Below are positions 1 through 64,000 of a DNA stretch of 64,000 nucleotides, piece after piece. Positions within the stretch are counted from its first letter, which is position 1; each line of letters opens with the position of its first letter. The DNA lies in assembly GCA_903929755.1 (NCBI GenBank), contig CAIYVZ010000052.1, positions 62,001-126,000 of the forward strand. Reading direction: 5' to 3'. The stretch is from an uncultured Acidobacteriia bacterium (lineage in GTDB: Bacteria; Acidobacteriota; Terriglobia; Bryobacterales; Bryobacteraceae). A program made the position numbers and the translations under genes. The notes under the pieces are model-generated. The model made no database searches. It was not told the DNA's origin and saw only the letters and a list, made by a program, of their open reading frames with translations.

Positions 1-1
1 G

Positions 2-670
2 GCTTTCTCGTTGGGGTGCCGCGACGGAGCCAACCAGGTTTCCCGCGAACACGTTCTCGCGAATGCCCGGGCCATCGTGGATGCGACCCACCTCCCCGTC
101 TCCGCCGACCTTGAAAGCGGGTATGCCCCCCACGCCGCAGGGTGCGCCGAAACCATTCGGCTAGCCTCCGGCACCGGTCTGGTTGGCGGCTCCATCGAAG
201 ACACAACGGGCAATCCGGTTACCCCGATCCGGGATTTCTCAGAAGCCGTAGATCGCGTGGCGGCTGCCGCCGAAGCTGCGCACAAACTTCCATTTCTGCT
301 CACCGCCCGAGCTGAGAACTTCCTCTGGGGCCGTCCCGACCTGGACGACACCATCCGCCGGCTCCAGGCCTTTTTCGCCGCCGGGGCCCACGTTCTCTAT
401 GCCCCAGGGCTGCCGTCCCTCGAAGCGATCCGTACCGTCTGTGCGTCGGTCGATAAGCCGGTCAACGTCGTTATGGGACTCAACGGCCCCACCTGGTCGG
501 TTGCCGACCTGTCCACTGCGGGAGTAAAACGCATCAGCGTAGGCGGATCATTGGCGCGCGCTGCTCTCGGCGCGCTGGTTCGAGCCGCCCGCGAAGTAAA
601 AGATGATGGCACATTTACTTATGCCGCCGAAGCGATCTCCCACGCAGACGCCACCAGTTTTATGGGCTAA
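2..670 (+). CDS. Isocitrate lyase/PEP mutase family protein (5' truncated)
   Basis: The reading frame is open to the left edge, so the true start lies outside the window and only about 222 C-terminal codons are present. The visible part has the (beta/alpha)8 barrel pattern of the PEP mutase/2-methylisocitrate lyase superfamily: a SADLESGYA metal-site strand, GGSIEDTTGN carrying the conserved ED pair, and a TARAENFL strand. These enzymes make or break C-C or C-P bonds of oxaloacetate-like acids in the cytoplasm with Mg2+. Substrate cannot be assigned, because the loop that separates lyases from mutases and hydrolases is only partly visible. The next gene is convergent. Confidence 0.85.
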   Translation, partial: AFSLGCRDGANQVSREHVLANARAIVDATHLPVSADLESGYAPHAAGCAETIRLASGTGLVGGSIEDTTGNPVTPIRDFSEAVDRVAAAAEAAHKLPFLLTARAENFLWGRPDLDDTIRRLQAFFAAGAHVLYAPGLPSLEAIRTVCASVDKPVNVVMGLNGPTWSVADLSTAGVKRISVGGSLARAALGALVRAAREVKDDGTFTYAAEAISHADATSFMG

Positions 671-756
671 TCGAGTGAGCAGCCAATCGGCCGCTGATTC
701 GCGGCCCGTACCAGTGTTTTGCGGAGGGCCTTGCCGCAAGCCTCCGGGCCACCTGT

Positions 757-2442
757 TCAACTCCTTCCGGATACGTATTGGGCTTTTTCACCTGCCGCCA
801 CAGACGAAATCTCGTTTCTGAGTTCGGGAGTTGGTCCACTTCTCACTTTGCCCGGATCTCCCGTTTCGGTTAAGCTTGCCATGCACGCCACAATGGCGGG
901 ATCAAAATCCGCCCCGGCGCGAGCTTTCATATTCAGAATGGCTCGCTCGTGCCCCATCCCTTTGCGGTACGGTCGATCGCTGGTCATCCCATCATATGCA
1001 TCCGCGACATGAATGATTCGAGCCTCCAGCGGGACACACTCCCCGCGCAGGCCATACGGATACCCTGTCCCATCCCAATTCTCATGGTGCAGTTCCACCG
1101 CATCCAGCCACCCGGAAAACCCCGGCACCTTCTCCAGAATGCGGCGCCCGATCTGCGGATGCTGCCGGATCATCGCCATTTCGGCCTGGCTCCGGTTGCC
1201 GGGCTTGAGTAGTACCGTATCGGAGATCCCCACTTTGCCGATGTCATGGAGCAAAGCGCCCATCCGGATCCGCTCCACCTCTTTATCGACCAGCCCCAGC
1301 TTAACCGAAAGCCTGCCGGCCAGTTCGCTCACCCGCTGGCTGTGCCCCGCTGTGTATCGGTCTCTCGAATCCAGAGCCCTCGCCAGCGTCCCCACAAATT
1401 GCAGATACGAGCCTTCCAACTTGTCCCGAGCCTCCGACGTTGCTGCGGCAGCCTGGTTGAGACTCCGGGTGAGTTCATCCAGTTCCAGAATTCCGGACCC
1501 GCGAAGTGGCACCGCGGAAATCTGCCCGGACTGTTCCGCCTGCTGCAAATATTTAACCAGTGCCAAAATCGGTCGCACGATAGACCGCGAACTCAGGATC
1601 CCGCAGAAGACTGCCATCAGCGCCGCGACTGCGAACACATACACAAACACCCAGCGCAGCCCCGACGTGACCGGCAGTGTCACAACATCGGCGTTCTGCA
1701 GGCTCACCACCCGGTAGCCACCACCATTTCCAGCAAAAGGCAGCGACACGAAGTTACTGTTCCCAATCCGCACGTCGCACTCATTCGGTCCCGTACAATG
1801 TTTCAGCGCCGCGCCCGCCGCCTCCGGCGTCACTCCGGGAACATTCGACCGAAGAACCCTTCCGTCTTGCAGTAACACTGCACCGGTAGTATTTTGCGGC
1901 AGTTCAAACACATCCCCCACAATCAGTGTCGCCACAGTTTCCCCGCCCAGTTCCACCGGAACCCGGCGTATCTTGTAGACCTCACGGCCCACAGGCAGAA
2001 AGTCCCCGTCCGAGGCCAAATCCCGGTTCTCGTCGTTTGGCCCCCGCAGGGGAACGAGGAGTTGGCCTGTTCGAATCACCCCGCCAAGAACTCGCCCGTC
2101 GGGTGTCGCCGCAGCCAGTAAATCAAACCCCATCCGGCCACAAAGATCCGAAAGCTGATCTTCCAGTGTGGCGCGGGTTGCCGGCGTGGAACCCTCCACC
2201 AGGACCAGCTGTAAGCCAGCCTTCAACGCACTGTTTTCTCCCGCGATCTTCAGGAACCGTTCCTCATGTGCAGCAGAAACTGCGCTCGCTTCAGCCAGCG
2301 CAGCCTGGTTCAGCCGCAACGACTGCCGTAGTCCGTCGTGAACGGTGGATTGCACCATCCGCTGGATCACCCAGAAGCTGCCGCTCAATAGAGCGGCGAC
2401 AGGTATTAGCCAAAGCAGCAGGACTCGGGTTCGAAATCGCAT
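757..2442 (-). CDS. Membrane HD-GYP domain signalling protein
   Basis: This is a probable cyclic-di-GMP phosphodiesterase of 561 residues. TM1 (about 7-27) and TM2 (about 264-283) bracket an extracytoplasmic sensor region. A HAMP-like linker (about 284-335) follows, then an HD-GYP domain (about 350-530). The HD pair is at about 399-400, HHENWDGTGYP at about 452-462, and the later VADAYDGMTSDRPYR stretch is intact, so catalysis is likely. The frame extends upstream to 2601, but that extension is not membrane-like and would overlap the sigma factor by 80 bp. The ATG at 2442, just before the hydrophobic MRFRTRVLLLW segment, is preferred. It follows the sigma factor on the same strand after 79 bp. 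Confidence 0.9.
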   Translation of the reverse strand: MRFRTRVLLLWLIPVAALLSGSFWVIQRMVQSTVHDGLRQSLRLNQAALAEASAVSAAHEERFLKIAGENSALKAGLQLVLVEGSTPATRATLEDQLSDLCGRMGFDLLAAATPDGRVLGGVIRTGQLLVPLRGPNDENRDLASDGDFLPVGREVYKIRRVPVELGGETVATLIVGDVFELPQNTTGAVLLQDGRVLRSNVPGVTPEAAGAALKHCTGPNECDVRIGNSNFVSLPFAGNGGGYRVVSLQNADVVTLPVTSGLRWVFVYVFAVAALMAVFCGILSSRSIVRPILALVKYLQQAEQSGQISAVPLRGSGILELDELTRSLNQAAAATSEARDKLEGSYLQFVGTLARALDSRDRYTAGHSQRVSELAGRLSVKLGLVDKEVERIRMGALLHDIGKVGISDTVLLKPGNRSQAEMAMIRQHPQIGRRILEKVPGFSGWLDAVELHHENWDGTGYPYGLRGECVPLEARIIHVADAYDGMTSDRPYRKGMGHERAILNMKARAGADFDPAIVACMASLTETGDPGKVRSGPTPELRNEISSVAAGEKAQYVSGRS

Positions 2443-2521
2443 GACGTCGAAATGGACTCTCACTGTGATATCGACCAGCCAGGGCCCTTCCTGTAGTCTT
2501 AATTTGCCGAAGACTGAAAAA

Positions 2522-3187
2522 TTATGCTGCGGCCTGTGTCGGCCAGAGCGCACTCGGCTCGGCCAGTGCAATTTCCCAACCCCGTCGCCGTGCCACGCCA
2601 TTCAGCTTGCGCCGGGCGTTTACGATATAGGCTTTTGCCCCGCTGGGATTTGTCAGTGCCAGTTGGCGCGTAATTGTGGCAAGGGGAATCTCGTGCGCGT
2701 AGTGGAGGGTCATTACGCGTACCTCCATTGGTTCCAGCGTGCGGTTCATTAGCCGCATCAGCCTCTGGCACAACTCCAGCCGCTCCGCATTTTCGCCTGG
2801 CCACGAGACGGAATTGTCCGGCAAGTTTCGAGGTGTACCAGCGTCCAATGAAACCGTCTCTTCCGGCAGTCGCTTCAGCGCAGTCAGGCAGTGGTTTCGG
2901 GTAATGGAATAGAGCCACGTGGAGAGGCGCGAGTCGCCACGGAATGAAGCAGCATGCCGAAATGCTTTCAGAAAGACTTCCTGCGCAAGATCATTCGCTA
3001 CATCATGGCATCCGGAGACGCGATAACACCACGCCACAACCCGCCGATGGTAACGCGCAAATACCTCATTGAACGCGTCGTCCACCGCGGCCTTACTCGT
3101 TGAAGAACTGATCAGCGCCATCAGTTCTTCGTCCTTCAGTTCGACGCTGAATCCCTGCGTGTTTCCTTCGATATGCCCCGATGTCAT
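2522..3187 (-). CDS. ECF-type RNA polymerase sigma-70 factor
   Basis: This protein of about 221 residues directs RNA polymerase to alternative promoters. Region 2 is visible as FNEVFARYHRRVVAWCYRV followed by DLAQEVFLKAFRH and STWLYSITRNHCL. Region 4 is the C-terminal helix-turn-helix around EVRVMTLHYAHEIPLATI. Start choice is uncertain. The frame reaches an ATG at 3256, but a 20-bp tandem duplication places two near-identical ATG-ACA-TCG-GGG segments at 3207 and 3187; the 3207 copy runs into a stop after seven codons and the 3187 copy is in frame. No anti-sigma factor gene is adjacent. The winged-helix gene lies upstream on the same strand and the HD-GYP gene downstream. Confidence 0.88.
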   Translation of the reverse strand: MTSGHIEGNTQGFSVELKDEELMALISSSTSKAAVDDAFNEVFARYHRRVVAWCYRVSGCHDVANDLAQEVFLKAFRHAASFRGDSRLSTWLYSITRNHCLTALKRLPEETVSLDAGTPRNLPDNSVSWPGENAERLELCQRLMRLMNRTLEPMEVRVMTLHYAHEIPLATITRQLALTNPSGAKAYIVNARRKLNGVARRRGWEIALAEPSALWPTQAAA

Positions 3188-3209
3188 GCGATACGCCCCG
3201 ATGTCATGA
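3170..3209. repeat. 20-bp tandem duplication at the sigma-factor start
   Basis: Two adjacent 20-bp units (3170-3189 and 3190-3209) differ at only two positions. On the minus strand each unit carries ATGACATCGGGG. The upstream ATG (3207) opens a seven-codon reading frame whose TGA overlaps the ATG of the downstream copy (3187) as ATGA. Because 20 is not a multiple of three, the copies lie in different frames. Confidence 0.85.
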
Positions 3210-3279
3210 CCCGATAGTAGGTCAGTCACCGCCTCCAGGTCGTCGCAGGAATGCAAACAACTTGTAAAAATCCGCGTCC

Positions 3280-3648
3280 CTACAAACGAACAGGCGTTGA
3301 CGCGAAGCGGTAACCAACCCGGTGCAGCGTCAGAAAATGCCGTGGGTTATTCGGGTCGTCTTCCAGCTTCTGCCGCAGGCGCAGAACGTGCGCATCTACG
3401 GTCCGCGTATTCGGCGAAGGCAGGTAACTCCACACCGCGTCCAGGATAGAATCCCTGCTCAAATCGCGTTCCGGATTCGTCAGAAAGTGCATTAGCAATT
3501 CCTGCTCCGATTGCGTGAGCCGAACCTCTTTTCCGGTGCGCGTGACCGTATTCCGGTCAAGGTTGATTTCAATATCGTCAAAGGCGAGGATGTAATCCTC
3601 TTCCTGGTGGATGAAAAATGCGGGCAGGGTGGCAGTGGCCATCAACAT
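3280..3648 (-). CDS. Stand-alone OmpR/PhoB-type winged-helix DNA-binding protein
   Basis: This protein of about 122 residues consists almost entirely of a response-regulator C-terminal effector domain. It shows the N-terminal beta strands (DDIEINLDRNTVTRTGKEV), the recognition-helix region (PNTRTVDAHVLRLRQKLE) and the wing (FLTLHRVGYRF). There is no receiver domain and no phosphorylatable Asp, so activity must be controlled some other way. The frame is open to 3723, but that extension is basic and non-conserved in look, so an ATG at 3648 (or 3642) is preferred. It is read toward the sigma factor gene. An 11-bp-spaced direct repeat sits 45-63 bp upstream. Confidence 0.85.
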   Translation of the reverse strand: MLMATATLPAFFIHQEEDYILAFDDIEINLDRNTVTRTGKEVRLTQSEQELLMHFLTNPERDLSRDSILDAVWSYLPSPNTRTVDAHVLRLRQKLEDDPNNPRHFLTLHRVGYRFASTPVRL

Positions 3649-3692
3649 GAAAGTAGCGCGTTCCCCCGGTGTCTGTGAATAGCCGAAAGCGG

Positions 3693-3711
3693 CTTTTACA
3701 ACTCTTTTACA
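3693..3711. promoter_or_regulatory. Candidate winged-helix operator: two 8-bp repeats, 11-bp period
   Basis: The octamer CTTTTACA occurs at 3693-3700 and again at 3704-3711, a period of exactly 11 bp. OmpR/PhoB-family winged-helix proteins typically bind direct repeats spaced about 11 bp, and one such protein starts at 3648. The site lies between that gene and the divergent gene starting at 3786, so it could control either. Assignment is inference from spacing and position. Confidence 0.45.
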
Positions 3712-3785
3712 GGCTGGGAACAAAGGGAGCTGTCAGATCGTCGTGCCGCAGGACTTTCACCGCCATTTGGTACCATCTTGACGGA

Positions 3786-4649
<864 letters not shown>

Positions 4650-4771
4650 CTGGCGTTTGCATACACAATCTTTCGGTTTGAACTGGTAAACGTTGTGATA
4701 GCCGTGTTTTAGCCTTCCCTGGTATAGAATGCCCTTTTGTGTGGTCGCTTTGGCCACCAGGGAAGGCCGCA

Positions 4772-5716
4772 ATGCGTCTAATTCGAACAGGTTCCACTTT
4801 TCCCGCCGTACTCCTAGCCGCGACGGCCCTGGCCGCCGCGCTTACGGCGCAGACCCCGCCGCCTGCTGCACCGGGTCGCGGCGCCGGCCGCAGCATGAAC
4901 GCGCCGAAAAAAGGCGTGTGCCCTCTCCCCATCCTGGCGGCCCTGCCCGAGTACGCCGACACTACTTTCTACGCCCGCACCGCAGTCCCCCACGGCAAGC
5001 TCGAAGCCGTCAACTACGGCGACAAGAGGATGCAGGTCTACACGCCGCCTGACTACGACACCGCCGCCACTTCGCGTTACCCCGTCCTCTATCTCAACCA
5101 CGGCGGCGGTGACGACGACACAGCCTGGACCAAGGGTGATCACGTCGCCAACCTCATCCTCGACAACCTGATCGCCGCAGGCAAGGCGAAGAAGATGATC
5201 GTCGTGATGCCCGACACCAGCAAATGCGCCAGCGCCATCCCCTCGGCACCCGGTAAAGATGATGCCTGCACGCAAAACTATCTGCAGGAAATCATCCCGT
5301 ACGTCGATGCCCACTACCGTACCCGCGCTAACCGTGAATCCAGAGCCCTCGCCGGCCTCTCCATGGGCGGTTTCGTCGTGATGCACACAGGTCTGCCCCA
5401 TCTGGACACCTTCAGCGAACTCTACGTCTACAGTTCCGGCCACATCACCGAAGCCGCCCTGAAAGCCTTCGAAGAGAACTTCCAAACTCTGCTCAAAGAC
5501 CCAAAAACCAACGACCTCTTTCGCGTTCCGTACTATATGGCGGCAGGTGAAACCGACATCGCGCTCAAGAACGGTCAGAAGGTGATGGCGCTCTTCAACG
5601 CCAACGGAATTCGCAATTTCTGGGTCCTTAGCACCGGCGGCCATGAGTGGAATAACTGGCGCCGCTACCTCTACCAGACCGCCCAGCTCATGTTCCCCGA
5701 CTGCGACGCGAAGTAG
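4772..5716 (+). CDS. Secreted alpha/beta-hydrolase esterase (CE1/enterochelin esterase-like)
   Basis: This 314-residue protein has a signal peptide (about 1-28, ending in an Ala-rich segment), then an esterase-D/feruloyl esterase fold. NHGGGDDDTAW forms the oxyanion region, GLSMGG carries the nucleophilic Ser and a C-terminal TGGHEW carries the likely catalytic His. Such enzymes remove acyl or feruloyl groups from xylan or other polymers outside the cell. The ATG at 4772 is preferred over an upstream in-frame start because GGGAAGG lies 6-7 bases before it. It is 122 bp after the isomerase-like gene, on the same strand. Confidence 0.85.
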   Translation: MRLIRTGSTFPAVLLAATALAAALTAQTPPPAAPGRGAGRSMNAPKKGVCPLPILAALPEYADTTFYARTAVPHGKLEAVNYGDKRMQVYTPPDYDTAATSRYPVLYLNHGGGDDDTAWTKGDHVANLILDNLIAAGKAKKMIVVMPDTSKCASAIPSAPGKDDACTQNYLQEIIPYVDAHYRTRANRESRALAGLSMGGFVVMHTGLPHLDTFSELYVYSSGHITEAALKAFEENFQTLLKDPKTNDLFRVPYYMAAGETDIALKNGQKVMALFNANGIRNFWVLSTGGHEWNNWRRYLYQTAQLMFPDCDAK

Positions 5717-5740
5717 ACCAGAACGTCAATCGCCACCCAC

Positions 5741-6991
5741 ATGAAAGTTACCATCATCGGCGCAGGCCCCGGCGGCCTCGTCACCGCGCTCGCGCTCCAC
5801 CGCCTCGGCATTGAATGCGCTGTTTTTGAAGCCGCTCCTGAGATTCGCCCTCTCGGCGTCGGCCTGAACCTGTTGCCCCATGCGGTCCGCGAACTAACAA
5901 TCCTGGGCCTCGATTCGCGCCTCGCGGCGTCCGCCGTCGCCACGGCCGAACTGGCCTATCACAATAAATTCGGCGCCACCATCTGGCGTGAACCCCGCGG
6001 CCTGGCGGCTGGCTACAGCTGGCCCCAATACTCCATCCACCGCGGCAAGTTCCAGATGCTGCTCCTCGAAGCCGCGCTCGAACGCCTTGGCCCCGATCAC
6101 GTCCATGTCGGCCACCAGTTGGCCTCCTTCCAGCAGGACGCTAACGGCGTTACCGCAAAATTCGTCCACCCTACCACCGGGGAACTCCGCCGTGAACACC
6201 ATTCTGACGTCCTGATCGCCGCCGACGGTATTCATTCCGTGGTCCGCCGCACCTTCTATCCTGACGAACCCCAGCCCACCTACTCCGGCCGTGTTCTCTG
6301 GCGCGGGACTACCGAAGCGACTCCGTTTCTCACTGGCCGCTCCATGATCATGGCCGGTTACCCCAACTGCAAGTTTGTCGCCTATCCCATCCGGGAAGCC
6401 GACCCGCAAACCGGTCTGGCCCTAATCAATTGGGTCGCCGACGTCTACATCGGCGGCGATATTCCCATGGCTCGCGACTGGAATCGCCTCACCGAAAAAT
6501 CCACCGTTCTGCCCCATTTCGCTGGCTGGAACTTTCCCTGGCTCGACGTTCCCGCTCTTATCGAAGGCGCTGATAATATCTACGAATACCCCCTCGTTGA
6601 TCGCGACCCCGTCGCCCGCTGGAGTTTCGGCCGCGTCGCCTTGCTCGGCGATGCCGCTCACCCCATGTATCCTGTCGGTTCAAACGGCGCATCCCAGGCT
6701 ATTCTGGACGCTGCCGCCATCACGGCGTCCCTTGCAAGCTACCGAGACCCCGCAGCCGCGCTGAAGGCTTACGAAGACGAGCGGCTCGACAAGACCTCAA
6801 AGATTGTCCTCAGCAACCGCCAGCAGGGCCCGGAAATCGTCATGCAGATCGTGGAAGAACGCGCCCCCCAGGGTTTCCAGCGGCTTTCCGACGTAATCAC
6901 TCAGGCAGAACTTGAAGAAGTTGCCAGCCGCTACAAAGCTATCGCCGGTTTCGACAAAGATCGCCTGAACGCCCAAAAGCCAGCGGTGTAA
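5741..6991 (+). CDS. FAD-dependent monooxygenase (aromatic-ring hydroxylase/PhzS-like)
   Basis: This 416-residue class A flavoprotein monooxygenase opens with the Rossmann motif GAGPGGL at about residues 7-13. It has a central DGIHSVVR (DG motif) and the second FAD-ribityl motif GDAAHPMYPVGSNGASQA. Such enzymes use NAD(P)H and O2 to hydroxylate aromatic or quinone-like compounds in the cytoplasm. The IRPLGVGLNLLPHAVREL segment resembles the PhzS-type subgroup, but the substrate is unknown. It lies 24 bp after the esterase gene, so the two may be co-transcribed. The next gene is convergent and directly abuts. Confidence 0.9.
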   Translation: MKVTIIGAGPGGLVTALALHRLGIECAVFEAAPEIRPLGVGLNLLPHAVRELTILGLDSRLAASAVATAELAYHNKFGATIWREPRGLAAGYSWPQYSIHRGKFQMLLLEAALERLGPDHVHVGHQLASFQQDANGVTAKFVHPTTGELRREHHSDVLIAADGIHSVVRRTFYPDEPQPTYSGRVLWRGTTEATPFLTGRSMIMAGYPNCKFVAYPIREADPQTGLALINWVADVYIGGDIPMARDWNRLTEKSTVLPHFAGWNFPWLDVPALIEGADNIYEYPLVDRDPVARWSFGRVALLGDAAHPMYPVGSNGASQAILDAAAITASLASYRDPAAALKAYEDERLDKTSKIVLSNRQQGPEIVMQIVEERAPQGFQRLSDVITQAELEEVASRYKAIAGFDKDRLNAQKPAV

Positions 6992-8011
6992 CTAGCTGCG
7001 ACGGCTGTCCTGCAAGCTCTTCAGCTCCCACCGGTCTCGGGAACTCGTCGGCATCAGCGGAGCCAGCGCATGCCGCCCCGCCAGCCCGATACTGCGCTTC
7101 AAGTACTCCAGTTCCTCCAGCTTTGAATCCAGTTGCGGATCCGGCGCCTGCGGCAACCCCGCCCAGATCCGAATCCGGTCCCCCTTCGCCGCCGCGCTCA
7201 GTTCCGATGAGATCTGCAGCATGCACACCATATCCCCCAAAACCTCGGGCGGAAACGTATTCAATGACCGCAGGTATTCCCCCGCCGGAGTCTCCAGAAA
7301 GTTCCCCGTATCCAGCATTTCCAGAATCTCAACATCCTGGTTCAGCTTCTGCCCCATCCACATCTGCAGCGCCCGCTCGCTCCGCTGGAAAATCAGAATG
7401 AAAACCGGAGGCAACCCCACCACTACGGCCAGACTCGCCTGCAGCGGACTCAAAATGCCCATATCCCAAAACGTGTGGATCCCGATCGCCGCCGCCAGCC
7501 CCATCGCCAGCGACCTCCCCCGTCCACTCCGGCCCGTCGCAATCGCCACCACGCCCACAATCGCCGTTGCCCCGCCGTGCATTACCGCCGTCCCCACACC
7601 GCGCAGCAGAAACAGTGGAATTCCACCGCCCGGCAGCAGTTCCAGGTACACCAAATTCTCCACCAAGGCAAAGCCCGCCCCCGCCGCGAACCCGCAAATC
7701 GCCGCGTCCATCATGAACGCCACCCGTTCCGTACGGATCAGAAACACCAGCCCCGCAGCCTTAGCCGCTTCCTCCACCCACGGCGCGCCGAACATTCCAT
7801 ACCAGTCGCCCTCCGCCCCTGGATTCCAGAACAGCCAGCGGCTCAAGCAAACACACAGCACCGCCGCCACCCCGCCCCACACAACTGCTTCGGCTACCTG
7901 GCGAAACCGCACCAGCCGGAACGTGTCCAGTAGTGCCAGCCCCGTCAGGAAGGCAAACACCGGCAAGACTCCAGCTGTTAAACCCCACAGCAGCGCAGCG
8001 GTATGCGTCAT
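6992..8011 (-). CDS. PrsW-family intramembrane metalloprotease-like protein
   Basis: This 339-residue protein has about seven predicted membrane segments in its first 210 residues and a cytoplasmic C-terminal tail. PrsW/Abi-type motifs are visible: EEAAK (80-84) in one helix, FALVE (114-118), a His in VMHGGAT (145) and HTFWD (179-183). PrsW proteases cleave anti-sigma factors within the membrane, but the target here is unknown. It starts with an ATGA overlap with the STAS gene just upstream, which suggests translational coupling and a joint signalling role. The C-terminal extension (about 215-339) is not recognised. Confidence 0.82.
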   Translation of the reverse strand: MTHTAALLWGLTAGVLPVFAFLTGLALLDTFRLVRFRQVAEAVVWGGVAAVLCVCLSRWLFWNPGAEGDWYGMFGAPWVEEAAKAAGLVFLIRTERVAFMMDAAICGFAAGAGFALVENLVYLELLPGGGIPLFLLRGVGTAVMHGGATAIVGVVAIATGRSGRGRSLAMGLAAAIGIHTFWDMGILSPLQASLAVVVGLPPVFILIFQRSERALQMWMGQKLNQDVEILEMLDTGNFLETPAGEYLRSLNTFPPEVLGDMVCMLQISSELSAAAKGDRIRIWAGLPQAPDPQLDSKLEELEYLKRSIGLAGRHALAPLMPTSSRDRWELKSLQDSRRS

Positions 8012-8349
8012 AGCGTCTCGGCGCTTACTGCCTCATCTACCGTCGCATGCATCTGAAACAGGCTGGTCACCCGCGTGATCTCGAATACAGTTCTCACCGC
8101 GCCGGTCGTCCCGCAAAGCCACATCTCGCCGCCCGCTTCCTGTACCAAAGCGGAGAGCCGAATCAGTACCCCTATCCCCGCACTACTGATGTAAGTAAGT
8201 CTGCTCAGGTCCATCGCGATCCGTCGTTCTCCGGTTGCCAGCAGCCGGTCGCCTTCGTCCTGCAACACGTCTTTGCTGGCTGCATCCATCCGTCCCTCCA
8301 GCAAAATCACCGCAGTATTTTTCAGCCGGGAAGTCCGTATGTTCATCAT
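8008..8349 (-). CDS. STAS domain protein (anti-sigma factor antagonist family)
   Basis: This single-domain protein of about 113 residues has the pattern of SpoIIAA/RsbV-like antagonists: VILLEGRMDAAS near the N-terminus, then LSRLTYISSAGIGVLIRL, where the Ser pair precedes the first helix. The second Ser is the usual phosphorylation site. These proteins bind anti-sigma kinases in partner switching; no such kinase is in the window. An in-frame TTG at 8379 would add ten residues, but the ATG-ATG at 8349/8346 fits family length. The stop overlaps the start of the PrsW-like gene by four bases. Confidence 0.85.
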   Translation of the reverse strand: MMNIRTSRLKNTAVILLEGRMDAASKDVLQDEGDRLLATGERRIAMDLSRLTYISSAGIGVLIRLSALVQEAGGEMWLCGTTGAVRTVFEITRVTSLFQMHATVDEAVSAETL

Positions 8350-8483
8350 GTTGCGATACTTGTAATTTATCAGGCTCAAAGTCAGTCGGGCTCCGTTTCC
8401 GGCAAGCCCTGCATTACCCTCATAGTTCCAGCCCTGAAACTACCGGGTGATTTTCAACACATAGCAACCAGGAGGGACGAAAT

Positions 8484-10826
8484 ATGGTCTCCGGAAAAAT
8501 GAAATACACCGCCTTCCTCGCAGTCTCCCTTGCGGCTGCGGGCGGAATCTACCTCTACATCTCGCGTCACGCCCAACCCAACCCGGCACAGCTCCGCGGC
8601 GCCATTGGCCAGGACGTCGACACCTCCGTTCTCACCGGCAACTACGATCTGTCCCGCACCAACGCCTACCTCGCGGAATCCATCCTCACCCCCGCCAATG
8701 TCCGCCCCGCCTCTTTCGGGAAGGCCTTCACCCTCGCTGTCGATGGCCAGATCTACGCCCAGCCCCTCTACCTGCCAGGTCTTTCCATCCCCGGTCAAAC
8801 CGCCCGCCACAACGTAGTCTTCGTGGCCACGATGCACAACTCGGTCTACGCCTTCGACGCCGACACCCCCGCCATGCCCCTGTGGACTATCAACCTCGGT
8901 CCCTCCGTCACCACCTCCACCTACGGCACGCCCGACGAGCCTTACACCGACATCCAGCCCGAAAATGGCATCCTCGGCACGCCCGTCATTGATGCCGCCT
9001 CCTCCACCCTCTACGTCGTCGGCGCCACCCTCGATAACGGCGCCTACGCCTACCGCCTCCATGCTCTCGATTGCACCACCGGAGCCGAGCGCCCCGGCTC
9101 TCCCGTCGCCATCGGTGCTCAGGTGGATGGCACCGGCGACGGCAGCGTAAACGGGAAAATCGCCTTCGACGCCAAACAGCACCTGCAGCGCACCGGTCTC
9201 CTGCTCCTCAACGGCACAATCTACGCCGGTTTCGGCTCCCACGGCGACAATGACCCCTATCACGGCTGGCTCATCGGCTTCAACGCCTCCACCCTGGAGC
9301 GCGTCTCCGGCTTCAACGCCACTCCCGGCGGAGACGGCGGCGCTTTCTGGCAATCCGGCCGAGCCCCCGCCGCCGACGAAGAGGGCAACATCTATCTCGT
9401 GGCCGGCAACGGAGCCGCCGACCTGAAATCCAACTTCGGCAACAGCATCCTCCGGCTGGATCCGAAAGGCTCCACTGTCGCCGACTTCTTCACGCCCTTC
9501 GACGTGCAGGACCTCAACGATTCCGATTCCGACCTGATGGGCGGCCCCCTCCTTATCCCCGGCACCAAACTTCTCCTCGGCAGCGGCAAGGCTGGCGTCA
9601 TCTACCTCCTGGACCGCACCAACCTGGGACACAGCGCCGCCAATGACGCGCAAATCCCCCAGCGTCTCGATACCGGTGGCCAGCTCATCTTCAACGTCGC
9701 CCTCTGGAACCGTCCCGACGGGCCGATCCTCTACAACCACTTCGTCAACGCCCCCATCACGGCCTATAAACTCGCGGGCGGCAAGCTTGGCTCCACGCCC
9801 TTCGCATCGTCCCAAAACGGTTTCCCGGTTCCCTACCAGGGCATGGTGCTGTCGGCCAACGGCTACCTCGCCGGAAGCGGTGTTCTTTGGGTCCTGGCCC
9901 CCGCTGGCTCCCCCCGCTCCCCCGCCATTCTGCACGCCTACAATGCGGACGGTCTCGAAGAGATCTGGAACAGCAAGATGACTGCCGGTGACGCCGTCGG
10001 CAGCTACATGAAGTTCACCAACCCAACCGTCGCTAACGGCAAAGTTTACGTCCCCACCGGCGATCACCAGTTGGTCGTCTATGGTCCCGTCGGCAGCCGC
10101 AACACGACTGCGGTCCCCGTGCCCGTGGTGACCGCGGTCGTCAACGCCGCCAGTTATGCCTCCGGCCCCGTAGCCCCCGGCGAGATCATCGCCATCCTCG
10201 GCCAGTACCTCGGGCCTGACGCTTCTGTCTCCGGTACCGTGGATGCCAACGGAGTTCTCGGCACCACACTGGAAGGCGTCCAGGTTCGCTTCAACGGCGT
10301 CCTGTCCCCACTCTTCGCGGTCTCCAGTGGTCTGGTAACCGCCGTGGTGCCCTGGGAAGTCTCCACGTCCGGCAACGTGACGCTGCAACTCTCCTGGCGC
10401 GGGAAGCAGGCCGCCCCCATCAACCTGACGCTCACCGAAACCACCCCAGGCCTGTTCTCCACCGATTCTTCAGGCAGCGGCCCCGGAGCCTTCCTCAATG
10501 AGGACGGAACTCTGAATTCACCTGACAATCCTGCCAAACCCGGCACCCTGATCACCGTCAGCGGCACCGGAGGAGGCCAAACCAATCCGGCTTCCGAGAC
10601 GGGCGTTATTGCCACCGCTCCCGCGCCCCTGTCGGCCCAGACCACGGCTACCGTAGCCGGCAAAACCGCCAGAATCGACTACGCCGGGAGCGCTCCCGGA
10701 GCCCTTACCGGAGCCATGCAAGTCCGCCTCCGCCTCCCCGGCAGCCTCACCACAGGCCCCGCCGCCGTAGTTGTCGGAGCCGGTTCCCAATCCAGCCAGG
10801 GGACTGTCCTCGTCTACATCCAGTAG
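8484..10826 (+). CDS. Exported beta-propeller protein with Solibacter C-terminal domain (TIGR03437)
   Basis: This 780-residue protein starts at an ATG preceded by AGGAGGGA with good spacing. A hydrophobic N-terminal segment (about 8-26) is a signal peptide or anchor. Residues from about 45 to 540 contain PQQ-like or WD-type propeller blades with repeated patterns such as VFVATMHNSVYAFDAD, STLYVVGATLDNG and GKVYVPTGDHQLVVYG. From about 547, VVNAASYAS begins the roughly 215-residue C-terminal domain known mostly from Solibacter. Function is unknown; it is probably outside the cytoplasm and may bind or oxidise a substrate. No cytochrome motif is present. Confidence 0.85.
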   Translation: MVSGKMKYTAFLAVSLAAAGGIYLYISRHAQPNPAQLRGAIGQDVDTSVLTGNYDLSRTNAYLAESILTPANVRPASFGKAFTLAVDGQIYAQPLYLPGLSIPGQTARHNVVFVATMHNSVYAFDADTPAMPLWTINLGPSVTTSTYGTPDEPYTDIQPENGILGTPVIDAASSTLYVVGATLDNGAYAYRLHALDCTTGAERPGSPVAIGAQVDGTGDGSVNGKIAFDAKQHLQRTGLLLLNGTIYAGFGSHGDNDPYHGWLIGFNASTLERVSGFNATPGGDGGAFWQSGRAPAADEEGNIYLVAGNGAADLKSNFGNSILRLDPKGSTVADFFTPFDVQDLNDSDSDLMGGPLLIPGTKLLLGSGKAGVIYLLDRTNLGHSAANDAQIPQRLDTGGQLIFNVALWNRPDGPILYNHFVNAPITAYKLAGGKLGSTPFASSQNGFPVPYQGMVLSANGYLAGSGVLWVLAPAGSPRSPAILHAYNADGLEEIWNSKMTAGDAVGSYMKFTNPTVANGKVYVPTGDHQLVVYGPVGSRNTTAVPVPVVTAVVNAASYASGPVAPGEIIAILGQYLGPDASVSGTVDANGVLGTTLEGVQVRFNGVLSPLFAVSSGLVTAVVPWEVSTSGNVTLQLSWRGKQAAPINLTLTETTPGLFSTDSSGSGPGAFLNEDGTLNSPDNPAKPGTLITVSGTGGGQTNPASETGVIATAPAPLSAQTTATVAGKTARIDYAGSAPGALTGAMQVRLRLPGSLTTGPAAVVVGAGSQSSQGTVLVYIQ

Positions 10827-10876
10827 CCTCTCTCGGAACTATTTACGTACCCGGCCGAACTTGATAGAGTTTCGGA

Positions 10877-11164
10877 ATGGGAATTTCAGTCATGGGTGTC
10901 GTCTGGTACAAGCCAGAACATTACGATGCGCTGCTCGGAATGTTTCCTGATAGAGATAAATTGCATTCAACCTTCGAAGAATGGCTGAAGGACGCCGTAC
11001 GCGTCACGGATCAGCTCCGGGGCAACGGTATCGCTTTCCGGATGGTCTTTATTGATCCCGACACTTTTCCCGCCTGGTGTGTGGCTCGGGGCCTGAGGCT
11101 GGACGCGGGCGCCCGCGCGCGTTTCGCTACTGAGTTCGTTCGCGGGAAAGCGCCTCACAAATAA
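10877..11164 (+). CDS. Small conserved hypothetical protein
   Basis: This 95-residue protein contains VVWYKPEHYDALLGMF, a Phe-Glu-Glu-Trp-Leu stretch (FEEWLKDAV) and PDTFPAWCVARGLRLD. The pattern resembles small uncharacterised cytoplasmic proteins that are widespread in soil bacteria. It has no signal peptide or membrane segment. The start could be 10877 or an ATG five codons later (10892). It lies 50 bp after the propeller gene on the same strand. No function can be given. Confidence 0.65.
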   Translation: MGISVMGVVWYKPEHYDALLGMFPDRDKLHSTFEEWLKDAVRVTDQLRGNGIAFRMVFIDPDTFPAWCVARGLRLDAGARARFATEFVRGKAPHK

Positions 11165-11468
11165 CTTGCCGCTCAGCTGAACCGTATTCCTGTCTGCTCG
11201 GCGTACTGGTGGCCGGAATACAACTGAGCCGCCGAATTGGTTCCATTGGCGCGCTCCCAACCATGCTGATAGTCGCCGCAATCATTGACCGCGTCTTGGC
11301 GAATGTCGGCCCCTTCGTGCTGGCTGGTCCTTCCGGCGCAGCAGGTTGGCGGCATCACTCTGCTCCGCTTTCTCGTCATCTCGCTTCGTCTGAACTCCAG
11401 GCTCATTCCCGTAATCGGGGTCGGCGCTCTGATGTTTTTCACGGCAGGCGTGAGCGTCTGTACCCGAA
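11165..11468. other. Intergenic stretch without a supported gene
   Basis: About 300 bases with only short overlapping frames on both strands and no convincing domain, repeat or hairpin. One plus-strand frame ends in a hydrophobic run (LIPVIGVGALMFFTAGVSV) that could be a membrane-protein relic, but it lacks a start signal and an upstream continuation. Confidence 0.5.
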
Positions 11469-11741
11469 CTACCTGCGGTTATAAGTCTGCTTGAAAAGCT
11501 TCTTCACCGCAGGCGAATCGTGATTGGTTGTGACCGTGAGAAGTTTGCCGTCCGATGAAAGCGACCACACTTCAGAAATCTGCAGCGTGACATTCCGCGG
11601 CATCCTGCCATACGGCCGCGAAGTCGCAATAACAAAGTCACAGCCCTGCATCTTTGCCGCTACAGCCGCTTGCCCCAGAAATGTTACCGTCTTCTGGGGC
11701 AAGCCAAGCGCCTTATCTGCGGCCTGATCACAACCGTGCAA
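11469..11741 (-). pseudogene. Possible C-terminal fragment of a secreted Solibacter-type protein
   Basis: This frame of about 90 codons opens with a TTG and ends in EVWSLSSDGKLLTVTTNHDS followed by a basic tail. That end resembles the C-termini of small exported proteins common in Acidobacteria, where a strand reading LSxDGKxLTV closes a beta barrel. The N-terminal half has no signal peptide or start signal, so this is more likely a relic than an intact gene. It lies directly downstream of the haloperoxidase stop on the same strand. Confidence 0.35.
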
Positions 11742-11747
11742 TCTGGC

Positions 11748-13409
11748 TCAGCACTGCGGGCAGATGCTGGCCCGCGAGCCGTCAAACTTAGTGAAGTTGA
11801 ACCCTTGGAACGGTTCCGTATAGGTATAGGCCAAATCGCGTAACATGCCGATTGCGACGCTCTCACCCAGCAGCAGTCCGTTGATCCCGTCGGACCTGTA
11901 ATGGACCCCAGCTGCGTTTCTCGCCAGCGAAATATTCGCTGCCAGCTTATTCAGCTCATCGCCCACCGTCAGCACTCCGCTCGTATACGGCACCAGCGTC
12001 TGGCCATCATCGGAAGGTACCACCGGATTCGTCACCACCGCCGTCTCGTTAAAGAAGGCCTTCAGCGCCGTAACGCAGGCTCCCGCGATGACCGCATGGC
12101 CAGCCGTGTACGCCGGATGTGTGGGACTGCCTTCCGGATAAGCCGAAGGATGCAGGTACGTGCCAAATGCCGCGGCCGAAGCCTTGAGCGCCGCCGAGTT
12201 CAGCACGCTCTTCTCAATCGGATACTTCGCCGCGCCCGTCAGGTGGTTATGAATCAGGCCCCCGAACGCTTCCGGCCGCAGACGACGGTGAACCTGCCAT
12301 TTGCCATACCATGCTGCGCGCAAACCTGCATTCGCGAAGTTCGTCACCAGATCCAGGATATGCGGCGCGCCAAAGGTTGAAAATCCGCCCTGAGTCTTCG
12401 AAGTTCGGTAAGGATTCGAGTCACTTACCGGAGCGCCCCCGGCACTCAACAGCACCAGGCAGGCATTCAGATATGCCTGAAAACTGAAATCCTGGTGGAC
12501 AAACCATGCCAGGTCACGCTGATTGACAATGTAGCGCGGCGCGTCGTTAAAGCTGAACCCCATCGTCGCCGGATTTCCGTTCTGCACACTCAACCATTCG
12601 CCATACCCCGTCAGGAAATCTATCCCCGCCCTGGGGGTCCGGTATTTCTGGACGATAGTAGAGGGACCATACGGCACATCCCGATACAGAAACTGTGAAA
12701 CATAGGGGCCATTCAGGTCACCCGGGGTAGCTCCGCGGAACAATGTATCCGTTGTCACGTGCCCGTTCTGCTTCGGCCCCGTGAACGCCGAAAGAAAATT
12801 CAGATCCGACACAGCATTCAGAATCGTCGGATCCGTTCGGAACTGCGAAAACGGCACGTCACGCGTCAGCGCTTGCCAGTAAAGCTCCACCATTTCGCAG
12901 GACGCCTCAGCGCTCGCCAGCGCCGGCGGCGGAGCCAGTAACTGCTTGTGGGAATCCTTGCCGATCAGGTCGTAGGCATAGCCGGCCTGCGGATCCGCCA
13001 GCTTTGCTTTCCCGCCCAGCGGAATCGCCTCGTAATCAGCATTTTGCCCCGACTCGGTAGCTTTCAGAAACGCGGCATAGGCACTCGGGTCCACTTCTCC
13101 CTGCGCGTTGTGCGGCAAACCTTTGCTGTAGTTTCCAATGTAATTCGGATACAGTTGCTCATCGCCATTCGTCCGTGGCTGAATTACAGACTGATCCCGC
13201 TGCAGCAGCGCAAGATCCCGCCGCAAGCGGAAGGCGTCGTTCGCACGTTGTTGCGCCCCGGACCCTCCTGTCAGGACCAGTTTCGCCGACCCCTCATTGA
13301 AGGAGGAGGCCTTCACTGCCGTCCCCTCATCGACAGTCGCGGCCTTCACTGCCGCCCCCGCCGTCATCAACATTCCAAGTACAGCTCTGCGAGGTTGCTT
13401 CGTATCCAT
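11748..13409 (-). CDS. Exported vanadium-dependent haloperoxidase (PAP2-related)
   Basis: This 553-residue protein is likely Tat-exported (MDTKQPRRAVLGMLMTAG). The vanadate-binding PAP2-type core is at the C-terminus: KWQVHRRLRPE supplies Lys and Arg, SPTHPAYTAGHA supplies Ser, Gly and His, and ARNAAGVHYRSD supplies the last Arg and His. Vanadium haloperoxidases use H2O2 to oxidise bromide or chloride; some relatives are phosphatases, so activity is not certain. The ATG at 13409 has AGGAG six bases upstream, which decides the start against a longer frame to 13463. Near the N-terminus an 11-residue unit (AVKAATVDEGT / AVKASSFNEGS) is duplicated. Confidence 0.88.
   Translation of the reverse strand: MDTKQPRRAVLGMLMTAGAAVKAATVDEGTAVKASSFNEGSAKLVLTGGSGAQQRANDAFRLRRDLALLQRDQSVIQPRTNGDEQLYPNYIGNYSKGLPHNAQGEVDPSAYAAFLKATESGQNADYEAIPLGGKAKLADPQAGYAYDLIGKDSHKQLLAPPPALASAEASCEMVELYWQALTRDVPFSQFRTDPTILNAVSDLNFLSAFTGPKQNGHVTTDTLFRGATPGDLNGPYVSQFLYRDVPYGPSTIVQKYRTPRAGIDFLTGYGEWLSVQNGNPATMGFSFNDAPRYIVNQRDLAWFVHQDFSFQAYLNACLVLLSAGGAPVSDSNPYRTSKTQGGFSTFGAPHILDLVTNFANAGLRAAWYGKWQVHRRLRPEAFGGLIHNHLTGAAKYPIEKSVLNSAALKASAAAFGTYLHPSAYPEGSPTHPAYTAGHAVIAGACVTALKAFFNETAVVTNPVVPSDDGQTLVPYTSGVLTVGDELNKLAANISLARNAAGVHYRSDGINGLLLGESVAIGMLRDLAYTYTEPFQGFNFTKFDGSRASICPQC
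13288..13353. repeat. 33-bp in-frame tandem duplication in the haloperoxidase gene
   Basis: Two diverged 33-bp units, approximately 13288-13320 and 13321-13353, encode the sequences AVKASSFNEGS and AVKAATVDEGT directly after the signal peptide. The period is a multiple of three, so the frame is kept. Confidence 0.65.
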
Positions 13410-13639
13410 TTGCGGCTCCTGTGTCCCTGTGCGTTTTGAGTGTACTGGACGTACCAATGTCAACTAAACTCAGGGTACCAATTCCCGCGCTGACCATTTC
13501 AGGTCTATTTGCTGGACCGGGTTCTGTACAATACAGGTTTTTGCTGCCCAATGTTCCGCTTATCACCGAACTATCGTTAACCTGCGCGGCGGGTGCCTGA
13601 ACGGTCCGTTGCCAAAAGAAAAAGTTCTCCTGCAATGAA

Positions 13640-14222
13640 GGTTGGCGATGCGGTTCTGTCAGCTGGCGAGGGCCGACTCGCTGTGCGGGATTTGCAACGG
13701 GCTGGCTTGTTCGCGGGGAAGGCTGGTACATGTGGGCCTGGACAAGGCACCCAGCCGCTCGACGCTGTCCCGCGCCAATTCACACCGCCCGGCGGCTCTG
13801 TTCGAGGATGTTTTCCAGACCATGTCAGCACGCTTCTTTCACTTCAGGAACAACCGAATTTCGCTTCAAGAACAAGCTGCTTTCGCTGGAATGTGGCACG
13901 GTAAAGGCGCATGTGCGGCTGGACCGCGGCCAGCGCGACGATTCGCTGTTCGGAAGCTGGACCTCAGCCGGGGTCTTCTCCTCACCAGCAGCTCTTCGTC
14001 ACCCGCAGCTCTTCGTCACCGGCACCAAGGAGAATGCGGTCTTCGAAGTTGTCGGAAGCTGCAAGACTCCTGAAATCGCAATATCCAGCCAGACCAGACC
14101 ATCCGGCTGACCGGCGCGGCCGCCCGCAGACATTGCCTCCACCTGCTGCGCCGCGTCGTCGTTTGGGACGCCAACAGGCAACGCGAAATCGTCCTGCTCA
14201 CCAACTATTTGGGTTTCGGCTC
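13640..14222 (+). pseudogene. Decayed IS4-family transposase
   Basis: Transposase-like peptides appear in order but in different frames. First, RFCQLARADSLCGICNGLA and LVHVGLDKAPSRSTLSRANS (about 13652-13770), which match the N-terminal region of IS4/DUF4372 transposases. Second, after a frameshift near 13855, EFRFKNKLLSLE then GTVKAHVRLDRG with an internal deletion, then DDSLFGSWTSAGVF. Third, after another shift, DQTIRLTG and LLRRVVVWDANRQREIVLLTN (about 14088-14215). At least two frameshifts, deletions and a 17-bp duplication show it is inactive. No terminal inverted repeats or target duplication could be identified. Confidence 0.75.
13988..14020. repeat. 17-bp-period tandem duplication inside the transposase relic
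   Basis: GCAGCTCTTCGTCACC occurs at 13988-14003 and again at 14005-14020. The duplication inserts 17 bp into the transposase frame, just before the segment reading LFVTGTKENAVFEVV. Confidence 0.85.
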
Positions 14223-14264
14223 CCCCCCATCGCCAGGGCCGAGCTCATCCCGGAACCGCCGTTT

Positions 14265-14438
14265 TCAGAAGTGCAAGCCGTTTGCCATCAACACCAACCA
14301 ATCCGGTCCACAATGTTCGTGGATACCAGTGTGCTGGACCCGCATGTTCCCGATTTCCCCAGCGCCGTCGTCCAGCTTCATCGTGCGGATCGCCGCCCCG
14401 GTAATCGTGTTCTTCAGCTTCCCTTTGTTATCAAACAC
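14265..14438 (-). pseudogene. Fragment of an unrecognised gene, disrupted by a 17-bp duplication
   Basis: From a GTG at 14438 the minus strand encodes 57 residues, including FDNKGKLKNTITGAAIRTM and MRVQHTGIHEHCGPDWLVLM, ending NGLHF. The composition looks protein-like. With one copy of the 17-bp repeat removed, the frame would extend upstream through DDENKRSTVFDNKGK toward the 117-residue gene at 14475-14828. The duplication therefore looks like the lesion that cut a longer reading frame, although a short gene starting at the GTG (AAAGG is just upstream) is possible. The family is not recognised. Confidence 0.35.
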
Positions 14439-14455
14439 CCTTTGTTATCAAACAC
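14422..14455. repeat. Perfect 17-bp tandem duplication
   Basis: CCTTTGTTATCAAACAC is repeated exactly at 14422-14438 and 14439-14455. The length is not a multiple of three, so any gene crossing it is frameshifted. Confidence 0.9.
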
Positions 14456-14474
14456 CGTGCTGCGCTTATTTTCG

Positions 14475-14828
14475 TCATCCGACGGCGGTAGAACCGCTAC
14501 CGCCGGGCCGGTCCACCACGTCCTGCAGTTCCTGAAACTTCTCCAGCAGGTGCGAGTATGCAGATCGCTGTGCCCGGATAATACAGGACCGAAGGAACGC
14601 CGCCTGTTCCGCGATATATTCCCGGTCCTGCTCGGTCTTCTCCTCCAGCGACGCCTCGTAGCGGGCGAGGTTTATTCGCCCTTCCAGTCGCGGAACGTAT
14701 TCGTCGTGAAAATACTGGTCGGCAAGCTCACGCAGATTCTGCTGTGTCCCCAGGTCCAGCCCATCGTAGCCAGGTAGTTCTTCGGCGATCTCAGCAATTG
14801 TCTGTTCCAGATATTTCGCGTGTGTCAT
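14475..14828 (-). CDS. Hypothetical helical protein
   Basis: This 117-residue ORF, MTHAKYLEQTIAEIAEELPG onward, is rich in Glu, Gln, Leu and Ala and predicted mostly helical (RINLARYEASLEEKTEQDRE, YSHLLEKFQELQDVV). It has no signal peptide or membrane segment and no recognisable domain. It sits in a gene-poor patch beside a decayed transposase and a broken minus-strand fragment, so it may be a surviving part of a larger gene. The start lacks a strong ribosome binding site. Confidence 0.45.
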   Translation of the reverse strand: MTHAKYLEQTIAEIAEELPGYDGLDLGTQQNLRELADQYFHDEYVPRLEGRINLARYEASLEEKTEQDREYIAEQAAFLRSCIIRAQRSAYSHLLEKFQELQDVVDRPGGSGSTAVG

Positions 14829-15379
14829 TAATCTTCAGGATGATGCACGCCCATGAACCGTCCGGCCAGGGCCAGAATACGTCTCGTGCCCCGGCCTCGC
14901 AACTGGTGGTCCTTTCCTTAAATAAATGAGAGCGCGCACCATGTGTTTTCCTTTGCCAAACATGGGTTTGTTCGCGTACCCGTAATCGGTGTTGGTTTCG
15001 GAAGTCGCCTGTTATGAACCAGATAGCGCTTTTATCCAGGCGTGCAGCCCTGCGGAGCGGAGGCCTCCGTCGTCATGTGGTTTGCCCTGAATACCGTATC
15101 GTCAATCCGGCGACCGGGCTCGTAAACGTACTGCCCGCCAGCATCGCGGGCGTCTCCAAGGGTGCCCATCAAACCGGGATCAATTTCCGGGGACCGTTAC
15201 CTGCCGGGTGTCAGCTTGATAAAGCCTGCCTTGGCACCTATCACTTTACGGTTCATCGCGTGAGGGCGAACATGCCGAACGCCAACTAAGTCCGTCGGTA
15301 CTTTGTATTTTCCGAACCTCATGCCCCTTCCAGAAACCTCGTCCGGCAGGGGGTGGTCGGTGGGTCTTTATGGAATCTA
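14829..15379. other. Gene-poor stretch of about 550 bp
   Basis: No frame here has convincing coding character, no hairpin with a T-tract was seen and no IS end was identified. On the minus strand around 15080-15140 there is a short protein-like run (GGQYVYEPGRRIDDTVF) interrupted by stops, which may be gene debris. The stretch ends at the tRNA gene. Confidence 0.5.
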
Positions 15380-15468
15380 TGGTGCCCGGGGCGGGAATTG
15401 AACCCGCACTCCTCTTGCGAGAATACGGATTTTAAGTCCGTTGCGTCTGCCGATTTCGCCACCCGGGC
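15380..15468 (-). tRNA. tRNA-Leu (anticodon UAA)
   Basis: The minus strand folds as a class II tRNA. The acceptor stem is GCCCGGG/CCCGGGC with discriminator A and an encoded CCA (15382-15380). The D-arm is followed by an anticodon stem ACGGA/TCCGT around the loop CTTAAAA (anticodon TAA at 15434-15432). A long variable arm (TTCTCGCAAGAGGA) and a T-arm with GGTTCAATTCC complete it. The long variable arm and UAA anticodon identify leucine. Confidence 0.96.
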
Positions 15469-15625
15469 ACGTTTTGTGGGGCCCAATGAACCCCACAACC
15501 CGATTCTACCGTGTCAGCTCATTTTTTGGCGATCCTGTTTGCGCGCCCAGAAATGTCTTTACTCGTCTTCACATTTGCCTTACTTTATACACGAGAGCCA
15601 AGCGTTTACGCTGGAGGAGATTTCC

Positions 15626-16213
15626 ATGAGGTTCAGTTCAGCGGGAGCCGTTGCGGCGCTGGCACTATTCGTGGCCACCGCACAGGCGGGCCAGGTTCAC
15701 ATAGATGACTCCCAGACCACAGGGATTACAGTAACCGACAATTGTGGCGGAACTTGTTTCGGTAACGTCCAGTACTTCGACAACGAGCACATCACTTTCG
15801 ACTGGTACGTCAGCCTCCCCTCCATCGGCACCAGTACCGATATGAGTGCACTCCTGTCCGGTGGCATTGTCAGTGATTACGCCGTTTTCCATACCGTCCT
15901 GGGGCTTTCAACTGTCGGCGTATCGTTCTATTCCGATGGCGGAGTCTGGGATGTCAATGCGGATGCCAACGCCCTGTATGATTCGCTCGGGTCGACCGAC
16001 GCAGCGAGAAACTCACACGTACTCCTTTTGGACGCTGAAACGGAAGGCGTGTCCCAGAAGCTGGCGGACTACCTGAACTTCGATTTGCCCGGGCATCCCA
16101 GCATTGACCAGTTATACGTCACCTCTGGTACTCCCGAGCCTGGAACCTGGGTTCTGATCGGCACTGGCCTGGCAGGCATGGTCGTTGCTCGTCGCCGCCG
16201 TCGCCCAGCGTAG
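15626..16213 (+). CDS. PEP-CTERM sorting domain protein
   Basis: This 195-residue secreted protein starts at an ATG with GGAGGAG seven bases upstream. It has a signal peptide (about 1-20, MRFSSAGAVAALALFVATAQ). The C-terminus is a PEP-CTERM sorting signal: TPEPGTWVL, a hydrophobic helix (LIGTGLAGMVVA) and an Arg cluster. Exosortase would cleave and anchor it at the envelope; no exosortase gene is in the window. The central domain is a Thr/Asp/Ser-rich beta structure of unknown role. The frame reads upstream through the tRNA gene, which is not coding. Confidence 0.88.
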   Translation: MRFSSAGAVAALALFVATAQAGQVHIDDSQTTGITVTDNCGGTCFGNVQYFDNEHITFDWYVSLPSIGTSTDMSALLSGGIVSDYAVFHTVLGLSTVGVSFYSDGGVWDVNADANALYDSLGSTDAARNSHVLLLDAETEGVSQKLADYLNFDLPGHPSIDQLYVTSGTPEPGTWVLIGTGLAGMVVARRRRRPA

Positions 16214-16306
16214 TTTCCGTCACTTGTAAACCCGGGTATCGGTCTTGAACCGTACCCGGTCGTTTTGTTTACCCTCCACGCGATTCCACCTGGCATAATA
16301 AAACCA

Positions 16307-16813
16307 ATGCCAACCCCTTCCGCGCAAAAAGTGGCCGAAGCTCTCGACTTGTTCAGCCGGGGCCCTGCTGAACTCGAAGCCGCCCTCGCCGGTGTCACCG
16401 GTGAACAACTGGAATTCCACCCCGCTCCGGGTAAGTGGAACATCCTCCAAATCATTCGCCACCTCGCCGATACCGAAATTGTTGCGGCCATGCGACTCCG
16501 CCTCGTCGCCGCACAGGGCGGCCTGGATGGAACAAAGCCCACCCTGCTTCCCTTCGATCAGGACGCCTGGGCCGACAACCTCGACTACGAGGAATCCGAC
16601 ATCTCCGACGCTTTTGCAACCTTCCACGTTCTCCGCAACGATACGTCAAAGCTCCTCGCATCCCAACCTCCGGAAACCTTCGAGAACGTCGGCTTTCACC
16701 CCGAACGCGGTGACCTCACTCTCCTCGCCCTGGTCGAGATCTTCGGCAACCACGTTCTGAAACACATCGAACAGATCAAAGCCGCCCGAAAGGCTTGCAA
16801 GCCCTCCAAATGA
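16307..16813 (+). CDS. DinB-family protein
   Basis: This 168-residue four-helix DinB/YfiT-like protein shows the family metal-binding pattern: a first His in WNILQIIRHLADTE (about 51) and the C-terminal pair in EIFGNHVLKHIEQIKAA. DinB-like proteins are putative metal-dependent thiol transferases or hydrolases; the exact activity is unknown. The ATG at 16307 is preferred to an upstream in-frame start because it begins MPTPSAQKVAEALDLF in family register. Its stop overlaps the start of the cupin gene (ATGA), so the genes are probably translationally coupled. Confidence 0.82.
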   Translation: MPTPSAQKVAEALDLFSRGPAELEAALAGVTGEQLEFHPAPGKWNILQIIRHLADTEIVAAMRLRLVAAQGGLDGTKPTLLPFDQDAWADNLDYEESDISDAFATFHVLRNDTSKLLASQPPETFENVGFHPERGDLTLLALVEIFGNHVLKHIEQIKAARKACKPSK

Positions 16814-17277
16814 CGCCCGATGCGCCCACTCCCGACTGGAAAAATCACGGGGTCCGCATCGTCCGGGCCGGCGAGCTCGACACCAACACGCCCCAAACTC
16901 CCGGCATGTCCCGAGCCGCAGCCATCACCCATGCCCGCGCCGGGGCCAACAAACTCTGGGCTGGCACCGTGATTGTGGAACCCGACGCCCGCACCGCGGC
17001 CCATCACCACGGTGATCTTGAGACCGTCCTGTACGTCGTCCGCGGCAGGGCACGGATGCGTTGGGGCAACCATCTTGAATTCACGGATGAAGCCGGCCCC
17101 GGCGACTTCATCTTCGTCCCGCCCTTCGTTCCGCATCAGGAAATGAACGCGTGCCCGGATGAGCCCGTGGAATGCGTCGTGGTCCGCAGTGGCCAGGAAC
17201 CCATTGTGGTGAATCTGGATATCGCCGAAGCCACCTCGAAGCCGATCCCGTTCCACCCGGCCGGACACCAGTCTTGA
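16810..17277 (+). CDS. Cupin domain protein
   Basis: This 155-residue single cupin has the two conserved barrel motifs. Motif 1 is AHHHGDLETVLYVVRGRARM, with two or three metal-binding His and a Glu. Motif 2 is PGDFIFVPPFVPHQEMNA, with the fourth ligand His. The metal is probably Fe, Mn or Zn; the substrate is unknown, and sugar or small-molecule isomerases or dioxygenases are possible. It sits in an overlapping run DinB-cupin-TauE: its ATG overlaps the DinB stop and its TGA overlaps the TTG start of the next gene. Confidence 0.85.
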   Translation: MTPDAPTPDWKNHGVRIVRAGELDTNTPQTPGMSRAAAITHARAGANKLWAGTVIVEPDARTAAHHHGDLETVLYVVRGRARMRWGNHLEFTDEAGPGDFIFVPPFVPHQEMNACPDEPVECVVVRSGQEPIVVNLDIAEATSKPIPFHPAGHQS

Positions 17278-18032
17278 TCACTTTTCTTATCCTCCTGTTG
17301 GCGGCCGCCATGGGTGGAGCCTCCAACGCACTGGCGGGCGGCGGAACCTTCATCGTTTTTCCTGCCTTGCTGCTCGCCGGCCTGGCCTCCATTAAGGCCA
17401 ACGCGACTGCCTCGCTCGTCCTCATGCCCGGCGGATTTGCCTCCGCCTGGGTCTACCGAAACACCATCGCGAACGGTTCCCGGCGCTTCCTCTGGCTCAT
17501 GGTGGGCGTGAGCCTCGTGGGCGCTACTGCGGGCAGCCTCTTGCTGCTGCGGACCCCAAATTCCACATTCTCGGCGCTCGTCCCCTGGCTCCTTTTGATC
17601 GCCACCAGCGTCTTCACCCTGGCACCGTGGCTTCGAAAAATGGCAGCCGGAGCCTCAGGCCACCAGTCCACCATCGGCCTCGTCCTGGGCCAGTTCCTCA
17701 TCTCCGCGTACGGCGGGTATTTCGGAGCCGGCATGGGCGTGCTCATGATTGCCCTCTACCTGGTAGCCACCAAGCTCGACATCCACGAAGCCAGCGGTCT
17801 CCGCCTCGCCTGCGCCAGCATGATCAACCTTCTCGCCGTCGTCATCTTCGCCTGGCGCGGCGCTCTCGACTACCGCCTTGGTATCCCTATGCTGGTCGCC
17901 GGCGTTGCCGGGGGCTACCTCGGGGCCATTCTGGTAAAACGCCTCGACGCCAACGTGGCCCGCCGCGCCATCCTCACCTACGCCTGGGCTCTCACCGCTT
18001 TCTTCTTCGCTAAGACCTTCATCAAGTTCTGA
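17274..18032 (+). CDS. TauE/SafE family membrane transporter
   Basis: This 252-residue membrane protein has about eight hydrophobic segments and both typical halves of the sulfite-exporter family. The N-terminal half has GGASNALAGGGTFIVFPALL and the second half repeats it as YGGYFGAGMGVLMIA. Members export organosulfur anions or related acids. The first plausible start is a TTG at 17274 that overlaps the cupin stop as TTGA. Upstream in-frame codons are cupin sequence in another frame, so a four-base overlap start is the best explanation. Confidence 0.85.
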   Translation: MITFLILLLAAAMGGASNALAGGGTFIVFPALLLAGLASIKANATASLVLMPGGFASAWVYRNTIANGSRRFLWLMVGVSLVGATAGSLLLLRTPNSTFSALVPWLLLIATSVFTLAPWLRKMAAGASGHQSTIGLVLGQFLISAYGGYFGAGMGVLMIALYLVATKLDIHEASGLRLACASMINLLAVVIFAWRGALDYRLGIPMLVAGVAGGYLGAILVKRLDANVARRAILTYAWALTAFFFAKTFIKF

Positions 18033-18036
18033 CGAT

Positions 18037-18426
18037 ATGAAACTTCGCAGCGCCCTCGCCATTTTCGGAGGCTTCCTGGCCCTGGCCATCCTGTCGCTGC
18101 TGACTGATGCGATCCTCCGCGTGAACGGCATCTTCTCCCCGCTGGGAAAGCCAATGTCGGACGCATTATTCGGTCTGGCTACCGCATACCGCATTCTCTA
18201 CACCGTTTTCAGTGGCTACCTAACCGCTCGCCTGGCACCGAATCGCCCCCGGCAGCACGTCATGATCCTGACTCTGGTCGGGACCGCCCTCGCTACCATC
18301 GGTGCCGTCACCACTTGGGATAAGGGCCCGGAATTCGGTCCCAAATGGTATCCCCTCGCCCTCATCGTTACTGCGCCGGTTACTCTGATTGGCGGAAAAC
18401 TCGTCTATGGTTCTGGGCAGCAGTGA
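18037..18426 (+). CDS. Small membrane protein, hypothetical
   Basis: This 129-residue protein has four hydrophobic segments (about 5-25, 48-65, 72-92 and 103-122). It begins MKLRSALAIFGGFLALA only four bases after the TauE stop, so it is probably in the same operon. No catalytic motif is visible. Similar small four-helix proteins occur widely without assigned function. Confidence 0.7.
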   Translation: MKLRSALAIFGGFLALAILSLLTDAILRVNGIFSPLGKPMSDALFGLATAYRILYTVFSGYLTARLAPNRPRQHVMILTLVGTALATIGAVTTWDKGPEFGPKWYPLALIVTAPVTLIGGKLVYGSGQQ

Positions 18427-18658
18427 ACTTGTCTCCGGCCTGAAGCACGAGGTCCACATTCGCGGCAATCGGATGTCGAAAATCGAGACCCACATGCTGG
18501 TTTACCGCCCGTCGCCCAAACCACCGCAGGGCGGGGCGACAACAAAAGCTCTCTTCCCGCTGGACAAACCTGTGCCCGCCGCTCTTCTGAAGAAGATCGT
18601 TAAAGCCCGCATCGCCCCGAACGAAGAAAAAGAAGCCGCGAAAAAACGCAAAAAGTAG
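18407..18658 (+). CDS. Short protein resembling a DUF1801 C-terminus
   Basis: This frame encodes about 83 residues (start at 18407, or an internal ATG at 18473). The C-terminal half, ALFPLDKPVPAALLKKIVKA followed by a Lys-rich tail, resembles the last strand and helix of DUF1801/YdhG-type proteins. The N-terminal part of that domain is missing, and the start overlaps the preceding gene by 20 bp. It may be a truncated gene or a short family member. Confidence is limited because the resemblance covers only about 35 residues. Confidence 0.5.
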   Translation: MVLGSSELVSGLKHEVHIRGNRMSKIETHMLVYRPSPKPPQGGATTKALFPLDKPVPAALLKKIVKARIAPNEEKEAAKKRKK

Positions 18659-18665
18659 CTCGGGC

Positions 18666-20105
18666 CTACCCGAACAACTCCTGCACCACCTGGCCAGCCA
18701 AAACCGTGGGCCGTTCGGCCCTCCCATTATGCTGGAACGTTGTCTTCAAATGGTCCAGACCGAGCGACCAAAGAATCGACGCATGAATGTCATGCACGTG
18801 CACCGGGCGTTCCACCGCGCGCAGACCCACTTCGTCGGTAGCCCCGATATACCGGCCACCCTTCACGCCGCCGCCCGCCATCCACATCGTGAAGCCCCAC
18901 GGATTATGGTCGCGCCCGTCCGTCAGTTCATTGAACGGTGTCCGACCGAACTCACCGCCCCAAACGATCAGCGTGTCCTCCAGCAGTCCGCGTTGCTTCA
19001 GATCCGCCAGCAGGCCGGCAATCGGCTTATCCGATGCCCGGCACCACTTCGTATGGTTCGCCTCGATATGTTCGTGCGCATCCCACCCGCTGCCCGAGCC
19101 GCAGTACAGCTCAATGAACCGAACTCCGCGCTCTACCAAACGCCGAGCCATCAGGCAATTCGCGCCAAATACCTGCGTTGCCGGATCATCCAGGCCGTAC
19201 ATCGCCTTCGTCGCCGCCGACTCCTTCACCAAATCCACGGCTTCTGAAGCCGAGGACTGCATCTGATACGCGAGCTCCCAGCTCCGGATCCGCGCATCCA
19301 GTTCCGTATCGTCTGACTTATCTTTCGACCAGATCTGGTTCAGACCCTTCAGCAACCCCAACTGATTCCGCTGCTGCTCATCCGAGATTGTCGAAGGCGG
19401 GTGCAGATCCAGAATCGGCGTGTCGCCGCGGCGGAACTGCGTACCCTGATAAACCGCCGGCAGGAACCCGCCGCTCCAGTTATTCGTGCCGCCCAAAGGA
19501 TCGCGGTCATCCGTCATCACCACAAACGACGGCAGATTCTTGTTCGCCGTCCCCAGGCCATAATTCACCCACGCGCCCAGCGAAGGCCGCCCGGCCAGAA
19601 TCGAGCCCGTATTCATCTGGCAAACCGAACCCACGTGGTTAATGCCGTCCGCCCAACACGACCGCACCACCGCAATGTCGTCCATGTGTTCGGCAACATT
19701 CTGATACCAGTCGGACGCCCACATCCCGCTCTGCCCGTACTGCTTCCACGTCCGCTTCGGAGCCATCAGCGTGTTGTCCGCCGTACCCCGCGAGGTCTGC
19801 TTCGGCTTTGCAATGCTCGGGGGCAGGGGCTTGCCATCCAGCTTCTGCAGAAGAGGCTTCGGGTCAAAGGTATCTACCTGGCTGGGGCCACCTTCCATGA
19901 ACAGGAAGATCACCGACTTCGCCGTCGGCTTGTGATGCGGCGTCTTCGGAGCCAGCGGATCGGGAGCCATACGCCCAGCCGGGGCTGCAACAGCCTGCTG
20001 CGCCAGCATGTCGGCCAGGGCAATGCCTGCCAGGCCGCTGCCCGCTTTCGTGAAGAACTCACGGCGGGACGATACATTCCAGTGGTGACGAAGTTTATTC
20101 AGCAT
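18666..20105 (-). CDS. DUF1501 domain protein (Tat-exported, sulfatase-like fold)
   Basis: This 479-residue protein begins with a Tat signal (SRREFFTKAGSGLAGIALAD). It carries the full DUF1501 pattern, related to alkaline-phosphatase/sulfatase folds: FLFMEGGPSQVDTFDPKPLL near the start, DDRDPLGGTNNW, GWDAHEHIEANH and WGGEFGRTPFNELTDGRDHN toward the end. These proteins are abundant in Planctomycetes, Verrucomicrobia and Acidobacteria next to cytochrome/DUF1549/DUF1553 proteins, as here. The function is not established; polysaccharide breakdown is often suggested. It is 10 bp downstream of its partner. Confidence 0.92.
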   Translation of the reverse strand: MLNKLRHHWNVSSRREFFTKAGSGLAGIALADMLAQQAVAAPAGRMAPDPLAPKTPHHKPTAKSVIFLFMEGGPSQVDTFDPKPLLQKLDGKPLPPSIAKPKQTSRGTADNTLMAPKRTWKQYGQSGMWASDWYQNVAEHMDDIAVVRSCWADGINHVGSVCQMNTGSILAGRPSLGAWVNYGLGTANKNLPSFVVMTDDRDPLGGTNNWSGGFLPAVYQGTQFRRGDTPILDLHPPSTISDEQQRNQLGLLKGLNQIWSKDKSDDTELDARIRSWELAYQMQSSASEAVDLVKESAATKAMYGLDDPATQVFGANCLMARRLVERGVRFIELYCGSGSGWDAHEHIEANHTKWCRASDKPIAGLLADLKQRGLLEDTLIVWGGEFGRTPFNELTDGRDHNPWGFTMWMAGGGVKGGRYIGATDEVGLRAVERPVHVHDIHASILWSLGLDHLKTTFQHNGRAERPTVLAGQVVQELFG

Positions 20106-20115
20106 GTCGCGTTTC

Positions 20116-22632
20116 CTAGTTAATGTACATGAACTCGTTCGAACTCATCAGGGTATGGCAGAAGTCCACAAACGCCGCTGCCTTGGCCGGATCCATACCC
20201 TTCGGCATATTCTCCGGCAACAGAACCTTTTCATTCTTCGCCAGCCGCGCCGAAAGTACCGTGGTTTGCTTCTCCAGGAAGCCCTGCACGGTCTTCACTT
20301 CTTCCGCCTTCGGAGCCCGCGAGAACGTCAGCCGGAACGCCCGCTCAATCTGTTGGGCCGGTTCCAGACCCGGATCGTTCAGCACCCGACCCGCCAGAGC
20401 CTGGCTCCAGTCCAGCACCAGTTTGTCGTTCATCATCGTCAGTGCCTGGCTCGGCACCACTGTGGCAAAGCGCCGCGCACAGCTCTCTTCCGTGGAAGGC
20501 GCGTCAAACGCCTCAAACATCGGGTAGGTGAGAATCCTTTTCACCACCACGTAAATGCTGCGCCGATTCGCCTCGGCTTCGTCCTTCTCTACCGGCCACG
20601 CGGAATACCCAACGGCATTCACGCCCGCTGGCAATTCCGGCCGCATGCCTTGCCCGCCCACCTGCGGATTCAACTTCCCGCTTGTCAGTAACATCGCGTC
20701 GCGCAGAACTTCGCCTTCCACACGGTGCCGCGGATAACGCCACAGCAGCTTGTTGTCGGGATCAGCAGTCGCGGAGGCCTCTGTCGAAGCCGAAGATGTC
20801 TGATAAGTATTCGACAGCATGATCTGCCGGTGCAATTTCTTCATGCTCCAGCCATTTTCCATTAAGGACGTCGCCAGATAATCCAGCAGAGCCTGATTCG
20901 ACGGCCGTTCCCCGGCAATCCCGAAATCATTGCTGCTCGCCACAATCCCGGTCCCGAAATGCCCCTGCCAGATCCGGTTCGCCATCACCCTCGCCGTCAG
21001 GGGGTTCTTCGCATCGGCCAACCAGTTCGCCAGCGCCGCCCGCCGACCCTGCGAAAGATCCGCATCCTGGCCGTTCAGAATCGTCAGAAACCCGGGCTTC
21101 ACTTCTTCCTTCGGAGCCATCCAGGAGCCTGCAGCCAGCACAAATGCGGGCGGGGCATCCGGACCGTTCTCCACCATCGTCTGCGCCATCGGAGCCTTCG
21201 GCTTCATCGCGTCCAGCGACTTCAACTGGCTGGCAAGTTCATCGAAATGCTTCTTCTCCGCCGGCTTCAGCTTCTTGGCAAAACTTTCGTCCGTGTGTGT
21301 GATCTGCGGCATCCCATGGAACACCAGCAGCTTCTGGAAAGGAGTCCTCTCCGCTTCCGGAGTCCGGATCGCAGCCTGGGTGCCTGCTGAAAAGCGCGGC
21401 ATGTAGTAATCGGTCTCAGTCTTCGCGAACGTCGCCACCAGCGCATGCATCTCGGCCCGAATCGGAGCCGTCTTTGCTTCATACTCGGCCATTTGTTGGT
21501 CGTACTTCGCCCGAGCCTCACCCGTCAGCAGGACCGTCTGGTCTTCCGGCCGAATATTAGAGAAAAACGCCTGCAGCTTGTAGTAATCCTTCTGCAGAAT
21601 CGGATCAAACTTGTGGTCATGGCACTTGGCGCAGCCAAACGTCAGGCCCATAAATGCCGCCGCCGTGGTGTCCGTAACGTTATTCAGCAGCTCACTGCGC
21701 CGTAGTTCCATGGAGGGCTGATTCGTTTCGTCCGTGTAATGCCGCAGGAAGCCCGTCGCGATCTTCGCCTCCAGATTGCCTGGATACATCACATCGCCCG
21801 CCAGCTGTTCTTTGATGAAACGGTCGTACGGCTTATCGTTATTGAACGCGTCGATCACATAATCGCGATACCGCCAGATGTTGGGCCGGAACTCGTCCGC
21901 CTTGAAGCCATTCGAATCCGCATACCGGGCCACGTCCAGCCACATCCGACCCCATCGCTCGCCATAGTGTGGCGAAGCCAGCAGCCGGTCCACCACTTTC
22001 GCAAAAGCATCCGCCGAAGCATCCGCCACAAACGCCTGCGTCTCTTCCGGCGTTGGCGGTAAACCAGTCAGATCCAGCGTCGCCCGCCGCAGCAGCGTGA
22101 CTTTGTCCGCCTTCGCGTTCATCCGGATCTTCTTCTCCGCCAGCTTCGCGTTCAAAAACGCGTCCACCGAACTCATCGCGGGCTTCGCCACCGGCTGGAA
22201 GAACCAGTACCGCTTCTGCATCGCGCTGAACGCCGGAGCTCCCGTCGCCGATGACGTCGCCGACGACATTAACAAAGGAGACGCCTCCCACTTCGCGCCC
22301 GCCTCGATCCAGCCCTTGAACAGCCCAATCTGCGCATCTGTCAGCCGGCTGCCAAACGGCATCTGAGGCTGTACCTGACCGGTCAGGTACCGATACAACC
22401 GGCTCTCCTCCGGTTTTCCCGCCACCACAGCCGCACCGTGCTTGCCGCCCTTCGCCAGACCCTCGGCCGTGCGCAGATCCAGATCCGACATCTGCGACGC
22501 CGAACCATGGCACTGCACACACTTCGCCGCAATCAACGGAGCGATGTCTTTCGAGAACGACACCTGCCCAAACAACGCCGCGGCGGGCAAAACCAGCAAA
22601 CAGAAAGGCTTCAACAAGGAGCGCAAATCCAA
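20116..22632 (-). CDS. Planctomycete-type cytochrome c/DUF1549/DUF1553 protein
   Basis: This 838-residue exported protein has a signal peptide (about 1-22) and a cytochrome domain with heme motif CVQCHGS near residue 38. DUF1549 follows (LDLTGLPPTPEETQAFVAD, SPHYGERWGRMWLDVARYAD). A second CAKCHDHKFDPI motif lies mid-protein. DUF1553 is at the C-terminus (NPLTARVMANRIWQGHFGTG, GQGMRPELPAGVNAVGYSAW). It forms a two-gene operon with the DUF1501 gene. Role unproven; a periplasmic oxidative or carbohydrate-related function is inferred from the heme sites. Its 5' end faces the sugar dehydrogenase gene across a 153-bp gap where GC skew changes sign. Confidence 0.93.
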   Translation of the reverse strand: MDLRSLLKPFCLLVLPAAALFGQVSFSKDIAPLIAAKCVQCHGSASQMSDLDLRTAEGLAKGGKHGAAVVAGKPEESRLYRYLTGQVQPQMPFGSRLTDAQIGLFKGWIEAGAKWEASPLLMSSATSSATGAPAFSAMQKRYWFFQPVAKPAMSSVDAFLNAKLAEKKIRMNAKADKVTLLRRATLDLTGLPPTPEETQAFVADASADAFAKVVDRLLASPHYGERWGRMWLDVARYADSNGFKADEFRPNIWRYRDYVIDAFNNDKPYDRFIKEQLAGDVMYPGNLEAKIATGFLRHYTDETNQPSMELRRSELLNNVTDTTAAAFMGLTFGCAKCHDHKFDPILQKDYYKLQAFFSNIRPEDQTVLLTGEARAKYDQQMAEYEAKTAPIRAEMHALVATFAKTETDYYMPRFSAGTQAAIRTPEAERTPFQKLLVFHGMPQITHTDESFAKKLKPAEKKHFDELASQLKSLDAMKPKAPMAQTMVENGPDAPPAFVLAAGSWMAPKEEVKPGFLTILNGQDADLSQGRRAALANWLADAKNPLTARVMANRIWQGHFGTGIVASSNDFGIAGERPSNQALLDYLATSLMENGWSMKKLHRQIMLSNTYQTSSASTEASATADPDNKLLWRYPRHRVEGEVLRDAMLLTSGKLNPQVGGQGMRPELPAGVNAVGYSAWPVEKDEAEANRRSIYVVVKRILTYPMFEAFDAPSTEESCARRFATVVPSQALTMMNDKLVLDWSQALAGRVLNDPGLEPAQQIERAFRLTFSRAPKAEEVKTVQGFLEKQTTVLSARLAKNEKVLLPENMPKGMDPAKAAAFVDFCHTLMSSNEFMYIN

Positions 22633-22785
22633 TACCTCATCATGGATTATCTACCAAACCGAGCCCCCGTGCAGCGCAAATGTAATATTTTTTTGTTTTC
22701 CGCCAACGGCTGGGACCTGGTCGCAACCTGCCTGGTCCTCTCACCCGCCAGGCGCATACGTTATGATTCCTGGTGGGACATGCTC

Positions 22786-24648
22786 ATGAAATTTTCGAAG
22801 CTGACAGGGATTTTGATAGCTGGTTTGGCCGTTTGCGGCTCTGGTTTGGCGCAGGATTCGCCGGATTCGGTCCGGCGGGGAACGAAGCAATTCCGCAAGA
22901 GCGTGTTGATTTCCGGACTGGAAGGTCCGTGGGAACTCACGTGGGGCCCGGACAAGATGCTCTGGGTGACGGAACGCACGGGCAAGCGCGTGGTGCGGGT
23001 GGATCCGGCGAACGGGACGAAGAAAGTCGCGGTCACAATTGATGAGGTGTCGGTGCCAGGCGGGCAGGATGGCTTGCTGGGCATGGCGCTGCATCCCGAT
23101 CTGTTGAAAGGCAAAGGCAACGACTTCGTGTACGTGGCGTATAGCTATGTAGACAAGGCGAAGGGCGCCGATCCGGCGGTAACGGACGAAACAAGCCCCT
23201 ATCGCTACCTTTACATGAAGGTGGTGCGCTTCACGTACGATGCCGCGTCAGGCACGCTGGCGAAGCCGATGGTGCTTATCACGGGCCTGCCGGCCAGTAA
23301 CGACCACATGGGGGGGCGGCTCAAGGTGGGGCCCGACGGGAAACTCTATCTCACGATCGGAGACCAGGGAAATAATCAGCTGGGCAATTTCTGCATTGCC
23401 ATTGAGGCGCAGCGGCTGCCGACAACGAAGGAAGTGGCGGACAAGAACTATGTTGCGTATGTGGGCAAGTCGCTGCGGATCAACATAGATGGCTCGGTGC
23501 CTGCCGATAATCCAAAGCTCGATGGCGTCGTCAGCCACGTGTATACATATGGACACCGCAATCCGCAGGGGCTGAATTTCGGGCCCGACGGGACCCTGTA
23601 TTCCTCCGAGCATGGTCCGAACACGGATGACGAAGTGAATGTGCTGCGCGCTGGCGGGAACTATGGCTGGCCTCGCGTGGCGGGCTTCAAAGACAATAAG
23701 GCGTATGAATTTGCGCGCTGGAAGGATGCTTCGAAGCCTTGTTCTGACCTGACGTACAGTTTCTACGGCCTCGATCCCTCCGTGCCCCGTGAGCCGGAAA
23801 CATCGTTCACACAGCCCTTTGTAGAGCCGGTGGCGACCATGTTTACGGTGCCGACAGGCTTCAATTTCAATGACCCGGCCTGCAAGAGCGCCGACCTGGT
23901 TTGCTGGCCGACGGTGGGCACGTCCGGCATCGAGTTCTACTCGGGCAAAAACGGCGGCATTCCCGGCTGGGACAAGGTCTTGCTGGTAACCACGCTGAAG
24001 CGCGGGTCCATTTACGTGCTGCCGCTGAAGGCGGACGGGAAGACCCCGGCGGGCAAGTTCTGGCGCTATTTCCAGTCAGAAAACCGCTACCGCGATACGG
24101 CGGTGAGTCCGGATCGCAAAACGATTTACGTGGCAACGGACCCTAGTGGTGTCACGGAAGCCCTGGCTGGTTCGGGCACCACACAACTGGAAGACAAGGG
24201 CGCAATTCTGGCGTTCACTTACACGGGCGAGGGCACAGGAGCGCCAGTGGAACCCCGGGCGGTGAGTAAGGCTGCTTCGGCGACAACCAGCGTGCCAGCC
24301 GTGTCGGCGGGCGGCGGGGAAACGCCGGAGTTCACGGCGGCGCAGGCTGCGGCGGGGAAGGTAGCCTATGCATCGAATTGTGCGGTCTGCCATGGCAACA
24401 ACCTCACGAACGGGTCATACGGGACTCCTCTGGGCGGAGAGTACTTTAAGAGCCATTGGGCGGGGAAGTCGCTAAAAGCGTTTTATGACAAAGCGCAGAA
24501 GACAATGCCGCCCTCGTCTCCCGGTTCTCTGACGGGCGAGAGTTACGCAAATATTGTGGCTTACATTCTAGGGATGAATGGGGCTAAGGCGGGCGGTTCG
24601 GCGATGGCGACCGGAGGCGATGGTCTGGAGAAGATGACCATCAAGTAG
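22786..24648 (+). CDS. PQQ-dependent sugar dehydrogenase fused to cytochrome c
   Basis: This 620-residue protein has a signal peptide (about 1-22), then a six-bladed propeller of the soluble glucose/sorbosone dehydrogenase family: GPWELTWGPDKMLWVTERTG, PGGQDGLLGMALHPD, TYGHRNPQGLNFGPDG and EHGPNTDDEVN. A Ser/Ala/Thr-rich linker (about 500-535) leads to a C-terminal class I cytochrome c with CAVCHGN and a distal Met in TMPPSSPG. It should oxidise an aldose in the periplasm and pass electrons through its own heme. The ATG at 22786 follows GGTGGGA; an ATG two codons earlier is possible. Confidence 0.9.
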   Translation: MKFSKLTGILIAGLAVCGSGLAQDSPDSVRRGTKQFRKSVLISGLEGPWELTWGPDKMLWVTERTGKRVVRVDPANGTKKVAVTIDEVSVPGGQDGLLGMALHPDLLKGKGNDFVYVAYSYVDKAKGADPAVTDETSPYRYLYMKVVRFTYDAASGTLAKPMVLITGLPASNDHMGGRLKVGPDGKLYLTIGDQGNNQLGNFCIAIEAQRLPTTKEVADKNYVAYVGKSLRINIDGSVPADNPKLDGVVSHVYTYGHRNPQGLNFGPDGTLYSSEHGPNTDDEVNVLRAGGNYGWPRVAGFKDNKAYEFARWKDASKPCSDLTYSFYGLDPSVPREPETSFTQPFVEPVATMFTVPTGFNFNDPACKSADLVCWPTVGTSGIEFYSGKNGGIPGWDKVLLVTTLKRGSIYVLPLKADGKTPAGKFWRYFQSENRYRDTAVSPDRKTIYVATDPSGVTEALAGSGTTQLEDKGAILAFTYTGEGTGAPVEPRAVSKAASATTSVPAVSAGGGETPEFTAAQAAAGKVAYASNCAVCHGNNLTNGSYGTPLGGEYFKSHWAGKSLKAFYDKAQKTMPPSSPGSLTGESYANIVAYILGMNGAKAGGSAMATGGDGLEKMTIK

Positions 24649-24700
24649 GTTCGTTTGCCGGTCAGGAACCGGTAAGCCGTCGTACAAGAAGCGAAAGGCA

Positions 24701-24734
24701 TGGCACTCTGGACCCATCAACATCCGGGGTGCCA
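24701..24734. other. Inverted repeat (12-bp stem with two G-T pairs)
   Basis: TGGCACTCTGGA (24701-24712) pairs with TCCGGGGTGCCA (24723-24734) around a ten-base loop. It lies between the stop of the sugar dehydrogenase (24648) and the convergent end of sdhB (24886). It is positioned to act as a terminator or mRNA-end structure, but no T-tract follows on either strand. Confidence 0.4.
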
Positions 24735-24885
24735 CGCTTATTAAAGCCGAAATATCGCTTCGGCCCGCTGAAGCCTTGGCTGTGGAGTAGAAGGTTTTTG
24801 GCGGCCTAACCGTAGCCGAGACCGCCGAATGAGAATGCATTTCTCCGCAGAGCGTGATGCGGGACTGGAACAGGCCGGAGGAGGA

Positions 24886-25671
24886 TTATTCCCCGCCGCT
24901 CCGGTGTTCACCACGTGAAGTCCAGGCCGCTTTCAGGTGATCGCGGTTCATTCTGGCGATCATTTCGAGCGGGATCTGCTTGGGGCATGCAGCTACACAC
25001 TCCCCAATATTTGTACAACTTCCAAACTGTTCCAGGCTCAGCTGCTCCACCATGCGGAGGGCGCGGCGAGAACGTTCCGCCTGGCCCTGCGGCAGTGTGC
25101 CGAGGTGAGAAATCTTCGCTCCCGTGAACAGGGCCGCCGCCGCATTCGGGCAGGCCGCCACACAGGCTCCGCAGCCAATACAGGCAGCAGCGTCCATGGC
25201 GATATCGGCAGCTTCCTTGGGGACGGAGATCGCGTTGCCATCGGGTGCGCTTCCGGTGCGGACGCTGACGTAGCCGCCGGCAGCGATAATACGGTCGAAA
25301 GCAGCACGATCGACAACCAGATCTTTCAGGACGGGGAATGCGGTGGCACGCCAGGGTTCCAGAAAGAGCTCTTCGCCATCCTTAAAGTGGCGCATATGCA
25401 ACTGGCAGATGGTGGTGCCTTTTTGGGGACCGTGAGCTACGCCGTTCACCATGAAACCGCACGAACCGCAGATACCTTCGCGACAGTCGTGTTCGAAGGC
25501 AATGGGCTCTTTGCCGTCGCTGATCAACTGTTCGTTGACCACGTCCAGCATTTCCAGGAACGACATGTCCTCACTTACATTGGGGGCGTCGTAACGCTCC
25601 ATGCGGCCAGGGGCTGCGGCATTGGCCTGCCGCCAAACATGCAGGGTTAAGTTCATCGAAGCCGGTTTCAT
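24886..25671 (-). CDS. sdhB: Succinate dehydrogenase/fumarate reductase iron-sulfur subunit
   Basis: This 261-residue protein carries electrons from FAD in SdhA to quinone. The [2Fe-2S] ligands are in CREGICGSC plus a Cys in [10 protein letters not shown]. The [4Fe-4S] set is [14 protein letters not shown], and the [3Fe-4S] set uses [14 protein letters not shown]. The sequence type matches the B-type complexes of Bacteroidota, Deltaproteobacteria and Acidobacteria. It starts with an ATGA overlap with the sdhA stop, ends the sdhCAB operon and is peripheral on the cytoplasmic face. Confidence 0.96.
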
Positions 25672-27581
25672 TTGTAACTCCGCTGCGCCGGGTGCACGTA
25701 ATCGAATGCCAGAGGTTCCTTATTCAGGATTGGTTCGGTGTCCTGCCCGGCATATTCCCAGGCGGCCGCGTACTGGAAATTCTCGTCGTCGCGCATGGCT
25801 TCGCCTTCCTCGGTTTGGTATTCCTCGCGGAAGTGGCCCCCGCAGCTTTCATTGCGGTGCAGGGCGTCGCGACACATCAGTTCGCCGAGTTCCAGGAAAT
25901 CCGCCACTCGCCCGGCGTTTTCCAGTTGCTGGTTCAGGTCTTCGCCGGAGCCTGGAACGTTCACATTATTCCAGAACTCGTGGCGTAAACCCTGTATTTG
26001 GGTGATCGCGTTCGAGAGGCCCGCGGCATTGCGGCCCATGCCGCAGTTGTCCCACATGATTTTGCCGAGTTCGCGGTGATAAGAGGAAACGGTCCGCTTG
26101 CCCTTGATGGAGAGCATCTGGGCCACCAGGTCGTTCACCTCTTTGGTGACAGCCGCGAATTCGGGGGCGCTGGTGTCCACCTTCTCCAGTTTATTGGAGG
26201 CCAGATAGTTGCCGAGCGTATAGGGGATCACAAAATAGCCGTCGGAAAGGCCCTGCATGAGGGCACTGGCACCGAGGCGGTTGGCACCGTGGTCAGAGAA
26301 GTTGGCCTCGCCGAGCACGAACATGCCGGGGATGGTGCTCATCAGTTGGTAATCCACCCAAAGGCCGCCCATCGTGTAGTGGATGGCGGGGTAGATACGC
26401 ATGGGGGCGGTGTAGGGATCTTCGCCCGTAATACGGTTGTACATCTCAAACAGGTTGCCGTAGCGCTCTTCAATGGCGCTGCGGCCGAGCCGATTGATGG
26501 AATCTGCGAAGTCCAGGTACACGCCGAGGCCGGTTTCGCCCACGCCGCGGCCCTCGTCACAGACGGCCTTGGCGGCACGGGAAGCCACGTCACGGGGAAC
26601 CAGGTTCCCAAAGCTGGGGTAGCGGCGTTCCAGGTAGTAGTCGCGTTCGTTTTCGGGGATCTGGGAGGGAGCGCGTTTGTCACCGCCCTTGAGCGGCACC
26701 CAGATGCGACCGTCGTTTCGGAGCGACTCCGACATCAGCGTCAGCTTCGACTGGTAGTCGCCGGAAACCGGAATGCAGGTGGGGTGGATCTGCGTGAAGC
26801 AGGGGTTCGCGAAGGCTGCGCCGCGCTTGTGGGCGCGCCAGATAGCCGTACAGTTGGAACCCTTGGCATTCGTAGAGAGATAGAAGACATTACCGTAGCC
26901 ACCGGTGGCAAGGATGACGGCGTCGGCCGCGTGCGACTCAATCTGGCCGGTGACCAGGTTGCGGGTGACGATGCCGCGGGCCTTGCCATTGATGATGACA
27001 AGGTCCAGCATTTCGGTCCGCGTATACATTTTCACGCTGCCGGCGTCAACCTGGGCTTCCAGCGCCTGGTAGGCGCCGAGAAGGAGTTGCTGTCCTGTCT
27101 GGCCCCGGGCATAGAAAGTGCGGGAGACCTGCGCGCCGCCGAAGGAACGGTTGGCGAGCGCTCCGCCGTATTCGCGGGCGAACGGTACGCCCTGCGCAAC
27201 GCACTGGTCGATAATGTTGACCGAGTTCTGCGCCAGGCGGTAGACGTTATATTCGCGGGCACGGAAATCGCCGCCTTTTACGGTGTCGTAAAAGAGGCGG
27301 TAGATGCTGTCGCCGTCATTCTGGTAGTTCTTCGCGGCATTGATGCCGCCCTGCGCGGCGATGGAATGGGCGCGCCGGGGGGAATCCTGGAAGCAGAAGC
27401 ACTTCACGTTGTAGCCGAGTTCACCGAGCGACGCAGCGGCGGATCCGCCTGCGAGGCCGGAACCGACCACGATCACGCTGAACTTGCGCTTATTGGCCGG
27501 ATTCACCAGCTTCATGTCGAAGCGGGACTTGTCCCAGGCCTGCTCGATAGGACCCGATGGAATTCTGGAGTCGAGTTTCAT
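25668..27581 (-). CDS. sdhA: Succinate dehydrogenase/fumarate reductase flavoprotein subunit
   Basis: This 637-residue protein has the FAD-binding [20 protein letters not shown] at about 39-58, the flavin-attachment region [16 protein letters not shown] with its His, and the active-site segment [25 protein letters not shown] and [20 protein letters not shown] follow. It oxidises succinate to fumarate, or the reverse. The ATG at 27581 overlaps the sdhC stop (TAATG). A longer upstream frame to 27803 is sdhC sequence read in another frame. Confidence 0.96.
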
Positions 27582-28279
27582 TAGAGTCTTTCGAAGAATG
27601 GCGGCAGGATTCCGGTCAGGGCTGCCAGTGGCATAGACGCGAAGCCCGCAAAGTAAAGTATGCCGACAGCATTGGCAAATTTCTGAATGCGCGGCGAGTG
27701 TTTCGGGTGATTGAAGCCGAGAGACTGGAACATGCTCTGCACTCCGTGGCGAAGGTGGGTGCAAAGCAGGGCCATCGCAATAATGTACGCTGCGGAGACC
27801 CACCAGACGCGGAAGCCGAAGACCATGTTCGAATAGACATCCGTCTCAGAGAACTGAGGGTGCGCGGAGCCAACCGTCAGGTGCAGAAGGTGATAAACAA
27901 TGAAAGCCGCGATGGTGGGCCCGGAGAGGTACATGGTGCGCGAGGCCGCAGTGGAGGCGCTGTTGGCCTTCTTCGCGTAGGCGGTGGGGCGGGCCTTATT
28001 GTTGATGCGCGCCAGTTGAACCGTGGTCAGGATGTGGAGGCCCACGCAGGCGAGAAGCCCGAGTCGGGCTCCCCAGAGGATTTCCGGTACGCTTTTCAGC
28101 GCGGCGGCGTAGTGGTTAATCGCGTCCGGTCCGAGAAATACCTGCAGGTTGCCCAGCAGGTGAACGGTGACGAAAAGGTAAAGTGCTGCTCCGGTCGCGG
28201 CCATTACGGCTTTTTTGACGATTACGGATGAAAACAGCGAACGTGCTGAATTCGGTGGAGCTAGTGCGGCTGTACTCAT
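27581..28279 (-). CDS. sdhC: Succinate dehydrogenase cytochrome b subunit (single-anchor type)
   Basis: This 232-residue membrane anchor has five predicted helices. Candidate heme-ligand His residues lie in [29 protein letters not shown] and [13 protein letters not shown], as in the di-heme B-type anchors. It passes electrons to quinone. There is no sdhD gene, which is normal for this type. It is the first gene of sdhCAB; its TAA overlaps the sdhA ATG by one base. Confidence 0.92.
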
Positions 28280-28381
28280 GGCAGGGCTAGTATCAATCCT
28301 ACAATCTGACCTGTTGAGCCGGAAGGCCCGTTTGTATGAAATGGGTTACGGCGGCTGTTAGACAGGAGTGCGAGAGGCCAA

Positions 28382-28556
28382 TCAGGCGAAAATTGGACGC
28401 CTGCCACGCGGTGCGGGGACTGGGTCGCAGCACTGTTTGGCGGTGTTGAGCCAGAGTTCGACTGGTTCCTGTGCGTTGTGGCGGGCCGCTTTCTCGTCTG
28501 AGTTGCCCCAGTATCTTCGTTGCTCCGATAGATGATGACTTCGTATTTCGTAGCCG
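28382..28556 (-). pseudogene. hicB-family antitoxin remnant
   Basis: On the minus strand the start of a HicB domain is readable as TKYEVIIYRSNED (about 28556-28518). The end is readable in another frame as EKAARHNAQEPVELWLNTAK followed by DPVPAPRGRRPIFA and a TGA at 28384-28382. HicB antitoxins normally have about 20 residues between these parts (the strand containing a PELPGC-type motif); these are missing here and the frame shifts. No hicA toxin is recognisable alongside. The rest of the 28280-28645 gap holds no supported gene. Confidence 0.6.
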
Positions 28557-28645
28557 GTCCGCCCAAGCGGTTACTGAGGAGAACGGCACAAACTTGCCGA
28601 ACCTGGTACGGCCTGGCCTGAGTTTCATCGCGCTTCAAAGTTTAT

Positions 28646-29860
28646 CTACTGGACTGACAGGAAAATATTGTCCTGTGTTTGGCCGCCCGCGCCCGGGGTG
28701 ATTACTTGCAGGGCGTTGTCGCCGACCGGGAGGTTTGCCGGCACGGTGATGTTGATCTGGTAAAGGCCTGCACCGATGAGGCCCACATACGCCGCGTTTA
28801 CCAGATTGTTGTTGATCAGAACCTGAACGGGAAAGCCCTGCTGCACGCGTGCGGAACCGCTGAAGACCTTGCCGGCGGGCACTGCGGGATTTGTGGGGCC
28901 GAAACCTACTCCATAGAGAACCAGATTCTCCCCTTTCTTAACGGGGCGGGTGGCGTAGGTGAAGCGATTGGCGGGTCCGGCCAGGTCGTAGGTGCCGCCC
29001 CCGTAGGCGCCACCACCGTTGGGTGTCAGGATCACCGCCGCCGGGTATTTTGCGTCAAGCAGGCTCAGAGACGGTGCCGCCTGGTTGATCTGGACTTGGG
29101 CACTGACGGGACCGTTAGGTGTGCTGAGCGTGACGGTAGCGCATCCGCGCAGGGAATCGTCGGGAGCCTGCAGGTTGACCTGTCCGGGGCTGGTGAACCA
29201 AAAGAAGGCCGGTTTGCCGTTGATGGTGGCGGTCAGGCCGCCGAGGGTGGTGGGGATATCCGAACTCAGTCCGTCCCAGATAGTGGTTCCACTGGCGAGG
29301 TTCTTGCCGTAAATGGAGATCCACGAGCCGGGTTGAATCATGACTCGGGAGTGGCCCAACGGAACAACCCCGCTGGGATTGATAGACGGCGTCACGATGG
29401 GCTGGGCCGTAATAGTGCCGGTGAGAGTCACGGTAAGGTCAAAGTGGTCAAGGTTGGGAGCGGGGGTGCTGATTGCGATAGTACCTGTACCAGAGCCGCC
29501 TTTGCCGGCGTACTGGCCGGTGCCACCGGTGATCACGAACGTTCCGCTAACCTTTTCACCCTCCGAGAGGGGAATGAAGAGAGTCAGGTCGAGGCGGTCC
29601 CCATTGGCAATCGTAATTGTGACGGCTGCCTCGATGTTTCGATTGCAAATATCGTCGCCTGTATCGAAGACGTCCATTTTCAGCTGCGCGGGGCCGCCGG
29701 GAGTCATGGTAACTGCGCCGCTTCCGGTGAAATTGAAAGTGCTGTTGGGGGCAGGACCGAGTGTGGCCGGGCCGGTCAGGGTAAAAGGCGTGGTTTGGGC
29801 AAAGATAAGCGGGACGAAAACCAGTACGGTAAGCAAGGGCCTGAGGACTCGAAGTGACAT
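28646..29860 (-). CDS. Secreted protein with Solibacter C-terminal domain (TIGR03437)
   Basis: This 404-residue protein has a signal peptide (about 1-21) and a beta-rich N-terminal domain (about 22-155) with a FVITGGTGQYAGKGGSG stretch typical of allene-oxide-cyclase-like or dirigent-like barrels. From about 165 to the end it carries the TIGR03437 domain: GSWISIYGKNLASG, PGQVNLQAPDD, YPAAVILTPNG, GENLVLYGVGFGPTNP and IGAGLYQINITVP. The function is unknown and the location is probably outside the cell. It is divergent from the nitrate assimilation operon across 194 bp. Confidence 0.85.
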   Translation of the reverse strand: MSLRVLRPLLTVLVFVPLIFAQTTPFTLTGPATLGPAPNSTFNFTGSGAVTMTPGGPAQLKMDVFDTGDDICNRNIEAAVTITIANGDRLDLTLFIPLSEGEKVSGTFVITGGTGQYAGKGGSGTGTIAISTPAPNLDHFDLTVTLTGTITAQPIVTPSINPSGVVPLGHSRVMIQPGSWISIYGKNLASGTTIWDGLSSDIPTTLGGLTATINGKPAFFWFTSPGQVNLQAPDDSLRGCATVTLSTPNGPVSAQVQINQAAPSLSLLDAKYPAAVILTPNGGGAYGGGTYDLAGPANRFTYATRPVKKGENLVLYGVGFGPTNPAVPAGKVFSGSARVQQGFPVQVLINNNLVNAAYVGLIGAGLYQINITVPANLPVGDNALQVITPGAGGQTQDNIFLSVQ

Positions 29861-30054
29861 ATTGTGCTAATTTTAACACTCCCCCCCCCAACTTTCGCCG
29901 TAACATAACCTATCCTGACCTACTGCATTCAGTTTTTGAATTGGTCAAATCCGTACTTACCTCGTTAACCTCAAATCAGCCCCGCCACTGCTGCTGGGGT
30001 CTGCGCCACCCGGACCCAGCCCCGTCCACCTACCCCACCGGAAGGAGGACAACC

Positions 30055-31554
30055 GTGCTTTTACCGCTTCTCGAACGCGCCAGACTGGGCGATCCGCTTA
30101 CTCGCTATACGGATCCGGAATTTACCGCGCCTGAACTAACTGCCCTCATCCCCTGCTCGGTGCCTGCTCCGGGCGAGCAGTACCGCTTCCACTTCGACAT
30201 GACGAAGTGCATTGGTTGCCGTTGCTGTGAGGTGGCATGCAATGAACAGAACGGCAATCCGGCCGACTTGCGCTGGCGTCGTGTGGGTGAAATTGAAGGC
30301 GGCACGTACCCTTTCACGCAGCGCCACTATCTTTCCATGGGCTGCAATCATTGCGTGGATGCGGCCTGTCTGAAGGGCTGTCCGGTGGAGGCCTACACCA
30401 AGAGCGACCTGACGGGTCTGGTGCTGCACAGCGCCGATATCTGCATCGGCTGCCAGTACTGCACGTGGAATTGCCCCTATGGCGTGCCCCAGTATAATCC
30501 CGAGCGCGGCGTGGTGGGTAAGTGCGATATGTGCCACAACCGCCTGGCCGATGGCGACGAGCCAGCCTGCGTCAACGCCTGTCCGGAAGAAGCGATTCAG
30601 ATTGAAATCGTGAATATTGCGGCCTGGGTTGCGGATCATTCCACGGCGAACGCTCCGGGTCTGCCGCCCGCCCACGAGACGATTTCCACCACCCGCATTA
30701 CCTTGCCCGCGCAACTGGGGCCGGAACTGGAAAAGGCGGACCACACGCGGGTTCGGCCGGAACATCCGCACTGGCCGCTGGTGGTGATGCTGACGCTGAC
30801 CCAGCTTTCGGTGGGCGCTTTTGCGGGCCTTGCGCTGCTGGATGTGGCGCGCCCGATCGCAGCGATTGCTGCCTTGCTGGTGGCGTTTCTTTCGCTCGGG
30901 GCCTCTACGCTACACCTTGGCCGTCCGATACACGCATATCGCGCCATCAAGATGTGGAAACGCAGCTGGTTGAGCCGCGAAGTCCTGTTGTTCTCTCTGT
31001 TCGCCGGGAGTGCTTCGGCGTTTGCCGGCGCCACGCTCTTTGGTTTGCCTCGGGTGGCGGCGATCCCGACGGTGTTGCTGGGTTTGGCGGGTGTCACGGC
31101 CAGCGCCTTTATTTATCTGGTGCCAGCCCGTCCGGCCTGGAACAACTGGCATACTCTGGCTGACTTTCATCTGACGGGGCTGGTGCTGGGGCCGGCTTTC
31201 CTACGGGCTCTGGGTGTGAATGTTCCGGTGGCGCTGATCGCCTCGTTTGCCGCCCTGCAATTGTTCAACCAGGTTCTGAAGCTGCTGCGACTGGTGAGTT
31301 CGGAAGAATTCGAACTGCGCGCTTCGGCTCGCCTGCTGTCTCAGGATCTGAAACGGATTCTGGTGGCGAGGCTGGCGCTGCTGGTGATCGGCGGCATAGG
31401 GCTGACTCTGGCCGACTTCCCGATTCCGGCGCTCATTCTGGCGCTGGCCGGCGAACTGGCCGGACGTTATCTCTTCTTCGTTTCCGTGGTGCCGCGCAAT
31501 ATGGCGCTGCCATGGTTGACACAAGGGCGGCTGACACAAGGGAGGGCGGCATGA
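30055..31554 (+). CDS. Ferredoxin-type electron-transfer subunit fused to a DmsC-like membrane anchor
   Basis: This 499-residue protein starts at a GTG preceded by GGAAGGAGG (30040-30048). Residues about 45-210 are a DmsB/NrfC-like ferredoxin with four Cys clusters, starting CIGCRCCEVAC (52-62) and followed by CNHCVDAACLKGCPVEA, CIGCQYCTWNCPYGV and CDMC with CVNACPEE. Residues about 240-490 form around eight membrane helices of the DmsC anchor type (LHLGRPIHAYRAIKMWKRSW). It should pass electrons from menaquinol to the nitrate reductase encoded next; its stop overlaps that start as ATGA. The last residues hold a 15-bp duplication (LTQGR twice). Confidence 0.88.
   Translation: MLLPLLERARLGDPLTRYTDPEFTAPELTALIPCSVPAPGEQYRFHFDMTKCIGCRCCEVACNEQNGNPADLRWRRVGEIEGGTYPFTQRHYLSMGCNHCVDAACLKGCPVEAYTKSDLTGLVLHSADICIGCQYCTWNCPYGVPQYNPERGVVGKCDMCHNRLADGDEPACVNACPEEAIQIEIVNIAAWVADHSTANAPGLPPAHETISTTRITLPAQLGPELEKADHTRVRPEHPHWPLVVMLTLTQLSVGAFAGLALLDVARPIAAIAALLVAFLSLGASTLHLGRPIHAYRAIKMWKRSWLSREVLLFSLFAGSASAFAGATLFGLPRVAAIPTVLLGLAGVTASAFIYLVPARPAWNNWHTLADFHLTGLVLGPAFLRALGVNVPVALIASFAALQLFNQVLKLLRLVSSEEFELRASARLLSQDLKRILVARLALLVIGGIGLTLADFPIPALILALAGELAGRYLFFVSVVPRNMALPWLTQGRLTQGRAA
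31516..31545. repeat. 15-bp tandem duplication at the anchor C-terminus
   Basis: Two 15-bp units, 31516-31530 and 31531-31545, encode LTQGR twice and differ at two positions. In the second unit ACAAGGGCGG has become ACAAGGGAGG, giving a GGGAGGG ribosome binding site immediately before the nitrate reductase ATG at 31551. Confidence 0.85.
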
Positions 31555-33716
31555 ACTGGAAGCGACTCGCGGGCATCGACAATCTGAGCGAAGAGTACGC
31601 CTACGGCCAGGATCCGGTTCACGGTTACGTTTCGGCAAAGAAGATTGCCGACAAATGGGTGGCTACCACCTGTGGGTATTGTTCGGTCGGCTGCGGGATG
31701 CTGGTCGGGACCAAAGATGGTAAGGCGGTTGCGGTTCGGGGCAACCCGGAACACCCTGTCAATCTGGGCAAGCTTTGCCCGAAGGGTCTGTCCGAACACT
31801 ATACGCTACAGGCGAAGAGCCGGGCGACGAAGCCGCTGCTGAAACGCAACGGAAAATTCGAACCCATTTCATGGGATGCCGCACTGACCACCATGGTGGA
31901 GAAATTTCGCGGCGTTCAGGCGAAGTATGGCGCAGGCGCTCTGGGCGTTATCAGCACCGGACAGTTGGTGACGGAGGAATTTTACACGCTGGGCAAGCTG
32001 GTGCAGTTGGGGTTCGGGACTTCGAACTTCGACGGCAACACCACTCTCTGCATGGCCAGCGCTGTAGCTGGATACAAGCGCAGTTTTGGCAGCGACGGAC
32101 CACCGGGGTCTTATGCGGACCTGGAAACGGCCGACGTAATCCTGCTGATCGGCGCCAATGTCGCCGACAACCACCCGATTCTCTGCGGGCGGCTGGAGAA
32201 GAACAAGAAGGCGACGCTGATTGTCGCCGACCCTCGCGTGACCAAGACCGCGATGCTGGCCGATATCTTTCTGCCAGTGAAACCCCGGTCGGATATCGCG
32301 CTGCTGAACGGGATCGCCCACATATTGATACGCGATGGCCTGGTGAATCGCGCATACATTGAGGCTCACACCACCGGCTATGCGGAACTCTGCGCATTTC
32401 TGGAGAAGTTTACGCCCGAACACGTGGCTCAGGTGACGGGCCTGGGTGTGGAAACTATTGAGCGCGTGGCCATGCTGTACGGGCGCGCGAAAGCGGCAAC
32501 TATCGGCTGGACCATGGGCGTGAACCACTCCACGCAAGGCGCCGAGACGGTTAGCGCCATCAATAATCTTGCCCTGCTGACGGGAAATATCGGAAAGTCG
32601 GGCGCTTCGCCGTTCTCCATCACCGGGCAGTGCAACGCCATGGGGACGCGGGAAACCGGTTTCACCTCAGGGCTGCCTGGCTACCGGAAATTCGAGAGCG
32701 CAGAAGACCGGGAGGAATTGGCGGGAATCTGGAAAATTGATGTGGAGCGAATTCCGACAGCGAGGGGGTTGTCGTATCCCGACATTATTGAAGCTGCTCT
32801 TGCAAAGAAGGTTCGGGCGCTTTGGATCATCGCCACCAATCCGGTGGTTTCGTTTCCGAACTACGACGTTTTGATTCAGGCCTTTGAAAACCTGGAATTT
32901 CTGGTGGTTCAGGATGGCTTCCACCCGACCCCGACCACGGAACTGGCTGACCTGGTTCTTCCTGCCGCCGTATGGGGCGAAAAAGAGGGCACCTACACCA
33001 ACTCCGAACGCCGGGTCAGCAAGGTGAACAAAGCTGTGGAACCTCCCGGCGAAGCTCGCAGCGACTTTGACATCTTCGTCGCACTGGCGGACAAGTTGGG
33101 CGTTTGTGCCGAGATCTTCCCTGGCTGGACCTCAACCCGCGATGCATTTGAAGAGTGGAAAAAGGTATCTGCCGGACGCCTCTGTGACTACAGCGGCATG
33201 ACGTGGGAAGCCATTGAGCGCGAAGGCGGGATTCAGTGGGGCGGCGAACGCCTCTATGCCGACGGTCAGTTTGAGACGGTTGATGGCAAGGCAAAGCTGT
33301 TCAAAGTGGAATGTGAACCCTTCCCGGAGCAGCCGGGTGGCGGGTTCCCGCTGATATTGAACACAGGTCGCACTGTAGAGCACTGGCATACGCGGACCAA
33401 GACGGGCGAGGTTGCGATCCTGGACAGCATGTCGCCGCGTGCCTGGCTGGAAATGAACCCCCGGGACGCGAAGAAGCTGGGGTTGAAGATGCACGACGAG
33501 ATTTCGCTGGTTTCGCGCCGGAGCCGGGTGGATGCGATTGAACTGCGTCTTACCGAGATTGTGGCTCCGGGGCAGGTTTTTATGCCGTTTCACTTTGCGG
33601 AGACAAATGTCAACCGCGCCACGCAGAGCGCGTTCGACCCGATCTCGCGGGAACCAAATTACAAGCAGTGCGCAGTGCGGATTGAAAGAACGCCGAGTGC
33701 GGGGAGAGTGAATTGA
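31551..33716 (+). CDS. nasA: Assimilatory nitrate reductase catalytic subunit
   Basis: This 721-residue molybdopterin oxidoreductase has an N-terminal [4Fe-4S] site CGYCSVGC (41-48) with the fourth Cys in GKLCPKG (76). A Cys in NTTLCMASAVAGYKRSFGSD (167) is the likely Mo ligand, as in NarB/NasA/NapA enzymes. Further family motifs are GWTMGVNHSTQGAE and GQCNAMGTRETG. There is no Tat signal, so it is cytoplasmic and assimilatory rather than periplasmic NapA. The ATG has GGGAGGG upstream and overlaps the anchor gene by four bases. Confidence 0.93.
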   Translation: MNWKRLAGIDNLSEEYAYGQDPVHGYVSAKKIADKWVATTCGYCSVGCGMLVGTKDGKAVAVRGNPEHPVNLGKLCPKGLSEHYTLQAKSRATKPLLKRNGKFEPISWDAALTTMVEKFRGVQAKYGAGALGVISTGQLVTEEFYTLGKLVQLGFGTSNFDGNTTLCMASAVAGYKRSFGSDGPPGSYADLETADVILLIGANVADNHPILCGRLEKNKKATLIVADPRVTKTAMLADIFLPVKPRSDIALLNGIAHILIRDGLVNRAYIEAHTTGYAELCAFLEKFTPEHVAQVTGLGVETIERVAMLYGRAKAATIGWTMGVNHSTQGAETVSAINNLALLTGNIGKSGASPFSITGQCNAMGTRETGFTSGLPGYRKFESAEDREELAGIWKIDVERIPTARGLSYPDIIEAALAKKVRALWIIATNPVVSFPNYDVLIQAFENLEFLVVQDGFHPTPTTELADLVLPAAVWGEKEGTYTNSERRVSKVNKAVEPPGEARSDFDIFVALADKLGVCAEIFPGWTSTRDAFEEWKKVSAGRLCDYSGMTWEAIEREGGIQWGGERLYADGQFETVDGKAKLFKVECEPFPEQPGGGFPLILNTGRTVEHWHTRTKTGEVAILDSMSPRAWLEMNPRDAKKLGLKMHDEISLVSRRSRVDAIELRLTEIVAPGQVFMPFHFAETNVNRATQSAFDPISREPNYKQCAVRIERTPSAGRVN

Positions 33717-36133
33717 TGGAACGTTTGATCGTCGTCGGAAACGGAATGGTGGGTGTCGCCTGCCTCGAAAACATCCTCGCGCATAAGAAAAAGTTCGACG
33801 TTACGGTTTTCGGCGACGAAACGCACGCGAACTATAACCGGATTCTGCTCTCCAGCGTTCTTGCCGGCGAGCGGTCGGCCGACGAGATCACCATCAACGG
33901 TCTGGACTGGTACCAGAAGAACGGTATTGGGCTGCGTTTGGGCGTGCGCATTGTCAACGTAAACACCACGCTGCGGACGGTGACGGGCGATGACGGCGGC
34001 ATGATGCAGTACGACAAGCTCATCATCGCCACCGGGTCCGGAGCTTTTATTCCGCCGATGGATGGCATCTACCGCCGGAATGTTTTCACCTTTCGCAATA
34101 TGGAAGACACGTTCGGGATGATGCGGGTCGCCGGGGAAGGCAAGCGGGCCGTGGTGATTGGCGGCGGCCTGTTGGGGCTGGAAGCCGCGCGCGGCCTGCA
34201 AATACAAGGTTGCGAGACCACCGTGATCCATATTGTGGACACGCTGATGAATAACCAACTCGATTCCACGGGCGGGGATCTGCTGAAGCGGCGGATGGAG
34301 GAACTGGGGATTCAGGTTCTGGCCGGGCGTCGGGTGAAGTCCATTCTGGGCCGCGATGAGGTGGAAGCGCTGGAGTTTATGGATGGCGAGCGGATCCCCG
34401 CAGATCTGGTCTGCATCGCCACCGGAATTCGCCCCAACGCCGATCTGGCGCGGGCTGCCGGTATAGCCTGTGGCCGCGGCATTACGGTCAACGATTATCT
34501 GGAGACTTCCGACCCTCGAGTTTTCGCGGTGGGTGAATGTACGGAACACCGCGGCGAAGTCTACGGTCTGGTAGCCCCCCTGCTGGAGCAGGCCAAAGTC
34601 CTGGCTGCGACGCTTACGGATAACCGTGGCCCGGTTTTTGAGGGCTGGAAGCCGGCGGCGAAGCTCAAGATCATGGGGCTGGATGTGTTTTCCGCAGGCG
34701 AGTCTCTGGAAACTCCCGGGACGGATGCGGTTCGCTTCGATGACCCCGGTGCCGGGGTCTACAAGAAACTGTTGGTTCGCGACAACAAGCTGGTGGGCTG
34801 CGTTTTGGTGGGCGATGCGTCCGACAGCAACCGCTACATGGACTGGCTCCGCAGCGAAACGGATCTGACGGTCCGTCGCAAGAGCCTGCTGTTTCCCGAA
34901 CCGGCGGCCGATAAGGGTTCCTCGATTGCGGATATTCCGGACTCCGAAACAGTTTGCGGCTGCATGGGCGTTACCAAGGGCCGGATTATTTCGGCCATCC
35001 ACGATAACGGGATTCGTTCCATGGCGCAGTTGAAGGAATGCACCCGGGCAACCACGGGCTGCGGTAGTTGCTCCGGCGTCTGCGAAGGGCTGCTGAAGGC
35101 TGTCTCCCCGGAATTCGAAGAAGATACGAAGAGGGTGATCTGTAAGTGTCTGCCGTTCTCTCAGGACAACCTCCGCGAAATCATCCAAACGCAGAAGCTC
35201 AAGAGCGTTCAGGAAGTTCTGGAGATTTATGGCAACGGAATTGGCTGCGAGATCTGCAAACCCGCGCTCAGCTATCTGGTGGATGTGGTGTGGTGCGGCG
35301 ATCACGAAGAAGACCGGTCCGCGCGTTTTATTAATGATCGCGTGCACGCCAATATCCAGAATGACGGGACGTTTTCCGTGGTCCCCCGCATGCGCGGCGG
35401 CGTAACAACACCTGCGGAGCTGCGTCGCATTGCCGAGGTCGCCGAGAAGTACAAGGTGCCGCTGGTAAAAGTAACGGGCAGCCAGCGTATTGATCTGCTG
35501 GGTATTAAGAAGCAGGATCTTCCCAACGTCTGGCGTGATTTGGGAATGCCGAGTGGCCAGGCTTACACCAAGGGCGTCCGCATGGTGAAAACCTGTGTGG
35601 GCACCGAGTTCTGCCGGTTTGGCGTTCAGGACGCCATGGGGACTGGCATCGAGCTGGAACGCCGGCTGGAGAATCTTTTCACGCCGCATAAGACGAAGTT
35701 GGGCGTGACCGGTTGCCCCCGCAATTGCGCCGAAGTGACCGTGAAGGACATCGGGCTCATCGGACAGGAGGGTAGCTGGCAGGTTGTGGTGGGAGGCGCG
35801 GCCGGCAAGCACGTCCGCAAGGCCGACCTTCTCGTCACGGTGGAGACGACGGAAGAGGCAATTGAAGCGACGCTGCTGTTTTTCCAGTACTACCGCGAGC
35901 ATGGCCACTACCTGGAGCGAACCTACGATTTCGTGGAACGCCTGGGGATGGAGCGGGTCCGCAAAGAAACCGTCTATGCCAACGCGAAGGACAAGAAGAA
36001 TCTCTTGCGGCGGCTACAGAAGTCCAAGGCCTTCTCCCAGGATGCGTGGAAGGAAGGTTCCACGCCGGTGAATACGACGCAGTTCATTCAGATTCAGCCT
36101 ATGGAAGGCGCCAGCCGAGAGGTGGTTCAGTAA
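33716..36133 (+). CDS. nirB: Nitrite reductase [NAD(P)H] large subunit
   Basis: This 805-residue protein reduces nitrite to ammonium. An N-terminal FAD/NADH module (VVGNGMVG; IATGSGAFIPP; GGGLLGLEAARGL) is followed by two BFD-like [2Fe-2S] segments (CGCMGVTKG with CGSC; CKCLPFSQ with CEICKPAL). The C-terminal siroheme/[4Fe-4S] domain has TCVGTEFCRFG and TGCPRNCAE, which supply the four cluster Cys. The ATG at 33716 overlaps the nasA stop as TGATG; a TTG one codon earlier is also possible. It is cytoplasmic and works with the adjacent NirD. Confidence 0.96.
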   Translation: MERLIVVGNGMVGVACLENILAHKKKFDVTVFGDETHANYNRILLSSVLAGERSADEITINGLDWYQKNGIGLRLGVRIVNVNTTLRTVTGDDGGMMQYDKLIIATGSGAFIPPMDGIYRRNVFTFRNMEDTFGMMRVAGEGKRAVVIGGGLLGLEAARGLQIQGCETTVIHIVDTLMNNQLDSTGGDLLKRRMEELGIQVLAGRRVKSILGRDEVEALEFMDGERIPADLVCIATGIRPNADLARAAGIACGRGITVNDYLETSDPRVFAVGECTEHRGEVYGLVAPLLEQAKVLAATLTDNRGPVFEGWKPAAKLKIMGLDVFSAGESLETPGTDAVRFDDPGAGVYKKLLVRDNKLVGCVLVGDASDSNRYMDWLRSETDLTVRRKSLLFPEPAADKGSSIADIPDSETVCGCMGVTKGRIISAIHDNGIRSMAQLKECTRATTGCGSCSGVCEGLLKAVSPEFEEDTKRVICKCLPFSQDNLREIIQTQKLKSVQEVLEIYGNGIGCEICKPALSYLVDVVWCGDHEEDRSARFINDRVHANIQNDGTFSVVPRMRGGVTTPAELRRIAEVAEKYKVPLVKVTGSQRIDLLGIKKQDLPNVWRDLGMPSGQAYTKGVRMVKTCVGTEFCRFGVQDAMGTGIELERRLENLFTPHKTKLGVTGCPRNCAEVTVKDIGLIGQEGSWQVVVGGAAGKHVRKADLLVTVETTEEAIEATLLFFQYYREHGHYLERTYDFVERLGMERVRKETVYANAKDKKNLLRRLQKSKAFSQDAWKEGSTPVNTTQFIQIQPMEGASREVVQ

Positions 36134-36495
36134 TGTGGACGCGAATTACAGGCATTGAGAACATTCCGTTGCGCGAGGGCCGGACGGTGGACCTGGTGGA
36201 CCGCGAAATCGCGATCTTCAATCTGGGGACACGCTTCGCAGCCATTGATGCGCAGTGTCCACATCGCGGGGGGCCGCTCTGCGACGGGATCGTCACCGGG
36301 TGCGGACCATCGCTCGCCGACGCTCCGGTTCGGGGACACGCGGTGGTTTGTCCCCTGCACGGCTGGAAGATTGATCTGGACTCGGGGTCTGTTTTGAAAC
36401 CAGATGTGTCGGTCCGCGTGGAAACCTATGAAGTTCGAGTGGATAGCGGAATTATTGAAATCAATGTGCCAAAGGCAAGAAAGGTGGCTGCGTAA
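36133..36495 (+). CDS. nirD: Nitrite reductase small subunit (Rieske type)
   Basis: This 120-residue Rieske-fold protein has intact ligands: CPHRGG (Cys42, His44) and CPLHGW (Cys73, His76). NirD proteins from enterobacteria lack some of these residues, while those of many other bacteria keep the cluster, so this one probably carries a [2Fe-2S] centre. It partners NirB. Both ends overlap neighbours by one base (TAATG), so the operon is tightly coupled. Confidence 0.93.
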   Translation: MWTRITGIENIPLREGRTVDLVDREIAIFNLGTRFAAIDAQCPHRGGPLCDGIVTGCGPSLADAPVRGHAVVCPLHGWKIDLDSGSVLKPDVSVRVETYEVRVDSGIIEINVPKARKVAA

Positions 36496-37742
36496 TGACA
36501 CTCAAAGGGTTTGCAAAGGCGGGCCATCCGCCCACGTTGCTGTCGGCTTTTCTGTATTTCGACATCAGCTTCATGATTTGGGTAATGTTGGGCCCGCTCG
36601 GACCTTTCCTGAGTGAAAGCCTGAAGCTCTCGGCGGGCCAAAAAGGCTTATTGACGGCGGTTCCCCTGCTGGGTGGAGCGTTCTTCCGATTGATTCTGGG
36701 GCCCATGACGGAGCGCCTCGGCGGTCGCCGAACAGGGCTGATTGGCCTCACTATCACCTTTCTGCCGCTGCTGTTGGGCTGGAAGTTCGCGGCTACTTTT
36801 ACTGATTTCCTGGGCGTTGGCATTCTGCTGGGCGTGGCCGGGGCGAGTTTTGCGGCCGCTTTGCCCCTGGCGAGCGCCTGGTATCCGCCGGAATATCAGG
36901 GTTTGGCCATGGGGATCGCCGGGGCGGGGAACTCCGGGACGCTGTTCGCGACCCTGTTCGCGCCTCGCCTGGCCAAAATATTCGGCTGGCACCAGGTATT
37001 TCTGTTCGCGATGATCCCTGTGGCGATCGTCTGGGTCCTGTTCGTGATCCTGGCGAAGGACGCCCCACGGAAAGCGCCACCGAAGGGTCTGAGTGACTAC
37101 AAAGAGGCTTTGAAAATTCGCGATACCGGGTGGTTCTGCTTCCTGTACAGCCTGACGTTCGGCGGCTTCTCCGGGCTGGTTAGCTTCCTGACCATCTTCT
37201 TCTTTGATCAGTATCATTTGACCAAAGTGCAGGCGGGCGATTTGACGACGCTGGTGGTGGTTTTCGGAAGTTTCCTCCGACCAGTAGGCGGGCTTCTTTC
37301 CGACAGAATCGGCGGATACAGGATGCTGCTGGTCCTGCTCGCGGGCGCGGCACTCTCTCTCGGCGCAGTCGCTACGCTCCCGAGCGTAACCTTCGCTGTC
37401 CTGTTTCTAGTGCTGACGATGGGGATGCTGGGAATGGGCAACGGCGCGGTCTTTCAACTGGTTCCGCAGCGGTTTCCGGAGCGCGTGGGCCTGATTACCG
37501 GTCTGGTGGGCGCAGCTGGCGGCGTGGGCGGTTTTCTGCTCCCGAACGTGCTGGGTAGCCTGAAGGGCCTGACCGGCACGTTCGCCTGGGGACTTGGGAC
37601 CTGCGCGGTGGGTCTGGGGGCAGGCGCGGTGACGCTGTTCCTCCTCGGACCGGTTTGGCGCCGTACCTGGAAACCCGAGTCCGCAGTGCGTGCCGGTCTG
37701 GTTCCGGTGAATGAGGAAGTTGGTTACCAACAGGCGGCGTAG
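36495..37742 (+). CDS. Nitrate/nitrite MFS transporter (NarK/NasA type)
   Basis: This 415-residue transporter has twelve predicted helices. The nitrate/nitrite porter signature lies early (LILGPMTERLGGRRTGLIGL, with the conserved Arg pair region). The nitrate motifs appear as GVAGASFAAALPLASAWYPP in the first half and GMGNGAVFQLVPQRFPERVG in the second. It starts with a TAATG overlap with nirD and completes a nitrate uptake-to-ammonium operon. Whether it is a proton symporter or a nitrate/nitrite antiporter cannot be decided from the sequence. Confidence 0.93.
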   Translation: MTLKGFAKAGHPPTLLSAFLYFDISFMIWVMLGPLGPFLSESLKLSAGQKGLLTAVPLLGGAFFRLILGPMTERLGGRRTGLIGLTITFLPLLLGWKFAATFTDFLGVGILLGVAGASFAAALPLASAWYPPEYQGLAMGIAGAGNSGTLFATLFAPRLAKIFGWHQVFLFAMIPVAIVWVLFVILAKDAPRKAPPKGLSDYKEALKIRDTGWFCFLYSLTFGGFSGLVSFLTIFFFDQYHLTKVQAGDLTTLVVVFGSFLRPVGGLLSDRIGGYRMLLVLLAGAALSLGAVATLPSVTFAVLFLVLTMGMLGMGNGAVFQLVPQRFPERVGLITGLVGAAGGVGGFLLPNVLGSLKGLTGTFAWGLGTCAVGLGAGAVTLFLLGPVWRRTWKPESAVRAGLVPVNEEVGYQQAA

Positions 37743-37784
37743 CCCCTGTTGCCAATGTTTCGATAGGATCCTGTACGATACGAA

Positions 37785-39092
37785 TTGCGACACATTTTTC
37801 GCGCTACTTTGCTTGGCTGCCTGTTTGGCGCTTTGCTTCCGGCCCAAAAGGCTCCGGAACCGTTTTCTCCCTCAAATTACGTGAACAAGTTTTTGCCTTC
37901 CTGGATTCGGGTGGGAGGCGAGAATCGTACCCGGTTTGAGGGGTACTCGGGGCTCGGCTTCGCCCCGAACCAGTCTGACGGCTACTGGCTGAGCCGCAGT
38001 CGGCTGTCCGTGATGCTGCTGCCGAAACCCTGGCTGCATATCTACGGCGAGGGCCAGGACTCGCGTGCGATTGGCAAGCAGCCTGGCCAGCCTCCTTATG
38101 AAAATGTCTGGGATATCCACCAGGCTTACGTGGAACTGGGCGATATGAAGAAGGGGCGGCTCGCGATGCTGGTTGGCCGCCAGGAGTTGAATTTCGGCGA
38201 TAACCGAGTGATCGGCGCGGTGAACTGGACGAATGCCAACCGAACCTTCGACGTGGTTCGCGGAATGGTTCGGCTGGGCGATAACCGGCTGGAAGTCTTT
38301 GCCGCCTCCGTGGTTGTGAACGTAAATGACACCTGGGATCACCACCAGCAGGGGAATAACATTCACGGTATTTATGCCGAGTTGCCTAAACTGATTCCCC
38401 ACGTGAACATCCAGCCTTACGTTTTGTGGAGGCTTCAGCCACGTGTGAAAAACGAGGCGGGGGTGGTGGCGAATCTGAACGAGAAGATTCCCGGGGTTCG
38501 GATTGCCCTGGACTTGCCCCGCGGCCTGGATGCGAAGGTGGAGATGACGAGGGAATTCGGGACCCTCGGCTCGGATCGCGTGCAGGCGTGGCTGGGCCAC
38601 TGGGAATTGGGTCGGACCTGGAAGAAATGGCCCTTGAAGCCGCGCCTGTGGGGCGAATATAACTTCATGAGCGGCGACGCGAATGCAAAGGACGGCATTC
38701 GGGGTACCTACGATCCCCTGTATCCCACGGTGCACGATAAGTACGGCTTCGCGGACCAGTTCGGGGGCCGCAACATGAAAAACGTGCGGTGGGGGGCGGA
38801 AATGAAGCTGCCCCGGAGCGTAGCAGGGGTTCTGGAGCTGAACGACTGGCGGCTTGCCTCGCCGGTGGATGGAATCTACACCAGCCAGGGTGCCGTTATT
38901 GCACGGTCAATAACGGGCAAGGCGGGAACCCACGTGGGTAACGAAGTGGACTTTATCACCACCTGGAAGATGTTCGGACCAGTGCAGGCGGGCGCCGGAA
39001 TCGGCTACATTCTCCCGGGTGAGTTCCTGAAAAACACGACGGCGGGTAAGCACTACCTGTATCCCTACATCATGTTTACGTACAAGCTGTAG
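37785..39092 (+). CDS. Outer-membrane porin (alginate-export family)
   Basis: This 435-residue protein has a short signal peptide and then many amphipathic beta strands, including WIRVGGENRTRFEGYSG, LGDMKKGRLAMLVGRQELNF and the C-terminal YPYIMFTYKL that ends in an aromatic/Leu strand. The pattern fits the alginate_exp porin family. No in-frame ATG lies near the N-terminus; a TTG at 37785 is the likely start. It lies 42 bp after the transporter and may serve nitrate entry across the outer membrane; that role is inferred from position only. Confidence 0.8.
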   Translation: MRHIFRATLLGCLFGALLPAQKAPEPFSPSNYVNKFLPSWIRVGGENRTRFEGYSGLGFAPNQSDGYWLSRSRLSVMLLPKPWLHIYGEGQDSRAIGKQPGQPPYENVWDIHQAYVELGDMKKGRLAMLVGRQELNFGDNRVIGAVNWTNANRTFDVVRGMVRLGDNRLEVFAASVVVNVNDTWDHHQQGNNIHGIYAELPKLIPHVNIQPYVLWRLQPRVKNEAGVVANLNEKIPGVRIALDLPRGLDAKVEMTREFGTLGSDRVQAWLGHWELGRTWKKWPLKPRLWGEYNFMSGDANAKDGIRGTYDPLYPTVHDKYGFADQFGGRNMKNVRWGAEMKLPRSVAGVLELNDWRLASPVDGIYTSQGAVIARSITGKAGTHVGNEVDFITTWKMFGPVQAGAGIGYILPGEFLKNTTAGKHYLYPYIMFTYKL

Positions 39093-39093
39093 G

Positions 39094-39135
39094 CGAAAAA
39101 AAAACGGCAGGTACTCGGAGGAGGGTACCTGCCGT
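39094..39135 (-). terminator. Rho-independent terminator for the argS-coaX operon
   Basis: An 11-bp perfect stem (ACGGCAGGTAC at 39104-39114 with GTACCTGCCGT at 39125-39135) encloses a ten-base loop. Read on the minus strand the stem is followed by a run of eight T residues (39096-39103). This fits termination of the minus-strand operon ending at 39305. The stem also lies just after the plus-strand porin stop, so it may protect that mRNA end, though no T-run follows on the plus strand. Confidence 0.75.
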
Positions 39136-39304
39136 GCTACCAAAAACCATCACGTGCTCGGAGGAAGCGCGCAACAGCCGGGCCGCATTCCAATTGCGCA
39201 ATTGCGCGGGTGCAGCTCCACGGTAAAACGTTGGGACAAAGCCCTAAGGCAACGTTAACACAGAACAATCAATTTTGTGCAAGAAAAATTGGGCACGCGC
39301 CGTT

Positions 39305-40003
39305 TTAGCGCAAGTGAAACAGGCTGAGTCTGGGCAGGCGAAATACTTCCAGCACGGCCCTGTCCAGAAACTGGGTCTCCAGCATCGCCAGTTGCGGAGT
39401 CGACATTTTGCCCCTGTACGGGCGAAGATAATTGTCCAGTTCGCGCCGGGAATGCAGCGCCTGTTCGTCGCTTTGGCGAATGCGGGCCAGGGCGATGAGC
39501 TTTTGCTCCAGGGCTGAGAGCTGTTGCTCCAGGGTTTCCAGATCTGGCGGCAGGTTGGCGGCAAGGCCTGTGAGAGTGGCGGTAACATGTTCAAAATCAG
39601 CAACTTGCGTGGCGTTTATTGATGTAATATTTCGTTCCAGATAAGCACGGATCTCGTCTTCGGGGAACGGCGCGGTGTCAGCGACTTCTTTGGAAGGTAC
39701 GGCTCCGGCGGCGGCGTCAGCCAGACGCTGGGTTTCCACCAGGATCGCCTGGGCGCAGAACGCCAGCGAATTGACCATCTGAACGCGAGAACGCTTAGCC
39801 TTCCATTTCTCAAATGCGGCGTCAATGCCGCGCAGGACGGCTTCGAGCGGCACCCCGGAATTCTTCCAGGTTTCGATGAGCGCCCAATCGAGCGGCGACA
39901 GCAGAAACAGGCTGGTACCGCGGGCGGCCTGGAAATGTTCCTCTACTTCTGTAAAATAGTTGAAGTAATTGAGGGGGCCGGAATTTGAAGAGTCCGCGCT
40001 CAC
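39305..40003 (-). CDS. Conserved hypothetical protein in the coaX operon
   Basis: This 232-residue protein begins NYFNYFTEVEEHF after a short lead, then SPLDWALIETWKNSGVPLEA, and has a long helical and coiled-coil C-terminal half (LETLEQQLSALEQKLIALAR). There is no signal peptide or membrane span. It overlaps the coaX stop by four bases (ATGA) and is the last gene before the terminator. Its role is unknown; placement downstream of CoaX hints at a housekeeping function in this lineage. Confidence 0.75.
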   Translation of the reverse strand: MSADSSNSGPLNYFNYFTEVEEHFQAARGTSLFLLSPLDWALIETWKNSGVPLEAVLRGIDAAFEKWKAKRSRVQMVNSLAFCAQAILVETQRLADAAAGAVPSKEVADTAPFPEDEIRAYLERNITSINATQVADFEHVTATLTGLAANLPPDLETLEQQLSALEQKLIALARIRQSDEQALHSRRELDNYLRPYRGKMSTPQLAMLETQFLDRAVLEVFRLPRLSLFHLR

Positions 40004-40764
40004 CGCGTCCTGTCCCAGATAATGCGAAGGCCTTCGAGGGTAAGGTTTTCATCCACGTGGCGGATAAAGCGGGAGCCTTCTGAGATGAGGCTGGAATGCC
40101 CACCAGTGGCGATGACGCGTGTTTCAGGGCCCAGTTCGGCCACCAGGCGCTCCACGATGCCGTCAATTGCGCCGATGGCTCCAAAGTACAGGCCGGACTG
40201 CATGCTGGACACTGTATTGACGCCAATCAGCGACTTCGGTTTGCGGAAGTCCACCAGGGGGAGGCGGGCGGCTTTGTTAAAGAGCGCTTCCGCCGAAATG
40301 CCAATTCCGGCAGCAATGATGCCGCCCAGATACTCGGAGTTCGCCGATACGGCGTCAAAAGTGATCGCTGTACCAAGATCGACGATCACGCAGGGGCCAC
40401 CATACGCGTGCAGCGCCGCAACACTGTTCACAATCCGGTCCGCGCCCACTTCCGAGGGGTTATCGTAGAGAATCTTCAGCCCAGTGTCCGTATGGGCGGT
40501 TACGAACATTGCTTTGGTGTTGAAATAGCGCCGGGCCATTTCGGTGATGGCCGAATTCAGGGGCGGCACCACGGAGGAGACCACAATCCCGTCCACGTCG
40601 GCCGGGTCCAAAGAGGCGTAGCGAAGCAGGCTGGTCATCAGAATGCCGAGTTCATCGGAAGTCTGGTCGCGGACCGTGCGCAGGCGGCGATGGTCGGCAA
40701 GGCTGCCATCACGGAAAATGCCGACGGTAATGTTGGTATTCCCGGCGTCGAGGGCGAGAAGCAT
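40000..40764 (-). CDS. coaX: Type III pantothenate kinase
   Basis: This 254-residue enzyme phosphorylates pantothenate, the first step of coenzyme A synthesis. The acetate-kinase-superfamily motifs are all visible: LALDAGNTNITVG at 3-15 (phosphate 1), GADRIVNSVAA near 107, VDLGTAITFDA near 130 (phosphate 2), a GGIIAAGIGIS loop and a C-terminal VIATGGHS (adenosine). Type III kinases need a monovalent cation and are not inhibited by CoA. It lies 18 bp downstream of argS and overlaps the following hypothetical gene. Confidence 0.95.
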   Translation of the reverse strand: MLLALDAGNTNITVGIFRDGSLADHRRLRTVRDQTSDELGILMTSLLRYASLDPADVDGIVVSSVVPPLNSAITEMARRYFNTKAMFVTAHTDTGLKILYDNPSEVGADRIVNSVAALHAYGGPCVIVDLGTAITFDAVSANSEYLGGIIAAGIGISAEALFNKAARLPLVDFRKPKSLIGVNTVSSMQSGLYFGAIGAIDGIVERLVAELGPETRVIATGGHSSLISEGSRFIRHVDENLTLEGLRIIWDRTR

Positions 40765-40782
40765 AGTTTGTGGGGGTCCGGC

Positions 40783-42732
40783 CTACATGTACGCGGGGGC
40801 GTCGATGCCAAGGATGGCGAGCGTGCGCTCCAGTTGGCGAGCGAAGAACGATGTCATCCAGAGCAGAAACACCTTCCGGTTGCGGTCGGGTTCAATCAGG
40901 ATGGGGAACTGGTGGTAGAAGATATTGAACGACTGGGCCAGCTGGAACGCATAGCGCGCGACGTGCGCCGGTTCGCCTGAAGCGATGGCGCGTTCCACCG
41001 CGGTTTCGGCTTTGGAGGCGGCCAGCAGGATCTGCCAGGCATCTTCGTCACCGAGTTGGGTGGCCATCGCTTCCGCGTTCAGTTCTTTTGTGAAATCGGG
41101 TAGCTCTTCGCCGCGTTCGGTAAGTTTTCGCAGGATATTGCGGGCGCGCACCGTGGCGTACTGGATGTAGGGGCCGGTTTCGCCTTCAAAGCTGAGCGCT
41201 TCCTGAAAGTCGAAAGCAATCACCGTAGTGCGGGTGAATTTCAGCAGGAAGTAACGGAGGGCCCCCATGGCGATTTCGGTGGCAATCGTGCGCTGCTGTT
41301 CGTCCGTGTCGTCCGGGTGCCGGGAAGCGACTTCACGGAGAGCTGTGTCGATCAACTGATCCATCAGGTCGTCAGCCTTCACGCCAAGTCCCCTGCGACC
41401 GGAGACTTCCACGTAGGGCTTTTCCATATCTTCGGGCGAAAGTGGAATGCCCAGATCGGCGCAGCAGCGTTTAGAGAGCGCCACCATTTCGTAAGAAAAG
41501 TGGATGGACTGTTCTGCCTGGTGCTCGTACCCGAGGGCTTTCAGGCCGGCGACGACCACATCCTGCAGGTAGGACTGGCGGACGTCGATGACATTGTAGA
41601 CCGTGGCCCCGCCGCCAAATGCCGGTGCTGGACCGCTCTGCGGTTCGGCGGTGGAGGCCCAAACCTGGTGGCCATCCGCGTAGGTTGTGTGCGGGCGGTA
41701 GTAGAAATCCTTGCCCAGCAGCCCGAATTTCCAGAGCTGGTAGGCGATGTCTTTACCCACGTACGTGACAGTACCGTTGGATCGGACGATAACTTTGCTG
41801 TCCTCGTTGGCTTCGTCGCCACCCCGGAAGGCGGACGCCGGCATCACCCAGCAGCCCTTGTTCTTGCCTTCTTCTTCGAAGTAGATGGCCTTGCGTTCCT
41901 TGAGGAGCTCGAAGGCCGAGGCCCAGAACTTCAGGTGCAGAATCTCGCTTTCACGAGGGAGAACGTCGTACCGAATGCCCAGCCGCAGCATGGTGGCCAG
42001 GTGGGCTTTCACGATGGCGTCGGCGACCAGGTGGCCGAGTTCAGAGAGTGCGCCCTCGCCTGCTTCGATGGAATGCAGGGTTTCGGCGCGCCATTTCAGG
42101 GCTTCCGGATGGTCTTTGTAGTACTGCGAGGTTCGGGCATAGAGCTCCCAGCAGCGGTAGTCGAAGCGATTTTCGGCCAGCATCGCGGCCACGTCGGCCG
42201 GGGTCTTGTTCTCCAGAAAGTGGAAGCCAACCACCACATCGGCCACTTGCACTCCGGTGTTGTCGATGTAGTTCTGCACTTCAACGGGGTGGCCCACGGC
42301 GCGCAGCATGCGCACGAAGGTATCGCCCAGCACCGCATTCCGCAGGTGACCGATGTGCGCCGCTTTGTTGGGATTGATGTTGGTGTGCTCGACAATAATC
42401 TTGTCGGGCGACGCGCCAGCCTCGGCGGTGACGCCCGAGAGCAGGGCCGCCCCATAAGCGCCTCGGTCAAACCGGACGTTAATATAACCGTTGCCGGCAA
42501 TCTCCATGGCGGCGACGCCGGGGATAGGCCCCACCGCTTCCACCAGATCGGCGGCGATCTTTTTCGGGTTTTGCTTCAGAGCACGGGCAAGCTGAAAGGC
42601 AATCGGCAACGCAACCTCGCCAAAGCTGGTCTGGCGGGGCTGTTCAAGGTTAACGTCGGCGTCGGAGCCAAAGGTGGAGCGCACCTTTTCTCGGAAGGCC
42701 GACTGAATGGTCTTTTCCAGAATGTGATACAC
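40783..42732 (-). CDS. argS: Arginyl-tRNA synthetase
   Basis: This 649-residue class I synthetase has the N-terminal Add-1-type domain (about 1-110). The HIGH motif appears as AHIGHLRNAVLGD at about 120-135. The KMSK-equivalent loop is replaced by VSGRRGLGVKADDL, as in many ArgS proteins, which lack a canonical KMSK. A C-terminal DALR anticodon-binding helix bundle completes it (PAHVARYAFQLAQSFNIFYH). It charges tRNA-Arg in the cytoplasm and is the first gene of an argS-coaX-hypothetical operon. Confidence 0.95.
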   Translation of the reverse strand: MYHILEKTIQSAFREKVRSTFGSDADVNLEQPRQTSFGEVALPIAFQLARALKQNPKKIAADLVEAVGPIPGVAAMEIAGNGYINVRFDRGAYGAALLSGVTAEAGASPDKIIVEHTNINPNKAAHIGHLRNAVLGDTFVRMLRAVGHPVEVQNYIDNTGVQVADVVVGFHFLENKTPADVAAMLAENRFDYRCWELYARTSQYYKDHPEALKWRAETLHSIEAGEGALSELGHLVADAIVKAHLATMLRLGIRYDVLPRESEILHLKFWASAFELLKERKAIYFEEEGKNKGCWVMPASAFRGGDEANEDSKVIVRSNGTVTYVGKDIAYQLWKFGLLGKDFYYRPHTTYADGHQVWASTAEPQSGPAPAFGGGATVYNVIDVRQSYLQDVVVAGLKALGYEHQAEQSIHFSYEMVALSKRCCADLGIPLSPEDMEKPYVEVSGRRGLGVKADDLMDQLIDTALREVASRHPDDTDEQQRTIATEIAMGALRYFLLKFTRTTVIAFDFQEALSFEGETGPYIQYATVRARNILRKLTERGEELPDFTKELNAEAMATQLGDEDAWQILLAASKAETAVERAIASGEPAHVARYAFQLAQSFNIFYHQFPILIEPDRNRKVFLLWMTSFFARQLERTLAILGIDAPAYM

Positions 42733-42769
42733 GGGGAACTTCTATTGTAGCGGCTGCTAAGCTGGCCGG

Positions 42770-43690
42770 ATGGAGAAGAAGCCAGTCACCGATTCCGGCC
42801 TGTCGAGACAGGTGGAGGGGACCCTGACCAGGAGCATCCGGCGGGACGGCCAGTTTAACGTTCGGCGGGTAGGCAGGGCGCGGCAGGCCTTCCATCCGTG
42901 GCTGGTGGTGGTCAACATGAGTTGGCCCTGGTTTGTGGCTTTGGTTGGTGGGCTGTACGCATTGGTGAATATCTCGTTCGCGTTGCTCTATTTTTTGATG
43001 GGGCCTGACGCGGTGCAGGGTTCCGCCGCGGCCACCGAAGGGCGGCGGTTCCTGAATGACTGCTTCTTCAGTGGCCATACGCTGACCACGGTGGGCTATG
43101 GGAATCTGGCGCCGGTGGGGGTGGTGGCCAATGTGACAGCGACCCTGGAGGCGCTGGTTGGGTTGCTCGCGTTCTCGGTGATCACGGGTCTGCTGGTAAC
43201 TCGGGCGTCGCGCCCTTCCGCGAGAGTTGAGTTCAGCCGGTCCGCACTGGTGGCCCCGTACGCGGACGGCATGGCGCTCATGTTCCGGGTGGCGAACCAA
43301 AGATCAAACAATCTGATGGAACTGGAAGCGCGGGTCCTGATGGTGAAGGTGGTGCAGGAGGCAGGCAAGACGCGGCGGGAAGTGGACTATCTGCCCCTCG
43401 AAATGGATAAGGTGGAGATGTTTCCGCTCACGTGGACGGTGGTTCATCCCATTACGAAGGACAGTCCGATGTGGGGTTTGGACACTCGAACCCTGGAGGC
43501 GCTGCAAGTGGAATTTATCGTGATGCTGCGAGGCTTTGACGACACCTTTAGTCAGGTGGTCCACACCCGGTTTTCGTACCGCTCTGACGAACTGGTTTGG
43601 AACGCGAAATTTGTTTCCGCGTTTTATGTCGCGCCCGACGGGGGCTATGTTTTGGATTTGGACCGTGTCAGCGACTTCGAGAAGCTGTAG
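42770..43690 (+). CDS. Inward-rectifier-type potassium channel (KirBac)
   Basis: This 306-residue protein has the KirBac plan: slide helix near the N-terminus, TM1 (about 50-75), a pore loop with GHTLTTVGYGN (selectivity filter TVGYG), TM2 (about 120-143) and a large cytoplasmic beta domain (about 155-300) with FRVANQRSNNLMELEARVLM. These channels conduct K+ and are gated by lipids or ligands. It is divergent from argS with a 37-bp gap and convergent with the glucosidase. Confidence 0.93.
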   Translation: MEKKPVTDSGLSRQVEGTLTRSIRRDGQFNVRRVGRARQAFHPWLVVVNMSWPWFVALVGGLYALVNISFALLYFLMGPDAVQGSAAATEGRRFLNDCFFSGHTLTTVGYGNLAPVGVVANVTATLEALVGLLAFSVITGLLVTRASRPSARVEFSRSALVAPYADGMALMFRVANQRSNNLMELEARVLMVKVVQEAGKTRREVDYLPLEMDKVEMFPLTWTVVHPITKDSPMWGLDTRTLEALQVEFIVMLRGFDDTFSQVVHTRFSYRSDELVWNAKFVSAFYVAPDGGYVLDLDRVSDFEKL

Positions 43691-45901
43691 TTACTCGTAG
43701 AGCGTAAACAGGCCTTTGAGGCGGATATCGCGCGACGACGCCCCCACCAGAACGTCGAATTCACCCGGTTCCGCAGCCCAGTCTTTCACCAGCGGATCGT
43801 AGAACCACATGGAGTGGCGGTCCAGCGTCATGGTTACCAACTTCGATTCGCCGGGCTTCAATTCCACCCGCTGGAAGGCTTTTAGTTCCTTCACCGGGCG
43901 TTCCACGCTGAATTTTACGTCATGGATGTAGACCTGCACTACCTCCGCACCTGCCCGCGAACCGGTGTTTGTCACCTTTACGCCGACCGTCACCGTTTGG
44001 CCGTAACGGGGTGACACAGGGGTGAGGGTTAGGTCGGAATAGGCGAACGTCGTGTACGAGAGGCCGTGGCCGAAAGGGAACGCGGGTTCGATATTTTTGC
44101 GGTCGAAGTGGCGGTAACCGACGAAAATGCCCTCCTTGTACTCCACTTCCGGAGCGTCAACCGGAGCGAAACTGTCGGCCATGGATTTCGGGAAGGTGAC
44201 GGGAAGTTTCCCGGAAGGGTTGTAGTCGCCGAAGAGAACGTCGGCGATGGCATGGCCTCCCTCCTGGCCCAGGTACCACGCTTCCACGATGCCGGGAACC
44301 TGGGAGGCCCATTTCGTGACATCGACCGGCGAGCCGGAGTTGATAACGACGATAGTGTTCTTATTGGCACGGGCGACGGCCTGAATCAGATCGTCCTGCC
44401 CTGCGGGGAGACTGAGCGATTTCCGGTCGGCCATTTCGCCTTCGAGCGCCGCGCTGAAACCGACGAACACGATAGCAAGATCAGAGCGGGTGGCCAGGTC
44501 TGCAGCTTCTTTCAGAAGATTCGCGGCGGGCGCGGGCTCTTTTTCTCCCTCCATGGCAACGCCCAGCGCGTAGTTGATCTGTAATTTCCCGGCGGCGCGC
44601 TCGCGGATTCCATCGGCTGGTTTCCAGGAGTAATCCGGATTGACGGCCGAACTGCCACCGCCACCAAGGCGGTTGAATTCGGCATTGGGCCCGATGAGGG
44701 CCACGGTATGAATCTTTTGCGGGTCCAGCGGCAGCAGATTGCGCTCGTTCTTCAGCAGGACGATGCTCTGGTCAGCGGCTTTACGGGCGATGGCGCGCTG
44801 TGCCGGGGTATCCACGCCGGGAGTCTCTTTGGGCGTTTCGGGGGTAAGGCTGCGGTCGATAATGCCGCTAATGAAGAGAATACGCAGAATGCGGCGGACA
44901 GATTCGTCCACGGTCTCTTTGGTGATTTGGCCGGAATCGACCAGCACTTTGAGTTTGCTTCGTTCGAGGTAGCCGCCGTCGAAGCCGGGATTACCACCGG
45001 GGAAGTTCTTCAACAGGTCCTTCAGGGCAGGCATTACGTTAGGACCGGGCATTTCCAGATCCATGCCGGCGTTGACGGTAGGCGCGGTGGAGTGGGTGCT
45101 GGCCCAGTCGGAGACCACATAGCCTTTGAAACCCCAGCGCTTGCGGAGGATTTCATTGAGGAGGTTCGGATTTTCCGCAGCCCAGGCCCCGTTGACTTTG
45201 TTGTAGGAGGACATCACGGACCAAACCCCGGCTTCTTCCACCGCAGCGCGGAAGGCCGGGAGGTAGATTTCTTCCAGAGTGCGCTGGTCCACCTGAACGT
45301 TGATTGTGTTGCGGCGGGTCTCCTGATTGTTGGCGGCGAAATGCTTCACGGTGGGGATGACGCCCTCGGCCTGCATGGCTTCGATGTACGAGACCGCCAT
45401 CCGCGACGTGAGCCAGGGGTCTTCACCGTAGCCTTCGAAATTCCGACCCCACAAGGGAGTGCGGGCGATATTAACCGTTGGGCCCAGGACCTGATTGCGG
45501 CCCAGCGCAAGCGCCTCTTGGGCGATAACCTGGGCTTCCTGCGCAACGAGATCGGGGTTCCACGTGGCGCCCATCGCAATACCGGCGGGGAAAGCGGTGG
45601 CATGGACGGTTTGAGGCTCGCCAGGTCTGGCGGGAGATACTGGCATGGCCCAGGTGCGGATCCCAACCGGGCCATCGGCCATCTTGATAGCCGGAACCCC
45701 GAGGCGAGGGACTCCGTGCGAGCTCATGAAGCCATCGCCGGAGAGGAGGTCGAGCTTTTCTTCGGTGGTCAGGCGGCGGAGAAGATCTTCGGCCCGGCGC
45801 TCGACGGCGATTTTGGGATTCTTCCAGGGGTCGCGGATACCGTTCTCGCCGCAACTGGCGAGGAGAATGGCAGCGGCGACGGGAAGCACTAAAAGGCGCA
45901 T
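43691..45901 (-). CDS. GH3 beta-glucosidase, probable lipoprotein
   Basis: This 736-residue glycoside hydrolase family 3 enzyme starts with a lipoprotein signal (LLASC at about 13-17), so it is probably outer-membrane or periplasmic. The N-terminal GH3 barrel has GPTVNIARTPLWGRNFEGYG, VKHFAANNQE and the nucleophile Asp in GYVVSDWAST. The C-terminal alpha/beta domain (about 400-600) and a fibronectin-III-like domain follow (about 660-730, GSRAGAEVVQVYIHD). It hydrolyses terminal beta-glucosides or related sugars from oligosaccharides and lies 12 bp after the glycerate kinase gene on the same strand. Confidence 0.94.
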   Translation of the reverse strand: MRLLVLPVAAAILLASCGENGIRDPWKNPKIAVERRAEDLLRRLTTEEKLDLLSGDGFMSSHGVPRLGVPAIKMADGPVGIRTWAMPVSPARPGEPQTVHATAFPAGIAMGATWNPDLVAQEAQVIAQEALALGRNQVLGPTVNIARTPLWGRNFEGYGEDPWLTSRMAVSYIEAMQAEGVIPTVKHFAANNQETRRNTINVQVDQRTLEEIYLPAFRAAVEEAGVWSVMSSYNKVNGAWAAENPNLLNEILRKRWGFKGYVVSDWASTHSTAPTVNAGMDLEMPGPNVMPALKDLLKNFPGGNPGFDGGYLERSKLKVLVDSGQITKETVDESVRRILRILFISGIIDRSLTPETPKETPGVDTPAQRAIARKAADQSIVLLKNERNLLPLDPQKIHTVALIGPNAEFNRLGGGGSSAVNPDYSWKPADGIRERAAGKLQINYALGVAMEGEKEPAPAANLLKEAADLATRSDLAIVFVGFSAALEGEMADRKSLSLPAGQDDLIQAVARANKNTIVVINSGSPVDVTKWASQVPGIVEAWYLGQEGGHAIADVLFGDYNPSGKLPVTFPKSMADSFAPVDAPEVEYKEGIFVGYRHFDRKNIEPAFPFGHGLSYTTFAYSDLTLTPVSPRYGQTVTVGVKVTNTGSRAGAEVVQVYIHDVKFSVERPVKELKAFQRVELKPGESKLVTMTLDRHSMWFYDPLVKDWAAEPGEFDVLVGASSRDIRLKGLFTLYE

Positions 45902-45913
45902 TTCGGGAAGTCC

Positions 45914-47191
45914 TTAGCCGACCATCACAAGGTGAAGGTCCATCACGTTGGTACCGGTGGAACCGGTGATTATCAGGTCGTTGAGCGGCTCGAAGAAGTC
46001 GTAGGAAGCGTTGCTGTGCAGGGCCTGGCGGGCATCCAGCAGGGATCGCGAAATCGTCTGGCCGTCGGCGAGGGCTCCGGCTGCGTCGGTGGGGCCATCT
46101 GTCCCGTCGGTTCCGGCACTAAGGACGAGAACGTTATTCAGGCCGGCGATATCGAGGGCTGCGGCGAGAGCGAACTCCTGATTGCGGCCACCCTTTCCAG
46201 TGCCACGAATCGTGACCGTGGTTTCTCCGCCGGAAATCACGCAGGCGGGGGCCTTCAGGGGCTGTCCGTGTTCGCGGATCTGGCGGGCGATGGCCGCGTG
46301 GAGGCGGGCGACATCGCGAGTTTCGCCTTCGATGGTACTGGCGAGGATCAGGGACCGGTAGCCCTTCTCTTTAGCCTTGCCCAGCGCCGCTTCGAGCGAT
46401 TTTTGATTGCTGCCAACAATGTGGTTCCCGACGCGGCGGAAGAGGGGATCGCCGGACTTTGGCGTCTCATGCTCCGCCGCTTCCAGGCGTTCCCGAACGC
46501 TCGCCGGGACCTTATCGCGCAGGTGAAATTTATCCAGGACGGCCAGCGCTGAAGAAAACGTGGAACCATCGGGGGCGGTGGGCCCGGAACCGATCACGTC
46601 CAAATCGTCGCCAACCACATCGGACAGGATTAGGCTGACCACGTGTGCCGGAGCCGCAAGGCGAGCAAGTTGACCGCCCTTGAGCGTGGAAATGTGCTTC
46701 CGGACGGCGTTGAGCTCATGGATGGTGGCCCCGCAAGCCAGCAACAGACGGGTGGTCTCCTGCTTTTCGGCCAGGGAAATACCTGCGGCGGGCGCAGGCA
46801 TCAGGGCCGAAGCCCCGCCCGAGATGAGGCACAGAACCAGATCCTTTTTTCCAGCCTGGGCACACAGAGCCGCAATCCGCATTGCTCCCACTGCGCCGCG
46901 TTCATCGGGAAGGGGGTGTCCGCAGGGCACCAGTTCGATGAGTTTCGTCTTGGCGCTATCGCCGTCCTTCACGTTGACGATGCCGCTGGAAATTCGTTTC
47001 CCCAGTATCTTTTCGGCCGCTCGGGCCATGGTTCCGCCCGCTTTCCCCGCACCGACGACAAAAATGCGCTCGTACTTGTCCAGGTCGCGACGGGCGCGAA
47101 GCGCGGCTTCCACTGCGGCAGAGGGGTCGGCGGCGCGGAGAGCTGCCTTCAGAATGGCGGCGGCGTCTTTGCGGAGCTGCTTTATTTCCAT
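45914..47191 (-). CDS. Glycerate 2-kinase (MOFRL/GckA family)
   Basis: This protein of about 425 residues has the DUF4147 N-terminal domain (IFVVGAGKAGGTMARAAEKI; SGGASALMPAPAAGISL) and a C-terminal MOFRL domain (GETTVTIRGTGKGGRNQEFA; SAGTDGTDGPTDAAGAL). It phosphorylates glycerate at C2 in serine, glyoxylate or sugar-acid catabolism. The ATG at 47191 gives a normal N-terminus and a 10-bp overlap with aroK; an upstream in-frame start at 47236 would run further into aroK. Confidence 0.92.
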   Translation of the reverse strand: MEIKQLRKDAAAILKAALRAADPSAAVEAALRARRDLDKYERIFVVGAGKAGGTMARAAEKILGKRISSGIVNVKDGDSAKTKLIELVPCGHPLPDERGAVGAMRIAALCAQAGKKDLVLCLISGGASALMPAPAAGISLAEKQETTRLLLACGATIHELNAVRKHISTLKGGQLARLAAPAHVVSLILSDVVGDDLDVIGSGPTAPDGSTFSSALAVLDKFHLRDKVPASVRERLEAAEHETPKSGDPLFRRVGNHIVGSNQKSLEAALGKAKEKGYRSLILASTIEGETRDVARLHAAIARQIREHGQPLKAPACVISGGETTVTIRGTGKGGRNQEFALAAALDIAGLNNVLVLSAGTDGTDGPTDAAGALADGQTISRSLLDARQALHSNASYDFFEPLNDLIITGSTGTNVMDLHLVMVG

Positions 47192-47712
47192 AGGGGTAGG
47201 GACAGGATAGCGGACACCGTTGCGGTCGGGTCGCAATCTCCGTCGACGCGAAAATCGGCGCGGCCATAACCAGCCCGGCGGGCGTCGTAGAGGAGTTTGA
47301 AGCGGACCGGGTCGCGGGCGTTGGGCCGCTCCTGTTCGTGCCCCACCAGGCGGCGCTGCACTTCTTCAAGGGAACAGTCGATCCAGACCGTGACGCCGTG
47401 ATTCTCAATTAGTTCGTAGTTTCCCGGCTCCACAAAGGCTCCGCCGCCAAGCGCGACAACGGTGGGGATGCCTCGTTCGATCATTCGAACCTGCCTGCGA
47501 ATCGCTTCGCTTTCGATACGTCGAAATTCCGCTTCGCCCCGGGTGTCGAAGATGGACGGGATCGTTTCACCTTCGTGGGCCTCAATGTTCTTGTCGATAT
47601 CGATGAAATCCCAACCCAGATGGTTTGCCAGCGCCAGGCCTACCGTGGACTTACCTGAGCCCATGAAGCCTGCGAGGTAAATGCCCGGCGAACGTTTTAG
47701 CTTAATGTGCAT
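47182..47712 (-). CDS. aroK: Shikimate kinase
   Basis: This 176-residue enzyme phosphorylates shikimate in aromatic amino acid synthesis. The Walker A motif GFMGSGKST is at about 15-23. The shikimate-binding DIDKNIE follows (Asp at about 37-39), with RGEAEFRRIE, the GGGAF loop at about 90 and the lid region RPNARDP. Length and motif order are normal for the family. It overlaps the downstream glycerate kinase gene by 10 bp. Confidence 0.94.
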   Translation of the reverse strand: MHIKLKRSPGIYLAGFMGSGKSTVGLALANHLGWDFIDIDKNIEAHEGETIPSIFDTRGEAEFRRIESEAIRRQVRMIERGIPTVVALGGGAFVEPGNYELIENHGVTVWIDCSLEEVQRRLVGHEQERPNARDPVRFKLLYDARRAGYGRADFRVDGDCDPTATVSAILSLPLWK

Positions 47713-47732
47713 CCCGCTCCTTCATTATCTTC

Positions 47733-48485
47733 TCAGAACCTCGCCTCAAAGAAAGCCGGGAACAGCCGCGCGATAAGGACCGGAATCATCCCCGCTCGGG
47801 GGGTGACCACGGTGTGGCGGCGTTGCTCCATGCCCTTCACGATGGCCTCGGCGCACGCCGCCGCCGATACCGCATATCTCTTACCTTTTACCACGCTGTC
47901 AGGCGGTTTGGAGCCAGCGGCGTTGTCCTGAAAGCCCGTGTTCACGTAACCGGGGAAGACCCCCATTACGTGAACCCCGTCGCGCCGTAATTCCACCCTT
48001 TGGGTGGACGTGAGGGATGCCAGCGCAAACTTGCTTGCCGAGTAGAGGGGCAGCCAGGGGAGCGGGATTTGTCCCGCGATAGAGCTCACATTGACAATTG
48101 TGCCCCGGGTCGCGCGGATGTGCTGAGCCACCAGTTGGGTGAGATGAAAGGGTGCGAAGAAGTTGAGTTCGAACAGCGCGCGGGCCTCGGCGAGAGGGGT
48201 TTCGAGGGAGCTGAAATAGGAGCCGCGACCAGCGTTGTTAATCAGGCCATCGATTTTGCCGAAGCGGGTGGTGGCAAGGTCAACCAGCTTGACGCGAAAG
48301 GCTTCGTCGGTCAGGTCGCCGGCCAGCACCAGGTCGTGCGGCGTGGCGTTTTCACGAAGTCTGGCTTCATTGCGCGCGACCAGAATCAGGGTGGCTCCCC
48401 GGGCACGCAAGGCGGTCACAAGGGCCGCGCCGATGCCTTCTGAAGCGCCTGTCAGGATTAGGATTTTGCCGCGAAGTGGGGACAA
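47733..48485 (-). CDS. Short-chain dehydrogenase/reductase
   Basis: This 250-residue SDR has the nucleotide-binding TGASEGIGAALV (about 13-24), NNAGRGSYF, the catalytic Ser in VSSIAGQIP and the YSASKFA active-site Tyr/Lys pair. Basic residues after the second strand (VARNEARL) favour NADP(H). The substrate is unknown; the C-terminal stretch resembles DltE/YqjQ-type reductases. It appears to start with TTG at 48485, as no ATG or GTG lies before the Rossmann motif. It lies 20 bp upstream of aroK. Confidence 0.9.
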   Translation of the reverse strand: MSPLRGKILILTGASEGIGAALVTALRARGATLILVARNEARLRENATPHDLVLAGDLTDEAFRVKLVDLATTRFGKIDGLINNAGRGSYFSSLETPLAEARALFELNFFAPFHLTQLVAQHIRATRGTIVNVSSIAGQIPLPWLPLYSASKFALASLTSTQRVELRRDGVHVMGVFPGYVNTGFQDNAAGSKPPDSVVKGKRYAVSAAACAEAIVKGMEQRRHTVVTPRAGMIPVLIARLFPAFFEARF

Positions 48486-48576
48486 GGTGGGGAAAGGGTG
48501 ATGATATCACCGGGCATCTTTGAGTCTATGCCGGCAGCGCCTGGATGTTCGTTGGAAGTCGGGTGATAATGACCCT

Positions 48577-49206
48577 ATGCCCCGGTTGCTTTCGTTATTT
48601 CCTCTCCAGCTTGTCGCGTTGCCCGGTAATTTGGTGCCACTGCATATATTTGAGCCGAGATATCGGGAGATGGTGGGGAACGCGGAGGCCACAGGGTCGG
48701 AATTCGGGATCGTACTGGCCAGGGGCGAAGGCATTGTGAACGCCGGTTGCACGGTGGTGGTGGAGTCCGTGCCGACCCGGTATCCGGATGGCACATTTGA
48801 CGTGGTCACGAGGGGGCGGCGGCGCTTCAACCTGTTGAGTGTGAACGATGAGGAGGAGTGCCTGCGCGGAGAAGTTGAGTACTTCAGCGACGAAGATTTG
48901 CGGCCAGCCGCGCCAGAGTACCGGGCGCGGGCGCTGCAGGTTTGTCTGGAAATCCATGCGTCGCTTGACGACGGCACGCTTCCGCCGGTCGCGGACCTTG
49001 CCGATCCTGAGCTGAGTTTTCGTCTGGCGCCCGTTCTGCGGGATTTGGATTTTCAGGATGCGATTCTGCGCGAGCGCTCGGAAACGGCCCGGTTGGAATT
49101 AATAATCGCGGCAGCTCCCAGATTTGTGGAACGGACGCAATATGTTGAGAAGATGAAGCATAAGGCCGGTACGAACGGCCATGGCCACAAACCGAAAGGG
49201 CTGTAA
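48577..49206 (+). CDS. LON peptidase N-terminal (substrate-binding) domain protein
   Basis: This 209-residue protein consists of a Lon N-terminal (PUA-like) domain: LFPLQLVALPGNLVPLHIFE and YREMVGNAEATGSEFGIVLA at the start, then VTRGRRRFNLLSV and a helical C-terminal part. It has no ATPase or protease domain. Stand-alone versions are common and may help recognise proteins for proteolysis, but the function is not established. The ATG at 48577 (MPRLLSLFP) is in family register; an earlier in-frame start at 48520 adds unrelated residues. Confidence 0.88.
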   Translation: MPRLLSLFPLQLVALPGNLVPLHIFEPRYREMVGNAEATGSEFGIVLARGEGIVNAGCTVVVESVPTRYPDGTFDVVTRGRRRFNLLSVNDEEECLRGEVEYFSDEDLRPAAPEYRARALQVCLEIHASLDDGTLPPVADLADPELSFRLAPVLRDLDFQDAILRERSETARLELIIAAAPRFVERTQYVEKMKHKAGTNGHGHKPKGL

Positions 49207-49212
49207 CGTCTG

Positions 49213-51063
49213 ATGACACTGCTGGACCGAACCGAACCGCGAAGGGTGAATCGCGCGGTGTTCGTGTCGGCGGGGCTACACGCGGCGGCGTTCTGGGGCT
49301 TGATGTCCACGCCCGCGATTGAGTTGCCGAAGCGGGCGCCTTCGGAATACCAGCAGATTCTGGATTCGCGGACGCCGGAACATAAGATCACGGTTTATAA
49401 GTTCCGCAAGGAATTACCTCCGGTGACGCCGCCGAAGACGGCGAAGGCGGATCGTCGGCCGTTGCGGGCGGATGTGAAGTCGAATCAGGCGATTGTGTCT
49501 TCGGCGGAGGCGAAAAAACGAACCCAAATGGTGTGGACACCCTCACCGGATCTGGCTCCTTCAGTGCCGCTGGAATCTCCGAACCTGATCGCGGTGCGAT
49601 TGCCGGAACCCGGGCCAAAGCCGTTTACAGCGCCTCCGGATATTATTCGGCCACCGGCGGCAGAGATTGATGTTCCGCCGCCACCCGATATCGAAAGTAA
49701 GGCGGCGTTGAAGAAGCCGTTTCTGCCTCCGCCGGAGGCTTCGAAGCCGGTCCCGAGACGTGCGCAGACGGCGCAGGACGTACCTGCGATTGAGGCTCGT
49801 GCCGTCGCAGCGCCGGATCTAAGATCGCCGAAACTGGCACGGATGTATCGTCCTCCAGCGGCTTTGGCACCGAAACTGGTGTCGCCTGTGAAGCCGCTGG
49901 AGGCTCCGCCGGAACTTACTGCCGTTGAGATAGCCTCTTCGGCGCTGCCAAAGGTAAAACTGCCGCCGAAGCCGTATTTGGCACCGATGCCCGCGCGCCG
50001 CGGGGAGGGGCGTACTGTGGCGCGGGCAGGGGAGGCTCCGGAAGTCTTGCCGTCGGCAGCCCTGCAGGCGGGTGCCGTCATTCCGGGCGCGAAACTTCCG
50101 CCAAAGAGCTATCAGGCACCAGCGCAGCCCGGCAGGGCAAGGTCTCGCAGCGTGACCAGGGCAGGGGAGGTCCCCGAGCTTCCGGCCTCGGCGAATTTGA
50201 GCGCCGGGGCGTCGGTTCCGGGCATGAAACTGCCTCCGAAGATGTTTCCCGGCGCTCCGGGGACGGGTCGGGGCGCGGTGCGGGTGCCAGCGTTGAGCAC
50301 GGACACACCGGAGCCTTTGGATATGGCGGTAGTTGGTCTGAAACCGGCAGAAGTGGAGATTTCGCTGCCCGCCGCATCGAGTCCGGCGTCGTTCGCGTCG
50401 GGTCTGAAGGTAAACCCCAAGGGGGCGGATCGTGAGGCGGGGGCTGCGGGGTTGCCGGTACCGGATCTGTTCATTCGGGGTCCGAAGCCGTTGAACGCGG
50501 CGGACTTGATCGCGCAGGCCCGCTTGACGCCGACCTCGCGCGAGATGGTGGCGGCTGCGATCCGGCAGGGTGAGCCGGTGATGAGCCGAACGTTTATCCG
50601 TCCGGCGGAACCTGGAAACGGGGCGACGAAGGTAATGTCGGCCCCGGATCCGCGCATGTCCGGCCGCGAAGTCTACATGATGGCGATCCAGATGCCGAAT
50701 TTGACGAGTTATTCGGGGAGTTGGCTGATGTGGTACGCGGCGCGGACAGCGAGTGCCGTAGCGCAGGCCCCGTTGGCTCCGCCGGTGGCGCACCGCAAAG
50801 TAGATCCGAAGTACGTACAGGCTGCTGCGGACGAGCATGTACAGGGCAATGTTCGTCTGGCCTGCGAGATCGATACCGAGGGGAATGTCTCGCGGGTGGA
50901 GTTACTGCAGGGCGTGGACGCCCGTCTAAACCAGACAGCGGTGGAAGCTTTGTCGAAATGGCAGTTCTACCCGGCGACGCGGAACGGGGACCCTGTTGCG
51001 GTGGATGTTGTAGTGGAGATTCCGTTCCGCCTGGCCCCGAGGGGCGTGGGCCGGGGCCGGTAG
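49213..51063 (+). CDS. TonB-like energy transducer with Pro-rich repeats
   Basis: This 616-residue protein has an N-terminal membrane segment (about 15-35, FVSAGLHAAAFWGLM) and a very long Pro/Ala/Lys-rich periplasmic spacer (about 60-470). It ends in a TonB C-terminal domain (about 530-612: RKVDPKYVQAAADEH, GNVRLACEIDTEGNVSRVEL, QTAVEALSKWQFYPA). TonB proteins transmit energy to outer-membrane receptors. The spacer contains three units of exactly 45 residues beginning KLPPK. No exbB or exbD is adjacent. It starts six bases after the Lon-domain gene stop. Confidence 0.85.
   Translation: MTLLDRTEPRRVNRAVFVSAGLHAAAFWGLMSTPAIELPKRAPSEYQQILDSRTPEHKITVYKFRKELPPVTPPKTAKADRRPLRADVKSNQAIVSSAEAKKRTQMVWTPSPDLAPSVPLESPNLIAVRLPEPGPKPFTAPPDIIRPPAAEIDVPPPPDIESKAALKKPFLPPPEASKPVPRRAQTAQDVPAIEARAVAAPDLRSPKLARMYRPPAALAPKLVSPVKPLEAPPELTAVEIASSALPKVKLPPKPYLAPMPARRGEGRTVARAGEAPEVLPSAALQAGAVIPGAKLPPKSYQAPAQPGRARSRSVTRAGEVPELPASANLSAGASVPGMKLPPKMFPGAPGTGRGAVRVPALSTDTPEPLDMAVVGLKPAEVEISLPAASSPASFASGLKVNPKGADREAGAAGLPVPDLFIRGPKPLNAADLIAQARLTPTSREMVAAAIRQGEPVMSRTFIRPAEPGNGATKVMSAPDPRMSGREVYMMAIQMPNLTSYSGSWLMWYAARTASAVAQAPLAPPVAHRKVDPKYVQAAADEHVQGNVRLACEIDTEGNVSRVELLQGVDARLNQTAVEALSKWQFYPATRNGDPVAVDVVVEIPFRLAPRGVGRGR
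49957..50361. repeat. Three 135-bp tandem repeats in the TonB spacer
   Basis: Units begin at 49957, 50092 and 50227, each with an AAA-CTN-CCN-CCN-AAG (KLPPK) start and exactly 45 codons apart. Units one and two share KLPPK-x-Y-x-AP, an ARAGE or TRAGE core, and a GA-x-x-PG end. Unit three diverges after the first 20 codons. A fourth, degenerate upstream unit is possible. Confidence 0.8.
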
Positions 51064-51064
51064 A

Positions 51065-53581
51065 TTAGAGATTGCGGACGGCATCTTCGATCTGTTTCGC
51101 GAGGGCGGCGTAGTCGTCGCCTTCCAGTTTGATCGGTTTTCCGAACTTTACCTTGGCTTGCCCGGGCGTGGCGAAGCGGGCTTCCTTGTGAAGGATCTTG
51201 TCCAGACCCTCCAGGCGGACCGGGACCACGGGCACGCCCAGGCGTGACGCCAGCATGCCGACCCCGGACTGGAAAGGCAGGACATCGCCTGTTTCGGTAC
51301 GTTTTCCTTCCGGGAAGATCAGAATGCAGTTGCCGTCACTGGCCAGTTCTCCGGCGTAGCGAAGGGCGTCGCGGGCTCCGGATTCTCGCTGGGGTAGCGG
51401 GAACGCGTTGAACACCAGGGCGGCGAGGAAGTAGTTCAGGCCATTGGTGAAGCGCTTGAACCGGCTGTAGCCAGCCGGGTGGAAATGTGCCTGGAAGAAC
51501 TCCTTAGCCATGGCAGGGGCAACCCGTTCGCGCCAGGTCTGCGGTAAGGCCCAAAGGATGGACGGCACATCGAAGTGGCTCTGGTGGTTGGAGGCGAAGA
51601 TGACCGGGCCGTCAATGCCTTTGAGGTTTTCGAGACCTTCGATTTTGATCCAGGCGAAGATGCGGGCCAGCGGGAGGATGAAGAACGGCAAGGCCAGGCG
51701 GCGGACCAACCTGGCGGCGCCGGATCGGTTCCATTCGGGGAACTCGAAGGGTTCAGCGGAAGCGGGCGCGGCCCCGGGCTGGACTCGTACCAGGTCGGCG
51801 ACGGTTTTGGCCGCCGCGAACTGCGCTTCCCCGATTGCGGTGCCGAGCTTCTGCTCCAGTTCCATCATCAACTGGATGCGGTCAAGCGAGCTCAGGCCCA
51901 GGTCATCGAGCGAACTGGCAGAAGATATCTGCCTTGTTCCTGAGTACTTACGGAAGATTTCTTCAACTGAATTCCCGGCGGGTGCGGTTGCCGGGGCAGG
52001 CGTACCTGTCACCCAGTCCGCAATGGCGGTGCGCTTCAGTTTGTTGGTCCCGGAGGTGCGTGGGAGCGTCGGTTCCTGCCACTCGGAAAAGCCCCGGATG
52101 CGCTGGTGGCCTTCGAGCTTGGCGTTCGCTTCGGTGACGACGGATTCCGCTTCCGTGCCGGGGGCCAGCACCAGCACGGCATGGACTTGCTCGCGGGCTC
52201 CCTGTTTCGCGGCTACCACCGCAGCTTCGCGGACGCCGGCAATAGCGTTCAGCACGCGCTCCACGTCTTCTGGATAGACGTTCAGGCCGTCGGGAGATAC
52301 GATCATCTCTTTCTTTCTGCCGAGGATCTTGAGCCGGCCTTCCGCGTCCAGTTCCCCGATGTCGCCAGTGTGGAGCCAGCCTTCGGCGTCGATATTGGCC
52401 GATTCCGTGGTCCCGCCGTCCTCGTTGTAGTAGCCGGGGGTGACATTTTCTCCCCGCAGAAGAATTTCGCCGTCTGGTGCGATCTGGATCTTGACGCCCG
52501 AAATCGCCTTGCCGACCGAGCCTTTTTGCGTCTCAAAGGGGTGATTCAGCGTGGCGACGGGAGCGGTTTCGGTAAGGCCGTAGCCCTGGATGACCACGTA
52601 GCCGAGCTTGCGCCAGAATTCTTCAAGTTCCGGGTCCAGGGGGGCGGCTCCCACCACGAAGCTCCAGAACTTCCAGCCGAACTGGCGGTGTACCCGCCGG
52701 TACTGCCACCAGCACCTGTACCATTTGCGGCTCTCGCGCTCGTTTTTCGACTCGGGAACCGTCTGCTGGATCTCATAGCGCAGCATTTCCAGCATTTGGG
52801 GAACGCAGACCAGGACGGAGATGCGGCGCTTCCGGATGAGGCGGACAATGTCGCGGGGACCGTAACCGGAGGTAAAGAAAACGTCGCCCCCGAGCATGGG
52901 AGGAATCAGCGCGGCCATCGACTGCCCGAACATATGGCTGAGGGGCAGCAGGTTCAGGAAGCGGATGGGCTTAAACGGGCCCATGTACTTTCGGTACTTC
53001 TGAATACCCTCGTTGATGGGCTTCAGATTCGCCATAATATTGCGATGCGTGATGGTGACGCCCTTGGGCTCTCCGGTGGCTCCCGAGGTAAACAGGACCT
53101 CAGCCAGTTGGTCAGGGCTCGGGGTCTCGAAAGCAATGGGAGTTTGCTTGTCCTCCACGGCAACGCGCATGGGCCAGACGGGGCAGGGAAGGTTCTCCGG
53201 CGCTTTCATCCCTTCCCCGAGCAGGAGGGCGCGGGCTTTTACAATGGAGGCCACTCGCTCGACAATCGCAGAGGAAGAACGGAAGTCAACAGGTACGGCG
53301 ACCACCCCTTGCAGCAGGCAACCCCAGAGCGCGGCGACCCATTCCGGGCGATTTTCACCCCAGAAGACGACTTTGTCCCCCGGGTTGATACCTGCGGCGC
53401 GGAGGCGGGCAGCGAACCCGGTGGCGGAAGCAGCCGTCTCGGCATAGCTGAGATGGGAGGCACCGCGATCTCCTTCATAGCGAAGGAATTCCGCCTGGGT
53501 CTTTGACCAGTTGGCGAAGAAGTTGGAGAGGGATGGAGGAGTGCCGATCACAAAAAGGTGGTAAGAAGTATAATCGCGCAT
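51065..53581 (-). CDS. AMP-dependent acyl ligase/ACP/acyltransferase fusion
   Basis: This 838-residue protein has three domains. An AMP-binding acyl-CoA/acyl-ACP synthetase (about 15-530) shows TSGATGEPKGV near 167, GYGLTETAPV and GDIGELDAEGRLKILGRKKE. A phosphopantetheine-binding carrier domain has LGLSSLDRIQLM, with the attachment Ser near 564. A PlsC-type acyltransferase (about 640-838) has the NHQSHFD catalytic motif near 667 and FPEGKRTETG near 757. It could activate a fatty acid, load it on its own carrier and transfer it to a lysophospholipid. The start (ATG at 53581, or a GTG at 53551) overlaps the divergent transporter gene. Confidence 0.9.
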   Translation of the reverse strand: MRDYTSYHLFVIGTPPSLSNFFANWSKTQAEFLRYEGDRGASHLSYAETAASATGFAARLRAAGINPGDKVVFWGENRPEWVAALWGCLLQGVVAVPVDFRSSSAIVERVASIVKARALLLGEGMKAPENLPCPVWPMRVAVEDKQTPIAFETPSPDQLAEVLFTSGATGEPKGVTITHRNIMANLKPINEGIQKYRKYMGPFKPIRFLNLLPLSHMFGQSMAALIPPMLGGDVFFTSGYGPRDIVRLIRKRRISVLVCVPQMLEMLRYEIQQTVPESKNERESRKWYRCWWQYRRVHRQFGWKFWSFVVGAAPLDPELEEFWRKLGYVVIQGYGLTETAPVATLNHPFETQKGSVGKAISGVKIQIAPDGEILLRGENVTPGYYNEDGGTTESANIDAEGWLHTGDIGELDAEGRLKILGRKKEMIVSPDGLNVYPEDVERVLNAIAGVREAAVVAAKQGAREQVHAVLVLAPGTEAESVVTEANAKLEGHQRIRGFSEWQEPTLPRTSGTNKLKRTAIADWVTGTPAPATAPAGNSVEEIFRKYSGTRQISSASSLDDLGLSSLDRIQLMMELEQKLGTAIGEAQFAAAKTVADLVRVQPGAAPASAEPFEFPEWNRSGAARLVRRLALPFFILPLARIFAWIKIEGLENLKGIDGPVIFASNHQSHFDVPSILWALPQTWRERVAPAMAKEFFQAHFHPAGYSRFKRFTNGLNYFLAALVFNAFPLPQRESGARDALRYAGELASDGNCILIFPEGKRTETGDVLPFQSGVGMLASRLGVPVVPVRLEGLDKILHKEARFATPGQAKVKFGKPIKLEGDDYAALAKQIEDAVRNL

Positions 53582-55062
53582 TGCTGCTTCACGCTCAGGG
53601 AATCGCGAAAAACTACGGGGGAGTGCGGGCGCTCAAGGGGGTTTCCTTTGACCTTCAGGCCGGGGAAGTCCATGCCCTGGTAGGGGAGAACGGGGCGGGG
53701 AAAAGCACGCTCATCAAAATTCTGACCGGTGCCGTGGAACCGGATTTGGGTTCGATCTTTCTCGCCGGAGAGCGGGTAGCAGGGAATTCCCCGCACCATT
53801 CCCGGGCGTTGGGGATAGCGGCGGTGTATCAGCAGCCGGCAATCTTCCCGCATCTGACGGTGGCGGAGAACCTTGCGCTGGTGAATGAGACCGGGGGGCT
53901 GGCGAGGCGAGTGCGGTGGGCGGACCGGGTTCGCACGGCGCGAGAACTGCTGGCCACCATCGGCGCGGAGATTGATCCGGAGCGGGAGGCGGGTACGCTT
54001 TCCATGCCGGAGCAGCAGTTGGTGGAGATTGCCAAGGCGTTGGGGGCGAATGTCCGGGTCCTGATTCTGGACGAGCCGACGGCCTCGCTGACGGAAGTTG
54101 AAACCGAACGCCTGTTTGGGATTGTGGGCCGCCTTCGAGCGCAGGGTACGGGGATTATCTACATTTCGCATCGTCTGGAAGAGTTGGGGCGGATAGCGGA
54201 CCGGATCACGGTCTTGCGGGACGGGGAGTCGGTTGCCACACGTCAGGCTTCGGAGACAACGCCGCAGCAGTTGATCTCTCTGATGGCGGGGAGGGAACTG
54301 GCGGCGGTGTTCCCAAAGCGCGTGGTGCCGATTGGCGATGTTGTGTTTTCAGTGAAGGGAGTGGGCGGGGTGAGTTTTCAGGTCCGCGCCGGGGAGATTC
54401 TGGGCGTTGCCGGGTTGGTGGGCGCGGGACGGACGGAACTGGCCGAGACTCTGTTCGGGATTACTCCGGCCGCTTCTGGAACGGTCCAGGTGAACGGGAA
54501 GACGGTGGTGGTTCGGAGCCCCGAGGATGCGATTCGCGCCGGGATCGCCTATGTTCCGGAGGACCGGCGGAGGCACGGGATTGTGGGTGACCTGCCCTTG
54601 CGGGCGAATACGACGCTGGCAATTCTGGACCGGATTTCAGCGAACACGCTCTTGGATCAGCAGGCGGAGCGGGCTCTGGCGACGGACTGGGTTCTGCGGT
54701 TGGGCGTAAAGACGGACGGGATTGACGCTCCGGCGAATTCGTTGTCGGGCGGAAATCAGCAGAAAGTGGCGATTTCGCGGTGGCTGGTCACTGAGCCGAA
54801 GGTTCTGATTCTGGACGAACCGACGCAGGGGATTGACGTGGGGGCGAAGGCGGAATGCCACCGGATTATGTGCGATCTGGCGGAGAAGGGCCTGGCCATC
54901 GTGATGATCTCGTCGGAACTGAGCGAGATTCTGGGTATGAGTGACCGGATCGCAGTGATGCGTGCAGGGGCGATTGTTGGGGTTGTGGAGCGCTCGGCGG
55001 CGACTGGCGAAGGCCTGCTTGCCCTGGCGCTGGGGCACGGGGCGCTGGGGCAAAGCGAATGA
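53533..55062 (+). CDS. Sugar ABC transporter ATP-binding protein (two nucleotide-binding domains)
   Basis: This RbsA/XylG/LsrA-type protein of about 509 residues powers uptake through the permeases that follow. The first domain has Walker A GENGAGKST, an altered signature LSMPEQQ and Walker B LILDEPTAS. The second, degenerate domain has GLVGAGRTE, LSGGNQQK and LILDEPTQGID. Start choice is uncertain: ATG at 53533 has GGAGAGG just upstream, while family similarity begins near a TTG at 53581 (LLLHAQGIAKNYGG). Either start abuts or overlaps the 5' end of the divergent acyl ligase gene. Its stop overlaps the permease start (ATGA). Confidence 0.92.
   Translation: MEECRSQKGGKKYNRALLLHAQGIAKNYGGVRALKGVSFDLQAGEVHALVGENGAGKSTLIKILTGAVEPDLGSIFLAGERVAGNSPHHSRALGIAAVYQQPAIFPHLTVAENLALVNETGGLARRVRWADRVRTARELLATIGAEIDPEREAGTLSMPEQQLVEIAKALGANVRVLILDEPTASLTEVETERLFGIVGRLRAQGTGIIYISHRLEELGRIADRITVLRDGESVATRQASETTPQQLISLMAGRELAAVFPKRVVPIGDVVFSVKGVGGVSFQVRAGEILGVAGLVGAGRTELAETLFGITPAASGTVQVNGKTVVVRSPEDAIRAGIAYVPEDRRRHGIVGDLPLRANTTLAILDRISANTLLDQQAERALATDWVLRLGVKTDGIDAPANSLSGGNQQKVAISRWLVTEPKVLILDEPTQGIDVGAKAECHRIMCDLAEKGLAIVMISSELSEILGMSDRIAVMRAGAIVGVVERSAATGEGLLALALGHGALGQSE
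53569..53574 (+). promoter_or_regulatory. Possible -10 box (TATAAT)
   Basis: A perfect TATAAT lies between the divergent starts of the acyl ligase and ABC transporter genes. No good -35 box was seen at 16-18 bp. If used, transcription would begin close to 53581, where a TTG in the transporter frame occurs. Confidence 0.25.
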
Positions 55063-55991
55063 AACAGCGAGGCATCGCGATTGGAATCTTCTGGGCGGTG
55101 CTGCTGGTGACGCTGGCGGTGCGCGCTCCCGCGTTTTTTGACTTCGCCAACCTGCGCGACATGGAGGTGGTAAACGCTCCGGCGCTGATTGTGGCGGTCG
55201 GGATGACGCTCATCATCCTGGCGGGTGAAATCGATGTTTCGGTGGGTTCGCAGTTCGCGGTGGCGAGTGTGGTGGCCGGGACTTTGGCAAAAGCGGGCGT
55301 ACCGCTGCCGCTGGTGGCGCTGTTGACGGCGCTGGTGGGGGCCGGGTTTGGCGCTGTGAACGGCGCGCTGGTTACGCTATTCGGCGTGCCCTCCATTGTG
55401 GCGACGCTGGCGGCGATGGCTTTTTGGCGCGAACTACTGCGGTGGGTGACGCAGGGCGCCTGGGTGGAAGGGCTGCCCGCAAATTTCCAGTGGATGGGGT
55501 TGTCGCAGCCGCAGGGGGAGCTGGCGATTCTGGTAGCGGCGGCAGCGATCTTTGGCGTTTTCGCGTGGGGTCTGCGGCACTGGCAGGCGGGCCGGGCGAT
55601 TTATGCGGTGGGGTCGAATCGCGAGTCGGCGCGGCTGGCGGGTTTGCCGGTAACGGGGATTTCCATGGCGGTGTTTGTCCTGATGGGAACGCTGACGGCT
55701 CTGGCCGGGGTTCTGGATTCGGTTCGTTTTTCCCAGGTGCAAAGTTCGGCGGGAGCAGGCCTGGAACTGAAGGCGATTTCCGCGGTGGTGATCGGCGGGG
55801 CGGCGATTACGGGGGGGCGCGGGACGTTGTGGGGAACTTTGCTGGGCGCGAGCGTGCTGGCGGTGATTGCTCCGGCGCTGACGTTCCTGGGGATTAACGC
55901 CTTCTGGGAGAAAGCAATTCAGGGCGGAATTATTCTGGGCGCGATTGTGCTGGAGCGGCTCAGTGCCCGGGGAGGCGGTCGCTCCAGATGA
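55059..55991 (+). CDS. Sugar ABC transporter permease
   Basis: This 310-residue RbsC/LsrC-type permease has about eight to ten membrane segments and the cytoplasmic coupling loop NRESARLAGLPV. The conserved LAGEIDVSVGSQFAVASVVA (about 50-70) and GGRGTLWGTLLGA stretches are typical of branched-chain/ribose-type permeases. It sits between the ATPase gene and the fused permease/binding protein gene, overlapping both by four bases (ATGA). Confidence 0.92.
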   Translation: MKQRGIAIGIFWAVLLVTLAVRAPAFFDFANLRDMEVVNAPALIVAVGMTLIILAGEIDVSVGSQFAVASVVAGTLAKAGVPLPLVALLTALVGAGFGAVNGALVTLFGVPSIVATLAAMAFWRELLRWVTQGAWVEGLPANFQWMGLSQPQGELAILVAAAAIFGVFAWGLRHWQAGRAIYAVGSNRESARLAGLPVTGISMAVFVLMGTLTALAGVLDSVRFSQVQSSAGAGLELKAISAVVIGGAAITGGRGTLWGTLLGASVLAVIAPALTFLGINAFWEKAIQGGIILGAIVLERLSARGGGRSR

Positions 55992-58033
55992 AAAGCATGG
56001 TTGAAAACCGCGCTGGCCGCGAGCGTGCACTGGCGCTGGTGGTCGCGCTGGAGATTCTGATCTTTGCGTTTACCGGGCCGCATTTCCTCTCTGCGGGGAA
56101 TGGGTTCGAAATTATTCGATTGGGCGTGGAACTGGGGCTGCTGGCCCTGGCTCTAACTCCGGTAATTGTGACGGGCGGGATTGATCTGTCGGTTGGCTCA
56201 ATGATGGGCCTGTGCGCCGTGGTGTTCGGGTTCCTGTGGCGGGATCTGCACTTCCCGATTGCGTTGGCGGCCTTGTCGGCGCTGGCGGTGGGAACTGCGG
56301 GCGGCGCGCTGAACGCGGTTTTGATCACCCGGTTCGGCGGCGCGCCTTTGATCGTCACGTTGGGCACATACTCGCTGTTCCGGGGCATCGCAGAGGGCCT
56401 GACGCGCGGCGTGGAGAACTTCTCGCAGTTTCCAGTTGGGTTCCTGTACTTTGGGCAGGGGTATCTGGGAGGCATTCTGCCCGCGCAGACTCCGGTTTTT
56501 GTGGCGTTCGTCGTGTTGTACTGGCTGCTGCTGCATCGCAGCGTATTTGGACGGGCATTCCGGGCGATCGGGTTTGCGGCGGCTTCGAATGGGGACGCCA
56601 GATGGTCCGGGATTCCGGTGAATCGGCGGCTGGCGCTGTCCTATACGTTGTCGGGCTTCACTGCCGCTGTGGCATCACTGATCTACGTGGCGCATTTGGG
56701 GCAGGCCAGGTCGGATGCGGGCACAGGGTATGAGTTGCTGGCAATTACGGCGGTGGTGCTGGGCGGCGCAAGCATTTCCGGAGGGCGCGGGAGCATCTGG
56801 GGTACTTTGCTGGGTCTGGCGGCGATTGTGGTGCTGCAGAACGGCCTGCGCGTATCGGCGCTGCCGGTGGAACTGGCCGGAATATTAACAAGTGCCATTT
56901 TGGTGGGCACGATTGCGGTGGGTCGCTTGCGTGGCAGAGCGCGGTCGACCGTGGAAACGGAAGCAGAGGAAGACGAAATGAAGAACTATCAACTGGCAGT
57001 TCTCAGCACGGTGATTATTGCCGGTTCGCTGATTGTGGCGGGCAGTAACTGGTGGCTGGTGAAGTCGGTTGCACCGACGGGCGCTCCGGCGAGCGCGCCT
57101 TCCGCCGCCCCGGCAGCGCCGGCGATGAAGCGCCACACAATTGCTGTAATGCCGAAAGCGAAGGGCGACCCGTACTTTGTGAGTTGTCGGCTGGGCGCGG
57201 AAGCGGCGGCGAAGGAACTGGGGCAGGACCTGATCTGGGATGGTCCGGCGGATTTGGATCCGGCGAGGCAGAACGAAGTGGTGGAGGCCTGGATCACGCG
57301 AGGTGTGGATACGATCGCTGTCGCGGTGGTGAATGCGCCGGGGATTTCCACGGTGCTGCGGAAGGCTCGAGCGAAGGGGATTAAGGTCCTGACGTGGGAT
57401 GCCGATGCGCTGCCGGATGCGCGGGATTACTTCGTGAACCAGGCGACGCCGCAGGGGATTGGCGACACGCTGGCGGATGAGGCGAACCGGATTCTGGGGG
57501 GCGAGGGCGACTTCGCGATCATTACCGGCGCCTTGACCGCGGCGAACCAGAACGAGTGGATCAAGTTCATCAAGGCGCGAATTGCGGCGAAGTATCCGAA
57601 GCTGAATCTGATTACCATTCGTCCGAGCGACGATGACCGCAACCGGGCGTTCTCGGAAGCGCAGACGCTGATGAAGGTCTATCCGAAGATGCGGCTGATT
57701 ATGGCGATTTCCGCTCCGGCAGTGCCGGGGGCGGCGGAAGCGGTGAAGCAATCAGGGCGCAAGGACGTGAAGGTGACCGGGTTATCGCTGCCGAATATGT
57801 GCAAGCCGTATGTGAAGGCGGGGATTGCGGAGTCGGTGGTGTTGTGGAACACGCTGGACCTCGGGTATCTGGTAGTGAATGCATCGCGTCAGGCGGCGGA
57901 CGGCACGCTGAAGCCGGGTGTGGATTCGATTGATGGTGGCAGGTTGGGCAAGATTGGGATCGAAGGGACGCAAGTGGTGTTGGGGAAACCGTTAGTCTTC
58001 ACGAAGGCGAATATCGATCAGTACGACTTCTGA
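55988..58033 (+). CDS. Permease fused to substrate-binding protein (LsrD/LsrB- or RhaQ/RhaS-like)
   Basis: This 681-residue protein has two parts. Residues about 1-320 are an RbsC/LsrD-type permease (TGGIDLSVGSMMGLC; GGRGSIWGTLLGL). After an acidic linker (TEAEEDE), a membrane segment (about 337-356) and an Ala/Pro-rich tether lead to a periplasmic binding protein (about 380-681) of the LsrB/RhaS type: AVMPKAKGDPYF, VLTWDADALPDA, NQATPQGIGD, and C-terminal VFTKANIDQYDF. There is no stop between the parts. An internal ATG at 56978 is preceded by AGAGGAAG, so a separate binding protein could also be made. Compared with the AI-2 ligands of LsrB, Lys, the first Asp, Gln and Ala are kept; one Asp and one Pro are not. 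Confidence 0.88.
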   Translation: MKSMVENRAGRERALALVVALEILIFAFTGPHFLSAGNGFEIIRLGVELGLLALALTPVIVTGGIDLSVGSMMGLCAVVFGFLWRDLHFPIALAALSALAVGTAGGALNAVLITRFGGAPLIVTLGTYSLFRGIAEGLTRGVENFSQFPVGFLYFGQGYLGGILPAQTPVFVAFVVLYWLLLHRSVFGRAFRAIGFAAASNGDARWSGIPVNRRLALSYTLSGFTAAVASLIYVAHLGQARSDAGTGYELLAITAVVLGGASISGGRGSIWGTLLGLAAIVVLQNGLRVSALPVELAGILTSAILVGTIAVGRLRGRARSTVETEAEEDEMKNYQLAVLSTVIIAGSLIVAGSNWWLVKSVAPTGAPASAPSAAPAAPAMKRHTIAVMPKAKGDPYFVSCRLGAEAAAKELGQDLIWDGPADLDPARQNEVVEAWITRGVDTIAVAVVNAPGISTVLRKARAKGIKVLTWDADALPDARDYFVNQATPQGIGDTLADEANRILGGEGDFAIITGALTAANQNEWIKFIKARIAAKYPKLNLITIRPSDDDRNRAFSEAQTLMKVYPKMRLIMAISAPAVPGAAEAVKQSGRKDVKVTGLSLPNMCKPYVKAGIAESVVLWNTLDLGYLVVNASRQAADGTLKPGVDSIDGGRLGKIGIEGTQVVLGKPLVFTKANIDQYDF

Positions 58034-58056
58034 AATGTGATTACAATGTAAGTATT

Positions 58057-58305
58057 GTGACCGCTGAGATCATCAAGATTGGAAACTCCCGAGGCATTCG
58101 GATTCCGAAGCCGTTGCTGGAGCAGTGCGGCCTGGCCGGCACCGTCGAATTGCGGGTAGAGGGAGATCAACTCATTGTTTCTCCAGCCAGAGCCCCGCGC
58201 TCCGGGTGGGACGAGGCCTTCCGTAAAGCCGAGAGTTGCGAAAGCGACGAACTCTTACTGGATGGTGTTCAGAACGAGTTTGATGCGGAAGCCTGGAAGT
58301 GGTAA
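58057..58305 (+). CDS. mazE: MazE/AbrB-type antitoxin
   Basis: This 82-residue protein starts with GTG. The N-terminal swapped-hairpin DNA-binding domain reads IIKIGNSRGIRIPKPLLEQC, followed by a VELRVEGDQLIVSPA strand. An acidic, Trp-containing C-terminal tail (FDAEAWKW) is suited to masking the toxin. It represses its own operon and neutralises MazF in the usual model. It begins 24 bp after the transporter stop and overlaps mazF by seven bases. Confidence 0.92.
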   Translation: MTAEIIKIGNSRGIRIPKPLLEQCGLAGTVELRVEGDQLIVSPARAPRSGWDEAFRKAESCESDELLLDGVQNEFDAEAWKW

Positions 58306-58634
58306 CCACGCCCCGCGTCGGCGATGTGTGGCTGGTTAATCTGGATCCCGCAGTCGGCTCAGAAATTCAAAAGTCCCGTCCGTGCGTCGTGGTTTCTCCA
58401 GATGAGATGAATCGGCACTTGCGGACTGTGATTATCGCGCCGATGACTTCCGCGGCGAAAGAGTATCCGGTTCGAATCGAGACTTCGTTCCAGGGACAAC
58501 GAGGACAGATTGCGCTCGACCAACTTCGTTCCGTGGACAAGACTCGGCTCTCGACGCACCTCGGTTTGCTGGATAAAGTGACGCTTCAGATCACGCTGGC
58601 CACGTTGTCCGAGATGTTCGCCGCCAGAGGTTAG
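58299..58634 (+). CDS. mazF: MazF-type mRNA interferase toxin
   Basis: This 111-residue PemK/MazF-fold protein has GDVWLVNLDPAVGSEIQKSR with the conserved RP (RPCVVVSPD), IIAPMTSAAK with the catalytic Thr region, and IALDQLRSVDK with the catalytic Arg/Asp region. It cleaves mRNA when MazE is lost. It starts at a GTG inside the end of mazE. Its TAG overlaps the stop of the convergent membrane gene. Confidence 0.94.
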   Translation: MVTTPRVGDVWLVNLDPAVGSEIQKSRPCVVVSPDEMNRHLRTVIIAPMTSAAKEYPVRIETSFQGQRGQIALDQLRSVDKTRLSTHLGLLDKVTLQITLATLSEMFAARG

Positions 58635-60991
58635 GCTTTGGCGGGCTTCACAACCGAACTGACACTGGCTACGACCATAGCCAGCAGATACATAGCTCCG
58701 CCGATCAGCATGGTGGCTACCAGGCCGAGGTAGAGGGCGAGAACCAGGGCTCCGACTGAACCGAGCACGCTGGCTGCGGCGTTGAGCGACCAGGCCCAGC
58801 GAACCGAGGGTTCGTGCTGGCGTTCCAGCAGGCGGAGGCCGGTGGGGAAGGGTAGTCCCATGGCGAAGCCTGCCGGGGCTACGATGGCGACCGTGGCGAG
58901 CATCTTGACGAGCAGGGGCAGGCCGACGCCTCCCGAGAGGACGGGTTGCACAATGGCGGCGAGGATCGCGACCAGAATTGCCACTGAGGCGAGAGCTATG
59001 CGCAGGCGACCGCCGCTGTCTCCGATGAGTTTTCGGCTGGCATAGCTGCCTGCTCCACTCGAAATCAGCATGGAGAAGATGATGACGGTGAGCGCGTAGG
59101 TCGGGTGGCCCAGGAAGAGGACGAATTTCTGGATGAGGGCGACTTCGATGAGGATGTAACCGATGCCGATGGCCAGGAAGTAGGGCAGGAAGCCACGCGC
59201 CGCTTTGTCGTTCGGGAGTTTGGTGCCAAGGACCAGGGGCGGCAGCAGCAGGATGATCAGAACGGCTATTGACGAGACCCAAAGGGCTGAGAAGAGCTTC
59301 GGGACAGCGACGTTCACCTTCTGGTCAGCCGATTTACCGCCGGTGGCGAGCAGGAAGCTGGTCACGTCGCGGGGCTGGACGGTGTAGAAGAAGAACGGAC
59401 GGTCGTCGTCGACGGGCGAGACATCGAACTGGTAATTGGCCCACCAGGCCTTCGGATCCGGCGTTAGCAGCATCTGGCTGAACTCGTTCACGGGGCCGTC
59501 ACCGGGGGCGTAAACCATGGACATGCCAGCGTCGGCATAGGCCTGGCGTGCTTTGGCGATATCGGCGTCGGAGAACGGCTTGCGGGAGAAGATCACGGTA
59601 TCGGTGGCACCCCAGCTCTTGATATCGGGCTTGCCACCGAGGCGGCCAACCAGAATGTGGCGTTCGGGGTGGGCCTCGCCAAGGTCGTGCAGGGCGGTCA
59701 TGGCCAGCGAGAGGAGCCGGAGCGATTCGCGGGGTGGGTCGAAGCCCCAGCGGGTGAAGCAGAGAAGGCCGTCGTCGGTCAGGTGAGAGAAATAGTCGCG
59801 GAAGGCGTCGGTTGTATAGAGATTGTTTTCAGAAAGTGCGAAGGCTCCGGCGGCGGTGGAGGCCCAGGTATCCACGAGGGTGGCCTGAATGACCTGGTAC
59901 TTATCGGGGCTGCGGCGGACGAAGCTGCGGCCATCTTCGATGTTGATGTGGACGTCGGGGCGCAGGTAGAGACGGTTGCTGAGTTCCGGGAATTTCTGCT
60001 GCATCACGGTTTTACCGATGATGGGGTTAATTTCCACGCCGGTGACGTCGTGGCTGCCGGAGGCGAGGGCGCGGGAGATGTCCCAGCCGCCGCCGGGTCC
60101 AATGACGAGAGTTTTGGCTCCGGGACGGAGGAGGTAGGGGACGCCGGGACCCTGGTGCTGCAGGTCGTGGAGTTGCTCGGGCGTGAGGTGATCGAAATCG
60201 AACTTCGCGATGGCGGTGGAGGCATCGGCGTCGATGTAGATCATTTCGCCGGAGTCCTTGTCATTCGCGACGCCGATACGTGAGATGGAGTTCCACTTGA
60301 TGAACTGCTCTTCGTGGAGTTTCTGGCCCTTGGCGTACTTCACTTCAATGAAGTGGTAGCCCATATTGGCGATGACGAGGAGGGTGAAAAAGAGGCCCAC
60401 CCCGACGCTGGCGATTCGACCGAGCTTCTTACCATCCAGGCTGAACCAGATGGCGGCAGCGGCGGCGAAGAGTACGGAAACGGCGATAACGGTGTTGGGC
60501 CCGCCGATGGTGTTCAGCAGGCCGACCAGGGCGAGACATCCGGCGGCAGCTCCGAGGAGATCAAAGAAGTACACCTTATCGATGCGCTCAATGTTTTCTG
60601 AGATAGCGAGCGAGACGACGATGCCGGAGCCGAGGAAGGGCAGGGCATTGGTGAAGTAGATGAGGGCGAATTCGAAGTTGCTGAGGTCGGCGCCGCGCGT
60701 GACAACCACGAGGACGCTGAGGAGCGCCAGACCCGAGGTGATCAGGCTGACTTGTCCGAGTTTGCCGTAGACTCCGCCGGGGCGGGCCTTGACGACGTAC
60801 GACAGAACGCCTCCTACCCCGAGGCCGAACAGCGCGACCGAGATGGCCAGGAAGGCGAAATGGTAGTAGAACACTACGGAAAATATGCGGGTCAGCGACA
60901 ACTCCAGCAACAAAGTTGCGGAGGTCGTGAGCGCTACGGCCAAATAAAGCAGGGGCCAACTGGAGGGACGCGAAGGGGAACTGGGGGGCAA
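58631..60991 (-). CDS. Membrane protein with spermidine-synthase-like domain
   Basis: This 786-residue protein has an N-terminal block of six or seven membrane helices (about 12-230), a central class I methyltransferase-like aminopropyltransferase domain (about 250-520: VIGPGGGWDISRALASG, DVTGVEINPIIGK, NIEDGRSFVRRSPDKYQVIQ) and a C-terminal block of about seven helices (about 565-780). Polyamine synthase residues are only partly visible, so the substrate is uncertain. Large membrane-embedded SpeE-like proteins are frequent in Acidobacteria and deltaproteobacteria, with unknown function. It is convergent with mazF, with stops overlapping by four bases. Confidence 0.85.
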   Translation of the reverse strand: MPPSSPSRPSSWPLLYLAVALTTSATLLLELSLTRIFSVVFYYHFAFLAISVALFGLGVGGVLSYVVKARPGGVYGKLGQVSLITSGLALLSVLVVVTRGADLSNFEFALIYFTNALPFLGSGIVVSLAISENIERIDKVYFFDLLGAAAGCLALVGLLNTIGGPNTVIAVSVLFAAAAAIWFSLDGKKLGRIASVGVGLFFTLLVIANMGYHFIEVKYAKGQKLHEEQFIKWNSISRIGVANDKDSGEMIYIDADASTAIAKFDFDHLTPEQLHDLQHQGPGVPYLLRPGAKTLVIGPGGGWDISRALASGSHDVTGVEINPIIGKTVMQQKFPELSNRLYLRPDVHINIEDGRSFVRRSPDKYQVIQATLVDTWASTAAGAFALSENNLYTTDAFRDYFSHLTDDGLLCFTRWGFDPPRESLRLLSLAMTALHDLGEAHPERHILVGRLGGKPDIKSWGATDTVIFSRKPFSDADIAKARQAYADAGMSMVYAPGDGPVNEFSQMLLTPDPKAWWANYQFDVSPVDDDRPFFFYTVQPRDVTSFLLATGGKSADQKVNVAVPKLFSALWVSSIAVLIILLLPPLVLGTKLPNDKAARGFLPYFLAIGIGYILIEVALIQKFVLFLGHPTYALTVIIFSMLISSGAGSYASRKLIGDSGGRLRIALASVAILVAILAAIVQPVLSGGVGLPLLVKMLATVAIVAPAGFAMGLPFPTGLRLLERQHEPSVRWAWSLNAAASVLGSVGALVLALYLGLVATMLIGGAMYLLAMVVASVSSVVKPAKA

Positions 60992-61026
60992 AACACTATT
61001 TTAACCGTTGCGGGCCGCTGGTGCGG

Positions 61027-61719
61027 TCAAAGTCGGCCTGGACCGCTAATGATGGCGAGATCGAGGTGGGTCAGGTCGGGGAGGATATGGTCGGGATTGC
61101 AGGCTTCCAGGTCGCCGGGGGGCGTGACTCCAGTGCGGACGGCGATGGCCTGAATACCGTTCTCCTGTGCCGCGCGGACGTCCTGGGGAGCGTCCCCGAT
61201 GAGCGAGATTCTGGCGTCGGGCGCGATGCGGTTTTCGGCGCGGGCGCGTTCGATGGCCAGTTTGGCCAGACCTCCGCGAGTGGGAGCCATTTCGCCGAAA
61301 GCACCGAAGGGGAAGCGCCCGCCAAGCCCGGCGCGTTCCAGTTTTCGCCAACCGATGCGGGTGAAGTTACCGGTAACCAGGGCGAGGGCGGTGCCCTGAG
61401 CGGCGAGGGCATTGAGGAGTTCAGGAACGCCAGGGCAGTGGCAGTTCGGAAGTTCCGGTGTGTGTTCCAGATAGAAGTCTTCAGCGGCGCGGACCATCTC
61501 TGGCATGGCGATTTGGATCTGGCGGTCGGCCGTGCCCAGCGCCTGTAACATCAGCGTCAGGATTTGGGGATCCAGCATCCCGTGGACTGGAATACCCTCG
61601 GTGGTGCCTTCCACCCCGAAGACCTGGTGGACGGCGTGGCAGAGAGATTGCCGGTGCCAGAGGCCGGTTTTGCGGACGAGCGTGCCGTCTATATCGAAGA
61701 GAACCAGATCCGGGGACAA
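61027..61719 (-). CDS. HAD-family phosphatase (phosphoglycolate phosphatase-like)
   Basis: This 230-residue HAD hydrolase has motif I DIDGTLV (about 9-15) with the nucleophile Asp, motif II VTGNFTR, motif III Lys near GGLAKLAIE and motif IV GDAPQDVRAA. The helical cap matches subclass IA, as in Gph/PGP-type phosphatases. The substrate is a small phosphate ester, possibly phosphoglycolate. It is divergent from the enolase-superfamily gene with a 22-bp gap. Confidence 0.9.
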   Translation of the reverse strand: MSPDLVLFDIDGTLVRKTGLWHRQSLCHAVHQVFGVEGTTEGIPVHGMLDPQILTLMLQALGTADRQIQIAMPEMVRAAEDFYLEHTPELPNCHCPGVPELLNALAAQGTALALVTGNFTRIGWRKLERAGLGGRFPFGAFGEMAPTRGGLAKLAIERARAENRIAPDARISLIGDAPQDVRAAQENGIQAIAVRTGVTPPGDLEACNPDHILPDLTHLDLAIISGPGRL

Positions 61720-61741
61720 GTCTCAGTGTAGGATGTTGCTG

Positions 61742-62983
61742 ATGAACCGACGACGATTTCTTCAGTCTCTTGCCACCACCGGTGTTGCCGCCGGGTTGCG
61801 TGCGCCACTGGCTCAGGCCGCCCTGCCGAAGATGAAGATCACGAGGATTCGGGCATTTGCGCCGCCCAATCCGAACCCCTTGTTCAACCAGGCCGATACG
61901 GTGGTCACGATTGAGACCGACGCCGGGATTACAGGGATTGGCGAGGGTGGTTTTGCCGATACGCTGCGGCAGTGCGCGGGACGGCTGATCGGCCAGGATC
62001 CGCAGTATATTGAGCGGCTTTGGCAGGATATGACGCGGTCGTTCTTCTACCCGCCGGGACGTGAAAAGCAGCATGCGCTGGGGGCGTTGGATTTGGCGCT
62101 GTGGGATATCCGGGGCAAGGTGCTGAAACTGCCTGTGCATCAAATTTTGGGTGGTGCGGCGCGGAATTATTGCGAATGCTACAACACAGCGGGCATTGTT
62201 CCGGGGATCCAGCAGGGGATGGGCGTGAAGGAACGCGCGGCGCTGACGATTGCGGCGGGTTACCGGGCGTATCGGATGGACGCTGCGTCACTGGGGCGCG
62301 GGAACGCGACGTACAACACTCGCGAGCGGGTTCTTGCAGTGTATGACGACTGCGTGCAGGCTCGTGAGGGGGTGGGGAAGAATGGCGATTTCTGCGTGGA
62401 TTTCCACCAGCGGTTCGACTTCATTGACGCCGTCCGTTGCGCGAATCTGATTGAGCCGACGGCTCCGTTATTCATTGAGGATCCGGTCCGGACCGAGGTT
62501 TTTGAGGCCGATATCCCGAAAATGCGGCAGATGGTGAAGGTTCCTATTGCTGCGGGCGAAGAGTGGGGCGCGCGCTGGGATTTCAACAAACTGGTAGAGA
62601 ACCACGACATCGACTGGATGCGCGCCACGCTTCCGAACGTGGGCGGCATTACCGAAATGATGAAGATCGCCGCTCTCTGCGAGACACATTTTATTGGGAT
62701 CGTGCCGCACTTTACGGGGCCGATTGCGACCGCGGCGCTGGTAAATTGCCTGAGCACGTACTCGGGACCGGTGCTGATGGAGTACAACTTCCAGGGCAAG
62801 ACGCTGCCTCATTTGCCGGTTTGTCTGGATTTTAAAGACGGCAAGCTGTATCCGAACGAGCGCCCGGGCCTGGGTGTGGAACTGGACATGAAGCAGTTGA
62901 CGCAGATCCTGGAAGTGACGAAATACGATACAAACCGGGCTCAAACCTACTTCCGGCCGGATGGATCCATCACCAACTGGTAG
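61742..62983 (+). CDS. Exported enolase-superfamily enzyme (mandelate racemase/sugar-acid dehydratase-like)
   Basis: This 413-residue protein has a Tat signal (MNRRRFLQSLATTGVAAG). It then carries the N-terminal capping domain (VVTIETDAGITGIGEGGF; LGALDLALWDIRGK) and the barrel. Metal and acid/base residues appear as VDFHQRF (Asp and His), FIEDPV (Glu), AAGEEWG (Glu) and a later His in VPHFTGPI, a pattern like D-galactonate or mannonate dehydratases. It probably dehydrates a sugar acid; the exported location is unusual for the superfamily. An ATG three codons earlier (61733) is also possible. Confidence 0.88.
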   Translation: MNRRRFLQSLATTGVAAGLRAPLAQAALPKMKITRIRAFAPPNPNPLFNQADTVVTIETDAGITGIGEGGFADTLRQCAGRLIGQDPQYIERLWQDMTRSFFYPPGREKQHALGALDLALWDIRGKVLKLPVHQILGGAARNYCECYNTAGIVPGIQQGMGVKERAALTIAAGYRAYRMDAASLGRGNATYNTRERVLAVYDDCVQAREGVGKNGDFCVDFHQRFDFIDAVRCANLIEPTAPLFIEDPVRTEVFEADIPKMRQMVKVPIAAGEEWGARWDFNKLVENHDIDWMRATLPNVGGITEMMKIAALCETHFIGIVPHFTGPIATAALVNCLSTYSGPVLMEYNFQGKTLPHLPVCLDFKDGKLYPNERPGLGVELDMKQLTQILEVTKYDTNRAQTYFRPDGSITNW

Positions 62984-63054
62984 GGCAGCAACTGGAAGGA
63001 GCTTTATCCGCTGGTACACTGAAGGTTTAACCCCCCTTCCGAAAACTTCCAGCC

Positions 63055-64000
63055 GTGATATCAGTCAGCAATGTGAGCATGCGCTACGGCGCTAAGATCC
63101 TTTTTGAAGACGTGTCGACCGTCTTCCAGACAGGCCGTCGATACGGTCTGACCGGGCCAAATGGCGCGGGCAAATCGACGTTTATGAAGATCCTGACGGG
63201 TGAACTTGAACCCCAGAAGGGAAACGTCGGACTGCCTCGCCGGATTGGTGTGCTCAGTCAGGATCAGTTCGCGTTTGACGCGTATCGTGTGATTGATACG
63301 GTCATCATGGGCAACAAGGGCCTGTGGGCTGCCCTGGCAGAGCGCGAACAGCTGTATGAGAAGGCCGAACTTACCGACGAAGACGGTATGCGCCTGGGCG
63401 AACTGGAAGGCGTGGTGGCGGAAAACGACGGCTACGCTGCCGAGAGTGACGCCGCGATTCTGCTGGACGGTCTGGATATTCCGGAGTCTGTGCATGAACG
63501 CAAAATGAGTGAGTTGCAGGGCGGCCAGAAGGTTCGCGTGCTGCTTGCTCAGGCGCTGTTCGGGTCGCCGGAAGGTCTGCTGCTGGACGAACCGACGAAC
63601 CACCTTGATCTGGAATCCATCCACTGGCTGCAGGACTTCCTGAACCGGTATCAGGGCACGCTGATCTGCATTTCGCACGATCGCCACTTTCTGAACTCGG
63701 TCTCGACCCACATCGCCGATATCGATTACCAAACGATCATTACCTACACGGGTGGGTATGACGATATGGTGCTGGCGAAGACGCAGATCCGGTCGCGGAT
63801 TGAGTCACAGAACGCGCAGCGCGAGAAGAAAATTGATCAGCTGAAGGAATTCATTGCGAGGTTCTCGGCCGGTACGCGGTCGAGCCAGGTGACTTCACGG
63901 AAGAAGGAAGTTGAACGGCTACAGACGAGCGATCTGGCGAAGTCGAACATCTCCCGCCCGTTCATTCGCTTCGAAATGAAGCGTCCTTCCGGCAAGCATG
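63055..64000 (+). CDS. ABC-F family ATPase, YbiT-like (3' truncated)
   Basis: From a GTG at 63055 the frame is open to the right edge of the window (about 315 codons seen; the family is about 530). It has no membrane domain. Walker A is GPNGAGKST, the signature is the divergent SELQGGQKVR, and Walker B is LLLDEPTNHLDL, followed by ISHDRHFLN. The inter-domain linker (SRIESQNAQREKKIDQLKEF) with basic residues follows. ABC-F proteins act on the ribosome; the N-terminal half most resembles YbiT. The second ATPase domain lies outside the window. Confidence 0.9.
   Translation, partial: MISVSNVSMRYGAKILFEDVSTVFQTGRRYGLTGPNGAGKSTFMKILTGELEPQKGNVGLPRRIGVLSQDQFAFDAYRVIDTVIMGNKGLWAALAEREQLYEKAELTDEDGMRLGELEGVVAENDGYAAESDAAILLDGLDIPESVHERKMSELQGGQKVRVLLAQALFGSPEGLLLDEPTNHLDLESIHWLQDFLNRYQGTLICISHDRHFLNSVSTHIADIDYQTIITYTGGYDDMVLAKTQIRSRIESQNAQREKKIDQLKEFIARFSAGTRSSQVTSRKKEVERLQTSDLAKSNISRPFIRFEMKRPSGKH

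Follow-up and report, generated by a model that had tools for sequence, protein, structure and literature searches.

This locus, from a 64,000-nucleotide stretch of DNA of an uncultured Acidobacteriia bacterium (hereafter the window, meaning that whole stretch), raises the question of where an assimilatory nitrate reductase obtains its electrons. Donors for such enzymes, in part as described in the available text of PMC3475470 and PMC4378227 and in part as generally known, include ferredoxin, the NasB flavoprotein, NirBD and fused modules; for the Sulfobacillus NasC, the accessible portion of PMC4378227 leaves the donor open. In the window, the gene for a NasA-type catalytic subunit overlaps a gene in which a DmsB-like ferredoxin and a DmsC-like membrane anchor are joined. 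This fusion-NasA pair occurs, in one operon, in many soil acidobacteria, and we propose that NasA is probably powered by the membrane fusion, which would tap menaquinol. Judging from domains, cysteines, quinol residues, operon, co-occurrence and loop charges, all read from sequence, the two polypeptides very likely form a menaquinol:nitrate oxidoreductase that is tethered to the membrane, faces the cytoplasm and serves nitrate assimilation. A literature search for DmsB-DmsC fusions and for a quinol-linked assimilatory nitrate reductase, including that exact phrase, found no description of this system, and the portions available of PMC10100899, PMC6896113, PMC3578206 and PMC5459899 held nothing on the NasA donor.

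Operon organization

The fusion gene (30055..31554, forward strand, 499 aa) starts with a GTG codon preceded by GGAAGGAGG and encodes the ferredoxin domain and the eight-helix anchor in one open frame. It is followed on the same strand by nasA (31551..33716, 721 aa), and the fusion stop and nasA start share an ATGA (31551..31554); both the coordinates and the overlap given in the sequence-only reading were right. The same spacing of -4 was found in 66 of 79 related pairs. Downstream, also on the forward strand, lie nirB (33716..36133, 805 aa), for the large subunit of NADH-nitrite reductase (TIGR02374, 875.7 bits; cut-off 578.35), nirD (36133..36495, 120 aa), for a Rieske-type small subunit (Rieske by Pfam; TIGR02378, 72.3 bits; cut-off 74.65), and a gene for a nitrate/nitrite MFS transporter of the narK family (36495..37742, 415 aa; MFS_1 above cut-off; TIGR00886, 269.6 bits; cut-off 311.7), each sharing one base with the gene upstream. 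The NirBD and nitrate porter initially read downstream of nasA are thereby recovered, with NirD and the NarK-type protein slightly below their NCBIfam cut-offs.

A scan of genome contigs found 340 relatives of the fusion, the best 80 of which were examined. The operon's final gene is probably that for an Alginate_exp outer-membrane porin (37785..39092, forward strand, 435 aa; PF13372, 173.1 bits), which was matched in just 2 of 80 related loci (the best 80 of 340) and whose family adjoins NarK/NirB also in Spirosoma and Acetobacter records. A scan of the operon for sigma-70 promoters and terminators gave signal at chance level.

A four-cluster ferredoxin joined to a quinol-site anchor

In the fusion, Pfam places Fer4_11 at residues 91-183 and DmsC (PF04976, above cut-off) at residues 238-399, within a four-[4Fe-4S] ferredoxin domain of approximately residues 42-184 and an eight-helix, quinol-site anchor of approximately residues 238-482. 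The 16 cluster cysteines (residues 52-176; 30208..30582, forward strand) all align with cysteines of E. coli DmsB; 14 are invariant in 81 of 81 sequences, and C52 and C55 are present in 80 of 81. The domains and the 16 aligned cysteines bear out the original description of a four-cluster ferredoxin and a DmsC-like anchor in a single protein. No NarI-type di-haem b anchor was detected in the fusion by Pfam (no Nitrate_red_gam match at E <= 0.001).

According to the accessible part of PMC8076601, His65 of E. coli DmsC functions in quinol protonation and Glu87 in quinol coordination. By alignment, their equivalents are His287 (codon 30913..30915) and Glu309 (codon 30979..30981; both on the forward strand), both present in all 81 sequences. 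Among solved structures, the menaquinone-bound PsrC (2vpw; TM 0.73 by target length, Z 22.5; Foldseek, VIA-align) matches the fold of the membrane domain best. In the structure model, pLDDT around His287/Glu309 is 69-81 and the ferredoxin half is poor; the fold evidence concerns the membrane domain. Genes of the futalosine route to menaquinone are present in the genome from which the window derives; the menB route, with no match above cut-off in that genome, was rejected. The conserved quinol residues and the PsrC-like fold support the suggestion, made when the locus was first read, that menaquinol would be the electron source, with electrons passing from it through the fusion.

Membrane orientation

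Loops of the fusion on the ferredoxin side carry 15.1 Lys and Arg per 91 residues, and those on the opposite side 3.2 per 64. With loop boundaries transferred by alignment, all 81 sequences had the higher density of basic residues on the ferredoxin side; when helices were sought without the alignment, just 44 of 81 sequences gave a count of exactly eight, and these 44 showed that bias too. Five Tat-exported DmsC controls showed the opposite bias (2-7 versus 8-12), and in a sixth, a Tat-type DmsC from an Acidobacteriota genome (L110), neither side prevailed (9 versus 9). Because the loop-charge bias of the fusion reverses that of five exported DmsC controls, the complex with NasA should face the cytoplasm, in support of the membrane tether of that orientation originally envisaged. 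NasA had also been described as Tat-less, and its N-terminus indeed carries no twin-arginine signal; among 79 related NasA N-termini, a crude twin-Arg pattern occurs in one (L023) and is absent from 78.

Identity of the catalytic subunit

NasA contains PF00384, PF01568 and PF04879, all above cut-off, and no further domain by Pfam. It has cysteines at positions 41/44/48/76 and contains NFDGNTTLCMASA, the Nas/Nap motif; the Cys-Met form of this motif is found in the window NasA and 11 relatives, the 12 clade members placed in the tree. There, NasA and its relatives form a separate clade (100/100) beside Nas, Nap and formate dehydrogenase references, with DmsA and YnfF far off; the dmsA_ynfE and narG models gave 159 bits (cut-off 777.7) and 35.3 bits (cut-off 1084.15). 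NCBIfam models do not settle the identity of the subunit, which falls outside both the NasC (510.8; cut-off 1100) and the haloarchaeal NasA (507.1; cut-off 1000) equivalogs.

The top NCBIfam score is that of Fdh-alpha (574.5, below its cut-off of 666.25), as would suit a formate dehydrogenase that reduces menaquinone via the fusion. We give this reading next to no credence. Met follows the catalytic Cys (LCMASA), as in Nap and Nas, whereas FdhF and the NAD-linked formate dehydrogenase of the same genome have His (VCHSP); by sequence, the solved structure that matches best is that of a periplasmic nitrate reductase; the operon is devoted to nitrate and nitrite; and the genome has a separate formate dehydrogenase (920 bits). 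On the active-site Cys-Met, in place of Cys-His, we reject a formate dehydrogenase identity for NasA, and its predicted substrate is nitrate.

Co-occurrence and distribution

This NasA lies directly downstream of the fusion in 80 of 80 loci (the best 80 of 340), and since all examined relatives keep the arrangement, it is far beyond chance. Cultured carriers of the pair include Acidipila rosea DSM 103428 (L054) and Granulicella aggregans M8UP14 (L074). Across 151 genomes of the class (thresholds: fusion E < 1e-200, NasA at least 1280 bits), the fusion was found in 33 and NasA in the same 33, always adjacent; one class genome (G286, 530 contigs) has a NasA fragment with no fusion match. Across 247 genomes of the phylum, 15 have the fusion and the same 15 have NasA. 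Eight further genomes in the phylum sample matched the fusion model in part (1e-64 to 1e-84); several of these matches were stop-broken or shorter than the model, and the eight were left out of the fusion count. The co-occurrence survey that had been suggested as a check thus returned identical sets of genomes in class and phylum, and the fusion was not found mainly without nasA. Other group labels are carried by 2 of 80 relatives (the best 80 of 340), Acidimicrobiia (L029) and Rhodanobacteraceae (L064); the latter lies in the window's own phylum, because a search around its genome gave the same matches, places and E-values as the phylum sample of the window. The fusion matched 700 records in a plasmid collection; no single place in any of them spanned 80% of the query.

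These distributions bear on the idea of a ferredoxin-dependent NasA of the cyanobacterial or haloarchaeal type, with the fusion serving some other process. Such an enzyme would accord with the lack of extra domains in NasA and with its length, close to that of NarB (about 710 aa in the accessible part of PMC7331816), but is very improbable given the adjacency and co-occurrence of fusion and NasA; moreover, the haloarchaeal NasA examined has no such partner beside it.

Alternative donors

The fusion had been called the only electron-transfer partner at this locus; its place as a partner stands, while exclusivity is too strong a claim from the locus alone, where NirBD is co-encoded. In Paracoccus, NasC is presumed to draw electrons from NADH by way of NirBD, namely NasB (NirB) and NasG (NirD) in P. 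denitrificans (PMC3475470, in the portion available). A similar NADH complex, in which the FAD of NirB and NirD feed NasA and the fusion is a mere tether or side route, would suit the one-base overlaps of the co-encoded nirB and nirD. We regard it as improbable: 17 of 33 fusion-NasA genomes, four of them single-contig, have no NirB match (E <= 1e-100), yet all 33 retain the fusion alongside NasA, and a mere tether would hardly retain four clusters and quinol residues. Moreover, NirA replaces NirBD in 21 of 80 loci (the best 80 of 340), 19 of which have a nearby diflavin reductase, although not every member of the Acidobacteriaceae has the NirA form, as the strain KBS 96 (L072) has NirBD. The genomes without NirB and the loci with NirA rule out NirBD/NADH as the general donor; in any single genome, an NADH or NADPH flavoprotein is a possible one.

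Bacillus-type NasB and BFD-tailed NasC include BFD in their domain make-up. Across the genome of the window, no BFD [2Fe-2S] domains were found besides two in this NirB, which speaks against a NasB or NasC of those types, not against every flavoprotein. A NasB/NasC-type gene elsewhere, required in place of the fusion, had been named as one finding that would count against a quinol link, and the search for a second BFD-type donor found none.

Proposed mechanism

In the menaquinol-linked scheme that we favor, the porin would admit nitrate and NarK would import it. Menaquinol would be oxidised near the cytoplasmic face of the eight-helix domain, at His287/Glu309, and electrons would travel along the four [4Fe-4S] clusters of the fusion to the [4Fe-4S] cluster and molybdopterin centre of NasA, where nitrate would be reduced to nitrite. 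NirBD would then use NADH to reduce nitrite to ammonium in operons like that of the window; in many Acidobacteriaceae, NirA and the diflavin reductase would presumably take over the nitrite step. Because the quinol and nitrate sites would lie on the same side, the menaquinol:nitrate step would be electroneutral. Complex formation between fusion and NasA and the direction of electron flow are what we infer from these features.

It is also conceivable, though unlikely, that the enzyme is mainly a respiratory menaquinol:nitrate reductase, dissimilatory or redox-balancing, with assimilation secondary. A quinol link is typical of respiration, and reduction of nitrate to nitrite is reported for KBS 96, which has the fusion-NasA pair, and for G. 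mallensis, with no dissimilatory nitrate reductase identified (PMC5900883, in the part available). However, a second Nas-type cluster in KBS 96 could account for the nitrate reduction of that strain, the operon with NirBD and NarK, or the nearby NirA, looks assimilatory, and a cytoplasmic quinol site, as predicted here, would give no direct proton-motive gain.

Relation to known systems

The E. coli S/N-oxide reductases DmsABC and YnfFGH, of the CISM family, resemble the window system in their four-[4Fe-4S] B module, eight-helix DmsC anchor, His65/Glu87 pair and Mo-bisPGD subunit encoded in the operon. In the window, by contrast, B and C form one polypeptide, and relative to DmsABC the catalytic subunit belongs to the Nas/Nap branch and is not DmsA, is not Tat-exported, and accompanies an inverted membrane charge bias, pointing to a cytoplasmic location. 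SoeABC, a sulfite:quinone oxidoreductase, faces the cytoplasm, oxidises sulfite and reduces quinone, and has separate B and C genes. Its NrfD-like anchor, compared by description only, has the same His65/Glu87 pair (PMC8076601, in part). PsrABC (2vpw), with menaquinone bound, provides the best solved fold for the membrane domain. Its subunits are separate and periplasmic, and its substrate is sulfur. NarGHI is a cytoplasm-facing quinol:nitrate oxidoreductase with a four-cluster subunit, and NarI is a di-haem b protein with its quinol site on the periplasmic side; unlike NarGHI, the window system has a DmsC/NrfD-type anchor, and NasA instead of NarG. With NasA, NasC and NarB, it shares a Cys ligand in a Cys-Met motif, an operon with NirBD and NarK and, as predicted here, a cytoplasmic location. 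In the records used for comparison, NasA-like proteins are 783 aa (Deinococcus), 879 (Rhodobacter), 969 (Comamonadaceae), 1172 (Spirosoma) and 1317 (Acetobacter) long, versus 721 aa plus a quinol module here. A second Nas-branch set, with four-cluster and Rieske proteins, was observed at other loci (L105-L107, L145-L148 and L150), one of which encodes a weakly NarI-like membrane protein.

Implications

In the part available of a survey of 1,568 sequences (PMC7331816), the clade of NasA/NasC, AioA, NapA and one formate dehydrogenase lineage is described as being without canonical four-cluster or membrane-anchor subunits, and the account given there of the origin of those subunits rests partly on that absence. 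The fusion-NasA system looks like a clear exception, and the pairing shows modular swapping. Annotation of nasA alone cannot be taken to indicate a soluble enzyme.

The pair provides a proposed electron source for nitrate use in a group of soil bacteria, at a predicted energy cost below that of ferredoxin- or NADH-driven assimilation. More tentatively, and with somewhat less than even confidence, we speculate that a major soil phylum couples its nitrate assimilation to the respiratory chain via menaquinol, that the reductase acts as a redox valve as well, and that this link perhaps evolved twice with Nas-branch enzymes, once through the DmsBC fusion and once through the four-cluster/Rieske set. 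If so, complex I could capture energy from the oxidation of NADH before the electrons reach nitrate.

Results

The nitrate genes form a tightly packed plus-strand operon that begins at 30055 and runs from the fusion of DmsB-like and DmsC-like parts (30055-31554) through nasA (31551-33716), which overlaps it by ATGA, to nirB (33716-36133), nirD (36133-36495) and narK (36495-37742), each overlapping its predecessor by one base, and then an Alginate_exp porin gene (37785-39092). The coordinates and gene descriptions of the sequence-only reading for the fusion/NasA operon were correct. The genome spans 6.86 Mb in 212 contigs and is 97.9% complete; among named relatives, the one closest to the fusion comes from a Bryobacterales MAG (89% identity over the best segment), which makes the organism an acidobacterium. 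Analogy suggests a nitrate porin role for the Alginate_exp protein, which was matched in just 2 of 80 related loci (best 80 of 340). In Spirosoma and Acetobacter, members of this family likewise lie next to NarK or NirB within clusters of nitrate genes. Elsewhere in the window, open reading frame translations resemble succinate dehydrogenase/fumarate reductase B, A and C (24886-28279, minus strand); these genes are divergent from the nitrate operon, with frames between, one of which (28646-29860) has no Pfam match. A Kir-type inward-rectifier potassium channel with an IRK_C domain is encoded at 42770-43690.

Fusion and NasA travel together. Among the best 80 of 340 relatives of the fusion, NasA lay downstream on the same strand in every locus; its start could be placed in 79 (the exception being locus L042), with a spacing of -4 in 66 and a widest gap of 118 bases. 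The survey of co-occurrence called for by the sequence-only reading bore out the pairing: at thresholds of E < 1e-200 for the fusion and at least 1280 bits for NasA, the same 33 of 151 class genomes held both, adjacent in all 33, and in the phylum sample the same 15 of 247 did, all of the window's class. Below 1280 bits there is a wide gap, the next full-length NasA-like scores being 644 (class) and 603 (phylum). Two more class genomes gave only DmsB-like partial matches, eight other phylum-sample genomes gave partial fusion-model matches (1e-64 to 1e-84), and a class genome in 530 contigs (G286) had a NasA fragment (370 positions, 686 bits) and no fusion match. One locus (L064) is titled Rhodanobacteraceae, yet a search centred on its genome yields the phylum sample obtained with the window's genome, and the title looks misassigned; another (L029) is titled Acidimicrobiia.

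The DMSO-reductase B subunit model matched fusion residues 42-184 at 159.1 bits, below its equivalog cut-off of 214.1, and the DmsC family matched residues 238-399 above cut-off. All 16 cluster cysteines of E. coli K-12 DmsB align to cysteines in the fusion, and DmsC His65 and Glu87 align to His287 and Glu309. Fourteen cysteines, His287 and Glu309 are invariant in all 81 sequences (the window's and the 80 relatives); 80 of them also have Cys52 and Cys55, and the exception is probably L073, the recorded N-terminus of which is disturbed. In the sections consulted of PMC8076601, replacement of DmsC His65 blocks quinol oxidation and Glu87 matters in quinone/quinol coordination. The AlphaFold model gives the membrane domain eight long helices with block means mostly above 90, and pLDDT of 69-81 near His287/Glu309; the ferredoxin half is poor (mean 66.7). 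Among solved structures, the membrane domain best matches polysulfide reductase PsrC with menaquinone bound (2vpw_C; TM 0.73 by target length, Z 22.5, 240 residues, 3.0 angstrom), followed by alternative complex III chain C.

The proposal that the complex faces the cytoplasm was supported by loop charges. Ferredoxin-side loops carry a mean of 15.1 Lys+Arg in 91 residues against 3.2 in 64 on the opposite side, and the excess holds in 81 of 81 sequences by count and by density. Six control anchors of Tat-exported DmsC type were compared: five that serve a catalytic subunit with a twin-arginine signal (DmsC and YnfH of E. coli, and those of Citrobacter, Rhodovastum and Azospirillum) show the reverse bias, 2-7 versus 8-12, whereas an Acidobacteriota anchor (L110) shows none, at 9 versus 9. 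No fusion sequence of the 81 has a twin-arginine pattern; by a crude pattern, one of 79 NasA N-termini does (L023). By the positive-inside rule, the fusion would thus be inverted relative to DmsC, and a cytoplasmic ferredoxin side is supported. Since His287 and Glu309 border a loop on that side, quinol is probably oxidized near the cytoplasmic face, and the quinol:nitrate reaction should be electroneutral. The NarGHI reaction, by contrast, is not.

NasA comprises Molybdopterin, Molydop_binding and Fe4S4 domains, with cysteines at 41/44/48/76 and the active-site motif NFDGNTTLCMASA. The same Cys-Met occurs in Nap and Nas references where the pattern is readable (Deinococcus and Acetobacter are not caught by it); E. 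coli FdhF has selenocysteine (read as X) then His, and the genome's own NAD-linked formate dehydrogenase has Cys-His. By sequence, the solved structure that matches best is 2jim, a periplasmic nitrate reductase (474 bits), and formate dehydrogenases come next. NCBIfam models leave NasA unassigned because none passes its cut-off, the top score being Fdh-alpha. In a tree of 30 sequences including Nap, Nas and FDH references, NasA and 11 chosen relatives form one clade (100/100) apart from all of these; deeper order is not settled, and haloarchaeal NasA sits on a long branch.

Discussion

We conclude that fusion-NasA is a new variant, in which a fused four-cluster/quinol anchor has recruited a nitrate reductase of the Nas branch, and that it would work like a cytoplasm-facing complex of the DmsABC or SoeABC type. 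Lacking Tat export and a DmsA-type subunit, it falls outside DmsABC, and it is not a member of the NarGHI group. NasA-like proteins of other phyla adjoin other electron modules: that of Acetobacter (1317 aa) carries, by its annotation, a fused flavoprotein part of sulfite-reductase type, those of Spirosoma (1172 aa) and Deinococcus (783 aa) are followed by a rubredoxin and a hypothetical protein, that of Rhodobacter has 879 aa, and that of Halocatena stands alone with a transporter and a ferredoxin nitrite reductase. No account of an assimilatory nitrate reductase linked to quinol turned up in the literature searched, most subscription journals lying outside it. Assimilatory nitrate reductase genes were reported in several Acidobacteria in 2018, the donor not being named in the sections consulted, where KBS 96 and G. 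mallensis reportedly reduce nitrate to nitrite with only nasA genes found (PMC5900883). KBS 96 has both the fusion-NasA pair (L072) and a second Nas-type cluster (L147), so its phenotype is not assignable to the pair.

NADH delivered through NirBD is a real rival donor, given that this is the presumed supply of NasC in Paracoccus (PMC3475470, in the part consulted). At E <= 1e-100, 16 of the 33 genomes with the fusion have NirB, which exceeds its cut-off in 14 and is split into pieces in two; the other 17, four of them single-contig, show none. Among the best 80 of 340 loci, 42 have NirB with 55% identity or more over the available stretch; 11 end within 3.5 kb past NasA, with no NirB seen there, and 27 have longer DNA past NasA in which none was seen. 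A NirA-type reductase occurs in 21 of the 80 and a CysJ-like diflavin reductase in 19, none of these with NirB. As NirB and NirA vary while fusion-NasA stays, the nitrite module is exchangeable, unlike the nitrate pair. The NirA-type loci (L043, L054, L055, L074, L078 and others) are mostly from Acidobacteriaceae by their titles; there NirA, mostly with the diflavin reductase, replaces NirBD near the pair in either orientation.

A NasB/NasC-type donor encoded elsewhere was the alternative raised by the sequence-only reading; a BFD search of the genome gave only the two domains of this NirB. Six Molybdopterin-domain proteins are encoded, NasA included, none passing a NarG or NapA cut-off: an NAD-linked formate dehydrogenase and complex I NuoG exceed theirs, and three fall under every cut-off (type-II DMSO-reductase-like, Qrc/Psr-like and one unassigned). 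Two genes of PF02621, a futalosine-pathway family, indicate menaquinone in this organism.

A second Nas-type arrangement in Acidobacteriota (L105:2424-8065, L106:4337-9911, L107, L145, L146, L147, L148 and L150) combines a NasC-like molybdoenzyme bearing a CMVSA motif with a separate four-cluster ferredoxin (8/8), a Rieske-like protein (7/7 scanned for one) and NarK near by (6/8), in some as a NarK-containing frame of about 750 aa; L105 also encodes a membrane protein that matches NarI weakly, at 22.3 bits against a cut-off of 22.9. This arrangement may represent a further nitrate reductase of the Nas branch that is linked to the membrane.

Potentials are about -75 mV for menaquinol, -320 mV for NADH and about +420 mV for nitrate/nitrite. 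On these values, we infer that menaquinol in place of NADH as donor would bring the cell an energetic gain.
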